This document shows positions 1 through 33,097 of a DNA stretch of 33,097 nucleotides, piece by piece. Source of the stretch: a virus; the IMG/VR virus record IMGVR_UViG_3300009425_000053, positions 1-33,097 of that record; one strand, 5' to 3'. The notes beneath the pieces were generated by a model that worked only from the letters and a program-made list of their open reading frames with translations, was not told the DNA's origin and searched no databases. Positions within the stretch are counted from its first letter, which is position 1; every line of letters begins with the position of its first letter. The position numbers and the translations under genes were made by a program.

Positions 1-8
1 AAATTTAG
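1..8. repeat. 8-bp direct repeat shared by both window ends (copy 1)
   Basis: The first eight bases, aaatttag, are identical to the last eight (33090-33097). If the ends are overlapped by these 8 bp, the partial gene leaving the left edge continues in frame into the partial gene entering from the right edge. I read this as the closure overlap of a circular or circularly permuted genome. A chance match of an AT-rich octamer is possible, but would not be expected to preserve both frame and gene logic. Confidence 0.65.
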
Positions 9-1035
9 TTTTTCTTCCTTGTAAAATAGTAAACGTGCCGGAAGCTGTTAAATCACAAAATTCATCTGCTTTGGAATAAGCTTTATTACTTCTCCAAACG
101 TCTGTAAAAGGTTGAATATATGTATAAATCGGTTGAGAGTTTTGAATTAAGTTGCCTTCTTTTATATTAAGCCACATAAACAAATTATAAAATTGCTCAT
201 TATCTTTACTGATAAAATCGTCTCCAAAAACAATTTCGGGAAACTGATGTTCAATTGCTCTAAAAAGCATTATTAATTTTATTGCAGGTTTTAATTGTTT
301 ATACTCTAATCCTTGCGCCGTGTTACCGTTAGATTTCCAAAATAAATTAGCTAAGTTATCAGCGTTTGCTCCGTCTGTATTACTGTCATAATATAATCTA
401 TGCGTATGAGTAATTAAAGGGAATACCATTGCGTCTTTCCATCTCACTCCTGATACAAAAACGTCTTGGGTGTCGGTTGCGTAGCTTTTTACATTAGCTC
501 CTGAATAACTAAAATCAGATTTTATAAAATATGACAATCCTTTTAGTTTCATATTTCCAAACAAATCTTTTAAGCTAACAGTATTACCGTAGAATGTAAG
601 CTTGTAAGTGTGAGGCTTATTATTTTTTAGTGTTGCTCCTTCAAGTTTTATTTTACCTCCTTTAAAAGGCTTGTAATTGACTTCTAGCTTCGCATCCTTT
701 TTATCTCTAGCGTCAAATCCGTCTATATAATAATTGTAAAAATGTTTAAATATTACGTTATTATTTTTTGAAGCTGGAACAGAAAAAGTTTGAGAGAAGT
801 CTGTAAAAATTTTAGATATATCTTTAATGTCTTGAATCGTTTGAGTCAAGCTAATTGATTCGTCTTTAAACATTTCAACTCTTTGATAATCGTCTCTGCT
901 GACTGTTTCATTTGCTCCATTAAGAAGATTCATAGAAGTTCCGTTATCAGCAAAGTACAAAGTTGAGTCTGCTGTTACTTCATCGCCTTGAATAACGGTT
1001 ACAGGCGTTTTTATTAATAGTTGGAGTTGTAACAT
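1..1035 (-). CDS. Tail-tip/minor tail protein, N-terminal 345 codons (continues at 33097 if the genome is circular)
   Basis: The gene starts at ATG 1035-1033, overlapping the TAA of the upstream tail gene (TAATG), and stays open to base 1. A strongly polar region includes the segment FSVPASKNNNVIFKHFYNYY at about residues 90-109. I associate this motif with large tail proteins of Bacteroidota siphophages, probably at the tail tip or baseplate hub. The last visible residues are GRKTKF. The right-edge fragment begins KFLDGS, and the shared 8 bp joins the two in frame into one protein of about 1,138 residues. The neighbours are tail assembly genes and, past the join, the tape measure, which fits a tail-tip role. 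No catalytic motif was seen. The tail-tip call rests on motif and context. Confidence 0.75.
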   Translation of the reverse strand, partial: MLQLQLLIKTPVTVIQGDEVTADSTLYFADNGTSMNLLNGANETVSRDDYQRVEMFKDESISLTQTIQDIKDISKIFTDFSQTFSVPASKNNNVIFKHFYNYYIDGFDARDKKDAKLEVNYKPFKGGKIKLEGATLKNNKPHTYKLTFYGNTVSLKDLFGNMKLKGLSYFIKSDFSYSGANVKSYATDTQDVFVSGVRWKDAMVFPLITHTHRLYYDSNTDGANADNLANLFWKSNGNTAQGLEYKQLKPAIKLIMLFRAIEHQFPEIVFGDDFISKDNEQFYNLFMWLNIKEGNLIQNSQPIYTYIQPFTDVWRSNKAYSKADEFCDLTASGTFTILQGRKTKF

Positions 1036-2018
1036 TATCTAACATCATTTATCTTGTTAAAAGAAAATTTAAAATCAACGGTGTAATCAATCATTCTATC
1101 GTTTAATACTGTTTTTTTTGTTAAAGATTTGCTTGTTGGATTAATCGGTAAAGTTTGATTGTTATATCTAATCCATACATTTTCACTCATATACATTTCC
1201 TCTACTGAGGTGTTCATATCTTCAATTAAAAATCCAGTATTTAATTTTAAACTCGTTTCTGCTTTAACATTATATCTTTGATTTTGAGGATCATATATGT
1301 TATAACTAGCGCTTGAGTTTTGTATAATATTACTTCTATAATTTTCGTCAGTTACATTTAAACTTTCTACACTTTTTTTATAAAAATATAAATCTTGATA
1401 AGCTCCGTAACGATTAACAAAAGTAACTTTATATGATGTAAATTTTGGCTCACATATATTTGTAACTGTAATAGTCTTTTTTAATGTAGAGTCGTCTGTT
1501 CCATAAATAGTTACTGAAGAAGAGTTTGCAGGAACTGTTATGTATTGTATTTTTTGATTCGTATTTCCATTATCTGTTACTTGAGTTGTTACTCCGTCTA
1601 TTATAAATTTTCCAACACCAGACGACCAAATCGGAATTGTTCCTGAAGTATTTTCTGGCAAATAAATATTACTTGCGCTCAACAAGCAATCAGTAGAAAG
1701 TTCTGCGCTTGCTCCTTCTTGAAAATAACTATATCCGTCAATTGCTTCATAAAATATAGTTTCGTAATTATCAAAAGAATACGACTCATCATTTTCATCG
1801 AATTTTTGAACAAACGCCTTGACCCAAACGCAAGAAGACAAGTAATCATTATTAAAATTATGAGTGATATAATCTCTAGCCAATTCAGATATTTCGAAAT
1901 TTATTCTATCTTGTCCTTGTATTTTTTCCTTACTTATAGAGTATGTTGGATCACTAGGAGCGTTGGTCGTTGTTCCTGTGTAAATCCATAATTGTAATTC
2001 TATTCTCTTTAGTGCCAT
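1035..2018 (-). CDS. Probable minor tail structural protein (327 aa)
   Basis: A 327-residue protein rich in Ser, Thr, Asn and Tyr, with the alternating pattern of a beta-rich virion protein. It has no signal peptide and no membrane segment. The N-terminus (MALKRIELQLWIYTG) is followed by a segment around residues 30-50 (DRINFEISELARDYI) of a kind I have seen in tail proteins of flavobacterial phages. It lies between the 527-aa tail protein (10-nt gap) and the tail-tip gene, whose ATG overlaps its stop (TAATG), so the pair is probably translationally coupled. The ATG at 2018 has an A/T-rich leader. I infer a minor tail or baseplate component; no enzymatic motif is visible. Confidence 0.65.
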   Translation of the reverse strand: MALKRIELQLWIYTGTTTNAPSDPTYSISKEKIQGQDRINFEISELARDYITHNFNNDYLSSCVWVKAFVQKFDENDESYSFDNYETIFYEAIDGYSYFQEGASAELSTDCLLSASNIYLPENTSGTIPIWSSGVGKFIIDGVTTQVTDNGNTNQKIQYITVPANSSSVTIYGTDDSTLKKTITVTNICEPKFTSYKVTFVNRYGAYQDLYFYKKSVESLNVTDENYRSNIIQNSSASYNIYDPQNQRYNVKAETSLKLNTGFLIEDMNTSVEEMYMSENVWIRYNNQTLPINPTSKSLTKKTVLNDRMIDYTVDFKFSFNKINDVR

Positions 2019-2028
2019 TTTTTATTTA

Positions 2029-3612
2029 TTATTTTTCTCCTCCTACTCCTCCGTTGCCTTCATCAGCGTTCCAATCCGCTATACTTTGAACAATTCCGTA
2101 TTCATCAATATAAAGCATTGTTGTAGTTCCTGCTCCTTGACCTGCGCCAACAGCAGCGGAAAAAGATCGAACACCGTACCAAAAGCCTTTTCCTCTAAAT
2201 GCGCTCCCATTAAAACAAGTCCTAACGCCTAAAGTTAAATTAGCAAAACTAACATTCATACTGATACTTTGAGTTGCTGAATATGTTTTTGTTGAATCCA
2301 TTATTATTAAAGGATCTGTGCCGCCTTCAAACGGTCCTGTAATGTACGCCGTAAAAGATCCGCAAACAGGAGTGTAAGCCGGCATTGTTATAGTTACGGC
2401 TTCTGTGATGTCTGTATTAGGATTGCTGTAAACGGTAGATTCATTTGGACTTGTAATTGTAAAATTTACAGTTTTTGCAGTATCAGTTAAAACTTGATCA
2501 AATGTTATAGGCGCATATGATTTAATAGTTCCTTTTTGAACTTCGCCTTGTATAATTGAACCTTTTGAAGTAATTTGATAACCGAAATGATTCGATGTTG
2601 CGTAAGTAAAAGCTGGCAATGTAGTTGTTCCGCTTCCTTGAGATTGTTGTACAAAAGTTTTTTGACACCAAATATATTGGGATCCGTTTCCTGTGTTTGC
2701 GTATCCGCTCGGAATAAGTATTTTAAAATACAATGAAACGTTTCTAACGCTTCCGGTTGTGTTTGCTCCCAGAGGCGCGGTAAAAGGTTGACCGCCAGCA
2801 ATAGGATTAGATCCATCTGCATTTACTGATACTGATCCAGTAGCAGGAATAGAAGTGTTAACGGTTACTAAAGTGATCGTACCGTCTGAAGCTACGCCAC
2901 CACCTTTCCCGTTTGTATTAGTACAATCATAATTAGAACTACATCCATTTACAGTTATTTTAGCCTGTTGATGCGCTGTACAAGATCCAGAACCGTCAAA
3001 TGTCGTTAATTGATCTAAAGCATAAATATGAACAATAGCTTCTCCGCAATTATCTTGAGCTGTAAACTGAATGCTTTGGGTTTTTCCTCCCGTAGCACTA
3101 ACTTGAGAAACTGAAATAAATTGGGGAGTGCTATTAAAAACACGATACCCAAGAATTGGATAGTTTCCTTCAGTAAATTTAGTTGAAAGATTTAAAGAAC
3201 TAGAAGTGCCGCCCGCAGTTGTTAAAGTTTGATCTGATATGCTTCCGTTTAAGGTCGTGTTAACTGTACAACTTGTACCGGAATTAAAAAGAGGTTGAAC
3301 AGCGTCAACATCACATAAAAAAAATGCGTCAGAACTGTTTGCGAATCCGGTTGGAATAGCTATTCTTAGAGTCACGGTTCTAGCTGTGTTTACAGATACA
3401 GTATCAAATTTATTATTGGTAAAATCAGCGGCAGTACTTGAAATTTTTTCAATCGTTCCGAAAGCCAACTCACTAAAAACCACTTCTCCGTCTTGAGCTA
3501 CTGATAGTGAAAAGTTGTTTCCTTTAGCTACTCCGCAATCAAACGTTTTTAAGTCTTGAACCGGCTCAGAAAAAGAAACATAAAATGGACTTCTAGCGTT
3601 TATTTTAGTCAT
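2029..3612 (-). CDS. Large Ser/Thr-rich tail structural protein (527 aa)
   Basis: A 527-residue protein, low in charge and very rich in Thr, Ser, Gly and Asn, as in repeated beta-sandwich or Ig-like adhesin modules. The N-terminus MTKINARSPFYVSFSEP looks like the start of a family of minor tail proteins in Bacteroidota phages. Scattered Cys residues cluster in the middle (for example CTAHQ, NGCSSNYDCTN, residues about 210-235), and the C-terminus is Gly-rich (GNGGVGGEK). The segment after about residue 465 (FRGKGFWYGVRSF, TTMLYIDEYG) could be a separate C-terminal fold. It starts 2 nt after the 173-aa tail completion gene. The likely place is the distal tail, possibly in host contact. Confidence 0.6.
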   Translation of the reverse strand: MTKINARSPFYVSFSEPVQDLKTFDCGVAKGNNFSLSVAQDGEVVFSELAFGTIEKISSTAADFTNNKFDTVSVNTARTVTLRIAIPTGFANSSDAFFLCDVDAVQPLFNSGTSCTVNTTLNGSISDQTLTTAGGTSSSLNLSTKFTEGNYPILGYRVFNSTPQFISVSQVSATGGKTQSIQFTAQDNCGEAIVHIYALDQLTTFDGSGSCTAHQQAKITVNGCSSNYDCTNTNGKGGGVASDGTITLVTVNTSIPATGSVSVNADGSNPIAGGQPFTAPLGANTTGSVRNVSLYFKILIPSGYANTGNGSQYIWCQKTFVQQSQGSGTTTLPAFTYATSNHFGYQITSKGSIIQGEVQKGTIKSYAPITFDQVLTDTAKTVNFTITSPNESTVYSNPNTDITEAVTITMPAYTPVCGSFTAYITGPFEGGTDPLIIMDSTKTYSATQSISMNVSFANLTLGVRTCFNGSAFRGKGFWYGVRSFSAAVGAGQGAGTTTMLYIDEYGIVQSIADWNADEGNGGVGGEK

Positions 3613-3614
3613 AA

Positions 3615-4136
3615 TTATTTATTCATATCGTTAAACAAGCCTCCAAGATCTTCCCCAAACGCTTTCGCTATTTCAGGAGGAAGATTTTTAAAAGCTCTTT
3701 GAAAGGGAACGGTAAAAAATAAGCTTGGTTTTATTCCTTGTCTATATACCGCCTCTCTAACAGCAAAAGCATTTAAACCTTTTGTTTTTGCCCAATCTTT
3801 AAAATGTTTCACTGAAGGCTTTTTCCCTTCTTTAAAACTGAAAGGACTATTGCCTCCTTTTTGTTTCCACATTTTACCTTTATTATTTCGAGGATTAAAA
3901 ACGCTTGTTGTTTTTCTAACTCCTCCAGCTCCTCTAACTCCTTTATCTTGAAACATTCCATAATCTTCAAACTCAAACGACAAAGTTGGAAGTGTTTTTT
4001 CTTTTGGATAAAAAGTTATACTATCATACAAGGATTTACTGCTGTTTTTTTTGAATCTAGTTAACCTGCTTCTTGATTGCTGAATAACATATTTTGCAAA
4101 TTTATTTAATTCTTTTTCAACCTGTTTTAAATCCAT
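3615..4136 (-). CDS. Tail completion / neck protein (HK97 gp10-like), 173 aa
   Basis: A basic 173-residue protein. An N-terminal helix (residues 1-30) is followed by the segment FEDYGMFQDKGVRGAGG (about 55-71), which resembles the conserved loop of HK97 gp10-like neck or tail-completion proteins of this phage group. The C-terminal part (FFTVPFQRAFKNLPPEI) fits the same family, which sits at the head-tail interface. Its ATG overlaps the TAA of the upstream tail-terminator-like gene, and the next gene follows after 2 nt, so it lies in a compact tail operon. The family is inferred from the motif and position next to the tail chaperone and terminator. Confidence 0.6.
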   Translation of the reverse strand: MDLKQVEKELNKFAKYVIQQSRSRLTRFKKNSSKSLYDSITFYPKEKTLPTLSFEFEDYGMFQDKGVRGAGGVRKTTSVFNPRNNKGKMWKQKGGNSPFSFKEGKKPSVKHFKDWAKTKGLNAFAVREAVYRQGIKPSLFFTVPFQRAFKNLPPEIAKAFGEDLGGLFNDMNK

Positions 4137-4612
4137 TATATTCCGTCAATATCTATATCGTTAATAATTTGAACATTAAAAGTAGACACCCAACCCGCGA
4201 CTTCATTCTCAAATCTATCAGTAAACATTTCGCAATTTGGTTCTCCGGACAATTGATAATTAGAGTCGTACAAGTCTCCTCGTTTTAAATCCATTAAAAG
4301 TCTATTTTGCACTTCTAATTGAGTATTAATTACATCTTGAGAGTTATCATTACCTGTAAATATATCAACAATCTCGTCTTTAGAAACGTCAACTACATCC
4401 ATTGTAATAACGCTTACATTAAAATTCATTAATTTATCAGGAAAAGAAACCCCGTTAATCATTATATGCGCTAAAGGATATATTGTTTGTTTATTTAAAT
4501 CAATGTCTGAAATATCTCCAAAAGTAACCGTGTTGACATTTGGGTCTGCTAATAATTTAGTCTTTAATTCGTTCGTTATTTGATAAAAACTTCTAGTTCC
4601 TTGCTGCGCCAT
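4136..4612 (-). CDS. Probable tail terminator protein (158 aa)
   Basis: A 158-residue acidic protein with the segments VNTVTFGDISDIDLNKQTIYP (about 25-45) and FNVSVITMDVVDVSKDE (about 65-81). In my experience this pattern belongs to a conserved flavobacterial-phage structural protein occupying the slot of lambda gpU-like tail terminators. The family would cap the tail tube and join it to the head. The ATG at 4612 directly follows the TAA that ends the -1 frame of the tail chaperone (TAAATG), so translation of the frameshifted chaperone and of this gene is probably coupled. The assignment is by context and pattern, not by a visible catalytic motif. Confidence 0.55.
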   Translation of the reverse strand: MAQQGTRSFYQITNELKTKLLADPNVNTVTFGDISDIDLNKQTIYPLAHIMINGVSFPDKLMNFNVSVITMDVVDVSKDEIVDIFTGNDNSQDVINTQLEVQNRLLMDLKRGDLYDSNYQLSGEPNCEMFTDRFENEVAGWVSTFNVQIINDIDIDGI

Positions 4613-5364
4613 TTATACTTTATTTCTATTTTTAATTTGGTCTGTTTCTAATTGATTTTTTTCCTTCATAAACGCTAACATCATAAAACATTCAGTTGCT
4701 TTTAAGCTTGTGATATGTTTAAATCTTGTAATATCTCCGAGAGCGAGTCCAAAGACGCTTTGATACCATCCCCACTTTGTTCCAAAATTTTCATTTGCTC
4801 CAAGGTTAAGTTCGTCCCCAATTCTTTCTTCAAATAAGTCAGAGTATGTTTTAATAATTCGCTCCTTAAATTGTAAAAAAAAACCATAGAACCAATTGCA
4901 ACTGATAATGGAGCTTGTTTCATTACTTCGCTGTATTTAGTTCCGTCATATTTTTCAATCAAATATCTTTCATCTTTTCTTTTTGTAATTGGTCTATAAA
5001 GAACAGATAAAGCACTATGCATATTTGACCAGTCTCCGAGATAATTATCTAAATCAATATATTCTCCAAGAGTAATATCATCTAATTTAGGAATAAAACC
5101 AAACTCAGTTCTGCCTAAAATAAACACCTCTTTTAACTTTTGCTTTTTGTTTAATAATTTATATAAATGCTCTGCTATTCTAACAACATCTTTATGAGCA
5201 ATATTCAAAGTTAATTCAAATTTAACTCCACAGAAGATCTCCATCATTTTTTGCATTAAAAAAATAGTACCTTGATTTTCTTTTGTGTTTAATTTCTCAA
5301 AAGTTTGATATTGTTCTAATGTTATTTCGTCTAGTGAGTCTGGTACAAGTATTGGTGCTTCCAT
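4613..5364 (-). CDS. Tail assembly chaperone, -1 frameshift fusion product (about 250 aa)
   Basis: Reading in frame 0 from 5364 to the slippery heptamer T TTA AAC at 4723-4717 gives 216 residues. A -1 slip there continues for 34 more codons and ends at TAA 4615-4613, directly before the next ATG. The extension (HITSLKATECFMMLAFMKEK, then a polar end) looks like real protein, with an amphipathic helix. In siphophages, a frameshifted pair (G and GT in lambda) chaperones tape-measure assembly, and the gene sits in exactly that place. I saw no strong stimulatory stem-loop 3' of the heptamer, only a weak GCT/AGC hairpin. Confidence 0.7.
4702..5364 (-). CDS. Tail assembly chaperone, unshifted product (220 aa)
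   Basis: A 220-residue helical acidic protein beginning MEAPILVPDSLDEITLEQYQ. This N-terminal pattern (a short beta strand, then SLDEITL-QYQ) recurs in chaperone-like tail proteins of flavobacterial phages. A second copy of the theme occurs at about residue 93 (LDDITLGEYIDLDNYL), suggesting two related halves. In frame 0 it ends DLNISQA at TAA 4704-4702, only four codons after the slippery site. The gene follows a terminator at 5396-5423, and its leader carries TCGTTATATA about 4 nt before the start, so it may begin its own transcription unit. The family assists tail tube and tape-measure assembly and is not part of the finished virion. Confidence 0.7.
   Translation of the reverse strand: MEAPILVPDSLDEITLEQYQTFEKLNTKENQGTIFLMQKMMEIFCGVKFELTLNIAHKDVVRIAEHLYKLLNKKQKLKEVFILGRTEFGFIPKLDDITLGEYIDLDNYLGDWSNMHSALSVLYRPITKRKDERYLIEKYDGTKYSEVMKQAPLSVAIGSMVFFYNLRSELLKHTLTYLKKELGTNLTLEQMKILEQSGDGIKASLDSLSEILQDLNISQA
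4717..4723 (-). other. Slippery heptamer TTTAAAC for programmed -1 frameshift
   Basis: On the minus strand the bases are T TTA AAC in the reading frame of the chaperone, which matches the X XXY YYZ rule with the correct phasing (GAT TTA AAC). The -1 frame is open for exactly 34 codons to the stop that abuts the next gene. This is the same heptamer used by coronaviruses, and -1 slippage in tail chaperone genes is well established for siphophages. Confidence 0.75.
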
Positions 5365-5395
5365 AATTATATAACGAGATTTTAGTTGTATTTAT

Positions 5396-5423
5396 AAAAA
5401 AAGGGCAATCTAATTGACCGCCC
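5396..5423 (-). terminator. Intrinsic terminator after the 106-aa gene
   Basis: On the minus strand an 8-bp stem (GGGCGGTC/GATTGCCC, two G-U pairs) with a 5-nt loop is followed by seven T residues. It lies 31 nt past the stop of the 106-aa gene and upstream of the tail chaperone, separating the small early-looking genes from the tail operon. Confidence 0.8.
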
Positions 5424-5454
5424 TAATTTAACCAAATAAAACTAAATAAAAAAT

Positions 5455-5775
5455 TTATATCATCTGCGCTTCTTCACATTCTTTTGAACAAGTCCCTCCG
5501 CCATCAACTTCAGCGTCACATTCAGGACATTTATTTTCATTTTTATAATCTTCGATATGTTCTAATATCTCATAATAATTAACATTATCTAAAAAAGCTG
5601 TTGCATAAGATATTGCCAAATTATTCTCACAATCCTGCTCAATTAATTCCTGGACGTATTCTTTTAAGGAGTCTTTATCATATTCTAAAAAGTCTTCATA
5701 ATGATCTCCAAAGATCTCTAAGTTAACTCTCCAAGTCTCGTAGTTAGTCCAGCCATTATGTCTTTCGTATCCCAT
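5455..5775 (-). CDS. Small phage protein with NGWTNYETW motif and Cys-rich end (106 aa)
   Basis: A 106-residue very acidic protein. The start, NGWTNYETWRVNLEIF (residues 8-23), is a motif I recognise from small uncharacterised phage proteins of many hosts, whose function is unknown. The C-terminus has CPECDAEVDGGGTCSKEC (about 83-100), four Cys in two pairs, suggesting a zinc-ribbon-like fold. Its ATG overlaps the TAA of the 46-aa membrane protein upstream (TAATG), and a terminator follows. It belongs to a three-gene cluster of small proteins between terL and the tail operon; by position it could be a host-takeover gene, but nothing proves this. Confidence 0.65.
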   Translation of the reverse strand: MGYERHNGWTNYETWRVNLEIFGDHYEDFLEYDKDSLKEYVQELIEQDCENNLAISYATAFLDNVNYYEILEHIEDYKNENKCPECDAEVDGGGTCSKECEEAQMI

Positions 5776-5915
5776 TAGTAAAAAACGTTATAATCTAACC
5801 AAGCAATTGAGTAGATAGTTACATAAAATATAACAAACCATATTAAAGGGTAGGTTATTAGTTTGATTGAGGTTGATCTATTTTGTTTACTGAATAGTTC
5901 TTTTAGTGTTTCCAT
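5775..5915 (-). CDS. Small single-pass membrane protein (46 aa)
   Basis: A 46-codon frame from ATG 5915 to TAA 5777-5775, overlapping the next start as TAATG. Residues 1-19 are polar and basic (METLKELFSKQNRSTSIKL). A hydrophobic stretch covers residues 20-40 (ITYPLIWFVIFYVTIYSIAWL), as in one transmembrane helix. The leader TTAAACAAAACTATG resembles that of the gene upstream and of several others here. Function unknown; an inner-membrane host-interaction protein is one possibility. Confidence 0.6.
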   Translation of the reverse strand: METLKELFSKQNRSTSIKLITYPLIWFVIFYVTIYSIAWLDYNVFY

Positions 5916-5955
5916 AGTTTTGTTTAATTAATTATAAGAAAGGGAGAGCTGTAAT

Positions 5956-6147
5956 TTAACATACAGAGATTGTTTCAATTTTAAGGTTAGATTCGTGACA
6001 TAGATCTTCAAAAAAACTATTTTCTTCTTTGTCGTTATTAACAGTTGTATAAATTACATACTTAAGATTTTGGCTTTCTTGAGCCTCGTACTGTTTAAAA
6101 TAAGACGTTTTAAATTTAAGTGGATAAAATTTTTTTAATTTTTTCAT
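5956..6147 (-). CDS. Hypothetical small protein (63 aa)
   Basis: A 63-residue protein with a Lys-rich N-terminus (MKKLKKFYPLKFKTSYFKQY) and an acidic second half (NNDKEENSFFEDL). Two Cys residues lie near the end (C50 and the final C63). The leader AAATAAAACTAACTATG matches the A-rich start-context motif of this genome. It is the first gene after the terminase unit, about 85 nt downstream of a possible promoter box at 6234-6241. I do not recognise the family. Confidence 0.55.
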   Translation of the reverse strand: MKKLKKFYPLKFKTSYFKQYEAQESQNLKYVIYTTVNNDKEENSFFEDLCHESNLKIETISVC

Positions 6148-6301
6148 AGTTAGTTTTATTTAGTTTCAGCTTTTTATAAAAAAGAGGAGAATCATAGTTC
6201 CTTTACAAAAATGAATAAATCGAATATATGGCTCAAAGTTATTAATTCTCTTTTCTTATACTATAAAGATATTAAAAAAAGTTGATATCTCAAAACGTAT
6301 T
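6148..6301. other. Longest non-coding gap (154 bp), between terL and the small-gene cluster
   Basis: No open frame with a credible start lies on either strand here. The minus strand holds a TAACTTTG box (6241-6234), a short TTGA-GATA-TCAA inverted repeat near 6282-6293, and a weak hairpin before a T-run near 6180-6210 that I did not accept as a terminator. It is most likely a promoter-bearing leader region. Confidence 0.4.
6234..6241 (-). promoter_or_regulatory. Possible Bacteroidota -7 promoter box (TAACTTTG)
   Basis: The minus strand reads TAACTTTG, matching the Bacteroidota primary-sigma -7 element TAnnTTTG, about 85 nt before the 63-aa gene and inside the longest non-coding gap. No clear TTG element is present at the -33 distance, so support is weak. 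Confidence 0.25.
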
Positions 6302-7456
6302 TTAATTTATTGCATATTTTCCGAAGTTTGGTTTTGATAAAATACTGTAAGTTCCATATCTTAAAGCGTCAATTAAATGGTTATGTTTATCAATCGGTAT
6401 ATTAATAGTTCTGCCTGATTTATCTTCTTTCCATTTATAGTTTCTAAATTCTTGAATAGCGTTTGAACTATCGTTAGTAATATGTATTTTATATCTTTTT
6501 AATAAATCTATTCCTGCATTCACAGAGTCTTTACCTTTTATGCTTGGTCTAATATTCCAACCCATTCTTCTCAATTCATCAACAAGTCTTACTTCTGCTG
6601 AATCCGCCCAAATCATTTCTCTATTTATATTTAACGTTTTTAAAAAATTATGTATATCTGTAGTGGTCATTAATGTTCTATATAAAAACTCCTTACAATA
6701 CAGATTATAGCCTTCAGTCCAAATACCGATTAAAGTTGTAGGATCGTTAGTGTATCCAAAATCCATACCGTAAGATAAAAAGTTTGCGTTTTCAGGAATT
6801 GTATTAGTTTCAATATATCTAAAAATGGTTGCTTTCGTTACTCCTTTTATTCCTAGTCCGTAGATTTGCCAATATTGTTCGTCTGTGTCTCTTAGTCTTT
6901 CAATCTCTTCTTTGATCGTATCTTCTAAAAAAGGGTTGTCTAAATAATTAGTTTGAAAAAAATCGGCATCATTTCTTGGTATTACTTTATCATATATCCA
7001 ATGATATTCGTCTGAAGGGTTGTAGTCAATTATTATTTTTTCTTGCGTTCTAAATATTAACTGTTGCCAATCTTCCCAATACAATTCGTTTGCTTCATTT
7101 ATAAATAACAAATCTCTTTTTCTTCCTCTTACTTTTTGAGGTTGATCCAAGCTTATAAATTCAATTAAATTTCCATACAATTGATATTCGCTTGAGGACT
7201 TATTATGAGCCTCCTCTGCATACATTTTATGCTTTTTTAGAATATCTATAAAGTCTCTCATCACTGAGGCTCTAAGACTAGGAAAGGTCTTTCTACATAT
7301 TGTTATAGTTTTATTTCTTTTATTAGTACAATAACTAAATATGATCCAAAGCAAAATATTATAAGTTTTACCTGATCTTGTTCCGCCCTGTTCAATAATA
7401 ATTTTCTTTTTACTATCTACTAAATGCCCGTAAACATCATTAGTCTTTATTCTCAT
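6302..7456 (-). CDS. terL: Terminase large subunit (PBSX-type), 384 aa
   Basis: The ATPase and nuclease motor that packages DNA into the prohead. Numbered from ATG 7456: Walker A GGTRSGKT at residues 24-31, Walker B DLLFINEAN at 115-123 with the catalytic Glu at 121. The C-terminal RNase H-like nuclease carries DFGYTNDP (first Asp about 232), WADSAE (Asp 285) and a final Asp in HNHLIDALRYG (about 363). The length is normal for PBSX-type enzymes. An upstream TTG (7471) would add five residues, but I prefer the ATG. It overlaps the small subunit gene by 17 nt. Smallest-to-largest order and overlap are typical of a packaging operon, here directly downstream of the DNA modification genes. Confidence 0.95.
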   Translation of the reverse strand: MRIKTNDVYGHLVDSKKKIIIEQGGTRSGKTYNILLWIIFSYCTNKRNKTITICRKTFPSLRASVMRDFIDILKKHKMYAEEAHNKSSSEYQLYGNLIEFISLDQPQKVRGRKRDLLFINEANELYWEDWQQLIFRTQEKIIIDYNPSDEYHWIYDKVIPRNDADFFQTNYLDNPFLEDTIKEEIERLRDTDEQYWQIYGLGIKGVTKATIFRYIETNTIPENANFLSYGMDFGYTNDPTTLIGIWTEGYNLYCKEFLYRTLMTTTDIHNFLKTLNINREMIWADSAEVRLVDELRRMGWNIRPSIKGKDSVNAGIDLLKRYKIHITNDSSNAIQEFRNYKWKEDKSGRTINIPIDKHNHLIDALRYGTYSILSKPNFGKYAIN

Positions 7457-7796
7457 TCCTGATAATCTCAACTGTTACATTAGTTGGCAATCCTTCTGCT
7501 CCTGTTATTTCTTGTCTTTCCACGTATCCTCTTTTTTTACCTTTTGTTTTTAATGCAAAAATAATAGAAGCCGTACATCCTGTATTTATTTTATCTACTA
7601 ATTTACTCTCTGCAAAATCAATGAATATATTTTCAGGTTCAATACAATCTAAAGTATTTTTAAAATCTTTATCGTTTTTTTTCCAGTTATAATATGTTTG
7701 TCTTGATATGTTTACCGCTCTACAACTTCGAGTAACGTTCCCGAAACTCTTTTCGTAAGTTTCAATAAAAGCCTTTTTTGTTAATTTTGTGTCCAT
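7440..7796 (-). CDS. terS: Terminase small subunit (118 aa)
   Basis: A 118-residue protein with an N-terminal helix-turn-helix: FGNVTRSCRAVNISRQTYYNWKK splits into a helix around 18-26 and a recognition helix at about 29-39 of the phage terminase small-subunit type. The C-terminal part (residues 60-118, including SIIFALKTKGKKRGY at about 77-91) matches oligomerisation regions of this family. It recognises the packaging start site and recruits the large subunit. The gene ends inside terL (17-nt overlap) and follows the P-loop kinase gene after 6 nt, so packaging and DNA modification genes are probably cotranscribed. Confidence 0.85.
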   Translation of the reverse strand: MDTKLTKKAFIETYEKSFGNVTRSCRAVNISRQTYYNWKKNDKDFKNTLDCIEPENIFIDFAESKLVDKINTGCTASIIFALKTKGKKRGYVERQEITGAEGLPTNVTVEIIRNENKD

Positions 7797-7802
7797 TTTT
7801 GT

Positions 7803-8309
7803 CTATTTTTGTATCAAATTAATGATCTCTAATTTAAGCCGTTTGTATTCTTCATCCGTGTTATTGTTATATAATATAACGTTGTTCTTTTCTATTATGT
7901 TTACAATCTTTGTTTTCTTAGCCTTTTTAAACACTTCTGTTTGATTATCTGATCTTAATATGTGTCTACCTTCCAAAGTTTTATTATCGGCTTTTAAAAC
8001 AACTATTTTACATTTATATTTATTAAACAGACTTTGATTGAATAATCTGTCTCCTTCAAAGATAACCAACGAATTTTTAACTTTATCTAAAAATTTAAAA
8101 AAATCAGGTTGAACAGCCATTGAAAGTTTGTCTGTGCCTGAGAAGATTGAATTATCATAAATGCCTATAAAATATATATTATTTTTTTTATTGTATAGTC
8201 CTCTAACTAATTTAAACTTAAAAGTGCTTAAAGGTTTATAGTTTTTAATTATATCTTTTAATAGAGTTGTTTTTCCTGAAGCGGGTTCTCCTCCTATTGC
8301 TATAATCAT
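7803..8309 (-). CDS. P-loop nucleoside/DNA-base kinase, probable 5-hydroxymethyl-dU DNA kinase catalytic subunit (168 aa)
   Basis: Walker A GGEPASGKTT lies at residues 6-15. A Walker-B-like strand LVIFEGDRLF (81-90) carries E85, D87 and R88, and a conserved-looking segment FSGTDKLSM lies at 56-64. Arginines at 115 and 119 could form the lid. The pattern is that of small P-loop kinases near base-hypermodification genes, where experimentally studied relatives phosphorylate the hydroxymethyl group of 5-hydroxymethyl-dU in DNA. The gene is 1 nt downstream of the helical aGPT-Pplase2-type gene and just upstream of terS. Those two domains are, as I recall, part of one kinase in other phages, so this may be a split enzyme. 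The kinase fold is clear; the substrate is inferred from context. Confidence 0.75.
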   Translation of the reverse strand: MIIAIGGEPASGKTTLLKDIIKNYKPLSTFKFKLVRGLYNKKNNIYFIGIYDNSIFSGTDKLSMAVQPDFFKFLDKVKNSLVIFEGDRLFNQSLFNKYKCKIVVLKADNKTLEGRHILRSDNQTEVFKKAKKTKIVNIIEKNNVILYNNNTDEEYKRLKLEIINLIQK

Positions 8310-8310
8310 T

Positions 8311-9036
8311 TTACAATATACATTCTTTAGCTCTATTATTTAAATGAATTAGATCTTGACCGGGTTTATACTTATTATGAACGTGGGAATGATACTTGCA
8401 AAGTAAAGTTTCCAACTCGTTTAATCTTAAACCTTTTCCGTTGTTATGAGGAGAGTCTATGTTTTTTAAGTCTTTTAAAATAGAATAAGCGTTTTTTAAT
8501 AATTTATTATAGATATTCGTATCTGTAAGTATTTTTAAATTTTCCGGCATATCGTTAACTAAAAGAAGTCCTTTTAAAGGAAATGTATATGCTTTTCTGA
8601 AATCTAAAGATTCAAAATCTACATCTACTCCGTAACAACAATCAATCAAATCCATAAATTTCCAAGCCGCCCAAGGTCCAAATCCTTTTATTGTTTTAAT
8701 TCTATTGAATATTTTGTTACCGTTTTCTAAAAAAAACTTCTCTACGTTAACTCCCATAAAAGCTCTTTGTATATTATTTAGATATTCTTTTGCGTTGTGT
8801 TTACTTTTTCGTCTTTCGTTTCCGAACTTGACTTGGTCGATTGGTTTCATCTTAGAAATAACTTGTAACTCTGAGTGACTGTCGTAGATAACTAATTTAT
8901 GTAGTATCCAGTTAAATATTTGTTTTTTATTAAAACCCAGTTCTTTGCTTTTTTCTCTTAAAAATATGTAATCCGGATCTATGTCACCCGTTAAAAGTAG
9001 CTCTTTAGAAAAATCATAAAAATTATATTTATTCAT
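8311..9036 (-). CDS. aGPT-Pplase2 / HMUDK helical-domain protein for DNA base hypermodification (241 aa)
   Basis: A 241-residue, largely helical protein. Its key segment is KTIKGFGPWAAWKFMDLID (114-132), a helix-hairpin-helix-like GFGPW motif, followed by FESLDFRKAYTFPLKG (141-156) and a C-terminal LNELETLLCKYHSHVHNK (205-222). I recognise this set as the family first predicted to be alpha-glutamyl/putrescinyl-thymine pyrophosphorylase clade 2 and later linked to the helical part of 5-hmdU DNA kinases. It overlaps the TET/JBP gene by 8 nt and is followed after 1 nt by the P-loop kinase. The family is associated with hypermodified thymine in phage DNA. The exact reaction here is not readable from sequence. 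Confidence 0.75.
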   Translation of the reverse strand: MNKYNFYDFSKELLLTGDIDPDYIFLREKSKELGFNKKQIFNWILHKLVIYDSHSELQVISKMKPIDQVKFGNERRKSKHNAKEYLNNIQRAFMGVNVEKFFLENGNKIFNRIKTIKGFGPWAAWKFMDLIDCCYGVDVDFESLDFRKAYTFPLKGLLLVNDMPENLKILTDTNIYNKLLKNAYSILKDLKNIDSPHNNGKGLRLNELETLLCKYHSHVHNKYKPGQDLIHLNNRAKECIL

Positions 9037-9940
9037 TAAATTTGTCTCCGGGTTTTCTTCTCTTTACTTTTTCGTTTTCTTCTTTAGCAGACCCGCAGTT
9101 GATCATATTTTTTCTGTAGTACATAACTAAACTGATTCTTTTAGCGTCTTTGTCTATTAATTCAATAGGAGTGTTTCCGTGCCATTGATGAACGTCTACT
9201 AGTAAAAGATCAGAAACTTGTAAATCAAAAGCAACTCCCCATTTTGGAACAACAAAATATCCACCAACATACCTTCCTTTTCTAAGAGCAACTAAATTTC
9301 CAAAACCTTTCTCGAAGTCTCCAGAGTCAGTATGAACAGCGGTTTGCCAATTTTTATTTACTGTTACAGTAGTAAAAGCAGTATTAGTAATAACAAAATC
9401 TTGCGCTGTTTTATCAGCTTCGGTTCTTTGAAGTTTATATTCTTGAGGCATTAATTTTGAATAAGCTTTATCTACAAATTTAATTATCGGATATGCTTTT
9501 TTAAATTTACTAAATTCCTTTTCATTAAAAGAAGTTTGTCTACAATAGGGAGTTCTAGGACTTTTATCAAAATAACCTATAATACCGCTGTTTACTTCCG
9601 TTAAAAGTTTTCTGTTACTGGATTGCGTTCCGTCTTTTTTAATCGGATTTTTTCCAAAAGTTCCGTTTTCTTTTTCGCCTGAGCTTATTGCTCTATTGTT
9701 AGAATGTCTAGAAGCTCCTTTTAAATTTTCATAAGCGTCTCTACAAATATTACTAGGAATAACTTTTTTTCTAAATTTAGCTATTGTTTTTCCTGTCTCT
9801 TTACAATATACGTCTGCGTCATAAGTCACTAAAGTATTATAATCTTTTTCACTTAATAAAGCGCCTTTTAATTTGTTGACTTTTTCGTCATTTAAAACAG
9901 GCTTTAATTTTATTATCTCAATTGAGCTTTTCATATTCAT
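9029..9940 (-). CDS. TET/JBP-family 2-oxoglutarate/Fe(II) dioxygenase (303 aa), probable thymine hydroxylase
   Basis: The C-terminal half is a double-stranded beta-helix oxygenase. TTVTVNKNWQTAVHTDSGDF (190-209) holds the metal-binding H203-x-D205. The distal His lies in DVHQWHGNTP (H254 preferred), and RISLVMYYR (268-276) supplies the 2-oxoglutarate-binding Arg. This arrangement is typical of TET/JBP enzymes, which hydroxylate the methyl group of thymine or 5-methylcytosine in DNA. The N-terminal 120 residues are polar and basic (for example the Asn/Ser-rich region around 75-110), possibly a DNA-binding part. ATG 9940 overlaps the ParB-like gene by 23 nt; a second ATG at 9934 would shorten it by two residues. 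With kinase-type neighbours and no methyltransferase in the genome, thymine is the likelier substrate. Confidence 0.85.
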   Translation of the reverse strand: MNMKSSIEIIKLKPVLNDEKVNKLKGALLSEKDYNTLVTYDADVYCKETGKTIAKFRKKVIPSNICRDAYENLKGASRHSNNRAISSGEKENGTFGKNPIKKDGTQSSNRKLLTEVNSGIIGYFDKSPRTPYCRQTSFNEKEFSKFKKAYPIIKFVDKAYSKLMPQEYKLQRTEADKTAQDFVITNTAFTTVTVNKNWQTAVHTDSGDFEKGFGNLVALRKGRYVGGYFVVPKWGVAFDLQVSDLLLVDVHQWHGNTPIELIDKDAKRISLVMYYRKNMINCGSAKEENEKVKRRKPGDKFNE

Positions 9941-10502
9941 TTTTAATTACTTGAAAAACAGTATCTGTTGCGTTATCAGCTCCAAGTTTTTTTCTAAGAG
10001 CTAACTCCATTTTTTTAAATTCAGGCTCTGTATCAACATTTAAATACAACTGAATCATTCTAGTATGAGAAGGTTCTAGCCCTTCATCAGGAAAACTATA
10101 CTCTCCGGTGTCTTCTATTTCGGATTCAATTTCTTCGGCGTCTTCCCATTTCGGAATATCCAAACCCCAATCTTTTAATTTATCCGTGTCCCATTGATTT
10201 GCTAAAACATCCCAATCCCACTCCCCAAAATTTGAATTGTCTTTTATTATAAATTCTTGTTTTTGTTTCTCAGTCCAACCTTTTGCTATTAATATATCCA
10301 CCTCTTTTAATCCTGCTTGAGCACAAGCTCTTAATCTCATATTGCCTCCAAGAACTACCATATCTTCGTCAACTACTATCGGTCTTTTTTCTAGCATTTC
10401 AGGAAAACTTTTAATAGAGTCTAGTAATTTTTTATATTTATAGTCCTTTATTACTCTAGGGTTTTCAAGATTTGGTTTAATTTTATCTATTTCTATTTTC
10501 AT
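9918..10502 (-). CDS. ParB-like domain protein (194 aa)
   Basis: The N-terminal ParB/sulfiredoxin-like fold is marked by LENPRVIKD (12-20) and VVLGGNMRLRAC (49-60). The GG-x-x-R signature is the CTP/ATP-binding motif of ParB-type domains. A polar second part contains GEWDWDVLANQWD (about 93-105), and an acidic stretch around 120-140 precedes a helical C-terminus. Phage ParB-like proteins often sit next to DNA methylases or modification enzymes and may guide them or act as nucleases. Here the gene overlaps the TET/JBP gene by 23 nt and the HNH gene by 4 nt (ATGA). It is not a plasmid partition protein by context, as no ParA is present. Confidence 0.75.
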   Translation of the reverse strand: MKIEIDKIKPNLENPRVIKDYKYKKLLDSIKSFPEMLEKRPIVVDEDMVVLGGNMRLRACAQAGLKEVDILIAKGWTEKQKQEFIIKDNSNFGEWDWDVLANQWDTDKLKDWGLDIPKWEDAEEIESEIEDTGEYSFPDEGLEPSHTRMIQLYLNVDTEPEFKKMELALRKKLGADNATDTVFQVIKNEYEKLN

Positions 10503-10930
10503 AATATGTCTAATTGATTAATATTGGTATATCTAGCTAATTGATTTTGAGAATTTGTTACCCACCTTAAATTTAAATAATGGTTGTTTATTTTGTTCCC
10601 GTCTATATGATCTACAAAATTATATGTTTTTTTATCAAAACACTCAACAAAAGTGCAAGCAACTAATCGGTGCAAAGAAAATCTTGTATTGTAATTTTGG
10701 TTAAAAATCTTTATGTAAGCGTATATGTACGGGTCATAATCTCGTTTTGTTTGAGTCAATATTTTATCTGAGAGTTTACTATATATTTGCCCTCTTCTAT
10801 TTATAAGATAATTTAAAAAAACTACCGGAACATTTGGGACTAGATTTTTGTTTTGACTACGGACGCTCCAATATTTTATTGGGCGAAATTCAGACAATTT
10901 ATCTTCCTCCCAAAACGTTAATTGTTTCAT
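10499..10930 (-). CDS. HNH endonuclease, homing-type (143 aa)
   Basis: A basic 143-residue protein. YLINRRGQIYS (41-51) resembles the NUMOD4-type module of homing endonucleases. The HNH core is SLHRLVACTF (85-94, with H87) and VDHIDGNKINNHYLNLRWVT (106-125), ending in NSQNQ. The pattern matches free-standing phage homing or nicking endonucleases. It is bracketed by 4-nt overlaps on both sides, so it is fully knitted into the operon, which argues for stable residence over a recent insertion. It could instead be a useful nuclease in replication, packaging or host-DNA attack. Confidence 0.85.
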   Translation of the reverse strand: MKQLTFWEEDKLSEFRPIKYWSVRSQNKNLVPNVPVVFLNYLINRRGQIYSKLSDKILTQTKRDYDPYIYAYIKIFNQNYNTRFSLHRLVACTFVECFDKKTYNFVDHIDGNKINNHYLNLRWVTNSQNQLARYTNINQLDIL

Positions 10931-11337
10931 TCTTTAATCATATAAGTTAAAGTTTCAGCTACTTCAACTCCTGAGTTATCTATCAATGATTTTGCAATTA
11001 ATTTTCTTGCTTTTTCAGATTGTGATTCACTTACAAGTTTTGTAAAATAAAATTCCAAGTTTTTATTATACTTACAATACATTTCATAATTATTAAATGC
11101 GTGTAAAGCAGTTGCGTGATCATAATCTTTTCCGTTAATTATAAAGAATTGTTTTATATTATTATAAGTCATATTTTCTACTGACCTTAAAATATAAACT
11201 ACTAGAGATCTGAGTTCTATTACTTCCTTTTTTCTTGTATTTTCAAAAACATCTATTCCGCTTATAATTTTTAATGTTCTTGCTATTTGCTGTGCTGAAT
11301 ATATATTGTTATTTGAGTTGCTGTATCTTATTCTCAT
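10927..11337 (-). CDS. DnaA domain IV-like DNA-binding protein (136 aa)
   Basis: Residues 35-85 look like the C-terminal duplex-DNA-binding domain of the initiator DnaA. A helix at 37-52 (EVIELRSLVVYILRSV) is followed by the turn and basic signature GKDYDHATALHA (69-80), comparable to the G-x-R-D-H-T-T-V-x-x-A signature. The AAA+ ATPase domain is absent, so the protein could bind DnaA-box-like sites but not load helicase by itself. Similar stand-alone domains occur in phages and are thought to act at the phage origin or regulate host initiation. It overlaps the 75-aa gene by 29 nt. The family is a good match; the role is inferred. Confidence 0.7.
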   Translation of the reverse strand: MRIRYSNSNNNIYSAQQIARTLKIISGIDVFENTRKKEVIELRSLVVYILRSVENMTYNNIKQFFIINGKDYDHATALHAFNNYEMYCKYNKNLEFYFTKLVSESQSEKARKLIAKSLIDNSGVEVAETLTYMIKE

Positions 11338-11536
11338 AATACTGATTTCTATTTTGAATTTCTTTCCAAACTTTTAAATTTCGGATAGTAAAACTAATTA
11401 ATTTATAATTTATTTCTTGATCTTGTTTAGTAAATGATTCGTGTCTAGTTTTTAAAAGACTTTTTAATTTATTACCGTGTGAGCTTATTCTGCTGTGAAT
11501 TTTGTCTTTTATCCTAACGCTAATATAATCATTCAT
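11309..11536 (-). CDS. Hypothetical basic helical protein (75 aa)
   Basis: A 75-residue basic protein. Residues 10-35 contain several Arg, Lys and His (KDKIHSRISSHGNKLKSLL), and a helix at about 40-75 ends KVWKEIQNRNQYYENKIQQLK-like, suggesting a short coiled coil. The ATG overlaps the stop of the exonuclease gene by 4 nt. The gene's 3' end overlaps the DnaA-like gene by 29 nt. No family was recognised; nucleic-acid binding is possible from charge alone. Confidence 0.55.
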   Translation of the reverse strand: MNDYISVRIKDKIHSRISSHGNKLKSLLKTRHESFTKQDQEINYKLISFTIRNLKVWKEIQNRNQYYENKIQQLK

Positions 11537-12324
11537 AAGATACTAAATTTCAAATATTCATCCAAGTCTTTCCCGTGCCATTGTTTATATTCTTTTATTG
11601 CTTTGGCGCATTTGTCCTGTCCTTTTAAATAAAAACTTTCTGAAACATTAAAAAATTCAGCCACCGTACTATCTTTATCAATAGCAATAAATTTAAAATC
11701 TTTGTAACTAACTCCGAATAAATGACAATAAATATAACATTGTAAATCATAACAATAAGTGTCAGCGCTATATCTAAATTTTGAAATTGAAGTTGTCGTT
11801 TTTAAATCAATAATCCATCCTTCTTTAGAAATAATGTCAGCTTTTCCTCTAAACGGCATTCCCATTACTTCTCCCGCTATCGGTACTTCAAATTGTGCTT
11901 TGTTTAGATATTGAACTAATTTGCTATTTTTTAGAAATGCATCCGCTAATTTTTCTGCATTTTTTATTTCTTTTAATGTAAAAACCTTTGTACCTTTTTT
12001 TTCTTCCTCAGCGGCTTCAAGAGCTTCTTTATACATTTTAGTGTTTTTGCTTTGAACGTCTACAACTAATTGCTCCCCAAATAAGTTAGGCTCTAATATA
12101 GCTGTATGGAATAGCCAACCGTCTCTTAAGGGTTGCGATTCTTTTTGCCCGTATTTATTTACAAGATAGTATCTTTTATAAGAGTCGAGAAGAGTTTTAC
12201 AAATACTACTTGATAACATTTTTTTTCCACACTCGTTGTAATAGAAATCATCATTATCCATATTTTTAATTAATTCTTTTTTATCCCATACAGAACCGTC
12301 TAGTAGTTTAATTGTTTCAGTCAT
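11533..12324 (-). CDS. PD-(D/E)XK exonuclease, RecE/Cas4-like (263 aa)
   Basis: A 263-residue nuclease. The catalytic core is GMPFRGKADIISKEGWIIDL with K at 175. D163 and D173-L-K175 are the D and D-x-K parts of the motif, E146 lies on a preceding strand, and Q195 in DLQCYIYC sits on the following helix as in RecB/Cas4-type exonucleases. An N-terminal SSSICKTLLDSYKRYY (38-53) and a His (LFHTAIL, 71-77) are also typical of the phage RecE-like group. It probably degrades one strand for recombination-dependent replication. It is tightly packed with its neighbours (4-nt overlaps). I saw no RecT-type annealing partner in the window. Confidence 0.8.
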   Translation of the reverse strand: MTETIKLLDGSVWDKKELIKNMDNDDFYYNECGKKMLSSSICKTLLDSYKRYYLVNKYGQKESQPLRDGWLFHTAILEPNLFGEQLVVDVQSKNTKMYKEALEAAEEEKKGTKVFTLKEIKNAEKLADAFLKNSKLVQYLNKAQFEVPIAGEVMGMPFRGKADIISKEGWIIDLKTTTSISKFRYSADTYCYDLQCYIYCHLFGVSYKDFKFIAIDKDSTVAEFFNVSESFYLKGQDKCAKAIKEYKQWHGKDLDEYLKFSIL

Positions 12325-12719
12325 TTTTTTTTAATTGGTTTTAATTTGTTTAAAAGGTCAAGAGAGTTTGAAAAATCTACTCCCGCTATAATTGGCTCTA
12401 ACTCTTCTTGCATTTTTTCTGATTCTGTGTTTGCGTTCATAATGTGTTGATTTTTTCTTTCATTTTTTAATTTTTTATTTAAATCATATAAATATTCAAG
12501 ATGCTCAGGTGTTAAAATTATATTATTATAATTATCTGTATTTATTTCTATTCCATCTTCCGATATGTGTACATCAAAAGGGTCAATTTCATCGTCTAAT
12601 ATTTGTACATCATAAGAAACTAATCCTAATTTCTTAATGTATTTTTTTTTAATCTTATATGAATTTGGAAAGATTTTTCTGTATAAGGGATTACGATTTC
12701 TCATTTTTAGATTTCTCAT
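12321..12719 (-). CDS. Hypothetical protein (132 aa)
   Basis: A protein with a very basic N-terminus (MRNLKMRNRNPLYRK to about residue 30), an acidic middle (DDEIDPFDVHISEDG, about 42-56) and a C-terminal Lys tail. The segment TPEHLEYLYDLNKKLKN (about 70-86) predicts a helix. Two ATG codons fall in a 15-bp tandem duplication (12719 and 12704), so the start could be either; the shorter form loses MRNLK. It is placed just upstream of the PD-(D/E)XK exonuclease with a 4-nt overlap and might be its accessory. Family not recognised. Confidence 0.5.
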   Translation of the reverse strand: MRNLKMRNRNPLYRKIFPNSYKIKKKYIKKLGLVSYDVQILDDEIDPFDVHISEDGIEINTDNYNNIILTPEHLEYLYDLNKKLKNERKNQHIMNANTESEKMQEELEPIIAGVDFSNSLDLLNKLKPIKKK

Positions 12720-12906
12720 TTTTTTCTATTTCTTTTAAGTATTCGGTTTTCCATAGTGTATAACAAAATCCTAAATAATGGCTTTTTGGTTTGTTTTTAT
12801 ATTCTTTTTTATAAAATTTGTTTATGTCTTTTTCGTTAGTTATAACAAAGCCGAGAAACTCATTATATAAAATGTCTAAAAACTTTTCTATATTATCTTC
12901 TTTCAT
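12691..12906 (-). CDS. Hypothetical protein with duplicated KNEKS tail (71 aa)
   Basis: A charged 71-residue protein: residues 1-35 alternate acidic and hydrophobic (NIEKFLDILYNEFLGF), the middle is Lys- and Tyr-rich, and the end repeats KNEKS twice. The tail repeat comes from a 15-bp tandem duplication that also copies the start codon of the following gene. It overlaps the next gene by 29 nt and the previous one by 14 nt. Function unknown. Confidence 0.5.
   Translation of the reverse strand: MKEDNIEKFLDILYNEFLGFVITNEKDINKFYKKEYKNKPKSHYLGFCYTLWKTEYLKEIEKNEKSKNEKS
12695..12724. repeat. 15-bp tandem duplication at a gene overlap
   Basis: Two adjacent units, 12695-12709 and 12710-12724, differ at one base (14/15). 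In one frame they encode the repeated KNEKS tail of the 71-aa protein. In the other they create two in-frame start codons (12704 and 12719) for the 132-aa protein. Confidence 0.85.
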
Positions 12907-13225
12907 CCCAATCGTTATTTATTATAATTTGACTCTCCACGATGCTTTCATAATCTTGATAAGCAGTCATTAAACCGTGTTCTAGATCTTTAACCTCTTT
13001 AAAGTTTGCTCCGTGCGGATTATCTTCCCACGTAAATTCTAAATTTTGAACTTGTTTTTTATTTTTCCAAATTTTAATTTCATAGTGACCGCTGGTTTCT
13101 AGTTCCCATCCTAGTTTTCTATATTCCAAATGCTTTTCTTCTAACTTTGTTATCAGTTCAGCTTTTGTTTTTTTATTTAATTGTTTGTAATAATTTTCGT
13201 GAAATACTTTTTCGTTTGTTTTCAT
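12893..13225 (-). CDS. Hypothetical protein (110 aa)
   Basis: A 110-residue charged protein. An N-terminal helix with Lys and Glu pairs (residues 12-35, KTKAELITKLEEKHLEYRK) is followed by a strand-like middle (HYEIKIWKNKKQVQNLEF) and an acidic helical end. The ATG has the leader AACAACTAAACTATG, one of five genes here that share an AAACTA element before the start. It begins after an 80-bp stretch that holds a 31-codon frame. The family was not recognised. Confidence 0.5.
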   Translation of the reverse strand: MKTNEKVFHENYYKQLNKKTKAELITKLEEKHLEYRKLGWELETSGHYEIKIWKNKKQVQNLEFTWEDNPHGANFKEVKDLEHGLMTAYQDYESIVESQIIINNDWDERR

Positions 13226-13237
13226 AGTTTAGTTGTT

Positions 13238-13333
13238 TTAAATTGTTCTTCTGTATAATCCTTTAGGAGAAAGTCTATAAATTCTATTAATAACCTTATT
13301 ATGAGGTTTAATTTCCCAATCCGTTCGCTTCAT
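13238..13333 (-). CDS. Possible small basic protein (31 aa)
   Basis: A 31-codon frame from ATG 13333 to TAA 13240-13238 fills most of the otherwise empty gap between the 62-aa and 110-aa genes, overlapping the end of the former by 26 nt. The product (start MKRTDWEIKPHNKV, end SPKGLYRRTI) is basic with a balanced composition that does not look like random AT-rich translation. Support is limited to frame, size and fit. Confidence 0.4.
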   Translation of the reverse strand: MKRTDWEIKPHNKVINRIYRLSPKGLYRRTI

Positions 13334-13496
13334 TTTCCTTTTCTTTCTTTTCTTTTTCATATTCTTCAAATTTATCCCAAATTTTTTCAGTCATTCTGGC
13401 TTCTCGTTGTTGAACTTTATTATGAATTAATAAATAATTGAATTTTGTTATTCTTAGTAATTCATCTCTTAATTTTTCTTCTATTGTTTTTTTCAT
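13308..13496 (-). CDS. Hypothetical small charged protein (62 aa)
   Basis: A 62-residue highly charged, helical protein. It starts MKKTIEEKLRDELLRI and ends in an EYEKEKKEKENE run (about 45-56), so it is probably one long helix or coiled coil. The leader ATAAAACTATG matches the recurring start-context motif. It lies 4 nt after the 95-aa gene. Family not recognised. Confidence 0.5.
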   Translation of the reverse strand: MKKTIEEKLRDELLRITKFNYLLIHNKVQQREARMTEKIWDKFEEYEKEKKEKENEANGLGN

Positions 13497-13500
13497 AGTT

Positions 13501-13788
13501 TTATTTAAATGATTTGTCTAACTCTTCTTCCGCTTCTCTTGCTCTCATTACCGCTCTTATTTTGTCCATTCTGTATTCTTCGGCAATCATATATAAATGT
13601 TGTTTATCAGTAATTAAACTATTGCATAAAAGAGATACTTGAATGAGCGAGGCGCTAGCAGCTTCAAGTTCTTTGTTGTGAGGTTTTTGATCTAACCATT
13701 TTTTAAAGTGTTCTTGCAGAATTAAAAGGTTGGAAGTGAGTCTTAAATCTTCTAAGTTTTCAATCTTTTTAATTATACTACTTTTCAT
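13501..13788 (-). CDS. Hypothetical helical protein (95 aa)
   Basis: A 95-residue, all-helical-looking protein with heptad-like patterns, for example LRLTSNLLILQEHFKKWL (15-32) and RAVMRAREAEEELDKSF (78-94). It starts directly after a 24-nt element (13796-13819) that recurs at 17346-17369, so it may have its own promoter. It lies between a PD-(D/E)XK-like gene and the 62-aa gene. I cannot name the family. Confidence 0.5.
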   Translation of the reverse strand: MKSSIIKKIENLEDLRLTSNLLILQEHFKKWLDQKPHNKELEAASASLIQVSLLCNSLITDKQHLYMIAEEYRMDKIRAVMRAREAEEELDKSFK

Positions 13789-13795
13789 TAGTATA

Positions 13796-13819
13796 AAGTT
13801 ATGAAAAATATTTGATAAA
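13796..13819 (-). promoter_or_regulatory. 24-nt repeated element before the 95-aa gene (copy 1)
   Basis: The plus-strand sequence aagttatgaaaaatatttga followed by taaa matches 17346-17369 at 23 of 24 positions. It fills the intergenic gap exactly upstream of a start codon, as its partner lies directly downstream of a terminator and before a start. A promoter or operator recognised by a phage factor is the simplest explanation. Confidence 0.5.
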
Positions 13820-14239
13820 TTATAGCTCGTTGTAATTTATTATTGACGCTTCTATCTCAGGTAACATATAACAAGGTTTTAAAACTTTCTTTTTTGTCCA
13901 AAAAGTAGTATCAGGACACCACATATCCTTAATCTCGGGCATATCCATTTTATTCAAGTAATATAAATAGTTTCCTTTTGGATCGTTTATAAAATATAAT
14001 TTAACAATATCTGTAGGCATTCTCATTAATTCGTCATATTTATATTTTTCCAGTAATTTATCTTCATAGTATTTATTTCTAAATTTCATTTCAATAACAC
14101 AGTCAGTTCCTTTTGGAGTAGTTCCAACGGCATCATAATGCTCAAAACCGTTTCCACTCCATTCTAAGTCCCAACCGTCAAAGTTTAAAAAACTAATGAC
14201 TAATTTTTCTAGTTTGTGTATTGATTTAATTTCACTCAT
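13820..14239 (-). CDS. PD-(D/E)XK-like endonuclease (139 aa)
   Basis: A compact 139-residue protein. HYDAVGTTPKGTDCVIEMKF (34-53) has the spacing of a PD-(D/E)XK active site, with D36 and E50-M-K52. An N-terminal helix (KLEKLVISFLNF) precedes it, and conserved aromatic residues follow (YYEDKLLEKYKYDELM). This fold is used by Holliday-junction resolvases and restriction-like nucleases; in a phage it may trim or resolve replication intermediates before packaging. It overlaps the 72-aa gene by 4 nt. The catalytic pattern is visible, but the subfamily is not clear. Confidence 0.6.
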   Translation of the reverse strand: MSEIKSIHKLEKLVISFLNFDGWDLEWSGNGFEHYDAVGTTPKGTDCVIEMKFRNKYYEDKLLEKYKYDELMRMPTDIVKLYFINDPKGNYLYYLNKMDMPEIKDMWCPDTTFWTKKKVLKPCYMLPEIEASIINYNEL

Positions 14240-14454
14240 AAACTTCCGTTAGAATATATATCATTTAAATGCGAGATCCAAGTGTTCCAAGTTTTAGGAC
14301 TGCAACCGCAGGGAACGTGATAAGAATGATTCATATATTTAGCGTGAAGCCTAGAGATCAGGAAAGTTTCTTCTGCTGTTAATTTTGAGCTTGTAGAACT
14401 TTTAAAAGTAGTCCATAAAGCATAATCCTTTTTAAGCATTTTTTTTGTTACCAT
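14236..14454 (-). CDS. Hypothetical protein with CGCSPKTW motif (72 aa)
   Basis: A 72-residue protein, helical at the N-terminus (TAEETFLISRLHAKYMNHSYH, about 25-45), followed by VPCGCSPKTWNTWISHL (47-63). The CGC-x4-W block is reminiscent of small phage proteins with a metal- or DNA-binding turn. Its ATG lies inside the 3' end of the upstream 56-aa gene (23-nt overlap), which also carries a CGC motif. Function unknown. Confidence 0.55.
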   Translation of the reverse strand: MVTKKMLKKDYALWTTFKSSTSSKLTAEETFLISRLHAKYMNHSYHVPCGCSPKTWNTWISHLNDIYSNGSL

Positions 14455-14602
14455 TTCTGTTTATCGTTAAATTGTTTAAATATTCTTTTCTATCGTCACA
14501 CCCGCAACTTTCATATTTTAACCAATCAAATACAATTTTCTTATGTAGCCATTTTATTCCAGTTACTATAAATATTTTCTCTAATATATTTCCAAATTTC
14601 AT
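14432..14602 (-). CDS. Small protein with SCGCDDRKEYL motif (56 aa)
   Basis: A 56-codon frame from ATG 14602 (ATGA overlap with the sigma-like gene) to TAA 14434-14432. A hydrophobic and basic N-terminal part (KIFIVTGIKWLHKKIVFDWL, residues 9-28) precedes CGCDDRKEYLNN (33-44). I recognise this motif from small uncharacterised phage proteins of Bacteroidota. The ATGA start coupling and the sensible composition support it as a gene. It may be a regulator or a membrane-associated protein. Confidence 0.65.
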   Translation of the reverse strand: MKFGNILEKIFIVTGIKWLHKKIVFDWLKYESCGCDDRKEYLNNLTINRNGNKKNA

Positions 14603-15081
14603 ATTTTTTTTATTAAGTTTTTTTTAACTTTTTTGTACGTATTAGAAAGTGAATAATATGAGATTTTAGTTTTGTCGCTTAAACCCGTTATTGTTTCGCC
14701 AGCTTCAATATACTCAAACACCTTTCTATCGTACCAATGCAATTCGTCTAAATTATGTAAAAAAGTATTATAAACTTCTGTAAAATTTACCGTTTCCGAA
14801 GACATAAAATCGTAGGAATGTTTGTTAAATTCGACTAAAACAACTTTGCTTTCTTTTCTGATTAAATCTAAAAACATAGTTCTGAGAGTTCTAAAGATGT
14901 AAAAATGATTTATTTCGGTTTCGTTGTACATTATATCTTTTCCTTTTAATAGAATAGAGTTCATTTTGAGATACATTTCCTGAACAAGATCTTCTGAAGT
15001 GTCTGAATTGCAACCGAAACTTTGTACTATTCTGATCCAATATTCGTGCTTTTCTGCTATTAATTGTAATGTTGTTTTCAT
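14599..15081 (-). CDS. Sigma-70-family-like (ECF-type) transcription factor (160 aa)
   Basis: Numbered from ATG 15081, an N-terminal region-2-like part has DTSEDLVQEMYLKMNS (27-42) and FYIFRTLRTMFLDLIRKE (60-77), the core-binding and -10-recognition pattern of ECF sigma factors. After an acidic linker, residues 112-160 (DELHWYDRKVFEYI, then GLSDKTKISYYSLSNTYKK) form a region-4-like helix-turn-helix. I reject an upstream TTG (15093), because the ATG overlaps the preceding stop as ATGA. Such small factors in flavobacterial phages probably redirect host RNA polymerase to middle or late promoters. The 24-nt repeated elements are candidate targets. It could be an anti-sigma or adapter instead of a true sigma. 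Confidence 0.7.
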   Translation of the reverse strand: MKTTLQLIAEKHEYWIRIVQSFGCNSDTSEDLVQEMYLKMNSILLKGKDIMYNETEINHFYIFRTLRTMFLDLIRKESKVVLVEFNKHSYDFMSSETVNFTEVYNTFLHNLDELHWYDRKVFEYIEAGETITGLSDKTKISYYSLSNTYKKVKKNLIKKI

Positions 15082-15269
15082 AACCTCCACCAAGTTATAT
15101 GAAAGCCTGCAATAAATATTAGAATAGTTATTTGCTCATAGAAATCTTCAGGTAATACTTTTGGAAGGCTTGGTTCTAAGTTTGGATTGTAATATAAAAA
15201 ACCTAATCCAAAACCGTAAACAGGTATAAATTGAATATTAAATCCGTATTTATTTACATTAAATTCCAC
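15078..15269 (-). CDS. Small membrane-associated protein (63 aa)
   Basis: A GTG-initiated frame (15269) whose start overlaps the TAG of the helicase gene (TAGTG), while its own stop overlaps the sigma-like start (ATGA). This double overlap supports real translation. Hydrophobic and aromatic stretches occur at residues 9-27 (GFNIQFIPVYGFGLGFLYY) and at the C-terminus (QITILIFIAGFHITWW), suggesting membrane contact. Function unknown. Confidence 0.5.
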   Translation of the reverse strand: MEFNVNKYGFNIQFIPVYGFGLGFLYYNPNLEPSLPKVLPEDFYEQITILIFIAGFHITWWRL

Positions 15270-16183
15270 TAAAAAGGTAAATCGGTTTGTACTATCTTAG
15301 GTAAATCTAACAAATTTTTTCCACTTATTTCAAATCCAACGTTGTTAATTACGCTTTTTAGGCGTATAGGGGAGTCTATCGGTGTTGGTCGACCCCCAGT
15401 ATCAACATCTTTAATTTTACGCACGTGTATCAAACTATACATCCATTCAGTTGGATGTTGAAAATATCGATGAACCACCACAAAATTATCACATCGGTTG
15501 ACGAATTTTCCCCCACCCTCAACATCGCTCGCCATCGGAGGAATAGGATGACCAAAATATTCGTGTCTTTCTCCGTGTTTTTTTCTTAAAGCGTCAGTAC
15601 TGGCGTGAGTATTTAACCAAATAGTAATATTGTTTTTTTTACAAAAAATTCTCATTTGTGAAGTAGCCAAATAATCGTACTCGTGACCGTTTAAGCCTTT
15701 GCTAAATTCTTTATCTTTTATCATTGAATTATAAGGGTCAATCATTAATCCTTGATATTCCCAAGCTTTTTTTATTGCTGTTGCTAGATCTAATATATTT
15801 TTAAAACTATATAATTCATTTGGATCTATAAATTTAAAATGTAAATTAATCCAATCACTTCTTTTTTTAAAACTCTTTTCGTCTATTTTATTTATAACTT
15901 TTCCTTCTAAAAATTCTATCAGTTTTTTTATTAATGTATAAGGTTCATTTTCAGCGCTGAAGACTAACCAGCGCAAATTATGTTTAACAGAATACATTAA
16001 CATCATATACAAAACTATTGTTGTTTTTCCTGTGTTAGCGTGTCCGAGTATTACGTCAAAATTATTTAATTTAAATCTGAAATGCTCATCTATTTCAGGA
16101 ATATCAAGTTTCAAGCCTTCTTTTAAAGTTCCAGCTCTTACTTGTTTTATTTTATCAAGATGGTCGTCAAAATTTATAATCAT
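15269..16183 (-). CDS. DnaB/RecA-type replicative helicase ATPase (304 aa)
   Basis: A RecA-fold motor. Walker A GHANTGKTT lies at residues 47-55, with LVFSAENEP (73-81) carrying the catalytic Glu. Walker B GLMIDPYNSM (145-154, D149) is followed by IWLNTHAS (188-195) as the sensor-like motif and HVRKIKDVD (253-261) with finger-type basic residues. This resembles the DnaB C-terminal and Twinkle-like ATPase without a primase part, so it probably unwinds the phage fork using the host primase and polymerase. The C-terminal four residues are DLPF, like an SSB tip. A tandem TTTAG leader and terminators at 16213-16322 separate it from the SSB-like gene. Confidence 0.8.
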   Translation of the reverse strand: MIINFDDHLDKIKQVRAGTLKEGLKLDIPEIDEHFRFKLNNFDVILGHANTGKTTIVLYMMLMYSVKHNLRWLVFSAENEPYTLIKKLIEFLEGKVINKIDEKSFKKRSDWINLHFKFIDPNELYSFKNILDLATAIKKAWEYQGLMIDPYNSMIKDKEFSKGLNGHEYDYLATSQMRIFCKKNNITIWLNTHASTDALRKKHGERHEYFGHPIPPMASDVEGGGKFVNRCDNFVVVHRYFQHPTEWMYSLIHVRKIKDVDTGGRPTPIDSPIRLKSVINNVGFEISGKNLLDLPKIVQTDLPF

Positions 16184-16212
16184 TTAGTTTAGTTTAGTTT
16201 GTTAAAAATAGG

Positions 16213-16251
16213 AAAAAAAATAAGGCAAAACTAACTCAATAGAATTGCCCT
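16213..16251 (-). terminator. Intrinsic terminator between the SSB-like and helicase genes (distal)
   Basis: On the minus strand AGGGCAA pairs with TTGCCTT (one G-U) across a 16-nt loop and is followed by ATTTTTTTT. It is the second of two terminators in this 145-bp non-coding stretch. Confidence 0.6.
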
Positions 16252-16278
16252 ATAAAAAAAGCTGTGAGAAAACTCTTT

Positions 16279-16322
16279 TAAAAAAGGAGAGTCAAAATAA
16301 ATCGCAAAACCTAATCTCCTTT
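16279..16322 (-). terminator. Intrinsic terminator after the SSB-like gene (proximal)
   Basis: AAAGGAGA pairs perfectly with TCTCCTTT (8 bp) around a loop of about 25 nt, followed by a T-run on the minus strand. It begins 7 nt after the stop codon of the SSB-like gene, and could be an attenuator rather than a full stop, given the long loop. Confidence 0.6.
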
Positions 16323-16328
16323 AATTAT

Positions 16329-16598
16329 TTAAAAAGGTAAACTGTCTCGGTCAGGACTTTGTTGAGAAGCACTTACTTGAGTTTTTTCTAAAGGTTTAAA
16401 GTCGTCTAGTATAGCGTATAATTTTTGTCCGTCTTTGCTGACGCATACGTCTATATTTATAAAACCAGCTTCAGAAACGTGGTCTTTTAATCTTACTAAT
16501 TCATTAGCAAAATCTTTTACTTTTAATCCTATTCTCATTTTTTTCCATTCTTGGTTTCCCTTACTGAAATACATTCCATTTATTAATTTACTTTCCAT
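16329..16598 (-). CDS. Single-stranded DNA-binding-like protein with SSB-type tip (89 aa)
   Basis: An 89-residue protein with a compact beta-like body (GMYFSKGNQEWKKMRIGLKV, residues 8-27) and a flexible polar end closing in DRDSLPF, the acidic-Pro-Phe tip by which SSB proteins recruit partners. At 89 residues it is shorter than bacterial SSB (about 110-180) and I could not confirm a full OB fold. It lies 2 nt after the 133-aa OB-like gene and next to the helicase, so it belongs to the replication module. It could also be a phage-specific ssDNA-binding protein unrelated to SSB. Confidence 0.6.
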   Translation of the reverse strand: MESKLINGMYFSKGNQEWKKMRIGLKVKDFANELVRLKDHVSEAGFINIDVCVSKDGQKLYAILDDFKPLEKTQVSASQQSPDRDSLPF

Positions 16599-16600
16599 AA

Positions 16601-17002
16601 TTATATATTGTTTAAAATTTGTTTTAGTGATAAAAAATCTTCTTGAGTATTCTTGATAACGTCACTTCTGTTATCTTTTCCGAAAGCTTGCATATTTTCT
16701 TTATAGCAAACTTGTAATATAATACTGTCGTTTGTAGTTGCTCTCATTGATATTGATTTATTTTGAGGAGTATTTATTGGAGCGTTATAATTATTTTCTA
16801 CTACTAAAGAAGCGTTTTTGTATTCAGCGTTTTTAATAGTATATTCTATTTCGTCTCCAACTTCTTTTTTAAAGTCTCCTTTAGATAAAAATTTCCATTG
16901 TTCTCCGTTAGCTAAGGTAATTAAATTTCTATTAAATTGTTGACCTTTTATTTCGGCTGTTCCGTTCGGAGCTATTGCTACTATTTTTCCAGTTTTATTC
17001 AT
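16601..17002 (-). CDS. Possible OB-fold nucleic-acid-binding protein (133 aa)
   Basis: A 133-residue protein. The first about 65 residues (GKIVAIAPNGTAEIKGQQF and GEQWKFLSKGDFKKEVGDEI) have the strand pattern of a small barrel such as an OB fold. The second part contains KSISMRATTNDSIILQVCYK (79-98), then a helical end. It starts by ATG overlap with the 52-aa gene (ATGA) and is followed after 2 nt by the SSB-like gene, so it likely works on single-stranded DNA. Family not certain. Confidence 0.5.
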   Translation of the reverse strand: MNKTGKIVAIAPNGTAEIKGQQFNRNLITLANGEQWKFLSKGDFKKEVGDEIEYTIKNAEYKNASLVVENNYNAPINTPQNKSISMRATTNDSIILQVCYKENMQAFGKDNRSDVIKNTQEDFLSLKQILNNI

Positions 17003-17157
17003 CTTTGAGTTTCTTTAAGTTTTGTTTCGTTTTGTTTTATATGAAAATTTAATTGAACTTCCATTCTAGCGTTTTGAATCGTTAGTTTATTTACTTCTGA
17101 TCGGAGAGACCAAATCTCCGCATCTTTTAATCTGATGATGTCTTCTGTTCCTGTCAT
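16999..17157 (-). CDS. Small coiled-coil protein (52 aa)
   Basis: A 52-codon frame from ATG 17157 to TGA 17001-16999, ending in an ATGA overlap with the next gene. The product is a single predicted helix with heptad-like hydrophobics (IIRLKDAEIWSLRSEVNKLT, residues 7-26) and a basic tail (KQNETKLKETQR). The overlap and composition support it as a gene. It may be a small dimeric accessory of the replication proteins. Confidence 0.6.
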   Translation of the reverse strand: MTGTEDIIRLKDAEIWSLRSEVNKLTIQNARMEVQLNFHIKQNETKLKETQR

Positions 17158-17166
17158 TTTATTAAT

Positions 17167-17322
17167 TTATTTATTTATTGAATTAGTTGTTTTTCCAAAC
17201 GATCCGTTTTTAATTCGGTCGTCTAGTTCTTCTTGCATTTTTATCCTCGTAAACTTTAATAATTTTTCGTCTATTACTAATTTTTCTAAGTCTTTAGAAG
17301 ATAAATAATCAAGTATTGCCAT
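17167..17322 (-). CDS. Small hypothetical protein (51 aa)
   Basis: A 51-residue protein starting MAILDYLSSKDLEKLV at ATG 17322, with a helical, charged body and an end rich in Gly, Asn and Ser. The open frame continues upstream to 17406, but that part reads through the terminator at 17367-17403, so I reject the longer form. A copy of the 24-nt repeated element (17346-17369) lies just before it, and it probably begins the replication operon. Function unknown. Confidence 0.55.
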   Translation of the reverse strand: MAILDYLSSKDLEKLVIDEKLLKFTRIKMQEELDDRIKNGSFGKTTNSINK

Positions 17323-17345
17323 AATTATTAATTTAAATTTAATAC

Positions 17346-17369
17346 AAGTTATAAAAAATATTTGATAAA
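17346..17369 (-). promoter_or_regulatory. 24-nt repeated element before the 51-aa gene (copy 2)
   Basis: The plus-strand sequence aagttataaaaaatatttga followed by taaa matches 13796-13819 at 23 of 24 positions. It lies between a terminator and the next start, the natural position for a promoter of the downstream replication genes. Confidence 0.55.
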
Positions 17370-17403
17370 AAAAAAGGATAACTAAATAAATAGCTATCCT
17401 TTT
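17367..17403 (-). terminator. Intrinsic terminator after the NinG-like gene
   Basis: On the minus strand AAAAGGATAGCT pairs with AGTTATCCTTTT (12 bp, one G-U) around an 8-nt loop, followed by a run of T. This is the strongest hairpin seen in the window and it lies 27 nt past the stop of the NinG-like gene. Confidence 0.85.
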
Positions 17404-17429
17404 CAACTAAACAAATCTAAAAAAACTAA

Positions 17430-17831
17430 TTAAAGATACTCTATTTCCAAAGAACTCACAATTTTTTTATATTGTAATATTAATTCCTTAATTTCTATGT
17501 CTGTGTATTTTTTAATAGTATGACTTTCTTGTAAAAGCGTTTCACTTATGTCTGAGCCTAAAAACAAAGAATATTTATATTGTTCTCCGTATTTATAAGT
17601 GTTACAATAATGACATTGAGGAAAAACGTTTCTTTCATCCCATCTTAAAGAAAAATGTTTTCTACTCATAAAATGTCCTGCGTGTATTCCGTCTTTCTCC
17701 CAGTATCCGGTTTTGCCGCAAGTTACACAAGTACAAAATCCTTGTTTATTGGCGTTTTTTAATCTTATATACTCAGAAAAAACAGTATCAAGACTTTTTA
17801 CTAATGTTTTTCTTTTTGCTTTTTTAGGCAT
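17430..17831 (-). CDS. ninG: NinG/Rap-like recombination nuclease (133 aa)
   Basis: A basic 133-residue protein with CTCVTCGKTG (33-42) and an HNH-like core: GIHAGHFMSRKHFSLRW (48-64), then RNVFPQCHYCNTYKYGE (67-83), four Cys and several His. This is the arrangement of lambda NinG (Rap), a structure-specific endonuclease that cuts recombination junctions. The length is shorter than lambda NinG (204 aa), but phage versions of this size are common. It is preceded by a 93-bp gap with palindromic repeats and followed by a strong terminator, so it looks like a separately regulated single-gene unit. Confidence 0.85.
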   Translation of the reverse strand: MPKKAKRKTLVKSLDTVFSEYIRLKNANKQGFCTCVTCGKTGYWEKDGIHAGHFMSRKHFSLRWDERNVFPQCHYCNTYKYGEQYKYSLFLGSDISETLLQESHTIKKYTDIEIKELILQYKKIVSSLEIEYL

Positions 17832-17865
17832 AAGTTTTGATATCTTAAAATAAATTTTATATTAA

Positions 17866-17930
17866 ACTATAATAGTACTATAATACTATATTTGTTTATA
17901 CTTTAAGTATTATCTATAATAGTACTATCT
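17866..17930. promoter_or_regulatory. Palindromic direct repeats upstream of ninG (candidate operator)
   Basis: Two identical 15-bp copies of ctataatagtactat (17867-17881 and 17914-17928) each contain the perfect palindrome ATAGTACTAT. Between them lies the inverted repeat ATACTT-T-AAGTAT (17899-17911). The copies are 47 bp apart, start to start. The region is non-coding except for the last codons of the 44-aa gene (the second copy overlaps its stop). The arrangement resembles paired operator sites for a dimeric regulator. Confidence 0.55.
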
Positions 17931-18059
17931 TCCTTGTCCTTTATATTTTTTATTATATAATTTACTTCTTTTTAGTGCCGAAGTTTTACTTTTAGCGTGT
18001 ATTCCTTTTCTTTTTTTTTTGCTTGATATGTAAGATACAATATTTAAAACTCTAGCCAT
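17925..18059 (-). CDS. Small very basic protein (44 aa)
   Basis: A 44-codon frame from ATG 18059 (TAATG overlap with the holin stop) to TAG 17927-17925. After MARVLNIVSYISS the product is almost all Lys, Arg, Ser and Tyr, with KRKGIHAKSKTSALKRSKLY (16-35) and the end KYKGQGR. I recognise the pattern GIHAK-SKTS ... Y-KKY-GQGR from tiny conserved proteins of Bacteroidota phages; their function is unknown, although charge suggests nucleic-acid binding. Confidence 0.7.
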   Translation of the reverse strand: MARVLNIVSYISSKKKRKGIHAKSKTSALKRSKLYNKKYKGQGR

Positions 18060-18469
18060 TATTTATGCATCTTATTTCCAAAAACTTTCTCGCTACTTCT
18101 TCCACCAAAGTATGCTATAAAAACAATTTTAAGCAACTCTACAACAATATCTAATTCTTTTAGTCCGTATACCCACCCGCCAATAAAAGAGGTCGTTAAA
18201 ACAACTAAAGTTAATGGTCTTACGTTTTGGCTTAACCAACTGCTTTTAGAGTCAGCAACCCACCTTTGAGACACGTTATCCATTTCAGCTCTTTCTAAGT
18301 CTAATTTTTGTAAAGCAATTTGTTTATCAGTATCAGACATCTCAGATCCGTTAATGAGCGTTTGTATTACTGAAGCAACCGGATTATTCCCTGCTAAAGA
18401 ACTGACAACATTTGGAATTTTATCTAGTAAGAATTTACCAACAACAGTATCTTGAAACTTCTTTTTCAT
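18059..18469 (-). CDS. Holin-like protein, 3TM superfamily (136 aa)
   Basis: Numbered from ATG 18469. The segment SWLSQNVRPLTLVVL (about 76-90) matches the W-L-S-x-N-V-R-P signature of the 3TM holin family first described for gene-transfer-agent release. It is followed by hydrophobic helices (TTSFIGGWVYGL, then VVELLKIVFIAYFGG). The first 70 residues include an amphipathic helix and a polar part. An upstream TTG at 18481 is less likely than the ATG, which overlaps the endolysin stop as TAATG. It sits right after the endolysin, as expected for a lysis cassette. Function: membrane lesions for endolysin release. Confidence 0.75.
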   Translation of the reverse strand: MKKKFQDTVVGKFLLDKIPNVVSSLAGNNPVASVIQTLINGSEMSDTDKQIALQKLDLERAEMDNVSQRWVADSKSSWLSQNVRPLTLVVLTTSFIGGWVYGLKELDIVVELLKIVFIAYFGGRSSEKVFGNKMHK

Positions 18470-18822
18470 TAGTATGTCCAAATAACATATTGAGATTTAT
18501 CAGGATCGCAATCTACGTGAATAAAAGTATTGCCTATTCCTATACGATTAAACCCCGCTTCAATTAAAGAATCTAATATTGTAAATCTGTCTAGGGAACT
18601 TGTTACAGAAATATCAGCTGCAAAACCGCTCAAGTGAGCAGAGTTTTTTTTGCCTCCAACTTTTTTATTATGTTCCTCTGTTCTATAGCCTGAGTTTATT
18701 TTAAAAGGAATACCAGCAATATCTCTTGAATCATCTAACATTTCTAAAAGCTTTGGGTTCATATTTATTCCGCTGTTAGGACTATCCGGACTGTCAAATT
18801 CTCTTAAATTAAAATGTTTCAT
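18469..18822 (-). CDS. Endolysin, M15-type zinc peptidase (117 aa)
   Basis: A 117-residue single-domain enzyme. INSGYRTEEHNKKVGG (42-57) and SAHLSGFAADI (61-71), with zinc ligands H63 and D70, and FIHVD (100-104), with H102, form the metal site of D-Ala-D-Ala carboxypeptidase/L-Ala-D-Glu endopeptidase-type M15A lysins. The enzyme would cut peptide crosslinks of peptidoglycan. There is no signal peptide, so it needs the holin for export. It lies between a lipoprotein gene (4-nt overlap) and the 3TM holin gene (TAATG). Confidence 0.9.
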   Translation of the reverse strand: MKHFNLREFDSPDSPNSGINMNPKLLEMLDDSRDIAGIPFKINSGYRTEEHNKKVGGKKNSAHLSGFAADISVTSSLDRFTILDSLIEAGFNRIGIGNTFIHVDCDPDKSQYVIWTY

Positions 18823-19187
18823 TGTTTTGTTTTTATATTAACTTTTGGAATAGGTGCTTGAACGTTTGTGGTGTTTCCTGTCGTTCCTGTTTGTGGAATA
18901 GATCGTGGTGGATTTGTACGTACATTAGAACTTCTAACACCCGTGCTATAATTGTTGAAATTATAATAATTAAAGTTATTATTTGGTATGTAATATCTGT
19001 TGTAATTTGGTAAAAATCCATATCTATAAAAATAATTTTCCAAACTCATTAATCTTCTATTTTCAATCAGTCTAATATATCTTGCTAATTCAAGATTAGT
19101 CATTGGCTTTTGATATGTAACGATTTTTAAACCTTTACAACTTAAAAGCAAGCTAACTATTAGGACAAGTACAATTTTCTTTACCAC
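18819..19187 (-). CDS. Lipoprotein, candidate outer spanin (122 aa)
   Basis: A GTG-initiated frame with a classic lipoprotein signal: basic start MVKK, hydrophobic IVLVLIVSLLLS and a lipobox LLLSC with C17. After the Cys the protein is polar with an Asn/Tyr-rich middle (NYNRYYIPNNNFNYYNFNNY, about 61-80) and a Pro/Thr tail (NPPRSIPQTG), like the Pro-rich outer-membrane spanins. The start overlaps the end of the 135-aa membrane gene by 35 nt, and the stop overlaps the endolysin start by 4 nt. The overlapping pair within a lysis cassette suggests Rz/Rz1-like spanins, but the family was not recognised. Confidence 0.6.
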   Translation of the reverse strand: MVKKIVLVLIVSLLLSCKGLKIVTYQKPMTNLELARYIRLIENRRLMSLENYFYRYGFLPNYNRYYIPNNNFNYYNFNNYSTGVRSSNVRTNPPRSIPQTGTTGNTTNVQAPIPKVNIKTKQ

Positions 19188-19560
19188 AATGACAAGGATT
19201 AGATTTTAATTTAAAAATAGTATCAAATGCCGTTGCACCTGCTAAAGATAATTTATCAATAATGTTTTCTTGTAAAGTAATTATTTGAGCCTCATACGCG
19301 TCTTTCTGTTTAACTAATTCGTTAACTTTCATCTTCAGGCTTTCGTTTTGATTTTGTAATAAGGCAACTTCATCAGGATTACGTCCAATAATGGAATAGA
19401 TTACCACGCTTAGACTTCCCACGATCATTCCCGTGATGGACACAAAAATATCTTTGTTTGAAGACGGTATTTCGTTATTGGCTAAATATAAAAGCAAAAA
19501 AACTATCATTAGAAAAATCATAGCCGCTCCTCCGTAGTGTAAAATTTCTTTTTGTTTCAT
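19153..19560 (-). CDS. Membrane protein with coiled coil, candidate inner spanin or holin (135 aa)
   Basis: Two hydrophobic segments lie at residues about 13-27 (AMIFLMIVFLLLYLA) and 39-59 (VSITGMIVGSLSVVIYSIIG), followed by a coiled-coil stretch (65-101, VALLQNQNESLKMKVNELVK onward) and a Cys-rich end (CHCGKENCTC). Inner spanins have one membrane helix and a periplasmic coiled coil; here two helices would return the coiled coil to the cytoplasm, so a holin or accessory role is equally possible. The gene overlaps the small holin-like gene by 4 nt and the lipoprotein by 35 nt. Confidence 0.55.
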   Translation of the reverse strand: MKQKEILHYGGAAMIFLMIVFLLLYLANNEIPSSNKDIFVSITGMIVGSLSVVIYSIIGRNPDEVALLQNQNESLKMKVNELVKQKDAYEAQIITLQENIIDKLSLAGATAFDTIFKLKSNPCHCGKENCTCPNS

Positions 19561-19694
19561 ATCTTGTTTTTAATTTGAATTATAGTATATATGCAAGCTA
19601 ATAATAATGACACCGCTTGAAGCATTGGAATAATATCTAAAGCACTAACTAATAACGCCCAACCATTAATACTATATAACTTTAATTCGTCCAT
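19557..19694 (-). CDS. Small holin-like membrane protein (45 aa)
   Basis: A 45-codon frame from ATG 19694, ending in an ATGA overlap with the next membrane gene. The product starts MDELKLYSINGWALLVSALD and has a second hydrophobic part, MLQAVSLLLACIYTIIQI (24-41), before a Lys end. Tiny proteins of this look precede lysis genes in many Bacteroidota phages. Holin-like or antiholin-like function is inferred. Confidence 0.6.
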   Translation of the reverse strand: MDELKLYSINGWALLVSALDIIPMLQAVSLLLACIYTIIQIKNKI

Positions 19695-19699
19695 TACAA

Positions 19700-20434
19700 T
19701 CAACTATAATTCCCTTTACCGTTGTTATAAATATCTAAAATCTGAGCATCTGACAACACGCTATCCCACGAAATAAACGCATACATACTCCCGTTAAACC
19801 AACCTACGGTTCTGTTATATATATCCACCGTAGTCCCTATTGTTGACAGTAATGTTTCATCTTCCCAAAGTTGACTAGTTGCCACTTCTGTAGTTGCTGA
19901 ATCTTCTACACCATTAATAAAAACGTGCATATAATTGCCATTTGACTTATATGTTAAATTGTAAATTGTGTTCGCTGCTATTGAACTAGCTGACGATAAA
20001 GCTTTTGAAACTGTTGCACCGCTTGTCATCCGCCAACCATAAAACTTACCGCCTGTAACCCAAGCACCTCCCATTCCTGAAGGTTGACTATGATTTGCAG
20101 ATATTAAAGGGTGTGTGCCACTTACTGAAGATCCTGTTTTTATCCAAAAAGATAAAGTATAATTTGAATTGCCAAAAATACCTCCATAAAAACGAAAAGA
20201 TGTCTGTAAAAAATCATTTGTACCATCAAATTGAAAAGCTCCATTATTATCAGAACTAGAAAATGTTGCTCCGTTATTTGTTGAACCGTTTGATCCACCA
20301 ACTAAATTATTAATTGTAGTACCTGATCCACTATAACAACTTGAATTCGAAAAATCATAATGAACATTAAAACTTGAAGGTAAATCGGGAATAGGTGCAG
20401 CTCCACCCATCATTCTTTTTTTTTTATCGTTCAT
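19700..20434 (-). CDS. LamG/concanavalin A-like lectin tail protein (244 aa)
   Basis: After a short basic start (MNDKKKRMMGGAAPIPDLP), the rest is a single concanavalin A/LamG-like beta-sandwich: VHYDFSNSSCYSGSGTTINN (24-43), NNGAFQFDGTNDFLQ (63-77), YTLSFWIKTGS (92-102), YMHVFINGVED (about 168-178) and a closing YAFISWDSVLSDAQILDIYN (218-237). This order of strands is typical of sugar-binding modules in phage receptor-binding proteins. It directly follows the fibre chaperone gene, so it is probably a tail-fibre or tip adhesin. It would bind surface glycans of the flavobacterial host. Confidence 0.75.
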   Translation of the reverse strand: MNDKKKRMMGGAAPIPDLPSSFNVHYDFSNSSCYSGSGTTINNLVGGSNGSTNNGATFSSSDNNGAFQFDGTNDFLQTSFRFYGGIFGNSNYTLSFWIKTGSSVSGTHPLISANHSQPSGMGGAWVTGGKFYGWRMTSGATVSKALSSASSIAANTIYNLTYKSNGNYMHVFINGVEDSATTEVATSQLWEDETLLSTIGTTVDIYNRTVGWFNGSMYAFISWDSVLSDAQILDIYNNGKGNYS

Positions 20435-20437
20435 TTT

Positions 20438-20908
20438 TTAAATTGAATTATCATATAAAATTAATGAAACTTTTGTGCTTAAAGCATTTATTTCATCTGT
20501 TTTAGTTTCAACAGTAGAGCGAATTGCTGCTCTTGCAGTTGTTACGCTACTTGGAATTGATGTTCCTAATTCTGATTTTCTAATTACATACCAATCAGTT
20601 TCTGCTAAATTACTCATAGCGAGTTTTTTTAATTTTATAATTTTTTGAGTTTTCATTTGTGCAACCGAATCACTCCACGTTTTATTAGATTTGCCTTTAA
20701 CAAATTTTTTCTTACTAGAATCAAAACTAATATCACCTTGAATATGTATTTTAGAATTATATTCTGAATCTACTTCAATATCATAAAAACCCCATTTTGC
20801 TAAGTCTTCATCTGATAAACTTCCGAACCCTGAAATTATATTTCCATAAGTATTAGGAAGTGAAGAAAATTCCTTAATTGATCCGTTTATATTTTTTGCT
20901 TTTGCCAT
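20438..20908 (-). CDS. Tail fibre assembly-like protein (156 aa)
   Basis: A protein with an N-terminal basic beta-like domain (IKEFSSLPNTYGNIISGFGS, residues 11-30) and a C-terminal helical part, NLAETDWYVIRKSELGTSIP (100-119), then VTTARAAIRSTVETKTDEIN (122-141). The NLAETDWYVIR pattern is the hallmark of phage tail-fibre chaperones and related tail proteins. It lies between the fibre gene (20 nt) and the LamG gene (3 nt), as expected for a chaperone of either. It could also stay in the virion. Confidence 0.65.
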   Translation of the reverse strand: MAKAKNINGSIKEFSSLPNTYGNIISGFGSLSDEDLAKWGFYDIEVDSEYNSKIHIQGDISFDSSKKKFVKGKSNKTWSDSVAQMKTQKIIKLKKLAMSNLAETDWYVIRKSELGTSIPSSVTTARAAIRSTVETKTDEINALSTKVSLILYDNSI

Positions 20909-20927
20909 TTTATTATTATTTTATTTA

Positions 20928-21965
20928 TTAACTTGGTGTTGCATCTGAAACGTAAGCAGCACAAGAATAGTTAAATACTGCATCTGCACCGTCTTTTACA
21001 CATTCTACAATTATAGTATTTGATGAGCCTCCGACATAATCAACTCCACCTACTTTATTAAATGTTTCGCTAGTTCCTGCGTCACTATCAAATGTGATTG
21101 TATAAGCACCGGTTAAATAATATAAAGTAATAACCTGCCCTTGTTTATAGTTAGTAAAATCAAATTCAATGTTTCCTGTTATGGCTGAACCCATACAAAA
21201 AGTAGTGCCTGTTGCCCAATCAATAGAAACTGCTCCTGTGTAAGTAGTTATATCAATTTTGGCTGTATATCTTGGCTCTAATTTAGCAAAGGTAATATTA
21301 TCATCTGCAACGTGTACAGTGTCAATAGAACCATTTACATATTGATCTGAATCAACTGAGTCCGCAGCCATTTTACCAACTGTAACTTGACTGTCTGCAA
21401 TGTGAATTGTATCAATGGATCCGTCAACATAAGAATCTGAATCAACTGAATTAGCTCCCATCATTGCAGCGACAACTTGAACCTCTCCAATCGTACCTGC
21501 TGTAACAGCTCCAAGAAGTCTATTAGCTGTAGCAGTATCTTGCATTTTATCGTAAGTAACTTTATCCGATCCAATACTTACAACTCCTGCATTTGTCATT
21601 GTAACATCACCACTTAAAGCAGCTCCAATCATTCCGGTTCCATCGCCTATCATTATTTGAGTGGTCGCTAAGGCTAGTTCACTTAATACTCCACTACTAT
21701 TAGCATTTCTAATTAAAAGGCTGTTAGCGGCAACATCCTGCATTTTAGCAAAAGTTACTCCTGCATCTAATAGAGAAAGAGTCGGCGTTCCTACTGCTGA
21801 AGTTGTTGAAAGAGGCGCTGTTGCTGTAATGCTATTCACTTCTCCATTAAGTTCATCTCCGTAAAGATCGTCAAAGTTATTTTGACATTTTTGGAACGCT
21901 GATCTCAGGGCGTCACCTGTTCCGTCATTGGCGTTCGTGCCGACATTTATATCTTGTTGTGCCAT
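20928..21965 (-). CDS. Tail fibre protein with internal repeats (345 aa)
   Basis: The N-terminus NVGTNANDGTGDALRSAFQK (7-26), followed by NNFDDLY, is the common tail-attachment start of phage fibres. The middle is low-complexity and has a tandem repeat of about 33 residues: SVDSDSYVDGSIDTIHIADS is followed by SVDSDQYVNGSIDTVHVADD, each ending in a K-M or K-L turn. The C-terminus is a beta-rich head (from about 235, RYTAKIDITTYTGAVSIDW). Strong Ala/Thr/Gly content fits a trimeric shaft. It follows the 66-aa structural gene and leads into the fibre chaperone and lectin. Confidence 0.75.
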   Translation of the reverse strand: MAQQDINVGTNANDGTGDALRSAFQKCQNNFDDLYGDELNGEVNSITATAPLSTTSAVGTPTLSLLDAGVTFAKMQDVAANSLLIRNANSSGVLSELALATTQIMIGDGTGMIGAALSGDVTMTNAGVVSIGSDKVTYDKMQDTATANRLLGAVTAGTIGEVQVVAAMMGANSVDSDSYVDGSIDTIHIADSQVTVGKMAADSVDSDQYVNGSIDTVHVADDNITFAKLEPRYTAKIDITTYTGAVSIDWATGTTFCMGSAITGNIEFDFTNYKQGQVITLYYLTGAYTITFDSDAGTSETFNKVGGVDYVGGSSNTIIVECVKDGADAVFNYSCAAYVSDATPS

Positions 21966-21981
21966 TGTTTATTATTTATAT

Positions 21982-22182
21982 TTATGTTATTGTAGCATCT
22001 GCCGTGTATATTATTGTATCTGCTGTGTATAAAGTTGTATCAGCTAATAAAGGAAAACCCCAACACGCAGGAGCAGCTTCATCAGGTATTGAATATTGAG
22101 TAGTATTTAAGGCGCTTGGTCCCCAAGCAAAATTGTCTTTCATTTCACAATAAACCTTTCCCCAATTTATATTATTTGCCAT
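21982..22182 (-). CDS. Small structural-looking protein (66 aa)
   Basis: A 66-residue protein starting MANNINWGKVYCEM, a pattern I have seen in small proteins upstream of fibre genes in flavobacterial phages. The end has a short repeat (LYTADTIIYTADATIT). Low charge and many aromatics suggest a structural role. Its ATG lies inside the end of the 28-aa gene. Function unknown. Confidence 0.5.
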   Translation of the reverse strand: MANNINWGKVYCEMKDNFAWGPSALNTTQYSIPDEAAPACWGFPLLADTTLYTADTIIYTADATIT

Positions 22183-22258
22183 TTTTAGATTTTTGTTTTG
22201 CTAAAAATAATTTTAACTTTTTTATGTTTGCCCATTTCGGCTTATATCTTTTTTTCAT
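22172..22258 (-). CDS. Tiny basic protein (28 aa)
   Basis: A 28-codon frame from ATG 22258, overlapping the connector stop (TAATG), to TAA 22174-22172. The product is very basic (MKKRYKPKWANIKKLKLFLA, then KQKSKNGK). Gap filling and the start coupling are the support. Confidence 0.45.
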   Translation of the reverse strand: MKKRYKPKWANIKKLKLFLAKQKSKNGK

Positions 22259-22767
22259 TAAAGCACCCACCCGTTAAAAAGACTATCTTTGTCCGGATAT
22301 ACATCTTCATTATTGTTACTTGTATATTCTGGAAAGCTGCTTATATTATAAGTAACGTATTCAATCATTCGTCTTGTGTAATATTCTGCAAATTCTCTTT
22401 CTTTATTTACTAAATAATCTATTTCTGATTTTGAAACACTTACTGAATTTTCACTTTGATGCTTAAAAACGCCACCTGATTTTATTTTGTATGCAGCGAA
22501 AGGAAGATAATCAACCATAGCATAATGAATTAGCATATCTTGAACGTAGTCATTTACTAATGTTAAATAAGCTCCTGTCAAAGCAGCTCCGTTTGCTCCA
22601 ATTATATCAATAGAAATCTTATCATATAATTTGCTTCCAAGGTAGTTTCTGATATGTATTTTTTGCGCTAGTTTTATAAATTGTATAAAATGATCTGTGT
22701 CAACGTTGCCGTCAATTATAGTATTTTTAACTAAATCCGTTCTCGATATAAAAAGTGCTGTTGCCAT
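22258..22767 (-). CDS. Head-tail connector-like protein (169 aa)
   Basis: A helical 169-residue protein. The start, SRTDLVKNTIIDGNVDTDHF (8-27), and IKLAQKIHIRNYLGSKLYDK (31-50) look like the DUF6712-type gp6-like adaptor that I associate with flavobacterial phages; the end is acidic. It follows the portal gene by 8 nt, the usual slot for a connector between portal and tail. Function: part of the neck, by analogy. Confidence 0.65.
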   Translation of the reverse strand: MATALFISRTDLVKNTIIDGNVDTDHFIQFIKLAQKIHIRNYLGSKLYDKISIDIIGANGAALTGAYLTLVNDYVQDMLIHYAMVDYLPFAAYKIKSGGVFKHQSENSVSVSKSEIDYLVNKEREFAEYYTRRMIEYVTYNISSFPEYTSNNNEDVYPDKDSLFNGWVL

Positions 22768-22775
22768 AATTATTA

Positions 22776-24581
22776 TTAACTTGGATATGCTCCATTATTC
22801 GGCATATCTATTGGTGCAATTGCTACGTCTTTTGGTTGACTTGTTTTTTTCCAACCCTGTTTTATAGCTTGATTAACATTTACAAAATTTGTACCTGCTA
22901 AAGCATTACCGCCCCATATTGATCCGTCCGCTTTTAATTTCTTTTTGTATATTCGTCTTTCCCACCTGTGGAAGCAATTTACACCGCCTTTAAAGCGAAA
23001 TATTGAGTAAGCTCTACCGTTGTGACCAAAGCTTTTATTAGCGCCTTTAAAACTCATTATATCAATATCCTCTTTTCTATAGACTTTGCTTGCTCTTATT
23101 AATCCGGAACAAAATTCTCTGCTCGCTCCTTTCGGTACTCTTGCGGTTTGTTTTCCTTCTTTATCTTTTACCGCATTAGCTCCTTTTACATATTTGTATC
23201 GAACTTTCCACCTTTCATTATCAAGTTTACTATCTTGGGTTGCTGATAAATTTAATTTATTTAAATACGATTCTGCATTGAAATCTTCAGGCTCTTCTCC
23301 GGCATCCTCTACGTCCATCAACTCCCATTCGTCTAAAGACTCTATTTCTCCCAAATCGTTTAAGTGCGTAAGCCATAAATCCTGTTGTTTAGAATCAAAA
23401 TTATTGTCTATTTTTTCGCTTTTTAAAGTCTTTTTTTTAACTCCAGTCTCTTCTTCTTTTACATCTTCGTCTATTATATCTTCAATACCTTTTTGAGTAA
23501 ATTCTAAAGGCTGTAAAGTCTCAAAATATAAATTTAAACTAATACTGTTAAACGCTAATATTTTACTGAAGCTATCAATTAACATTTCTTGAAAAGGTTT
23601 AACCACTACATTATCATTTAATATAGAAGCGGTTTTTAATTCTTCTGCATTGTTTCCAAGTCCTGATTTATCTTTGATACCGAATAACATTGGAGATACA
23701 ATTCTGTGACTAACAAGAATCTTTTTACTAGATTCATTACTTAAAAATTCATATTGATTATGAGCGTCTGATAATTGAACAGGATCTATGCTTGCGCTCG
23801 TGTCTGTGTTATCGTTAAAAGATAAAATAAACTTTCCCGCTGCTGAAGTTCCGCTAAATTTGTCATATATTCTTTTCTCTATCAATTCCCTTTCTTCATC
23901 GTTTGGAATTCCATTGTTAAAATTAATTAACATTGACGGCGCTAACCCGTTCTTTATATTATTGAGATGATAGTTGGCAATTTCTTCTTCCAATTCTGAG
24001 TATTGTAATCCACCTTGATAATCAACTGGAGAGTAATAATAAAAACCGGCTCTGTAAGGTTTAACGCAAAGAATTTCAATTGATTCTTTAGAAGTTCCAA
24101 AAGCAGGTATTCTTTTTGGTTTTTCATTCGGCTTTAATTTACTCCAGTCTGAGTGATAATAATACGCCTCTATCTCTCCACTATCTTCATTTACTTTTTC
24201 CGCTCTAATTGTTTCAATCGGTAAATGTTCAATTTGCGCTATTTTATTTCTGTCTTTAGAATAGATAATTTGTATTGCGCATTGTCCCATTAATTTAAGA
24301 TCATAACAGAATTTTCTAACAGTATCTTTTTTAAACAAAGAAATCATTTGAGCGTATTCCTCAGGCTTTCTATTAGAATTAGAAGCGTTCAATCCTTTAC
24401 CGTAGATTTGTTCACTTAAACCGTTTATAATAGCGTTATTTGTTGGACTTCCGTTATATCTGTCAATTAAATATTGATAATAATTATTATCCTCTCCGTA
24501 AGAAATCCAAAGCTTGTTTCTTATTTCTTTAACTTTCGGCGTGCTGTAATTGCTTAAATTTACTACTCCAAATTTTTTCAT
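22776..24581 (-). CDS. Portal protein with C-terminal extension (601 aa)
   Basis: A 601-residue protein. The N-terminal part (WISYGEDNNYYQYLIDRYNG, about 27-46, then NAIINGLSEQIYG) and the middle (YSELEEEIANYHLNNIKNGL, SGLGNNAEELK) fit the portal family of Bacteroidota siphophages. The portal ring is the DNA channel at the capsid vertex. After an acidic linker (about 365-440) comes a separate basic domain (454-545) with ERWKVRYKYVKG, ASREFCSGLIRAS, RAYSIFRFKGG and VNCFHRWERRIYKK. This Cys/His/Trp domain recurs in head proteins of these phages, but its role is unknown to me. The position downstream of the major capsid and tail genes is unusual. Confidence 0.75.
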   Translation of the reverse strand: MKKFGVVNLSNYSTPKVKEIRNKLWISYGEDNNYYQYLIDRYNGSPTNNAIINGLSEQIYGKGLNASNSNRKPEEYAQMISLFKKDTVRKFCYDLKLMGQCAIQIIYSKDRNKIAQIEHLPIETIRAEKVNEDSGEIEAYYYHSDWSKLKPNEKPKRIPAFGTSKESIEILCVKPYRAGFYYYSPVDYQGGLQYSELEEEIANYHLNNIKNGLAPSMLINFNNGIPNDEERELIEKRIYDKFSGTSAAGKFILSFNDNTDTSASIDPVQLSDAHNQYEFLSNESSKKILVSHRIVSPMLFGIKDKSGLGNNAEELKTASILNDNVVVKPFQEMLIDSFSKILAFNSISLNLYFETLQPLEFTQKGIEDIIDEDVKEEETGVKKKTLKSEKIDNNFDSKQQDLWLTHLNDLGEIESLDEWELMDVEDAGEEPEDFNAESYLNKLNLSATQDSKLDNERWKVRYKYVKGANAVKDKEGKQTARVPKGASREFCSGLIRASKVYRKEDIDIMSFKGANKSFGHNGRAYSIFRFKGGVNCFHRWERRIYKKKLKADGSIWGGNALAGTNFVNVNQAIKQGWKKTSQPKDVAIAPIDMPNNGAYPS

Positions 24582-24937
24582 AATATTATAAAGTCGTTAT
24601 CATAACTTGTGTCCGATTTATAGACATCTTTATTAATTGTATAATCTTGCTCTAGCGTTTGATTAACTCCTTGAATAGTACAAAATATTTTGTCTTTGTA
24701 TATAATTTTATTATTAGAGTCTTTTAAAACCATATTATAAAAATGTCCCTCTTTTAATACTGGATTAAAAACTTGACTAATTTGTAAATGATTAACGCTC
24801 ACGCTCGGATTTATATTAGCGTAAGTTGTTGTCGTATTCGTTTGATCGTCAGTAATTAAAAGAGTTGCTGTTGTTACATATTCTCTAGGAATTATTTTTA
24901 TAACTTGTGCCGATCCTGACGTTGTTAATACTTTCAT
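24578..24937 (-). CDS. Small virion-associated protein, function unknown (119 aa)
   Basis: A 119-residue beta-rich protein starting MKVLTTSGSAQVIKIIPR, from ATG 24937. A longer frame to 24988 would run through the terminator hairpin at 24970-24999, so I reject it. Thr-rich strands (TDDQTNTTTTYANINP) and the C-terminal YDNDFIIL resemble small structural proteins next to portals in these phages. The leader has TCGTTATATA, as before the tail chaperone, suggesting its own promoter. The stop overlaps the portal start. Confidence 0.6.
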   Translation of the reverse strand: MKVLTTSGSAQVIKIIPREYVTTATLLITDDQTNTTTTYANINPSVSVNHLQISQVFNPVLKEGHFYNMVLKDSNNKIIYKDKIFCTIQGVNQTLEQDYTINKDVYKSDTSYDNDFIIL

Positions 24938-24969
24938 ATCTATATAACGAATATAATCATTAATATTGT

Positions 24970-24999
24970 AAAAAAAAAAGGGTAACATTTCTGCTACCC
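24970..24999 (-). terminator. Intrinsic terminator after the tail tube gene
   Basis: On the minus strand GGGTAGCA pairs with TGTTACCC (8 bp, one G-U) around a GAAA tetraloop, followed by ten T residues. It starts about 24 nt past the stop of the tail tube gene. Confidence 0.85.
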
Positions 25000-25023
25000 T
25001 GATTTCAATTATTAAAAAGTATA

Positions 25024-25605
25024 TTAACTGTTTGTACCTAAAGTAATTGTTACCGTTCCATCTAATCCTGCATAATCTGCTACACTAAACGGAAAATCAA
25101 CATCAACAGTATCTGAATCCATAAAGTTTGCAGGTGCAATTTCTGAAGCGGACATTGTAAGAGTGTAACCGCTCATATCGCCCATTGCAGCTCCTGTGGC
25201 TATTGTACCGCCTGTCACTTCTGCGCCGTGTTCTAATCCCATCATAAACACATTACCGTTGTAATCCTCTATTGCTACGTGCGGTCGTCCATACGCCAAT
25301 AATTTTAATTCCTTGTTGTCTTCTTTACTAAGTTTTTTCAAAGTTAGAGTTAAAGTTTGTTCAACAAAAGTTGTTCCTGTTTCTCTCGATGAAGTAATAG
25401 TTTGTTCAAAATTACTATTTCCCTTTAACTCATATTTAAATGCTGTTAAATTACCATCTTGATTTAATCCAGTTATATTTGTTATTTCATCATTCGTTAG
25501 AGTTACTGTTCCTAAGTCTCCAAAGTCAACAAAATAACAATTTTTAATTCCTCCAACCGAGTCTTTGCAAGGTTCTTTTCGTCCCAATGTTAAATCGCAA
25601 GCCAT
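25024..25605 (-). CDS. Probable major tail tube protein (193 aa)
   Basis: A 193-residue beta-rich protein starting MACDLTLGRKEPCKDSVGGI. I recognise this as a common start of a highly expressed structural protein in flavobacterial phages. The Thr/Gly-rich core (QTLTLTLKKLSKEDNKELKL, about 83-102; GAEVTGGTIATGAAMGDMSG, about 127-146) fits tail tube folds. It is bracketed by two terminators (25621-25657 and 24970-24999), so it may be its own transcript for high dosage. It lies directly after the capsid gene. An alternative is a second head protein, but size and position fit a tail tube better. Confidence 0.65.
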   Translation of the reverse strand: MACDLTLGRKEPCKDSVGGIKNCYFVDFGDLGTVTLTNDEITNITGLNQDGNLTAFKYELKGNSNFEQTITSSRETGTTFVEQTLTLTLKKLSKEDNKELKLLAYGRPHVAIEDYNGNVFMMGLEHGAEVTGGTIATGAAMGDMSGYTLTMSASEIAPANFMDSDTVDVDFPFSVADYAGLDGTVTITLGTNS

Positions 25606-25620
25606 ATTTATTTATTTTTT

Positions 25621-25657
25621 AAAAAAAAAGGTAAGCAGGCGCAAATTTGGCTTACCT
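25621..25657 (-). terminator. Intrinsic terminator after the major capsid gene
   Basis: AGGTAAGC pairs with GCTTACCT (8 bp, perfect) around a 13-nt loop, followed by a run of T on the minus strand. It is about 20 nt past the capsid stop codon. Confidence 0.85.
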
Positions 25658-25677
25658 ACCTTATTTCTTGGTTAATT

Positions 25678-26607
25678 TTAAGAATAAAGAACGATGTCCG
25701 ATCCTATTCCGTATTGCACGCCAGCAGTATATCTCATTACAACTCTTACGTTTTGAGATCCATCAATGTCACTCATATCAATCACTTTCACAGAATTTGA
25801 ATCTGCAAGAAGTCCTGTGCCAAAGAAAAGATTGCTTTTCTCTGCCGCAACTGCGTGGTTGTCAGCAAGTCCATTCGCTACAAAAAGTTTGATTCCGTCA
25901 AAAGAAAGACCGCCGCCATTGTACCATTGAGTTCCTTTATCGTCTGTTCCAGCAGCTCCAAGATTAGAAGCAAATCCTCCTAATGCTCTTACATAAGCTC
26001 TCGCCATATTTTGAGAACAGTAAATAAACATATCATCTGAAGTATACAATGTGCTTGGAATCGCATCAACAATAGCTCCTAATTGAGCAATTACATTTCC
26101 GCTATTCACTCCACCACCTACAGTTGCAACATCTATTACGTCTGCATCCGCTAACATTAACTCATCAAATCCGCCAAACTCTCCCGCATTCGCTGCTGCT
26201 CCTGACCAAATTGTTTGTTCTGTTTTTTGAGCAACCTTAGCCGCTACGTGAGATAATAAGAAATCACTAAATTTTGGAGGTAAATTATCAAAAGCTGAAT
26301 ATCCTTGAGCTGCCGCTTCCCAATCTGAATGAAAATCTTTTTTACAAAGTTGTAGATTAACTTGTAGTTCAGATGGTTGAATGATCCGTTCACTTAACGT
26401 GACAGTGGATGTTGGATCGAAATCACAACTTGCGTCTTTCACAAGCGCATCCGTTGAAATCTTTTTAATTACTTCTTTAAATTTTACATTCGGTTTTACT
26501 GTAATTCCTCCGTTGTCTAAAGTTGAACCACTCAAAAGTGCCGCAGAGATATATTCACCTGCAAATTCGCCACTATAAGTAGTTGTTATTGAATTAGTTG
26601 TTGCCAT
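25678..26607 (-). CDS. Major capsid protein, HK97-like fold (309 aa)
   Basis: A 309-residue low-charge protein with the usual composition of HK97-type capsid subunits. An N-terminal arm (MATTNSITTTYSGEFAGEYI) is followed by an extended E-loop-like region (about 33-75, VKPNVKFKEVIKKIST). The A and P domains include FSDFLLSHVAAKVAQKTEQT (113-132), SDDMFIYCSQNMARAYVRAL (about 190-209) and the closing VVMRYTAGVQYGIGSDIVLY. It lies downstream of protease, scaffold-like and decoration-like genes, and upstream of a terminator, as expected for the most abundant virion protein. There is no frameshift or intron. Confidence 0.8.
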   Translation of the reverse strand: MATTNSITTTYSGEFAGEYISAALLSGSTLDNGGITVKPNVKFKEVIKKISTDALVKDASCDFDPTSTVTLSERIIQPSELQVNLQLCKKDFHSDWEAAAQGYSAFDNLPPKFSDFLLSHVAAKVAQKTEQTIWSGAAANAGEFGGFDELMLADADVIDVATVGGGVNSGNVIAQLGAIVDAIPSTLYTSDDMFIYCSQNMARAYVRALGGFASNLGAAGTDDKGTQWYNGGGLSFDGIKLFVANGLADNHAVAAEKSNLFFGTGLLADSNSVKVIDMSDIDGSQNVRVVMRYTAGVQYGIGSDIVLYS

Positions 26608-26634
26608 TTTATTTTATTTTTTATTTATTAATTA

Positions 26635-27036
26635 TTACGCTTCACTCGCCCAAACGCCATCTCCACCAGTAATGTACCAGTCAGTTAGCGAAACCGCTTT
26701 TAGGACGCAAAAGTCACCTTTATTTGCAGACGCTTTAGTATTGATCCAATCCTTATTGTCTACACCACCCGAAGATACTGCTGCTATCGTTCCGTGAACT
26801 GCATCAGTTGCCGCAGGACTTAAAGTGATAATGTTATTGCCGTCCGCTCCTGTGTTTCTGAATGTAAATTCCATTCCGATAGTTTCCGCAGTGATAGCAG
26901 GTAAAGTCATAACCTTAGCGTCAGTTGCAATGTTAAATTCTTTTCCAGAATCGTTTGCATTAATATCTTGAGTTGTTGTCAAAGTCTCTTGTTTTGATCT
27001 CGCTCTTAATACGTCATTTGAAATTGTTGTTGCCAT
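26635..27036 (-). CDS. Capsid decoration-like protein (133 aa)
   Basis: A 133-residue beta-rich protein with Thr- and Asn-rich N-terminal strands (MATTISNDVLRARSKQETLT), AETIGMEFTFRNTGADGNNI (50-69) and a terminal WYITGGDGVWASEA. This resembles small head-surface or fibre-like modules placed before capsid genes, often called decoration proteins in these phages. It sits between the scaffold-like gene (3 nt) and the capsid gene (27 nt). A virion role is inferred from context. Confidence 0.55.
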   Translation of the reverse strand: MATTISNDVLRARSKQETLTTTQDINANDSGKEFNIATDAKVMTLPAITAETIGMEFTFRNTGADGNNIITLSPAATDAVHGTIAAVSSGGVDNKDWINTKASANKGDFCVLKAVSLTDWYITGGDGVWASEA

Positions 27037-27039
27037 TTT

Positions 27040-27636
27040 TTATTTATTTAAAATTTTATTCATTACTATATCTAAAGTGGTCAACCCTCTTTTTTGAGAA
27101 TGTAATACTTTTCTTGTTTCTGATTTTGATTCAGGATTATGTTTAATAGGAGCAGACGCTGGTTTTGATAATTCTTCTTTCAATTCAGCTTCTTCATTTT
27201 GAACTTCTTCAGTTTCTTGACTTTCCATTAATTGTTTCATAGTTTCAACCGTAGATCTTAACTCGTCAAATTCTTGTCTGCTAGGATACAATCCTTCTTC
27301 CATTTTTTCTTCTTGTTCTTGTTCAACTTCGGCTTCCTCCGCTTTAACTTCTATAGAATTTATAACGCCTTCTTCTGTTATGCTTAGAGTCCTACCGTCT
27401 TCAAGTTCATACTCTCCAATCGGCAAAGCAACTTGTTGATCGTCAGTAAGAATAAAAACTTCTTTACCAACTTTAAAATCTTCTGATTCCAAAATTGTAC
27501 CATTTTCTAGTTTTAATTGAGCTAAGATAACTTGCGAATTTTGTTCTACTGTTTTAGTAGCTTCTATTTTTTCGCCTGTTAATTCTACACCCAACAAATT
27601 TTTAATATCTTTTAACATTTCTATTGGATTTTTCAT
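27040..27636 (-). CDS. Scaffolding-like protein (198 aa)
   Basis: A 198-residue, strongly acidic protein. The first half is mixed (MKNPIEMLKDIKNLLGVELT). Residues about 99-110 form a Glu/Gln-rich stretch (EEAEVEQEQEEK), followed by a long helix (ELRSTVETMKQLMESQETEE, about 126-145) and a basic C-terminus (KSETRKVLHSQKRGLTTLDI). An acidic coiled coil with a basic tail between protease and capsid is the standard look of a scaffold, whose tail contacts the capsid shell. It probably leaves the head after cleavage by the neighbouring protease. Confidence 0.6.
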   Translation of the reverse strand: MKNPIEMLKDIKNLLGVELTGEKIEATKTVEQNSQVILAQLKLENGTILESEDFKVGKEVFILTDDQQVALPIGEYELEDGRTLSITEEGVINSIEVKAEEAEVEQEQEEKMEEGLYPSRQEFDELRSTVETMKQLMESQETEEVQNEEAELKEELSKPASAPIKHNPESKSETRKVLHSQKRGLTTLDIVMNKILNK

Positions 27637-27678
27637 ATAAGTATTACGTATTTAATTATTGATTTTGCATTTTTTAAT

Positions 27679-28044
27679 CTAATTAGCTGATACACAGGCG
27701 TTACAATTATTGTAGTTTGTTACTTTATAAACTTCTAAACTTCCATTATTTCTTGTAGACGTAACGGTATAACAAGCAGAATTATTATTAATAGTAAATA
27801 AAAAATAATAAATACTGTTTATTGTTAATTCAATTCCGTTAGTGTGTATTTTTAATATTTCTCCTGAAGTACAATTTGTTATATTATAATATCTAGTGAC
27901 TGAGGTTTTTGTAACACTTCCGACTCCTTGAGAAAAATATTCTCCATCGCAACAATCTCTAGAATAAGATCCGTTTTCACATAAACAACCTCTTTTACTA
28001 TCTCTTGGCGATGAACTTTTGTTATTATTCCGTCTATTACTCAT
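27679..28044 (-). CDS. Cys-rich capsid-module protein of unknown role (121 aa)
   Basis: A 121-residue protein with a basic, Ser/Asn-rich start and the motif RGCLCENGSYSRDCCDGEYF (18-37), then QGVGS. The motif (C-L-C-x-G-x-Y-S-x-x-C-C-x-G and Q-G-x-G) is one I know from Bacteroidota phage proteins of unknown function. The second half is beta-rich with further Cys residues (NITNCTSGEI, SACYTV, NNCNACVSAN). It overlaps the protease gene by 8 nt. A structural or disulfide-linked head component is possible. Confidence 0.55.
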   Translation of the reverse strand: MSNRRNNNKSSSPRDSKRGCLCENGSYSRDCCDGEYFSQGVGSVTKTSVTRYYNITNCTSGEILKIHTNGIELTINSIYYFLFTINNNSACYTVTSTRNNGSLEVYKVTNYNNCNACVSAN

Positions 28045-28651
28045 TATCAGTTAATATATTAGTAATTGATTTTATGATTTTACCGGCTTTTTCTTCCTCT
28101 GAAAACTTGTCTTTAATTCCCTTGTCTTGAGGACTTTCTGCCTTGTCACAGAAATATCCTTCAATACTAAAACCTTTAACAAGTCCTGTTTTTACGTATG
28201 TATTCCAAACTTCGTCATTATCTACTTTAACCGATCCCATCCAAGTTCCCAAAGGAACGTCCATTCCATATTTTACAGATTTATCGTGTACCATATCTTC
28301 TTTGATCCAACTTTCAACGAGGGTTAATCCTTGTAAATTCATCTGATGTTCAAGAGTACTATTCTTTTGATTACCTGATTTAAGATACTTTTGAGATGCT
28401 TTTAAGACAGTTTCTCTTGAAAAATATATATAATACTCTTCATCAGCATTAGCTCTGTAAATCGGTTTGTTAGGTATTAATAAAGCTCCCATTAATATTT
28501 TTTTTTCCTTATCAACCTCAGTTAATTGTAACGGTTTTTTATCTTTTAAAGCAATAAAATCTTCTTCAATTGCAGGGTTTTCGACAATTGATATGGCTTC
28601 TATGCCATTCAAATCATCATTTTCGTCAATTATTAATTCAATTATTTTCAT
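28037..28651 (-). CDS. Prohead maturation protease, XkdF/HK97-like serine protease (204 aa)
   Basis: A 204-residue protein. The segment NSTLEHQMNLQGL (97-109) carries the catalytic His at 102 and LVKGFSIEGYF (157-167) the Ser at 162, in the spacing of HK97-family (S78-like) prohead proteases and of the XkdF-type variant common in Bacteroidota phages. The start KIIELIIDENDDLNGIEAIS, followed by IVENPAIEEDFIAL, is also typical of that group. It would cleave scaffold and capsid arms during head maturation. It leads the head operon and follows the tape-measure gene after 6 nt. Confidence 0.85.
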   Translation of the reverse strand: MKIIELIIDENDDLNGIEAISIVENPAIEEDFIALKDKKPLQLTEVDKEKKILMGALLIPNKPIYRANADEEYYIYFSRETVLKASQKYLKSGNQKNSTLEHQMNLQGLTLVESWIKEDMVHDKSVKYGMDVPLGTWMGSVKVDNDEVWNTYVKTGLVKGFSIEGYFCDKAESPQDKGIKDKFSEEEKAGKIIKSITNILTDNE

Positions 28652-28657
28652 ATTTTT

Positions 28658-30550
28658 TTATCCTAAAGTTGCATTGTCTATTATGTTTCTATCTAAAGCT
28701 TGTTGAGTTGATACTTCTGCTCCTACTACAAACGCTTGAATCGGCTTTTCTTCTCTTCCTGTTATTGCTTCAGCTAGTTGATTCTCAGGAGCTGCCCCAA
28801 CTACATTAAATGAAGGTGGTGCTGCTGGAGCTACCGCCACGCCTCCCCCTCCTCCACTTCCTCCGCCAATATTAGGCGTTTGAGTTTTTAGTATTTGTTT
28901 AACTTGCATTGCTCCAAATGCCGCCGCTAATCCTGCTTGTATAAACGGATAAGCTGGAATTATTTTAGTGACCGGAGAGCCTGCTGCTGTTTTAAAAGCA
29001 TTAACGGTCGCCTCTACTGCTGCTATTGTTGCGCCTGCTACAGCCGCCGCTTTTCCTATTTTACTTCCTCTTCCCGCAACCATTCCGATTAAATCTAACC
29101 CCTTTTTTGCCATATTCATTTTAGCGGCAAACACTTCTTCATCCGTTGCTTTTTCTACTTCTCCAGATTCAACTTTTAAATCATTAATTTTTAAATCTGA
29201 GTCAATTACAAATTGATTATATTCATTTTCTGCCTCTTGTCTTGCAGCAGTTCCTTCTTTGTATCGATCAATATTTTCTTGTAATCTTGCAAGTCCCAAC
29301 TCTTTTTCTTGTTCTGCTATTCCAGTCAAAGCTTCAAGCCTTATTTGTTCGTCTATTATTTCATTTGCTTTATTTTCTTTTAAACTTATAAAAGCAATTT
29401 GTTCGGCTTCGCTTTTAGATTTAATTAGATCTATTTGTTCAAGTTCTAATCCTACTCTGTTAACATCTTGCTCAGATCTAAATCCATCAACATTCTCTAA
29501 TACGTCTAAATAGTTTTTTTCAGCATTTATTTTTTCCTCAATATTGTCTATATTTTTTGAATCAATAGCTAGTTTTGCATTTGCTAAATTTAAAGTAGTT
29601 TGTGCATTTTCCTTCTGTAATACTTCTTGCTCATCTAATATTTCTCCTAATTTTACGTTGGCAACCATTCGCTCTTCGATACTTTTGGAAACATCATCTC
29701 TTACCTGTCTTTGATCTTCAGCAGCTTTTTGAAATTTAAATTGTAGTTTATCGTTTTCCGCTATAGCAATTCTAGCGTCTCTAGTTAATTGAGTCAACCT
29801 TTTAGATCTCTCAACAGCAGCTTTAACTTCTACTTCATCTAGTGCTTTTGTAGTTACATCGGCAACGCCTTGAGCTAACTGACCCACTTCACTTAAGGAT
29901 TCTGTAAAATTATCAGCAATTTGTTTACCTCCGTTTTTTATATTCTCTCCTGTTTTTTCTAATTTAAGATTAGTTTCTTCTATGTTAGCTTGTAAAGTTT
30001 TTATTTTATCAGGATCTTTTCCGCCTAAAAAAGATTGCTCAAAAGCAAGTTGAGCTTTTTGAACCGCTAAAACAGTACCTTGAATAATTCCAACAAATAC
30101 ATTTAATGAAATAGTCAACGCTCCTCCAATTACTTTTTGCATAGCGTCAAATCCACCTGTTGCTTCAGAAACTTTTTTAAACATATCAACAAACATCTCA
30201 GCAACTTGAGTTCCTATATCTCCAATAGTTCCCATAACCGTAGAAACCGCATCCATTACGTCTTTATTAGTAGAAAGTCCTTTTGCTAAAACTCCGAATG
30301 CAGCAATAATTAAACCAATGCCCATTCCCGCTATAGCTTTTCCAACTCCTTTTGCTCCTGTAGCAAGACCGCCAAAGCCTTTTTTTAGAAGTTTTACGCT
30401 TTTACTTTGCGTTTTAACTTGTTCCTCTAATTTGTCTGCAGTTTTTTCAGATTCTTTTCCAACTCCTTCAACTGATTTTTTAAGCTTTTCTACTTCTTTA
30501 ACAGCGCCTTTAGTTTCAGTCTCAAGTTTTAAATATACAGTAGTCGCCAT
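28658..30550 (-). CDS. Tape measure protein (630 aa)
   Basis: A 630-residue, mostly helical protein, short for a tape measure, so the tail is probably short. N-terminal coiled coil (residues about 12-55), hydrophobic helix AIAGMGIGLIIAAFGVLA (72-89), then long charged coiled coil through the middle (about 180-470). A second hydrophobic region lies at about 500-550. The end is a Gly-rich linker (GGGSGGGGG, 562-570) and a conserved-looking tail, PSFNVVGAAPENQLAEAI (579-596), then AFVVGAEVSTQQALDRN (606-622). I know this end from tape measures of flavobacterial phages. It sets tail length and passes DNA through the host membrane. The ATG overlaps the 48-aa gene (TAATG). Confidence 0.85.
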   Translation of the reverse strand: MATTVYLKLETETKGAVKEVEKLKKSVEGVGKESEKTADKLEEQVKTQSKSVKLLKKGFGGLATGAKGVGKAIAGMGIGLIIAAFGVLAKGLSTNKDVMDAVSTVMGTIGDIGTQVAEMFVDMFKKVSEATGGFDAMQKVIGGALTISLNVFVGIIQGTVLAVQKAQLAFEQSFLGGKDPDKIKTLQANIEETNLKLEKTGENIKNGGKQIADNFTESLSEVGQLAQGVADVTTKALDEVEVKAAVERSKRLTQLTRDARIAIAENDKLQFKFQKAAEDQRQVRDDVSKSIEERMVANVKLGEILDEQEVLQKENAQTTLNLANAKLAIDSKNIDNIEEKINAEKNYLDVLENVDGFRSEQDVNRVGLELEQIDLIKSKSEAEQIAFISLKENKANEIIDEQIRLEALTGIAEQEKELGLARLQENIDRYKEGTAARQEAENEYNQFVIDSDLKINDLKVESGEVEKATDEEVFAAKMNMAKKGLDLIGMVAGRGSKIGKAAAVAGATIAAVEATVNAFKTAAGSPVTKIIPAYPFIQAGLAAAFGAMQVKQILKTQTPNIGGGSGGGGGVAVAPAAPPSFNVVGAAPENQLAEAITGREEKPIQAFVVGAEVSTQQALDRNIIDNATLG

Positions 30551-30696
30551 TATTTTTGTATTTGTCTTTTAAATTGTATATATGCTTCTTTTAAAGTTTC
30601 AGGATATTTATTTTTGCCTAAAGCTATATCAATATAACGTCCTTTAAGTTTCTGTTTTTTAACTATTGCTAAAAGATTAGTTATTGTTTCTATCAT
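30550..30696 (-). CDS. Small basic protein before the tape measure (48 aa)
   Basis: A 48-codon frame from ATG 30696, ending in TAATG overlap with the tape-measure start. The product (METITNLL-like helix at the start, then KKQKLKGRYIDIALGKNKYP, residues 13-32, and a basic helix) is balanced and fills the only gap between the tail-tip and tape-measure genes. It may be a small tail factor or a translation-coupling leader. Confidence 0.6.
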   Translation of the reverse strand: MIETITNLLAIVKKQKLKGRYIDIALGKNKYPETLKEAYIQFKRQIQK

Positions 30697-30707
30697 CTTT
30701 ATTTTAT

Positions 30708-33097
30708 TTAATCGTTTTTAGTTTTGTAAGTAACTCTATTAGTAATATATCCATTTACTATTTGAACGCTAACGCCTCTCGCCATTCCTGAGTTAGCAGA
30801 ATCAACTCTAATTCCTACGTAAGGTGTAAAGTCAGGAACATACAATCCGTCTACTTCGAAAATACTACCAGCAAAACTAGAATAAAAACCATCCGCAAGT
30901 AAAGCGTTTGAATCACGCGTTGACGCGTAAAGTGAAATATTAGTTTTTCCTAAAGGATGAATATTTTTATCATCTTCTGCATATCTGTTTTCATAAGTCA
31001 TTATCGGTATATAAGTTGCGCCAGTATCTCCAACGTTATAAGATTTTGCTGCATTTTTAGCAATTTGAACATCAGTTGCGTGGTAAAACACATATGAAGA
31101 ACTTCCCAAAGCTCCGTCTAAGCCAAAAAACGGATAACTTGAACCAACACTAGTATTAAATGTAGCCGCGTTTCCTTCTACTATGTAAGGAACTATTTTG
31201 GAATAAAAATTCCATTCGCCGAATAATATTCCTTTGTAATCTTTAAGCTCTCCAGCCGCATTCATTATTCTAATAGTCCTAATGTTTCCATCCCATTTTG
31301 TTGACGCAGGTATTGTATATGACTGCACGTTGGTGGTTTGGCTATAAACTATTGACGCTTCAGCGGTTGCAGTAAAAATATCACTAATAACATCAGCAGT
31401 TTTAAAATTAGTTGTTGTATTTGTTCTTGCAAAAAATCTCCAATATTTTACATCTCCTTGCGAGAGACCGTTTAATTTAAATAAATATTTTTTTACATTA
31501 GTTGAACTTTTTGGACTAGAAGGCGTGTATTTTACATTCGTAACTGCGCCCGAAGCAATAAGAGTATCTAAATTAGTTCCTATTAAAGCTGCATTTGTAT
31601 TAGCGTACAAGAAACCGTAACTCTCAAGATTCCCGACTTCACAAATTTTTCCTAGCTGAGTAATATTATGAGAAAAAATAACACCTGAATTAGATTGAGT
31701 TTCTTGAACGGGTTGAGATAATATAGCCGAAGTGACTTCGCATTCCTCGTTATTTATAGGAACAGGAGTATTGCCCGGAATCGTTGACGGTATTTTTATT
31801 ATTGGATTGTCTAGAACTTCTTCATATTGAATACCCGCATCCGCAGTAACAACAGTACTATCAGCGGTTGTTCCTGTAGTTTTTACGTCTAGATCTATTG
31901 TTGATATAGCTTCTAATAAATTTGCTATTTCTTTTCTTTCGTCAAATACGTTTATTAATTCTAATTGAGATTTAAGATTTTCAAAATTAGTAGTGATTTT
32001 ATTTATTTTATATACTTTGTCTGATATAATTAACCTGTCAAATAATTGGAGTTTTGTAATAATTGCTAATGGAATAAAAGCGTCTAACTTTGTTAATCGT
32101 CTTTCTACTTTGAAAACGTCTTGAATATAAGTCTTATAATAATCATTAAATAAAGTATCATTAAAAGGTCTCAAACTATATTCATTAATTTCTGCTGAAA
32201 AGTTTAATGTTTTAGAGGCGTCTAATTTTATTGAATTGCTTGGAATATAATATGTCGTTAACTCTTCGTGTCCTGAAGCTCCAATAAAACTAATTGAAGT
32301 GGGGGTTTGAAATCCTGTAGTAACATTAGTTGCTTTAATCGGATAAAATAATAAAGGCTTTCCAACTGTTGGCTTTTCGTCTTTATTAGCTGCCCATCCC
32401 CATTGTATACTTGTAGAGCTTGAGTCGTATTGATTAACAAGTTTCTCAAATTTAAAATGCTCAAACGGAACTTTAATTTCAAACTTTTTACCGTCAAATT
32501 TAGAATCTTTGTATTTTATTCCTCCCCAAGGAACTCCAAACCTTTCTTCGTGATCATCTGCAAAAAAGTTTTTAGTGCCTTCGTATTTTAATTCTATTTG
32601 ATTAAAAGGTATCGTTGTATTTATTTCGCTTTTTGTAGTATCAATATGTTTTCCAATATCATAATATGAAACAGGTTTTAAAGTAGAGCCTGCATAAAAA
32701 GAGTCTAAAGTTCGTATTTGAGTAATTCCATCGTCATCAATAAAAGCTGTCAAATTAAACATTTTAAATATTCCAGTCAAAAAATCCAATATTTTCATAT
32801 CAGGTAAATTGTCTTTTATTGAAAACTTTTCTGATGAAAAAGTGCTTCCGGTAGCTTTCCAAGTCAATATTGCGTCTCTTCCTGAGTATAATGCCGTCAC
32901 TTTTAATTCAGCAGTATAAGTTGCAGCCGCTACTCCTCCAACTTCAATAGTATGAGATCCGGGTTGTAAATTTAATCCAATAATACTAGAAGATCCGGTC
33001 AAGTCGTCTTCTTGATAAATAACTTCGCCCTCTCTTCGTACTATTACGTTGTATTTTGAGTTTCCGGAACTGCTGAAACTACCGTCTAAAAATTTAG
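30708..33097 (-). CDS. Tail-tip/minor tail protein, C-terminal part (5' end outside or at window start)
   Basis: The frame is open up to base 33097 (first full codons read KFLDGSF), with no credible start nearby except a TTG at 33002 inside the frame, so it is 5'-truncated here. It includes SIKDNLPDMKILDFLTGIFK (about 80 residues in), followed by MFNLTAF, a motif I associate with the same large tail proteins that carry the FSVPASKNNN-type motif at the left edge. The rest is beta-rich (764 residues after the TTG), ending in NGYITNRVTYKTKND. If joined through the 8-bp overlap it forms one 1,138-residue tail-tip protein. It precedes the tape measure. Confidence 0.75.
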   Translation of the reverse strand, partial: KFLDGSFSSSGNSKYNVIVRREGEVIYQEDDLTGSSSIIGLNLQPGSHTIEVGGVAAATYTAELKVTALYSGRDAILTWKATGSTFSSEKFSIKDNLPDMKILDFLTGIFKMFNLTAFIDDDGITQIRTLDSFYAGSTLKPVSYYDIGKHIDTTKSEINTTIPFNQIELKYEGTKNFFADDHEERFGVPWGGIKYKDSKFDGKKFEIKVPFEHFKFEKLVNQYDSSSTSIQWGWAANKDEKPTVGKPLLFYPIKATNVTTGFQTPTSISFIGASGHEELTTYYIPSNSIKLDASKTLNFSAEINEYSLRPFNDTLFNDYYKTYIQDVFKVERRLTKLDAFIPLAIITKLQLFDRLIISDKVYKINKITTNFENLKSQLELINVFDERKEIANLLEAISTIDLDVKTTGTTADSTVVTADAGIQYEEVLDNPIIKIPSTIPGNTPVPINNEECEVTSAILSQPVQETQSNSGVIFSHNITQLGKICEVGNLESYGFLYANTNAALIGTNLDTLIASGAVTNVKYTPSSPKSSTNVKKYLFKLNGLSQGDVKYWRFFARTNTTTNFKTADVISDIFTATAEASIVYSQTTNVQSYTIPASTKWDGNIRTIRIMNAAGELKDYKGILFGEWNFYSKIVPYIVEGNAATFNTSVGSSYPFFGLDGALGSSSYVFYHATDVQIAKNAAKSYNVGDTGATYIPIMTYENRYAEDDKNIHPLGKTNISLYASTRDSNALLADGFYSSFAGSIFEVDGLYVPDFTPYVGIRVDSANSGMARGVSVQIVNGYITNRVTYKTKND
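33090..33097. repeat. 8-bp direct repeat shared by both window ends (copy 2)
   Basis: The last eight bases, aaatttag, repeat the first eight of the window. See copy 1 at 1-8 for the circular-closure interpretation. Confidence 0.65.

Follow-up and report, generated by a model that had tools for sequence, protein, structure and literature searches.

Phage thymine hypermodifications that have been characterized by experiment start from 5hmdUTP, which is provided by a hydroxymethylase and inserted by the phage polymerase. Hydroxylation of thymine within DNA by TET/JBP-type enzymes is a feature of base J synthesis in kinetoplastids (JBP1/2). Pseudomonas phages M6 and YuA carry 5-(2-aminoethyl)dU (PMC6449724, PMC11946847), and a pathway leading from N-alpha-GlyT to 5-NmdU was described for Pseudomonas phage PaMx11 (Wen et al. 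2024, as cited in PMC11946847). Structures of the PaMx11 pathway are deposited as PDB 8z2m, 8z2n, 8z2o, and 8z79, with gp46 being the 5-phosphomethyl-dU glycinyltransferase (PUGT) and gp47 a flavin-dependent lyase. Furthermore, thymidine hypermodification genes were assigned, by annotation only, in Rhodococcus phage Tonitrus (PMC11955845, 2025).

The window, i.e., the whole stretch of 33,097 nt analyzed here, contains a four-gene cassette at positions 7803-10502, with all genes on the minus strand and neighbors overlapping or abutting each other (Table 1). The four genes and the motifs listed in the first-pass annotation were recovered at their positions on this strand, and their Pfam and PHROG matches exceed chance. 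All four reading frames (4/4) are intact and the active-site motifs are kept. The contig ends share an 8-bp overlap joining in frame, and therefore the 33,089-bp genome of this small marine phage appears to be complete; a search of the window ends returned no direct terminal repeat of at least 10 bp. Several ORFs of the window are without assignment.

Table 1. Features of the cassette and its surroundings in the window.
Feature	Positions	Strand	Characteristics
ParB-like protein	9918..10502	-	194 aa; GGNMR at residue 52; cassette gene 1
TET/JBP 2-oxoglutarate/Fe(II) oxygenase	9029..9940	-	303 aa; H203xD205, H254, R268; Pfam Tet_JBP
Predicted amino acid:DNA transferase (ADDT, aGPT-Pplase2)	8311..9036	-	241 aa; GFGPW at 118; PF18724
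P-loop kinase	7803..8309	-	168 aa; Walker A at residue 6, FSGTDKLSM at 56, FEGDR at 84; PHROG_800
ADDT/kinase junction	8290..8320	-	flavin-dependent lyase gene missing here, present in sister L009 (sequence comparison)
Terminase small subunit	7440..7796	-	next in run, outside pathway; PHROG terS matches; adjacency to kinase kept in relatives
Terminase large subunit	6302..7471	-	context; PHROG_2 3.6e-39

Comparison with the described systems showed that the same set of ParB-like, TET/JBP, aGPT-Pplase2/ADDT, and P-loop kinase genes is already annotated together in Tonitrus, and the cassette is a very reduced version of this known kind. Like the window, Tonitrus has no thymidylate synthase in its genome and no lyase profile match in its first 8 kb, but small additional genes lie among these four, the sequences are highly diverged (ADDT ~27% identical), and its host is actinobacterial. 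PaMx11 shares the gene chain, including homologues of the glycinyltransferase gp46 and the 5hmdU-type kinase gp49, as well as the phosphomethyl-dU intermediate predicted for the window; the thymidylate-synthase-like gp51 takes the place of TET. PaMx11 also encodes a DNA polymerase of its own, the lyase gp47, the acetyltransferase gp48, and other genes, none of which has a counterpart in the window. YuA gp10 (ADDT) and gp13 (kinase) belong to the same PHROGs as the window proteins, whereas M6/YuA have a hydroxymethylase in place of TET and additional tailoring genes. In respect to an M6/PaMx11-type pathway, the window contains the adjacent kinase and ADDT without a hydroxymethylase and without the flavin lyase. 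Caulobacter phage Cr30 also combines TET, ADDT, and kinase, but with a ViI-type ADDT (PHROG_3271), genes dispersed over a 156-kb genome, and a strong thymidylate synthase match. Base J synthesis differs by the addition of glucose instead of phosphate plus amino acid and by its function in transcription.

We consider it rather probable that the cassette encodes a minimal complete post-replicative thymine hypermodification consisting of TET, kinase, and ADDT with glycine, ending at N-alpha-glycinylthymidine. What is observed comprises the genes present, the families to which they belong, the fold of the modeled ADDT, the lack of alternative genes, and the loss of the lyase; from these we infer all chemical steps as follows. 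Ordinary T-containing DNA would probably be replicated by the host polymerase, no family A polymerase being found in the window genome. The TET/JBP oxygenase would then hydroxylate selected thymines to 5-hydroxymethyluracil, and the kinase would phosphorylate the hydroxymethyl group, yielding 5-phosphomethyl-dU. The ADDT, having a helix-hairpin-helix DNA-glycosylase-like fold, probably flips the base out and would exchange the phosphate for the nitrogen of the putative donor glycine, giving N-alpha-glycinylthymidine (5-carboxymethylaminomethyl-dU), a modification that may protect the DNA against host nucleases. The first-pass proposal of a thymine-DNA hypermodification by oxidation and subsequent phosphorylation is supported, as are the memberships in the TET/JBP family and the 5hmdU-DNA-kinase superfamily.

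The assignment of the helical protein shapes the predicted end point. It matches Pfam ADDT (PF18724) at 8.4e-10 (39.2 bits; cut-off 26.2) and falls in PHROG_6364 together with YuA gp10. The best structural match of its AlphaFold model (pLDDT 93.9) is PaMx11 gp46 (8z2n; Z 20.4, rmsd 3.0, 231 residues), followed by DNA glycosylases with Z ≤8.5. The protein is predicted to be an amino acid:DNA transferase consuming phosphomethyl-dU as the final transferase of the pathway, more precisely a 5-phosphomethyl-dU glycinyltransferase. This is the one point at which the first-pass interpretation, otherwise mostly correct, needs amendment: it listed no aminotransferase, glycosyltransferase, or PLP enzyme and suggested phosphomethyl-dU as possible end product, whereas the GFGPW protein itself is the candidate transferase, and phosphomethyl-dU would become its substrate. 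The amino-acid donor is not confidently readable from the sequence, glycine being suggested by an identity of 78% to the lyase-linked ADDT of the phage L009, its sister in the tree (100/100). Besides L009, the remaining ten rows of this ADDT clade also carry the flavin lyase (10/10). Since the window ADDT nests in a lyase-linked clade, its glycine specificity is likely inherited, with the lyase having been lost.

A different final adduct on the same route to phosphomethyl-dU, either by another amino acid or amine used by the ADDT or by an unassigned finishing enzyme of phage or host, is possible but unlikely. ADDT families differ in their donor (M6 vs ViI types), in other relatives a glutamine amidotransferase accompanies an ADDT of the ViI type, and the unassigned ORFs of the window leave room for a further enzyme. 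Against this stand the high identity to an ADDT encoded beside a glycine-type flavin lyase, the glycinyltransferase as best structural match, and the result that lyase, acetyltransferase, and amidotransferase profiles found no match in the window.

The oxygenase belongs to the TET/JBP family as initially proposed, matching Pfam Tet_JBP (PF12851) well above the curated cut-off (4.3e-29, 101.3 bits; cut-off 34.9), and its iron triad H203, D205, and H254 as well as the 2-oxoglutarate-binding R268 are invariant in 17 aligned sequences. It is predicted to convert T in DNA to 5-hydroxymethyluracil. Among 54 ADDT-bearing records, which are not phylogenetically independent, TET is present in 24 and the thymidylate-synthase-like hydroxymethylase (PF00303) in 21, with both co-occurring only in Cr30 (Fisher 2.5e-6 for the two as alternatives); the window contains no PF00303 match and has TET instead. 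Within the same non-independent records, a family A DNA polymerase was detected in 0/24 with TET vs 19/30 of the others (3e-7).

These records also bear on the possibility that TET acts on 5-methylcytosine, with kinase and ADDT hypermodifying 5hmC. Melnitz-type TETs have a related kinase and a C5-methyltransferase of the HhaI type as neighbors, the methyltransferase scoring above cut-off in 24/24 of these records, yet in only 1/24 of the TET+ADDT records; an ADDT occurs in none of the 24 Melnitz-type records. In the TET tree, the methyltransferase-linked TETs form a distinct clade (100/100), a result independent of the row L282 (P12024L), whose ADDT label was carried by assumption. Because the C5-methyltransferase is nearly absent alongside TET and ADDT and universal in the Melnitz type, the genomic context points to T as the likely substrate rather than 5mC. 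With the Melnitz type serving as positive control and no PF00145 match in the apparently complete window genome, the cytosine route is disfavored and regarded as improbable; to our knowledge, the known ADDTs work on 5hmdU-derived DNA.

For the kinase, a 5-hydroxymethyl-dU DNA kinase activity is predicted. It matches PHROG_800 at 1.4e-9, which also holds YuA gp13, and the latter in turn matches Pfam HMUDK (PF18748, HMUDK_HMUD1) at 7.8e-18. The terminase small subunit label of PHROG_800 was rejected for this protein, considering that the true small subunit adjoins and that YuA gp13 is a Pfam HMUDK. The iterated kinase profile reaches YuA gp13 (E 7e-11, round 3) and PaMx11 gp49. The value for YuA gp13 is independent of the ADDT and kinase family profiles, whose E-values are circular for the YuA, Cr30, or Melnitz sequences included in them. 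Walker A, GTD, and EG(D)R motifs are conserved, and the model (pLDDT 96) adopts an NMP-kinase-like fold. On the opposing side, the window kinase is closer to Pfam Ploopntkinase3; it gave no direct match to PF18748 in the Pfam search, and pairwise HHalign of its family with YuA gp13 aligned only Walker A. In view of PHROG_800 and the iterated profile, the earlier placement in the 5-hmdU kinase group is not refuted by the missing direct HMUDK match. The helical partner of HMUDK (PF18723) had no match in the window, with the positive control likewise silent; YuA and PaMx11 have the partner (YuA gp14).

The ParB-like protein, with GGxxR present as GGNMR, matches the ParB PHROGs PHROG_17622 (1.9e-24) and PHROG_620 (3.3e-24), and Pfam ParB_N below the cut-off (3e-4, 21.2 bits; cut-off 26.3). 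Its gene stands ahead of TET in most relatives. It probably has a targeting or scaffold role, guiding the enzymes or keeping them on the DNA. The gene order ParB-TET-module-kinase-TerS-TerL was found again in dozens of IMG/VR contigs. Because the cassette is located just upstream of the terminase genes, this arrangement suggests a late modification, prior to packaging.

Relatives have a flavin lyase gene between ADDT and kinase; in sister phage L009 this is a 262-aa flavin-dependent lyase, whose profile was identified through 8z2o (1.3e-55). It is cleanly absent in three assemblies, i.e., the window and two others of 99.5% and 99.95% identity. In relatives, the lyase would trim glycinylthymidine to 5-aminomethyl-dU, and as it was lost from this lineage, N-alpha-glycinylthymidine is the predicted end point. 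A gene lost relative to the sister phages could also indicate a decaying or inactive cassette and largely unmodified DNA. This is highly improbable in view of the four intact frames with conserved active-site motifs, the near-identical copies in two other assemblies, and the recurrence of lyase-less cassettes elsewhere (L092, L094). Least probable of all is 5-phosphomethyl-dU as final base next to a structural or binding helical protein. It is favored by ParB-TET-kinase sets with no ADDT found between them (e.g., mycobacteriophage ChrisnMich), but rejected here in view of an undecayed ADDT that keeps every column that is invariant across 29 relatives and has a glycinyltransferase fold.

In a literature search covering part of the key papers, no report of thymine oxidation by a phage TET was found. 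The cassette makes the oxidation of T already in DNA directly testable, since only three small enzymes are required and the nucleotide pool need not be a special one. If true, prokaryotes would have an equivalent of the hydroxylation that opens base J synthesis, and T could be converted in vitro to glycine-bearing DNA in a simple way; N-alpha-glycinylthymidine corresponds in DNA to the tRNA base cmnm5U. We see an even chance for a broader reading, in which three enzymes including a JBP-type hydroxylase acting on finished DNA lead to terminal N-alpha-glycinylthymidine, and relatives change the end product by gain or loss of the lyase or by swapping the transferase module, either a glycine-type ADDT or the set of amidotransferase, acetyltransferase, and ViI-type ADDT, while the ParB-TET genes on one side and the kinase-terminase genes on the other stay fixed. 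The sister phages would represent a natural series differing by one tailoring gene.

Such hypermodification networks were reportedly predicted by Iyer and colleagues in 2013 and by Lee and colleagues in 2018/2022. The gene set of the window cassette is shared with the Rhodococcus phage Tonitrus, where it is annotated as a thymidine hypermodification system (PMC11955845); based on this annotation and the earlier predictions, the cassette belongs to an already known TET-type branch, for which no experimental test was found in the literature. New here are a structure-based assignment of the third enzyme, mutual-exclusion tests bearing on the TET substrate, an apparent clean lyase loss, and modular swapping at a single locus.

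Gene features of the window and of loci on compared contigs (L-numbers)
Feature	Location	Strand	Remark
ParB-like, TET/JBP oxygenase, helical protein, P-loop kinase (in this order)	window 10502 to 7803	minus	overlapping or abutting
Terminase small, then large subunit	downstream of kinase		same run
HNH endonuclease (HNH_3)	window 10499-10930		overlaps ParB start
PHROG_800 matches (examples)	window 7803-8309; L059:19737-20282; L061:12053-12616		
Amidotransferase/ViI-type ADDT, sister phages	L004:2562-4424; L013, L038, L047, many others		replace glycine-type ADDT
Both ADDT types on one contig	L074:347-5675		between TET and kinase
ParB-TET-TET-associated glycosyltransferase (TAGT)	L051:5368-7708; L054:5105-8793		
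ParB-TET-kinase-terminase	L208:1-4109		Mycobacterium phage ChrisnMich; no ADDT between
HhaI-type C5-methyltransferase, TET, 427-aa protein, related kinase	L058:4010-8090		Methylophilales phage Melnitz-3; consecutive
ParB-TET-FkbM methyltransferase	L057:5375-7597		Pelagibacter phage HTVC112P

A Pfam profile search bore out the TET/JBP assignment of the oxygenase in the first-pass annotation (Tet_JBP, 4.3e-29, above cut-off), its iron ligands H203, D205, and H254 as well as the arginine R268 being invariant in 17 aligned sequences. The ParB-like protein matched ParB_N weakly in Pfam and PHROG ParB families down to 1e-24. Most relatives have no HNH gene at its start, and the one in the window is perhaps a homing insertion.

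The cassette kinase, with conserved Walker A, GTD, and EG(D)R motifs (15 sequences), matched PHROG_800 (1.4e-9). The same family includes gp13 of Pseudomonas phage YuA, itself a match to the Pfam model for 5-hmdU DNA kinases. An iterated profile seeded with the window kinase reached YuA gp13 in the third round (7e-11) and gave 8e-31 against gp49 of Pseudomonas phage PaMx11, while Tonitrus gp7, a Ploopntkinase3, is a nearer relative (HHalign probability 98). Judged by homology only, the enzyme is a putative member of the 5hmdU-DNA-kinase superfamily. A window search for the helical partner protein of YuA gave no match, the control being likewise silent. PHROG_800 is labelled "terminase small subunit" yet contains 5hmdU-type DNA kinases, often adjoining terminase genes; the label has probably propagated through many phage annotations.

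The helical protein was identified as an amino acid:DNA transferase (ADDT; PF18724, 8.4e-10, above cut-off in Pfam). Its AlphaFold model (pLDDT 93.9) superimposed on crystal structures of the 5-phosphomethyl-2'-deoxyuridine glycinyltransferase PaMx11 gp46 at a Z of 20.4 (231 residues, 21% identity, rmsd 3.0). The next-best structural matches were helix-hairpin-helix DNA glycosylases at Z ≤8.5, which may merely reflect a common arrangement. The sequence alone matched the solved ADDT chains 25qc (2.9e-12) and 8z2m (2.2e-9). Given these structural and sequence matches, its predicted role is to swap the kinase-added phosphate for an amino acid; the final step, which the first-pass annotation had left without an enzyme, is now given to the helical protein. 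Wen and colleagues (2024; cited in PMC11946847) reportedly found N-alpha-glycinylthymidine as the glycinyltransferase product in the PaMx11 system.

The virus record that forms the window has 33,097 bases and appears to hold a complete genome, 33,089 bp long and circularly permuted: positions 1-8 and 33090-33097 are identical (AAATTTAG; chance of an 8-base match ~6e-5), joining them over this overlap restores a single open frame of 1138 codons (tail gene), and in several relatives both end fragments match a single reading frame, spaced roughly as expected. No end repeat of at least 10 bp was found. Profile searches of this genome detected no cytosine-C5 methyltransferase, thymidylate synthase, or family A DNA polymerase.

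Among 54 ADDT-bearing records, TET occurred in 24 and PF00303 in 21, with both present only in Caulobacter phage Cr30 (Fisher 2.5e-6). Family A polymerase was absent from all 24 TET records but found in 19 of the 30 others (3e-7), and a C5-methyltransferase scored above cut-off in only one of the 24. As a control, all 24 Melnitz-type TET contigs carried a C5-methyltransferase and none an ADDT; P12024L TET relatives showed ADDT in 8/10 and C5-methyltransferase in 0/10. Across all TET-bearing records so tested, the two were near-exclusive (3e-12, kinship not corrected for), and methyltransferase-linked TETs formed a single clade (100/100) separate from other TETs. From these comparisons of sequence records, we infer that the window TET would replace the dUMP hydroxymethylase and act on thymine in DNA.

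In the IMG/VR relatives, ParB-TET and kinase-terminase flank a middle part that varies. It consists of just the ADDT in the window and in two contigs nearly identical to it, of an ADDT and a 262-aa protein in others, and in yet others of a ViI/Cr30-type ADDT (PHROG_3271) together with a class II glutamine amidotransferase and, in many cases, a GNAT acetyltransferase. This amidotransferase might conceivably be the ammonia donor for a 5-aminomethyl base. Other groups show the order ParB-ADDT-(lyase)-kinase-TET. A match to 8z2o and 8z79 (1.3e-55) identifies the 262-aa protein as a flavin-dependent lyase, the kind of enzyme that converts glycinylthymidine to 5-aminomethyl-dU in PaMx11. In the sister phage contig L009, its gene lies exactly at the ADDT/kinase junction, which in the window is cleanly devoid of it; two further metagenomes yielded contigs of 99.5% and 99.95% identity to the window that agree with this. 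The ADDT tree paired the window with L009 (100/100) inside an 11-row clade (96/97), with the lyase in 10/10 other rows, and lyase, GNAT, and amidotransferase profiles had no match in the window. Taken together, the simplest reading is that the window lineage lost the lyase, leaving glycinylthymidine as predicted end point. Two distant cassettes (L092 and L094) are also without lyase.

In the proposed mechanism, ordinary DNA would be copied by the host polymerase, some thymines hydroxylated by TET and phosphorylated by the kinase, and the phosphate replaced with glycine by the ADDT, with the ParB-like protein probably targeting or retaining the enzymes. That the cassette runs into the terminase genes suggests late modification, ahead of packaging. 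We infer each chemical step, glycine as the donor, and a protective purpose.

Further cassettes were seen in passing. Neither TAGT contig has a C5-methyltransferase and their TETs cluster with thymine-type TETs. These cassettes may make glycosylated 5hmU resembling base J; L054 additionally carries a radical SAM gene. For ChrisnMich, phosphomethyl-dU or a further tailoring enzyme is possible; the annotation of its kinase reads "adenylate kinase", that of the counterpart from a related phage "terminase small subunit". The Melnitz-3 row is possibly a 5mC-based phosphorylated hypermodification, and a methylated hydroxymethyl base is a possible product of the HTVC112P cassette.

Follow-up and report, generated by a model that had tools for sequence, protein, structure and literature searches.

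A TET/JBP oxygenase that probably begins thymine hypermodification in a phage, in an operon with a ParB-like protein, an amino acid:DNA transferase and a P-loop kinase

The window analyzed here is the whole 33,097-base stretch of the viral record. On its minus strand, a cassette of four genes lies next to the terminase genes:

6302-7471, minus strand: large terminase, a flank outside the pathway (Pfam Terminase_3C, 1.6e-23; Terminase_3, 2.3e-21)
7440-7796, minus strand: small-terminase-like HTH gene after the cassette, a flank outside the pathway (GP3_package and HTH_Tnp_1_2, below Pfam cut-off)
7803-8309, minus strand: P-loop kinase, 168 aa, predicted 5hmU DNA kinase (motifs, hhalign, model)
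8311-9036, minus strand: amino acid:DNA transferase (ADDT), 241 aa, predicted to transfer glycine (amino acid) onto phosphorylated 5hmU (PF18724, fold, phmmer)
9029-9940, minus strand: TET/JBP 2OG-Fe(II) oxygenase, 303 aa (PF12851, invariant catalytic residues)
9918-10502, minus strand: ParB-like gene, 194 aa, heading the cassette (PHROG; Pfam below cut-off)

The ParB-like, TET, transferase and kinase genes form one operon in which neighbors overlap or abut, with spacings of -23 bases (ParB-TET), -8 bases (TET-transferase) and 1 base (transferase-kinase). The ParB-like protein scored 21.2 bits against Pfam ParB_N, under the cut-off of 26.3, and was matched in PHROG by phrog_17622 (1.9e-24) and by phrog_620, "ParB-like partition protein" (3.3e-24). 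A DnaA C-terminal-like HTH protein is encoded two genes upstream of it, at 10927-11337 (PF08299, 27.2 bits, cut-off 31.5).

Residues 120-277 of the window TET matched PF12851 (Tet_JBP) with an E-value of 4.3e-29 and 101 bits (cut-off 34.9), and this above-cut-off profile, together with the HxD...H...R Fe/2OG core, places the protein in the TET/JBP family. The catalytic set listed in an earlier note on this DNA (H203, D205, H254, R268) was found at exactly those positions and does not vary across the 24 sequences aligned, which come from the window, contigs and phages (the window row starts at codon 2, and the alignment numbering is 202/204/253/267). The same note had singled out a basic N-terminal extension of about 120 residues. 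Its 119 residues are indeed basic (23 K+R, 14 D+E, pI 9.6) but not distinctive, the catalytic domain (pI 9.4) and the entire protein (pI 9.55) being comparably so. An attempt to read the substrate base from active-site residues was dropped because phmmer gave no useful solved relative and the 24-row TET profile touched TET2 only weakly, at the C-terminus (E 0.0088). A genome scan found TET at four distant loci, all of them in metagenome bins, and a search for closely similar DNA matched no named phage. The window TET also matches phrog_6059 (E 2.3e-12) and Mycobacterium phage Reprobate gp2 (L185:807-1670; hhalign 96.7%), both labelled queuine tRNA-ribosyltransferase, a label that looks wrong.

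The gene directly downstream of TET matched PF18724 at 39.2 bits (cut-off 26.2). Its AlphaFold model, built from a 25-row alignment (pLDDT 91.9), found 8z2n/8z2m as best Foldseek matches (E 1.2e-7), the next unrelated fold scoring 0.41; the PDB titles of these two entries name the 5-phosphomethyl-2'-deoxyuridine glycinyltransferase gp46/PUGT of phage PaMx11. The model superposed on the gp46/PUGT structure with a Z-score of 18.7 over 229 residues. DNA glycosylases share this fold, but they came next with Z-scores of 8.8 at most, and this identity was rejected. Sequence agreed with fold, as phmmer matched 25qc (2.9e-12) and 8z2m (2.2e-9). The PF18724 match and the 5-PmdU glycinyltransferase fold thus assign the protein to the ADDT family, and on sequence and model it is judged homologous to the solved 5-phosphomethyl-deoxyuridine glycinyltransferase. 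By analogy, glycine is the most likely donor, although only about 20% identity to PUGT means that the donor could be another amino acid.

The third enzyme is a P-loop kinase. A 15-row alignment contains 37 invariant positions, including the motifs GxPxxGK, GTDKLSMAVQ and FEGDRLF, and the model (pLDDT 93.2) has the fold of NMP kinases. By hhalign, the window kinase matched the Tonitrus kinase at 97.5%, the Reprobate kinase at 97.0% and the YuA gene that matches the Pfam 5-hmdU DNA kinase at 84.8%, against 1.8% for a DnaB-like P-loop protein used as control. The P-loop NMP-kinase fold and the homology to phage 5hmU kinases place it among the 5hmU DNA kinases, with a predicted substrate. Neither the Pfam 5hmU kinase nor the Ploopntkinase3 family matched it above cut-off, and none reached E 0.1; its L008 relative scored 12.8 bits against Ploopntkinase3 (cut-off 27). 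Against the PDB, the kinase profile matched 4jst and 4gp7, chains labelled Metallophosphoesterase that represent a polynucleotide kinase domain, but too weakly (E 0.013) for the match to be used. A plain ATPase is unlikely, given the NMP-kinase fold and the low score of the DnaB-like control. The phrog_800 label, terminase small subunit, was also rejected: the YuA gene so labelled matches the Pfam 5-hmdU DNA kinase, and a distinct small-terminase-like gene is present in the window. Similarly, kinase relatives in Cr30 (L062:3289-3834) and YuA (L063:12053-12616), labelled terminase small subunit in their records, look like DNA-modification kinases.

The earlier note had described the genome as apparently complete. 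The record lacks an end repeat of at least 15 bases, and positions 1-1035 and 30708-33097 are pieces of one large gene, both matching a single open frame in four related genomes (G002, G003, G005, G006). By our own arithmetic, about 0 to 350 bases are missing between the ends, and we take the record to be a near-complete genome cut inside this gene: nearly whole, then, but not entirely so. Such a gap is too short for a further enzyme, and therefore the enzyme absences are meaningful. Six-frame searches of the 33,097-base window gave no match to the N6/N4 methyltransferases (PF01555), to dUTPase (PF00692), to the C5-methyltransferases (PF00145), which characterize cytosine-type phage TET systems, or to the thymidylate-synthase family (PF00303), to which dUMP hydroxymethylase, the hallmark of M6/YuA-type phages, belongs. 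In control searches, 9 to 11 of 14 genomes were positive for each family. The same enzymes were absent among the 50 of 74 window ORFs scanned by Pfam, the other 24 comprising one ORF of 66 aa and others that are nested or lie on the opposite strand. The lack of a C5-methyltransferase, a dUMP hydroxymethylase and a dUTPase, claimed from a first reading of the sequence, is thus borne out for the window, and the possibility then raised that a closer look might reveal a methyltransferase was followed up with PF00145 and PF01555 without a match. No TAGT glycosyltransferase, which would stand beside TET in a base-J-like system, was matched in the window; one adjoins or lies close to TET in L003, L055 and L058. 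Across the 16 TET records, the thymidylate-synthase family was not found in any. At E 0.001, C5-methyltransferases were absent from the window and from 14 of the 16 records, the matches being above cut-off in G009 and below it in G006.

The association of these genes was followed in relatives through three sets of loci, seeded with TET, the transferase or the kinase; the sets overlap in many contigs and are not independent samples. Around TET, the kinase was present in 49 of 54 loci and ParB adjoined TET in 49 of 54. Three of the five kinase-less loci (L033, L036, L049) stop short of the place where the kinase is expected, and the other two (L055, L058) have a TET-associated glycosyltransferase. 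Every transferase-seeded locus contained TET and ParB (26/26) and most the kinase (23/26), with neither a thymidylate synthase nor a C5-methyltransferase in any of the 26. Among the 80 kinase-seeded loci, TET was found within 4.5 kb in 47 of the 48 that had at least 3.2 kb upstream, and in 17 of the 32 shorter ones. L135 matched the kinase and transferase, with TET not found, and mycobacteriophage Soto has a related kinase with no TET within the 3.6 kb examined. Other partners were also observed. In Pelagibacter phage HTVC112P (L002:7599-9195), an FkbM-family methyltransferase (PF05050, 9.7e-14) comes after ParB and TET in place of the transferase and kinase; it may O-methylate a hydroxymethyl base. 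In Synechococcus phage S-CBWM1 (L065:3702-6058), the gene after TET encodes a TAGT-like glycosyltransferase (46 bits), and a sugar nucleotidyltransferase is annotated nearby. This TET family occurs with several partner sets, and the statement that phage TETs are linked to 5mC is too simple as a blanket rule.

We propose, with high confidence, that TET catalyzes the opening step of a thymine-hypermodification pathway encoded by this phage operon (ParB-like, TET/JBP, ADDT, P-loop kinase), followed by the kinase and then the transferase. The computed results cover the gene families, their arrangement as an operon, their conservation and the match in fold, and from these we infer the reactions, the base, the glycine donor, the role of ParB and the protective function. 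In DNA already replicated, TET would hydroxylate selected thymines at the methyl group, giving 5hmU, and the kinase would phosphorylate the hydroxyl of 5hmU. According to PMC6449724, a 5hmdU DNA kinase phosphorylates 5hmdU in M6, ViI and phi W-14 before further modification, and PMC7653180 describes a kinase acting on SP8 DNA. In the last step, the transferase would replace the phosphate by an amino acid joined through its amino group, with glycine the most likely one, to give N-alpha-glycyl-thymidine. TET would stand in for the dUMP hydroxymethylase by which phages like YuA make 5hmU as a nucleotide; replication would therefore use ordinary dTTP, and only some thymines would need changing. 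The likely purpose would be to block host nucleases. The ParB-like neighbor may guide TET, as suggested earlier; what the loci show is a conserved gene neighborhood of the two. That thymine is the substrate, modified in DNA after replication, had been inferred in the earlier note; this is now strongly supported, since the adjoining genes encode a homolog of the 5-PmdU glycinyltransferase and a relative of 5hmU kinases, with no methyltransferase or dUMP hydroxymethylase in the window. The end product implied there, oxidized thymine alone, is probably just an intermediate, because the transferase and kinase genes, missed in that reading, lie directly downstream.

Cytosine was considered as the alternative base: TET could oxidize 5mC made by a host C5-methyltransferase, with the kinase and transferase building on 5hmC. 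C5-methyltransferases do accompany related gene sets. The Melnitz phages carry, in a row, a C5-methyltransferase, TET, a further gene and a relative of the window kinase; in L124 and L125 a C5-methyltransferase directly follows TET-ADDT-kinase; and the C5-methyltransferase-like gene of G009 lies away from its cassette. Because of these genomes, we consider that the TET-kinase pair is not bound to thymine alone, and thymine is the best reading for the window TET rather than a rule for all TET-kinase sets. For the window itself the cytosine route is improbable, as the C5-methyltransferase is missing here and in most of the TET records, and the title of 8z2n, a solved transferase of this family, refers to 5-phosphomethyl-deoxyuridine. 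Even less probable is that 5hmU made by TET with ParB is the final base and the adjoining genes do other jobs. TET alone would suffice for 5hmU and some distant relatives have TET without the transferase (L002, L003, L055), but the strict operon, with its overlapping or abutting genes, and the co-occurrence of TET with transferase and kinase argue against it.

The thymine pathway could also end differently, with an amino acid other than glycine or with an adduct trimmed by a host enzyme (e.g., to 5-aminomethyl-dU). This would be a sub-case of the proposed pathway, not exclusive of it, and we regard it as possible, though on the unlikely side. The low identity between the transferase and PUGT leaves room for it, as does the absence from the window of a flavin-type gene that is present in 19 of 26 transferase-seeded loci, whereas the nearest solved relatives favor glycine, one being a glycinyltransferase and the other a chain labelled amino acid:DNA transferase. 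Close relatives of the window transferase have this flavin-type gene at their loci, and it matches flavin-dependent lyases of solved structure (8z2o, 5.9e-6; 8z79, 2.1e-5). Since this lyase is absent, the window product may remain unprocessed N-alpha-glycyl-thymidine.

The genes between TET and kinase are also where related cassettes differ. Among the 54 TET loci, they are of three kinds, with 2 loci having other genes. The window type, transferase alone, was found in 2 loci, whose TET, transferase and kinase are all 100% identical to those of the window; a transferase with a flavin-type gene was found in 13; and a class-II glutamine amidotransferase with a second transferase clade was found in 37 (e.g., L008:2562-3173), a few of them cut off by contig ends and 29 of them with a GNAT acetyltransferase. 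The borders of the exchanged segment are clean. Compared with L011, the window matches across ParB, TET and the transferase, has no counterpart of the flavin gene, and matches again from the kinase. At the DNA level, L010 and L011 are 90% identical over ParB and TET and 96% identical from the kinase on, with nothing matching between, and L030 and L020 show the same pattern (93% and 96%, no match between). On a quick 65-row TET tree (full-length rows of the three kinds only, identical rows removed), the kinds require 8 changes where the minimum possible is 2, and the starred branches force at least 4 changes each for the amidotransferase and flavin kinds. In the relatives, ParB-TET and the kinase are constant, and the chemistry genes in between are cleanly exchanged. 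Repeated swaps of this sort would show DNA chemistry changing while oxidase and kinase persist, and this payload exchange is the more unusual aspect of the cassette. A fuller reading is put forward tentatively, as a possibility short of an even chance: that N-alpha-glycyl-thymidine is the final base, made by an all-in-DNA route at ParB-chosen sites with no modified nucleotide pool, and that relatives swap the payload (a glycine adduct, the product of a flavin lyase, or a glutamine-amidotransferase route that may include acetylation) on a fixed ParB-TET and kinase chassis by recombination at gene borders.

If the proposed pathway is true, thymine would be hypermodified without a modified nucleotide pool, an amino acid being written onto chosen thymines after replication, and site-specific thymine marks would be possible in viruses of bacteria. 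It would also supply enzymes with which T in DNA could be labelled, and would explain TET genes in methyltransferase-less phages.

Such systems were reportedly predicted by Iyer and colleagues in 2013; searches of open-licence literature brought up no laboratory experiment on a thymine route that starts with TET. In kinetoplastids, JBP1/2 hydroxylate thymine in DNA, which is then glucosylated to base J (see also PMC6449724). Thymine hydroxylation by TET/JBP would be common to that system and the window, with glucosylation there and phosphorylation and amino acid transfer here. Phage TETs of cytosine hypermodification, described with a C5-methyltransferase and glycosyltransferases (Burke 2021, as cited in PMC12730594), likewise act on DNA, but these partner enzymes are absent from the window. 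The thymidine hypermodification of PaMx11, YuA and M6 shares the ADDT and 5hmU DNA kinase families with the window. YuA has ADDT and kinase with no TET in the stretch examined, and its kinase is followed by a separate kinase helical-domain gene. There 5hmU would arise at the nucleotide level through a putative dUMP hydroxymethyltransferase, whereas the window TET would form it in DNA. The cassettes most like that of the window are those of actinophages. PMC9302106 (Gordonia phage CaiB) and PMC11955845 (Tonitrus) describe ParB / TET-JBP / pyrophosphorylase (aGPT-Pplase2) / adenylate-kinase cassettes, and the records of LittleMunchkin, also a Gordonia phage, and Reprobate contain a cassette of the same gene families. 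Gene families, order and position near the terminase are alike in all of them, and the window TET matched the Tonitrus and Reprobate TETs by hhalign at 97.1% and 96.7%, respectively. They differ in their distant sequences, actinobacterial hosts and extra genes, namely a flavin-type gene in Reprobate and, in Tonitrus and LittleMunchkin, a 293-aa gene of no clear family after the kinase. The same gene set has already been annotated in Gordonia and Rhodococcus phages, and the window cassette adds another.
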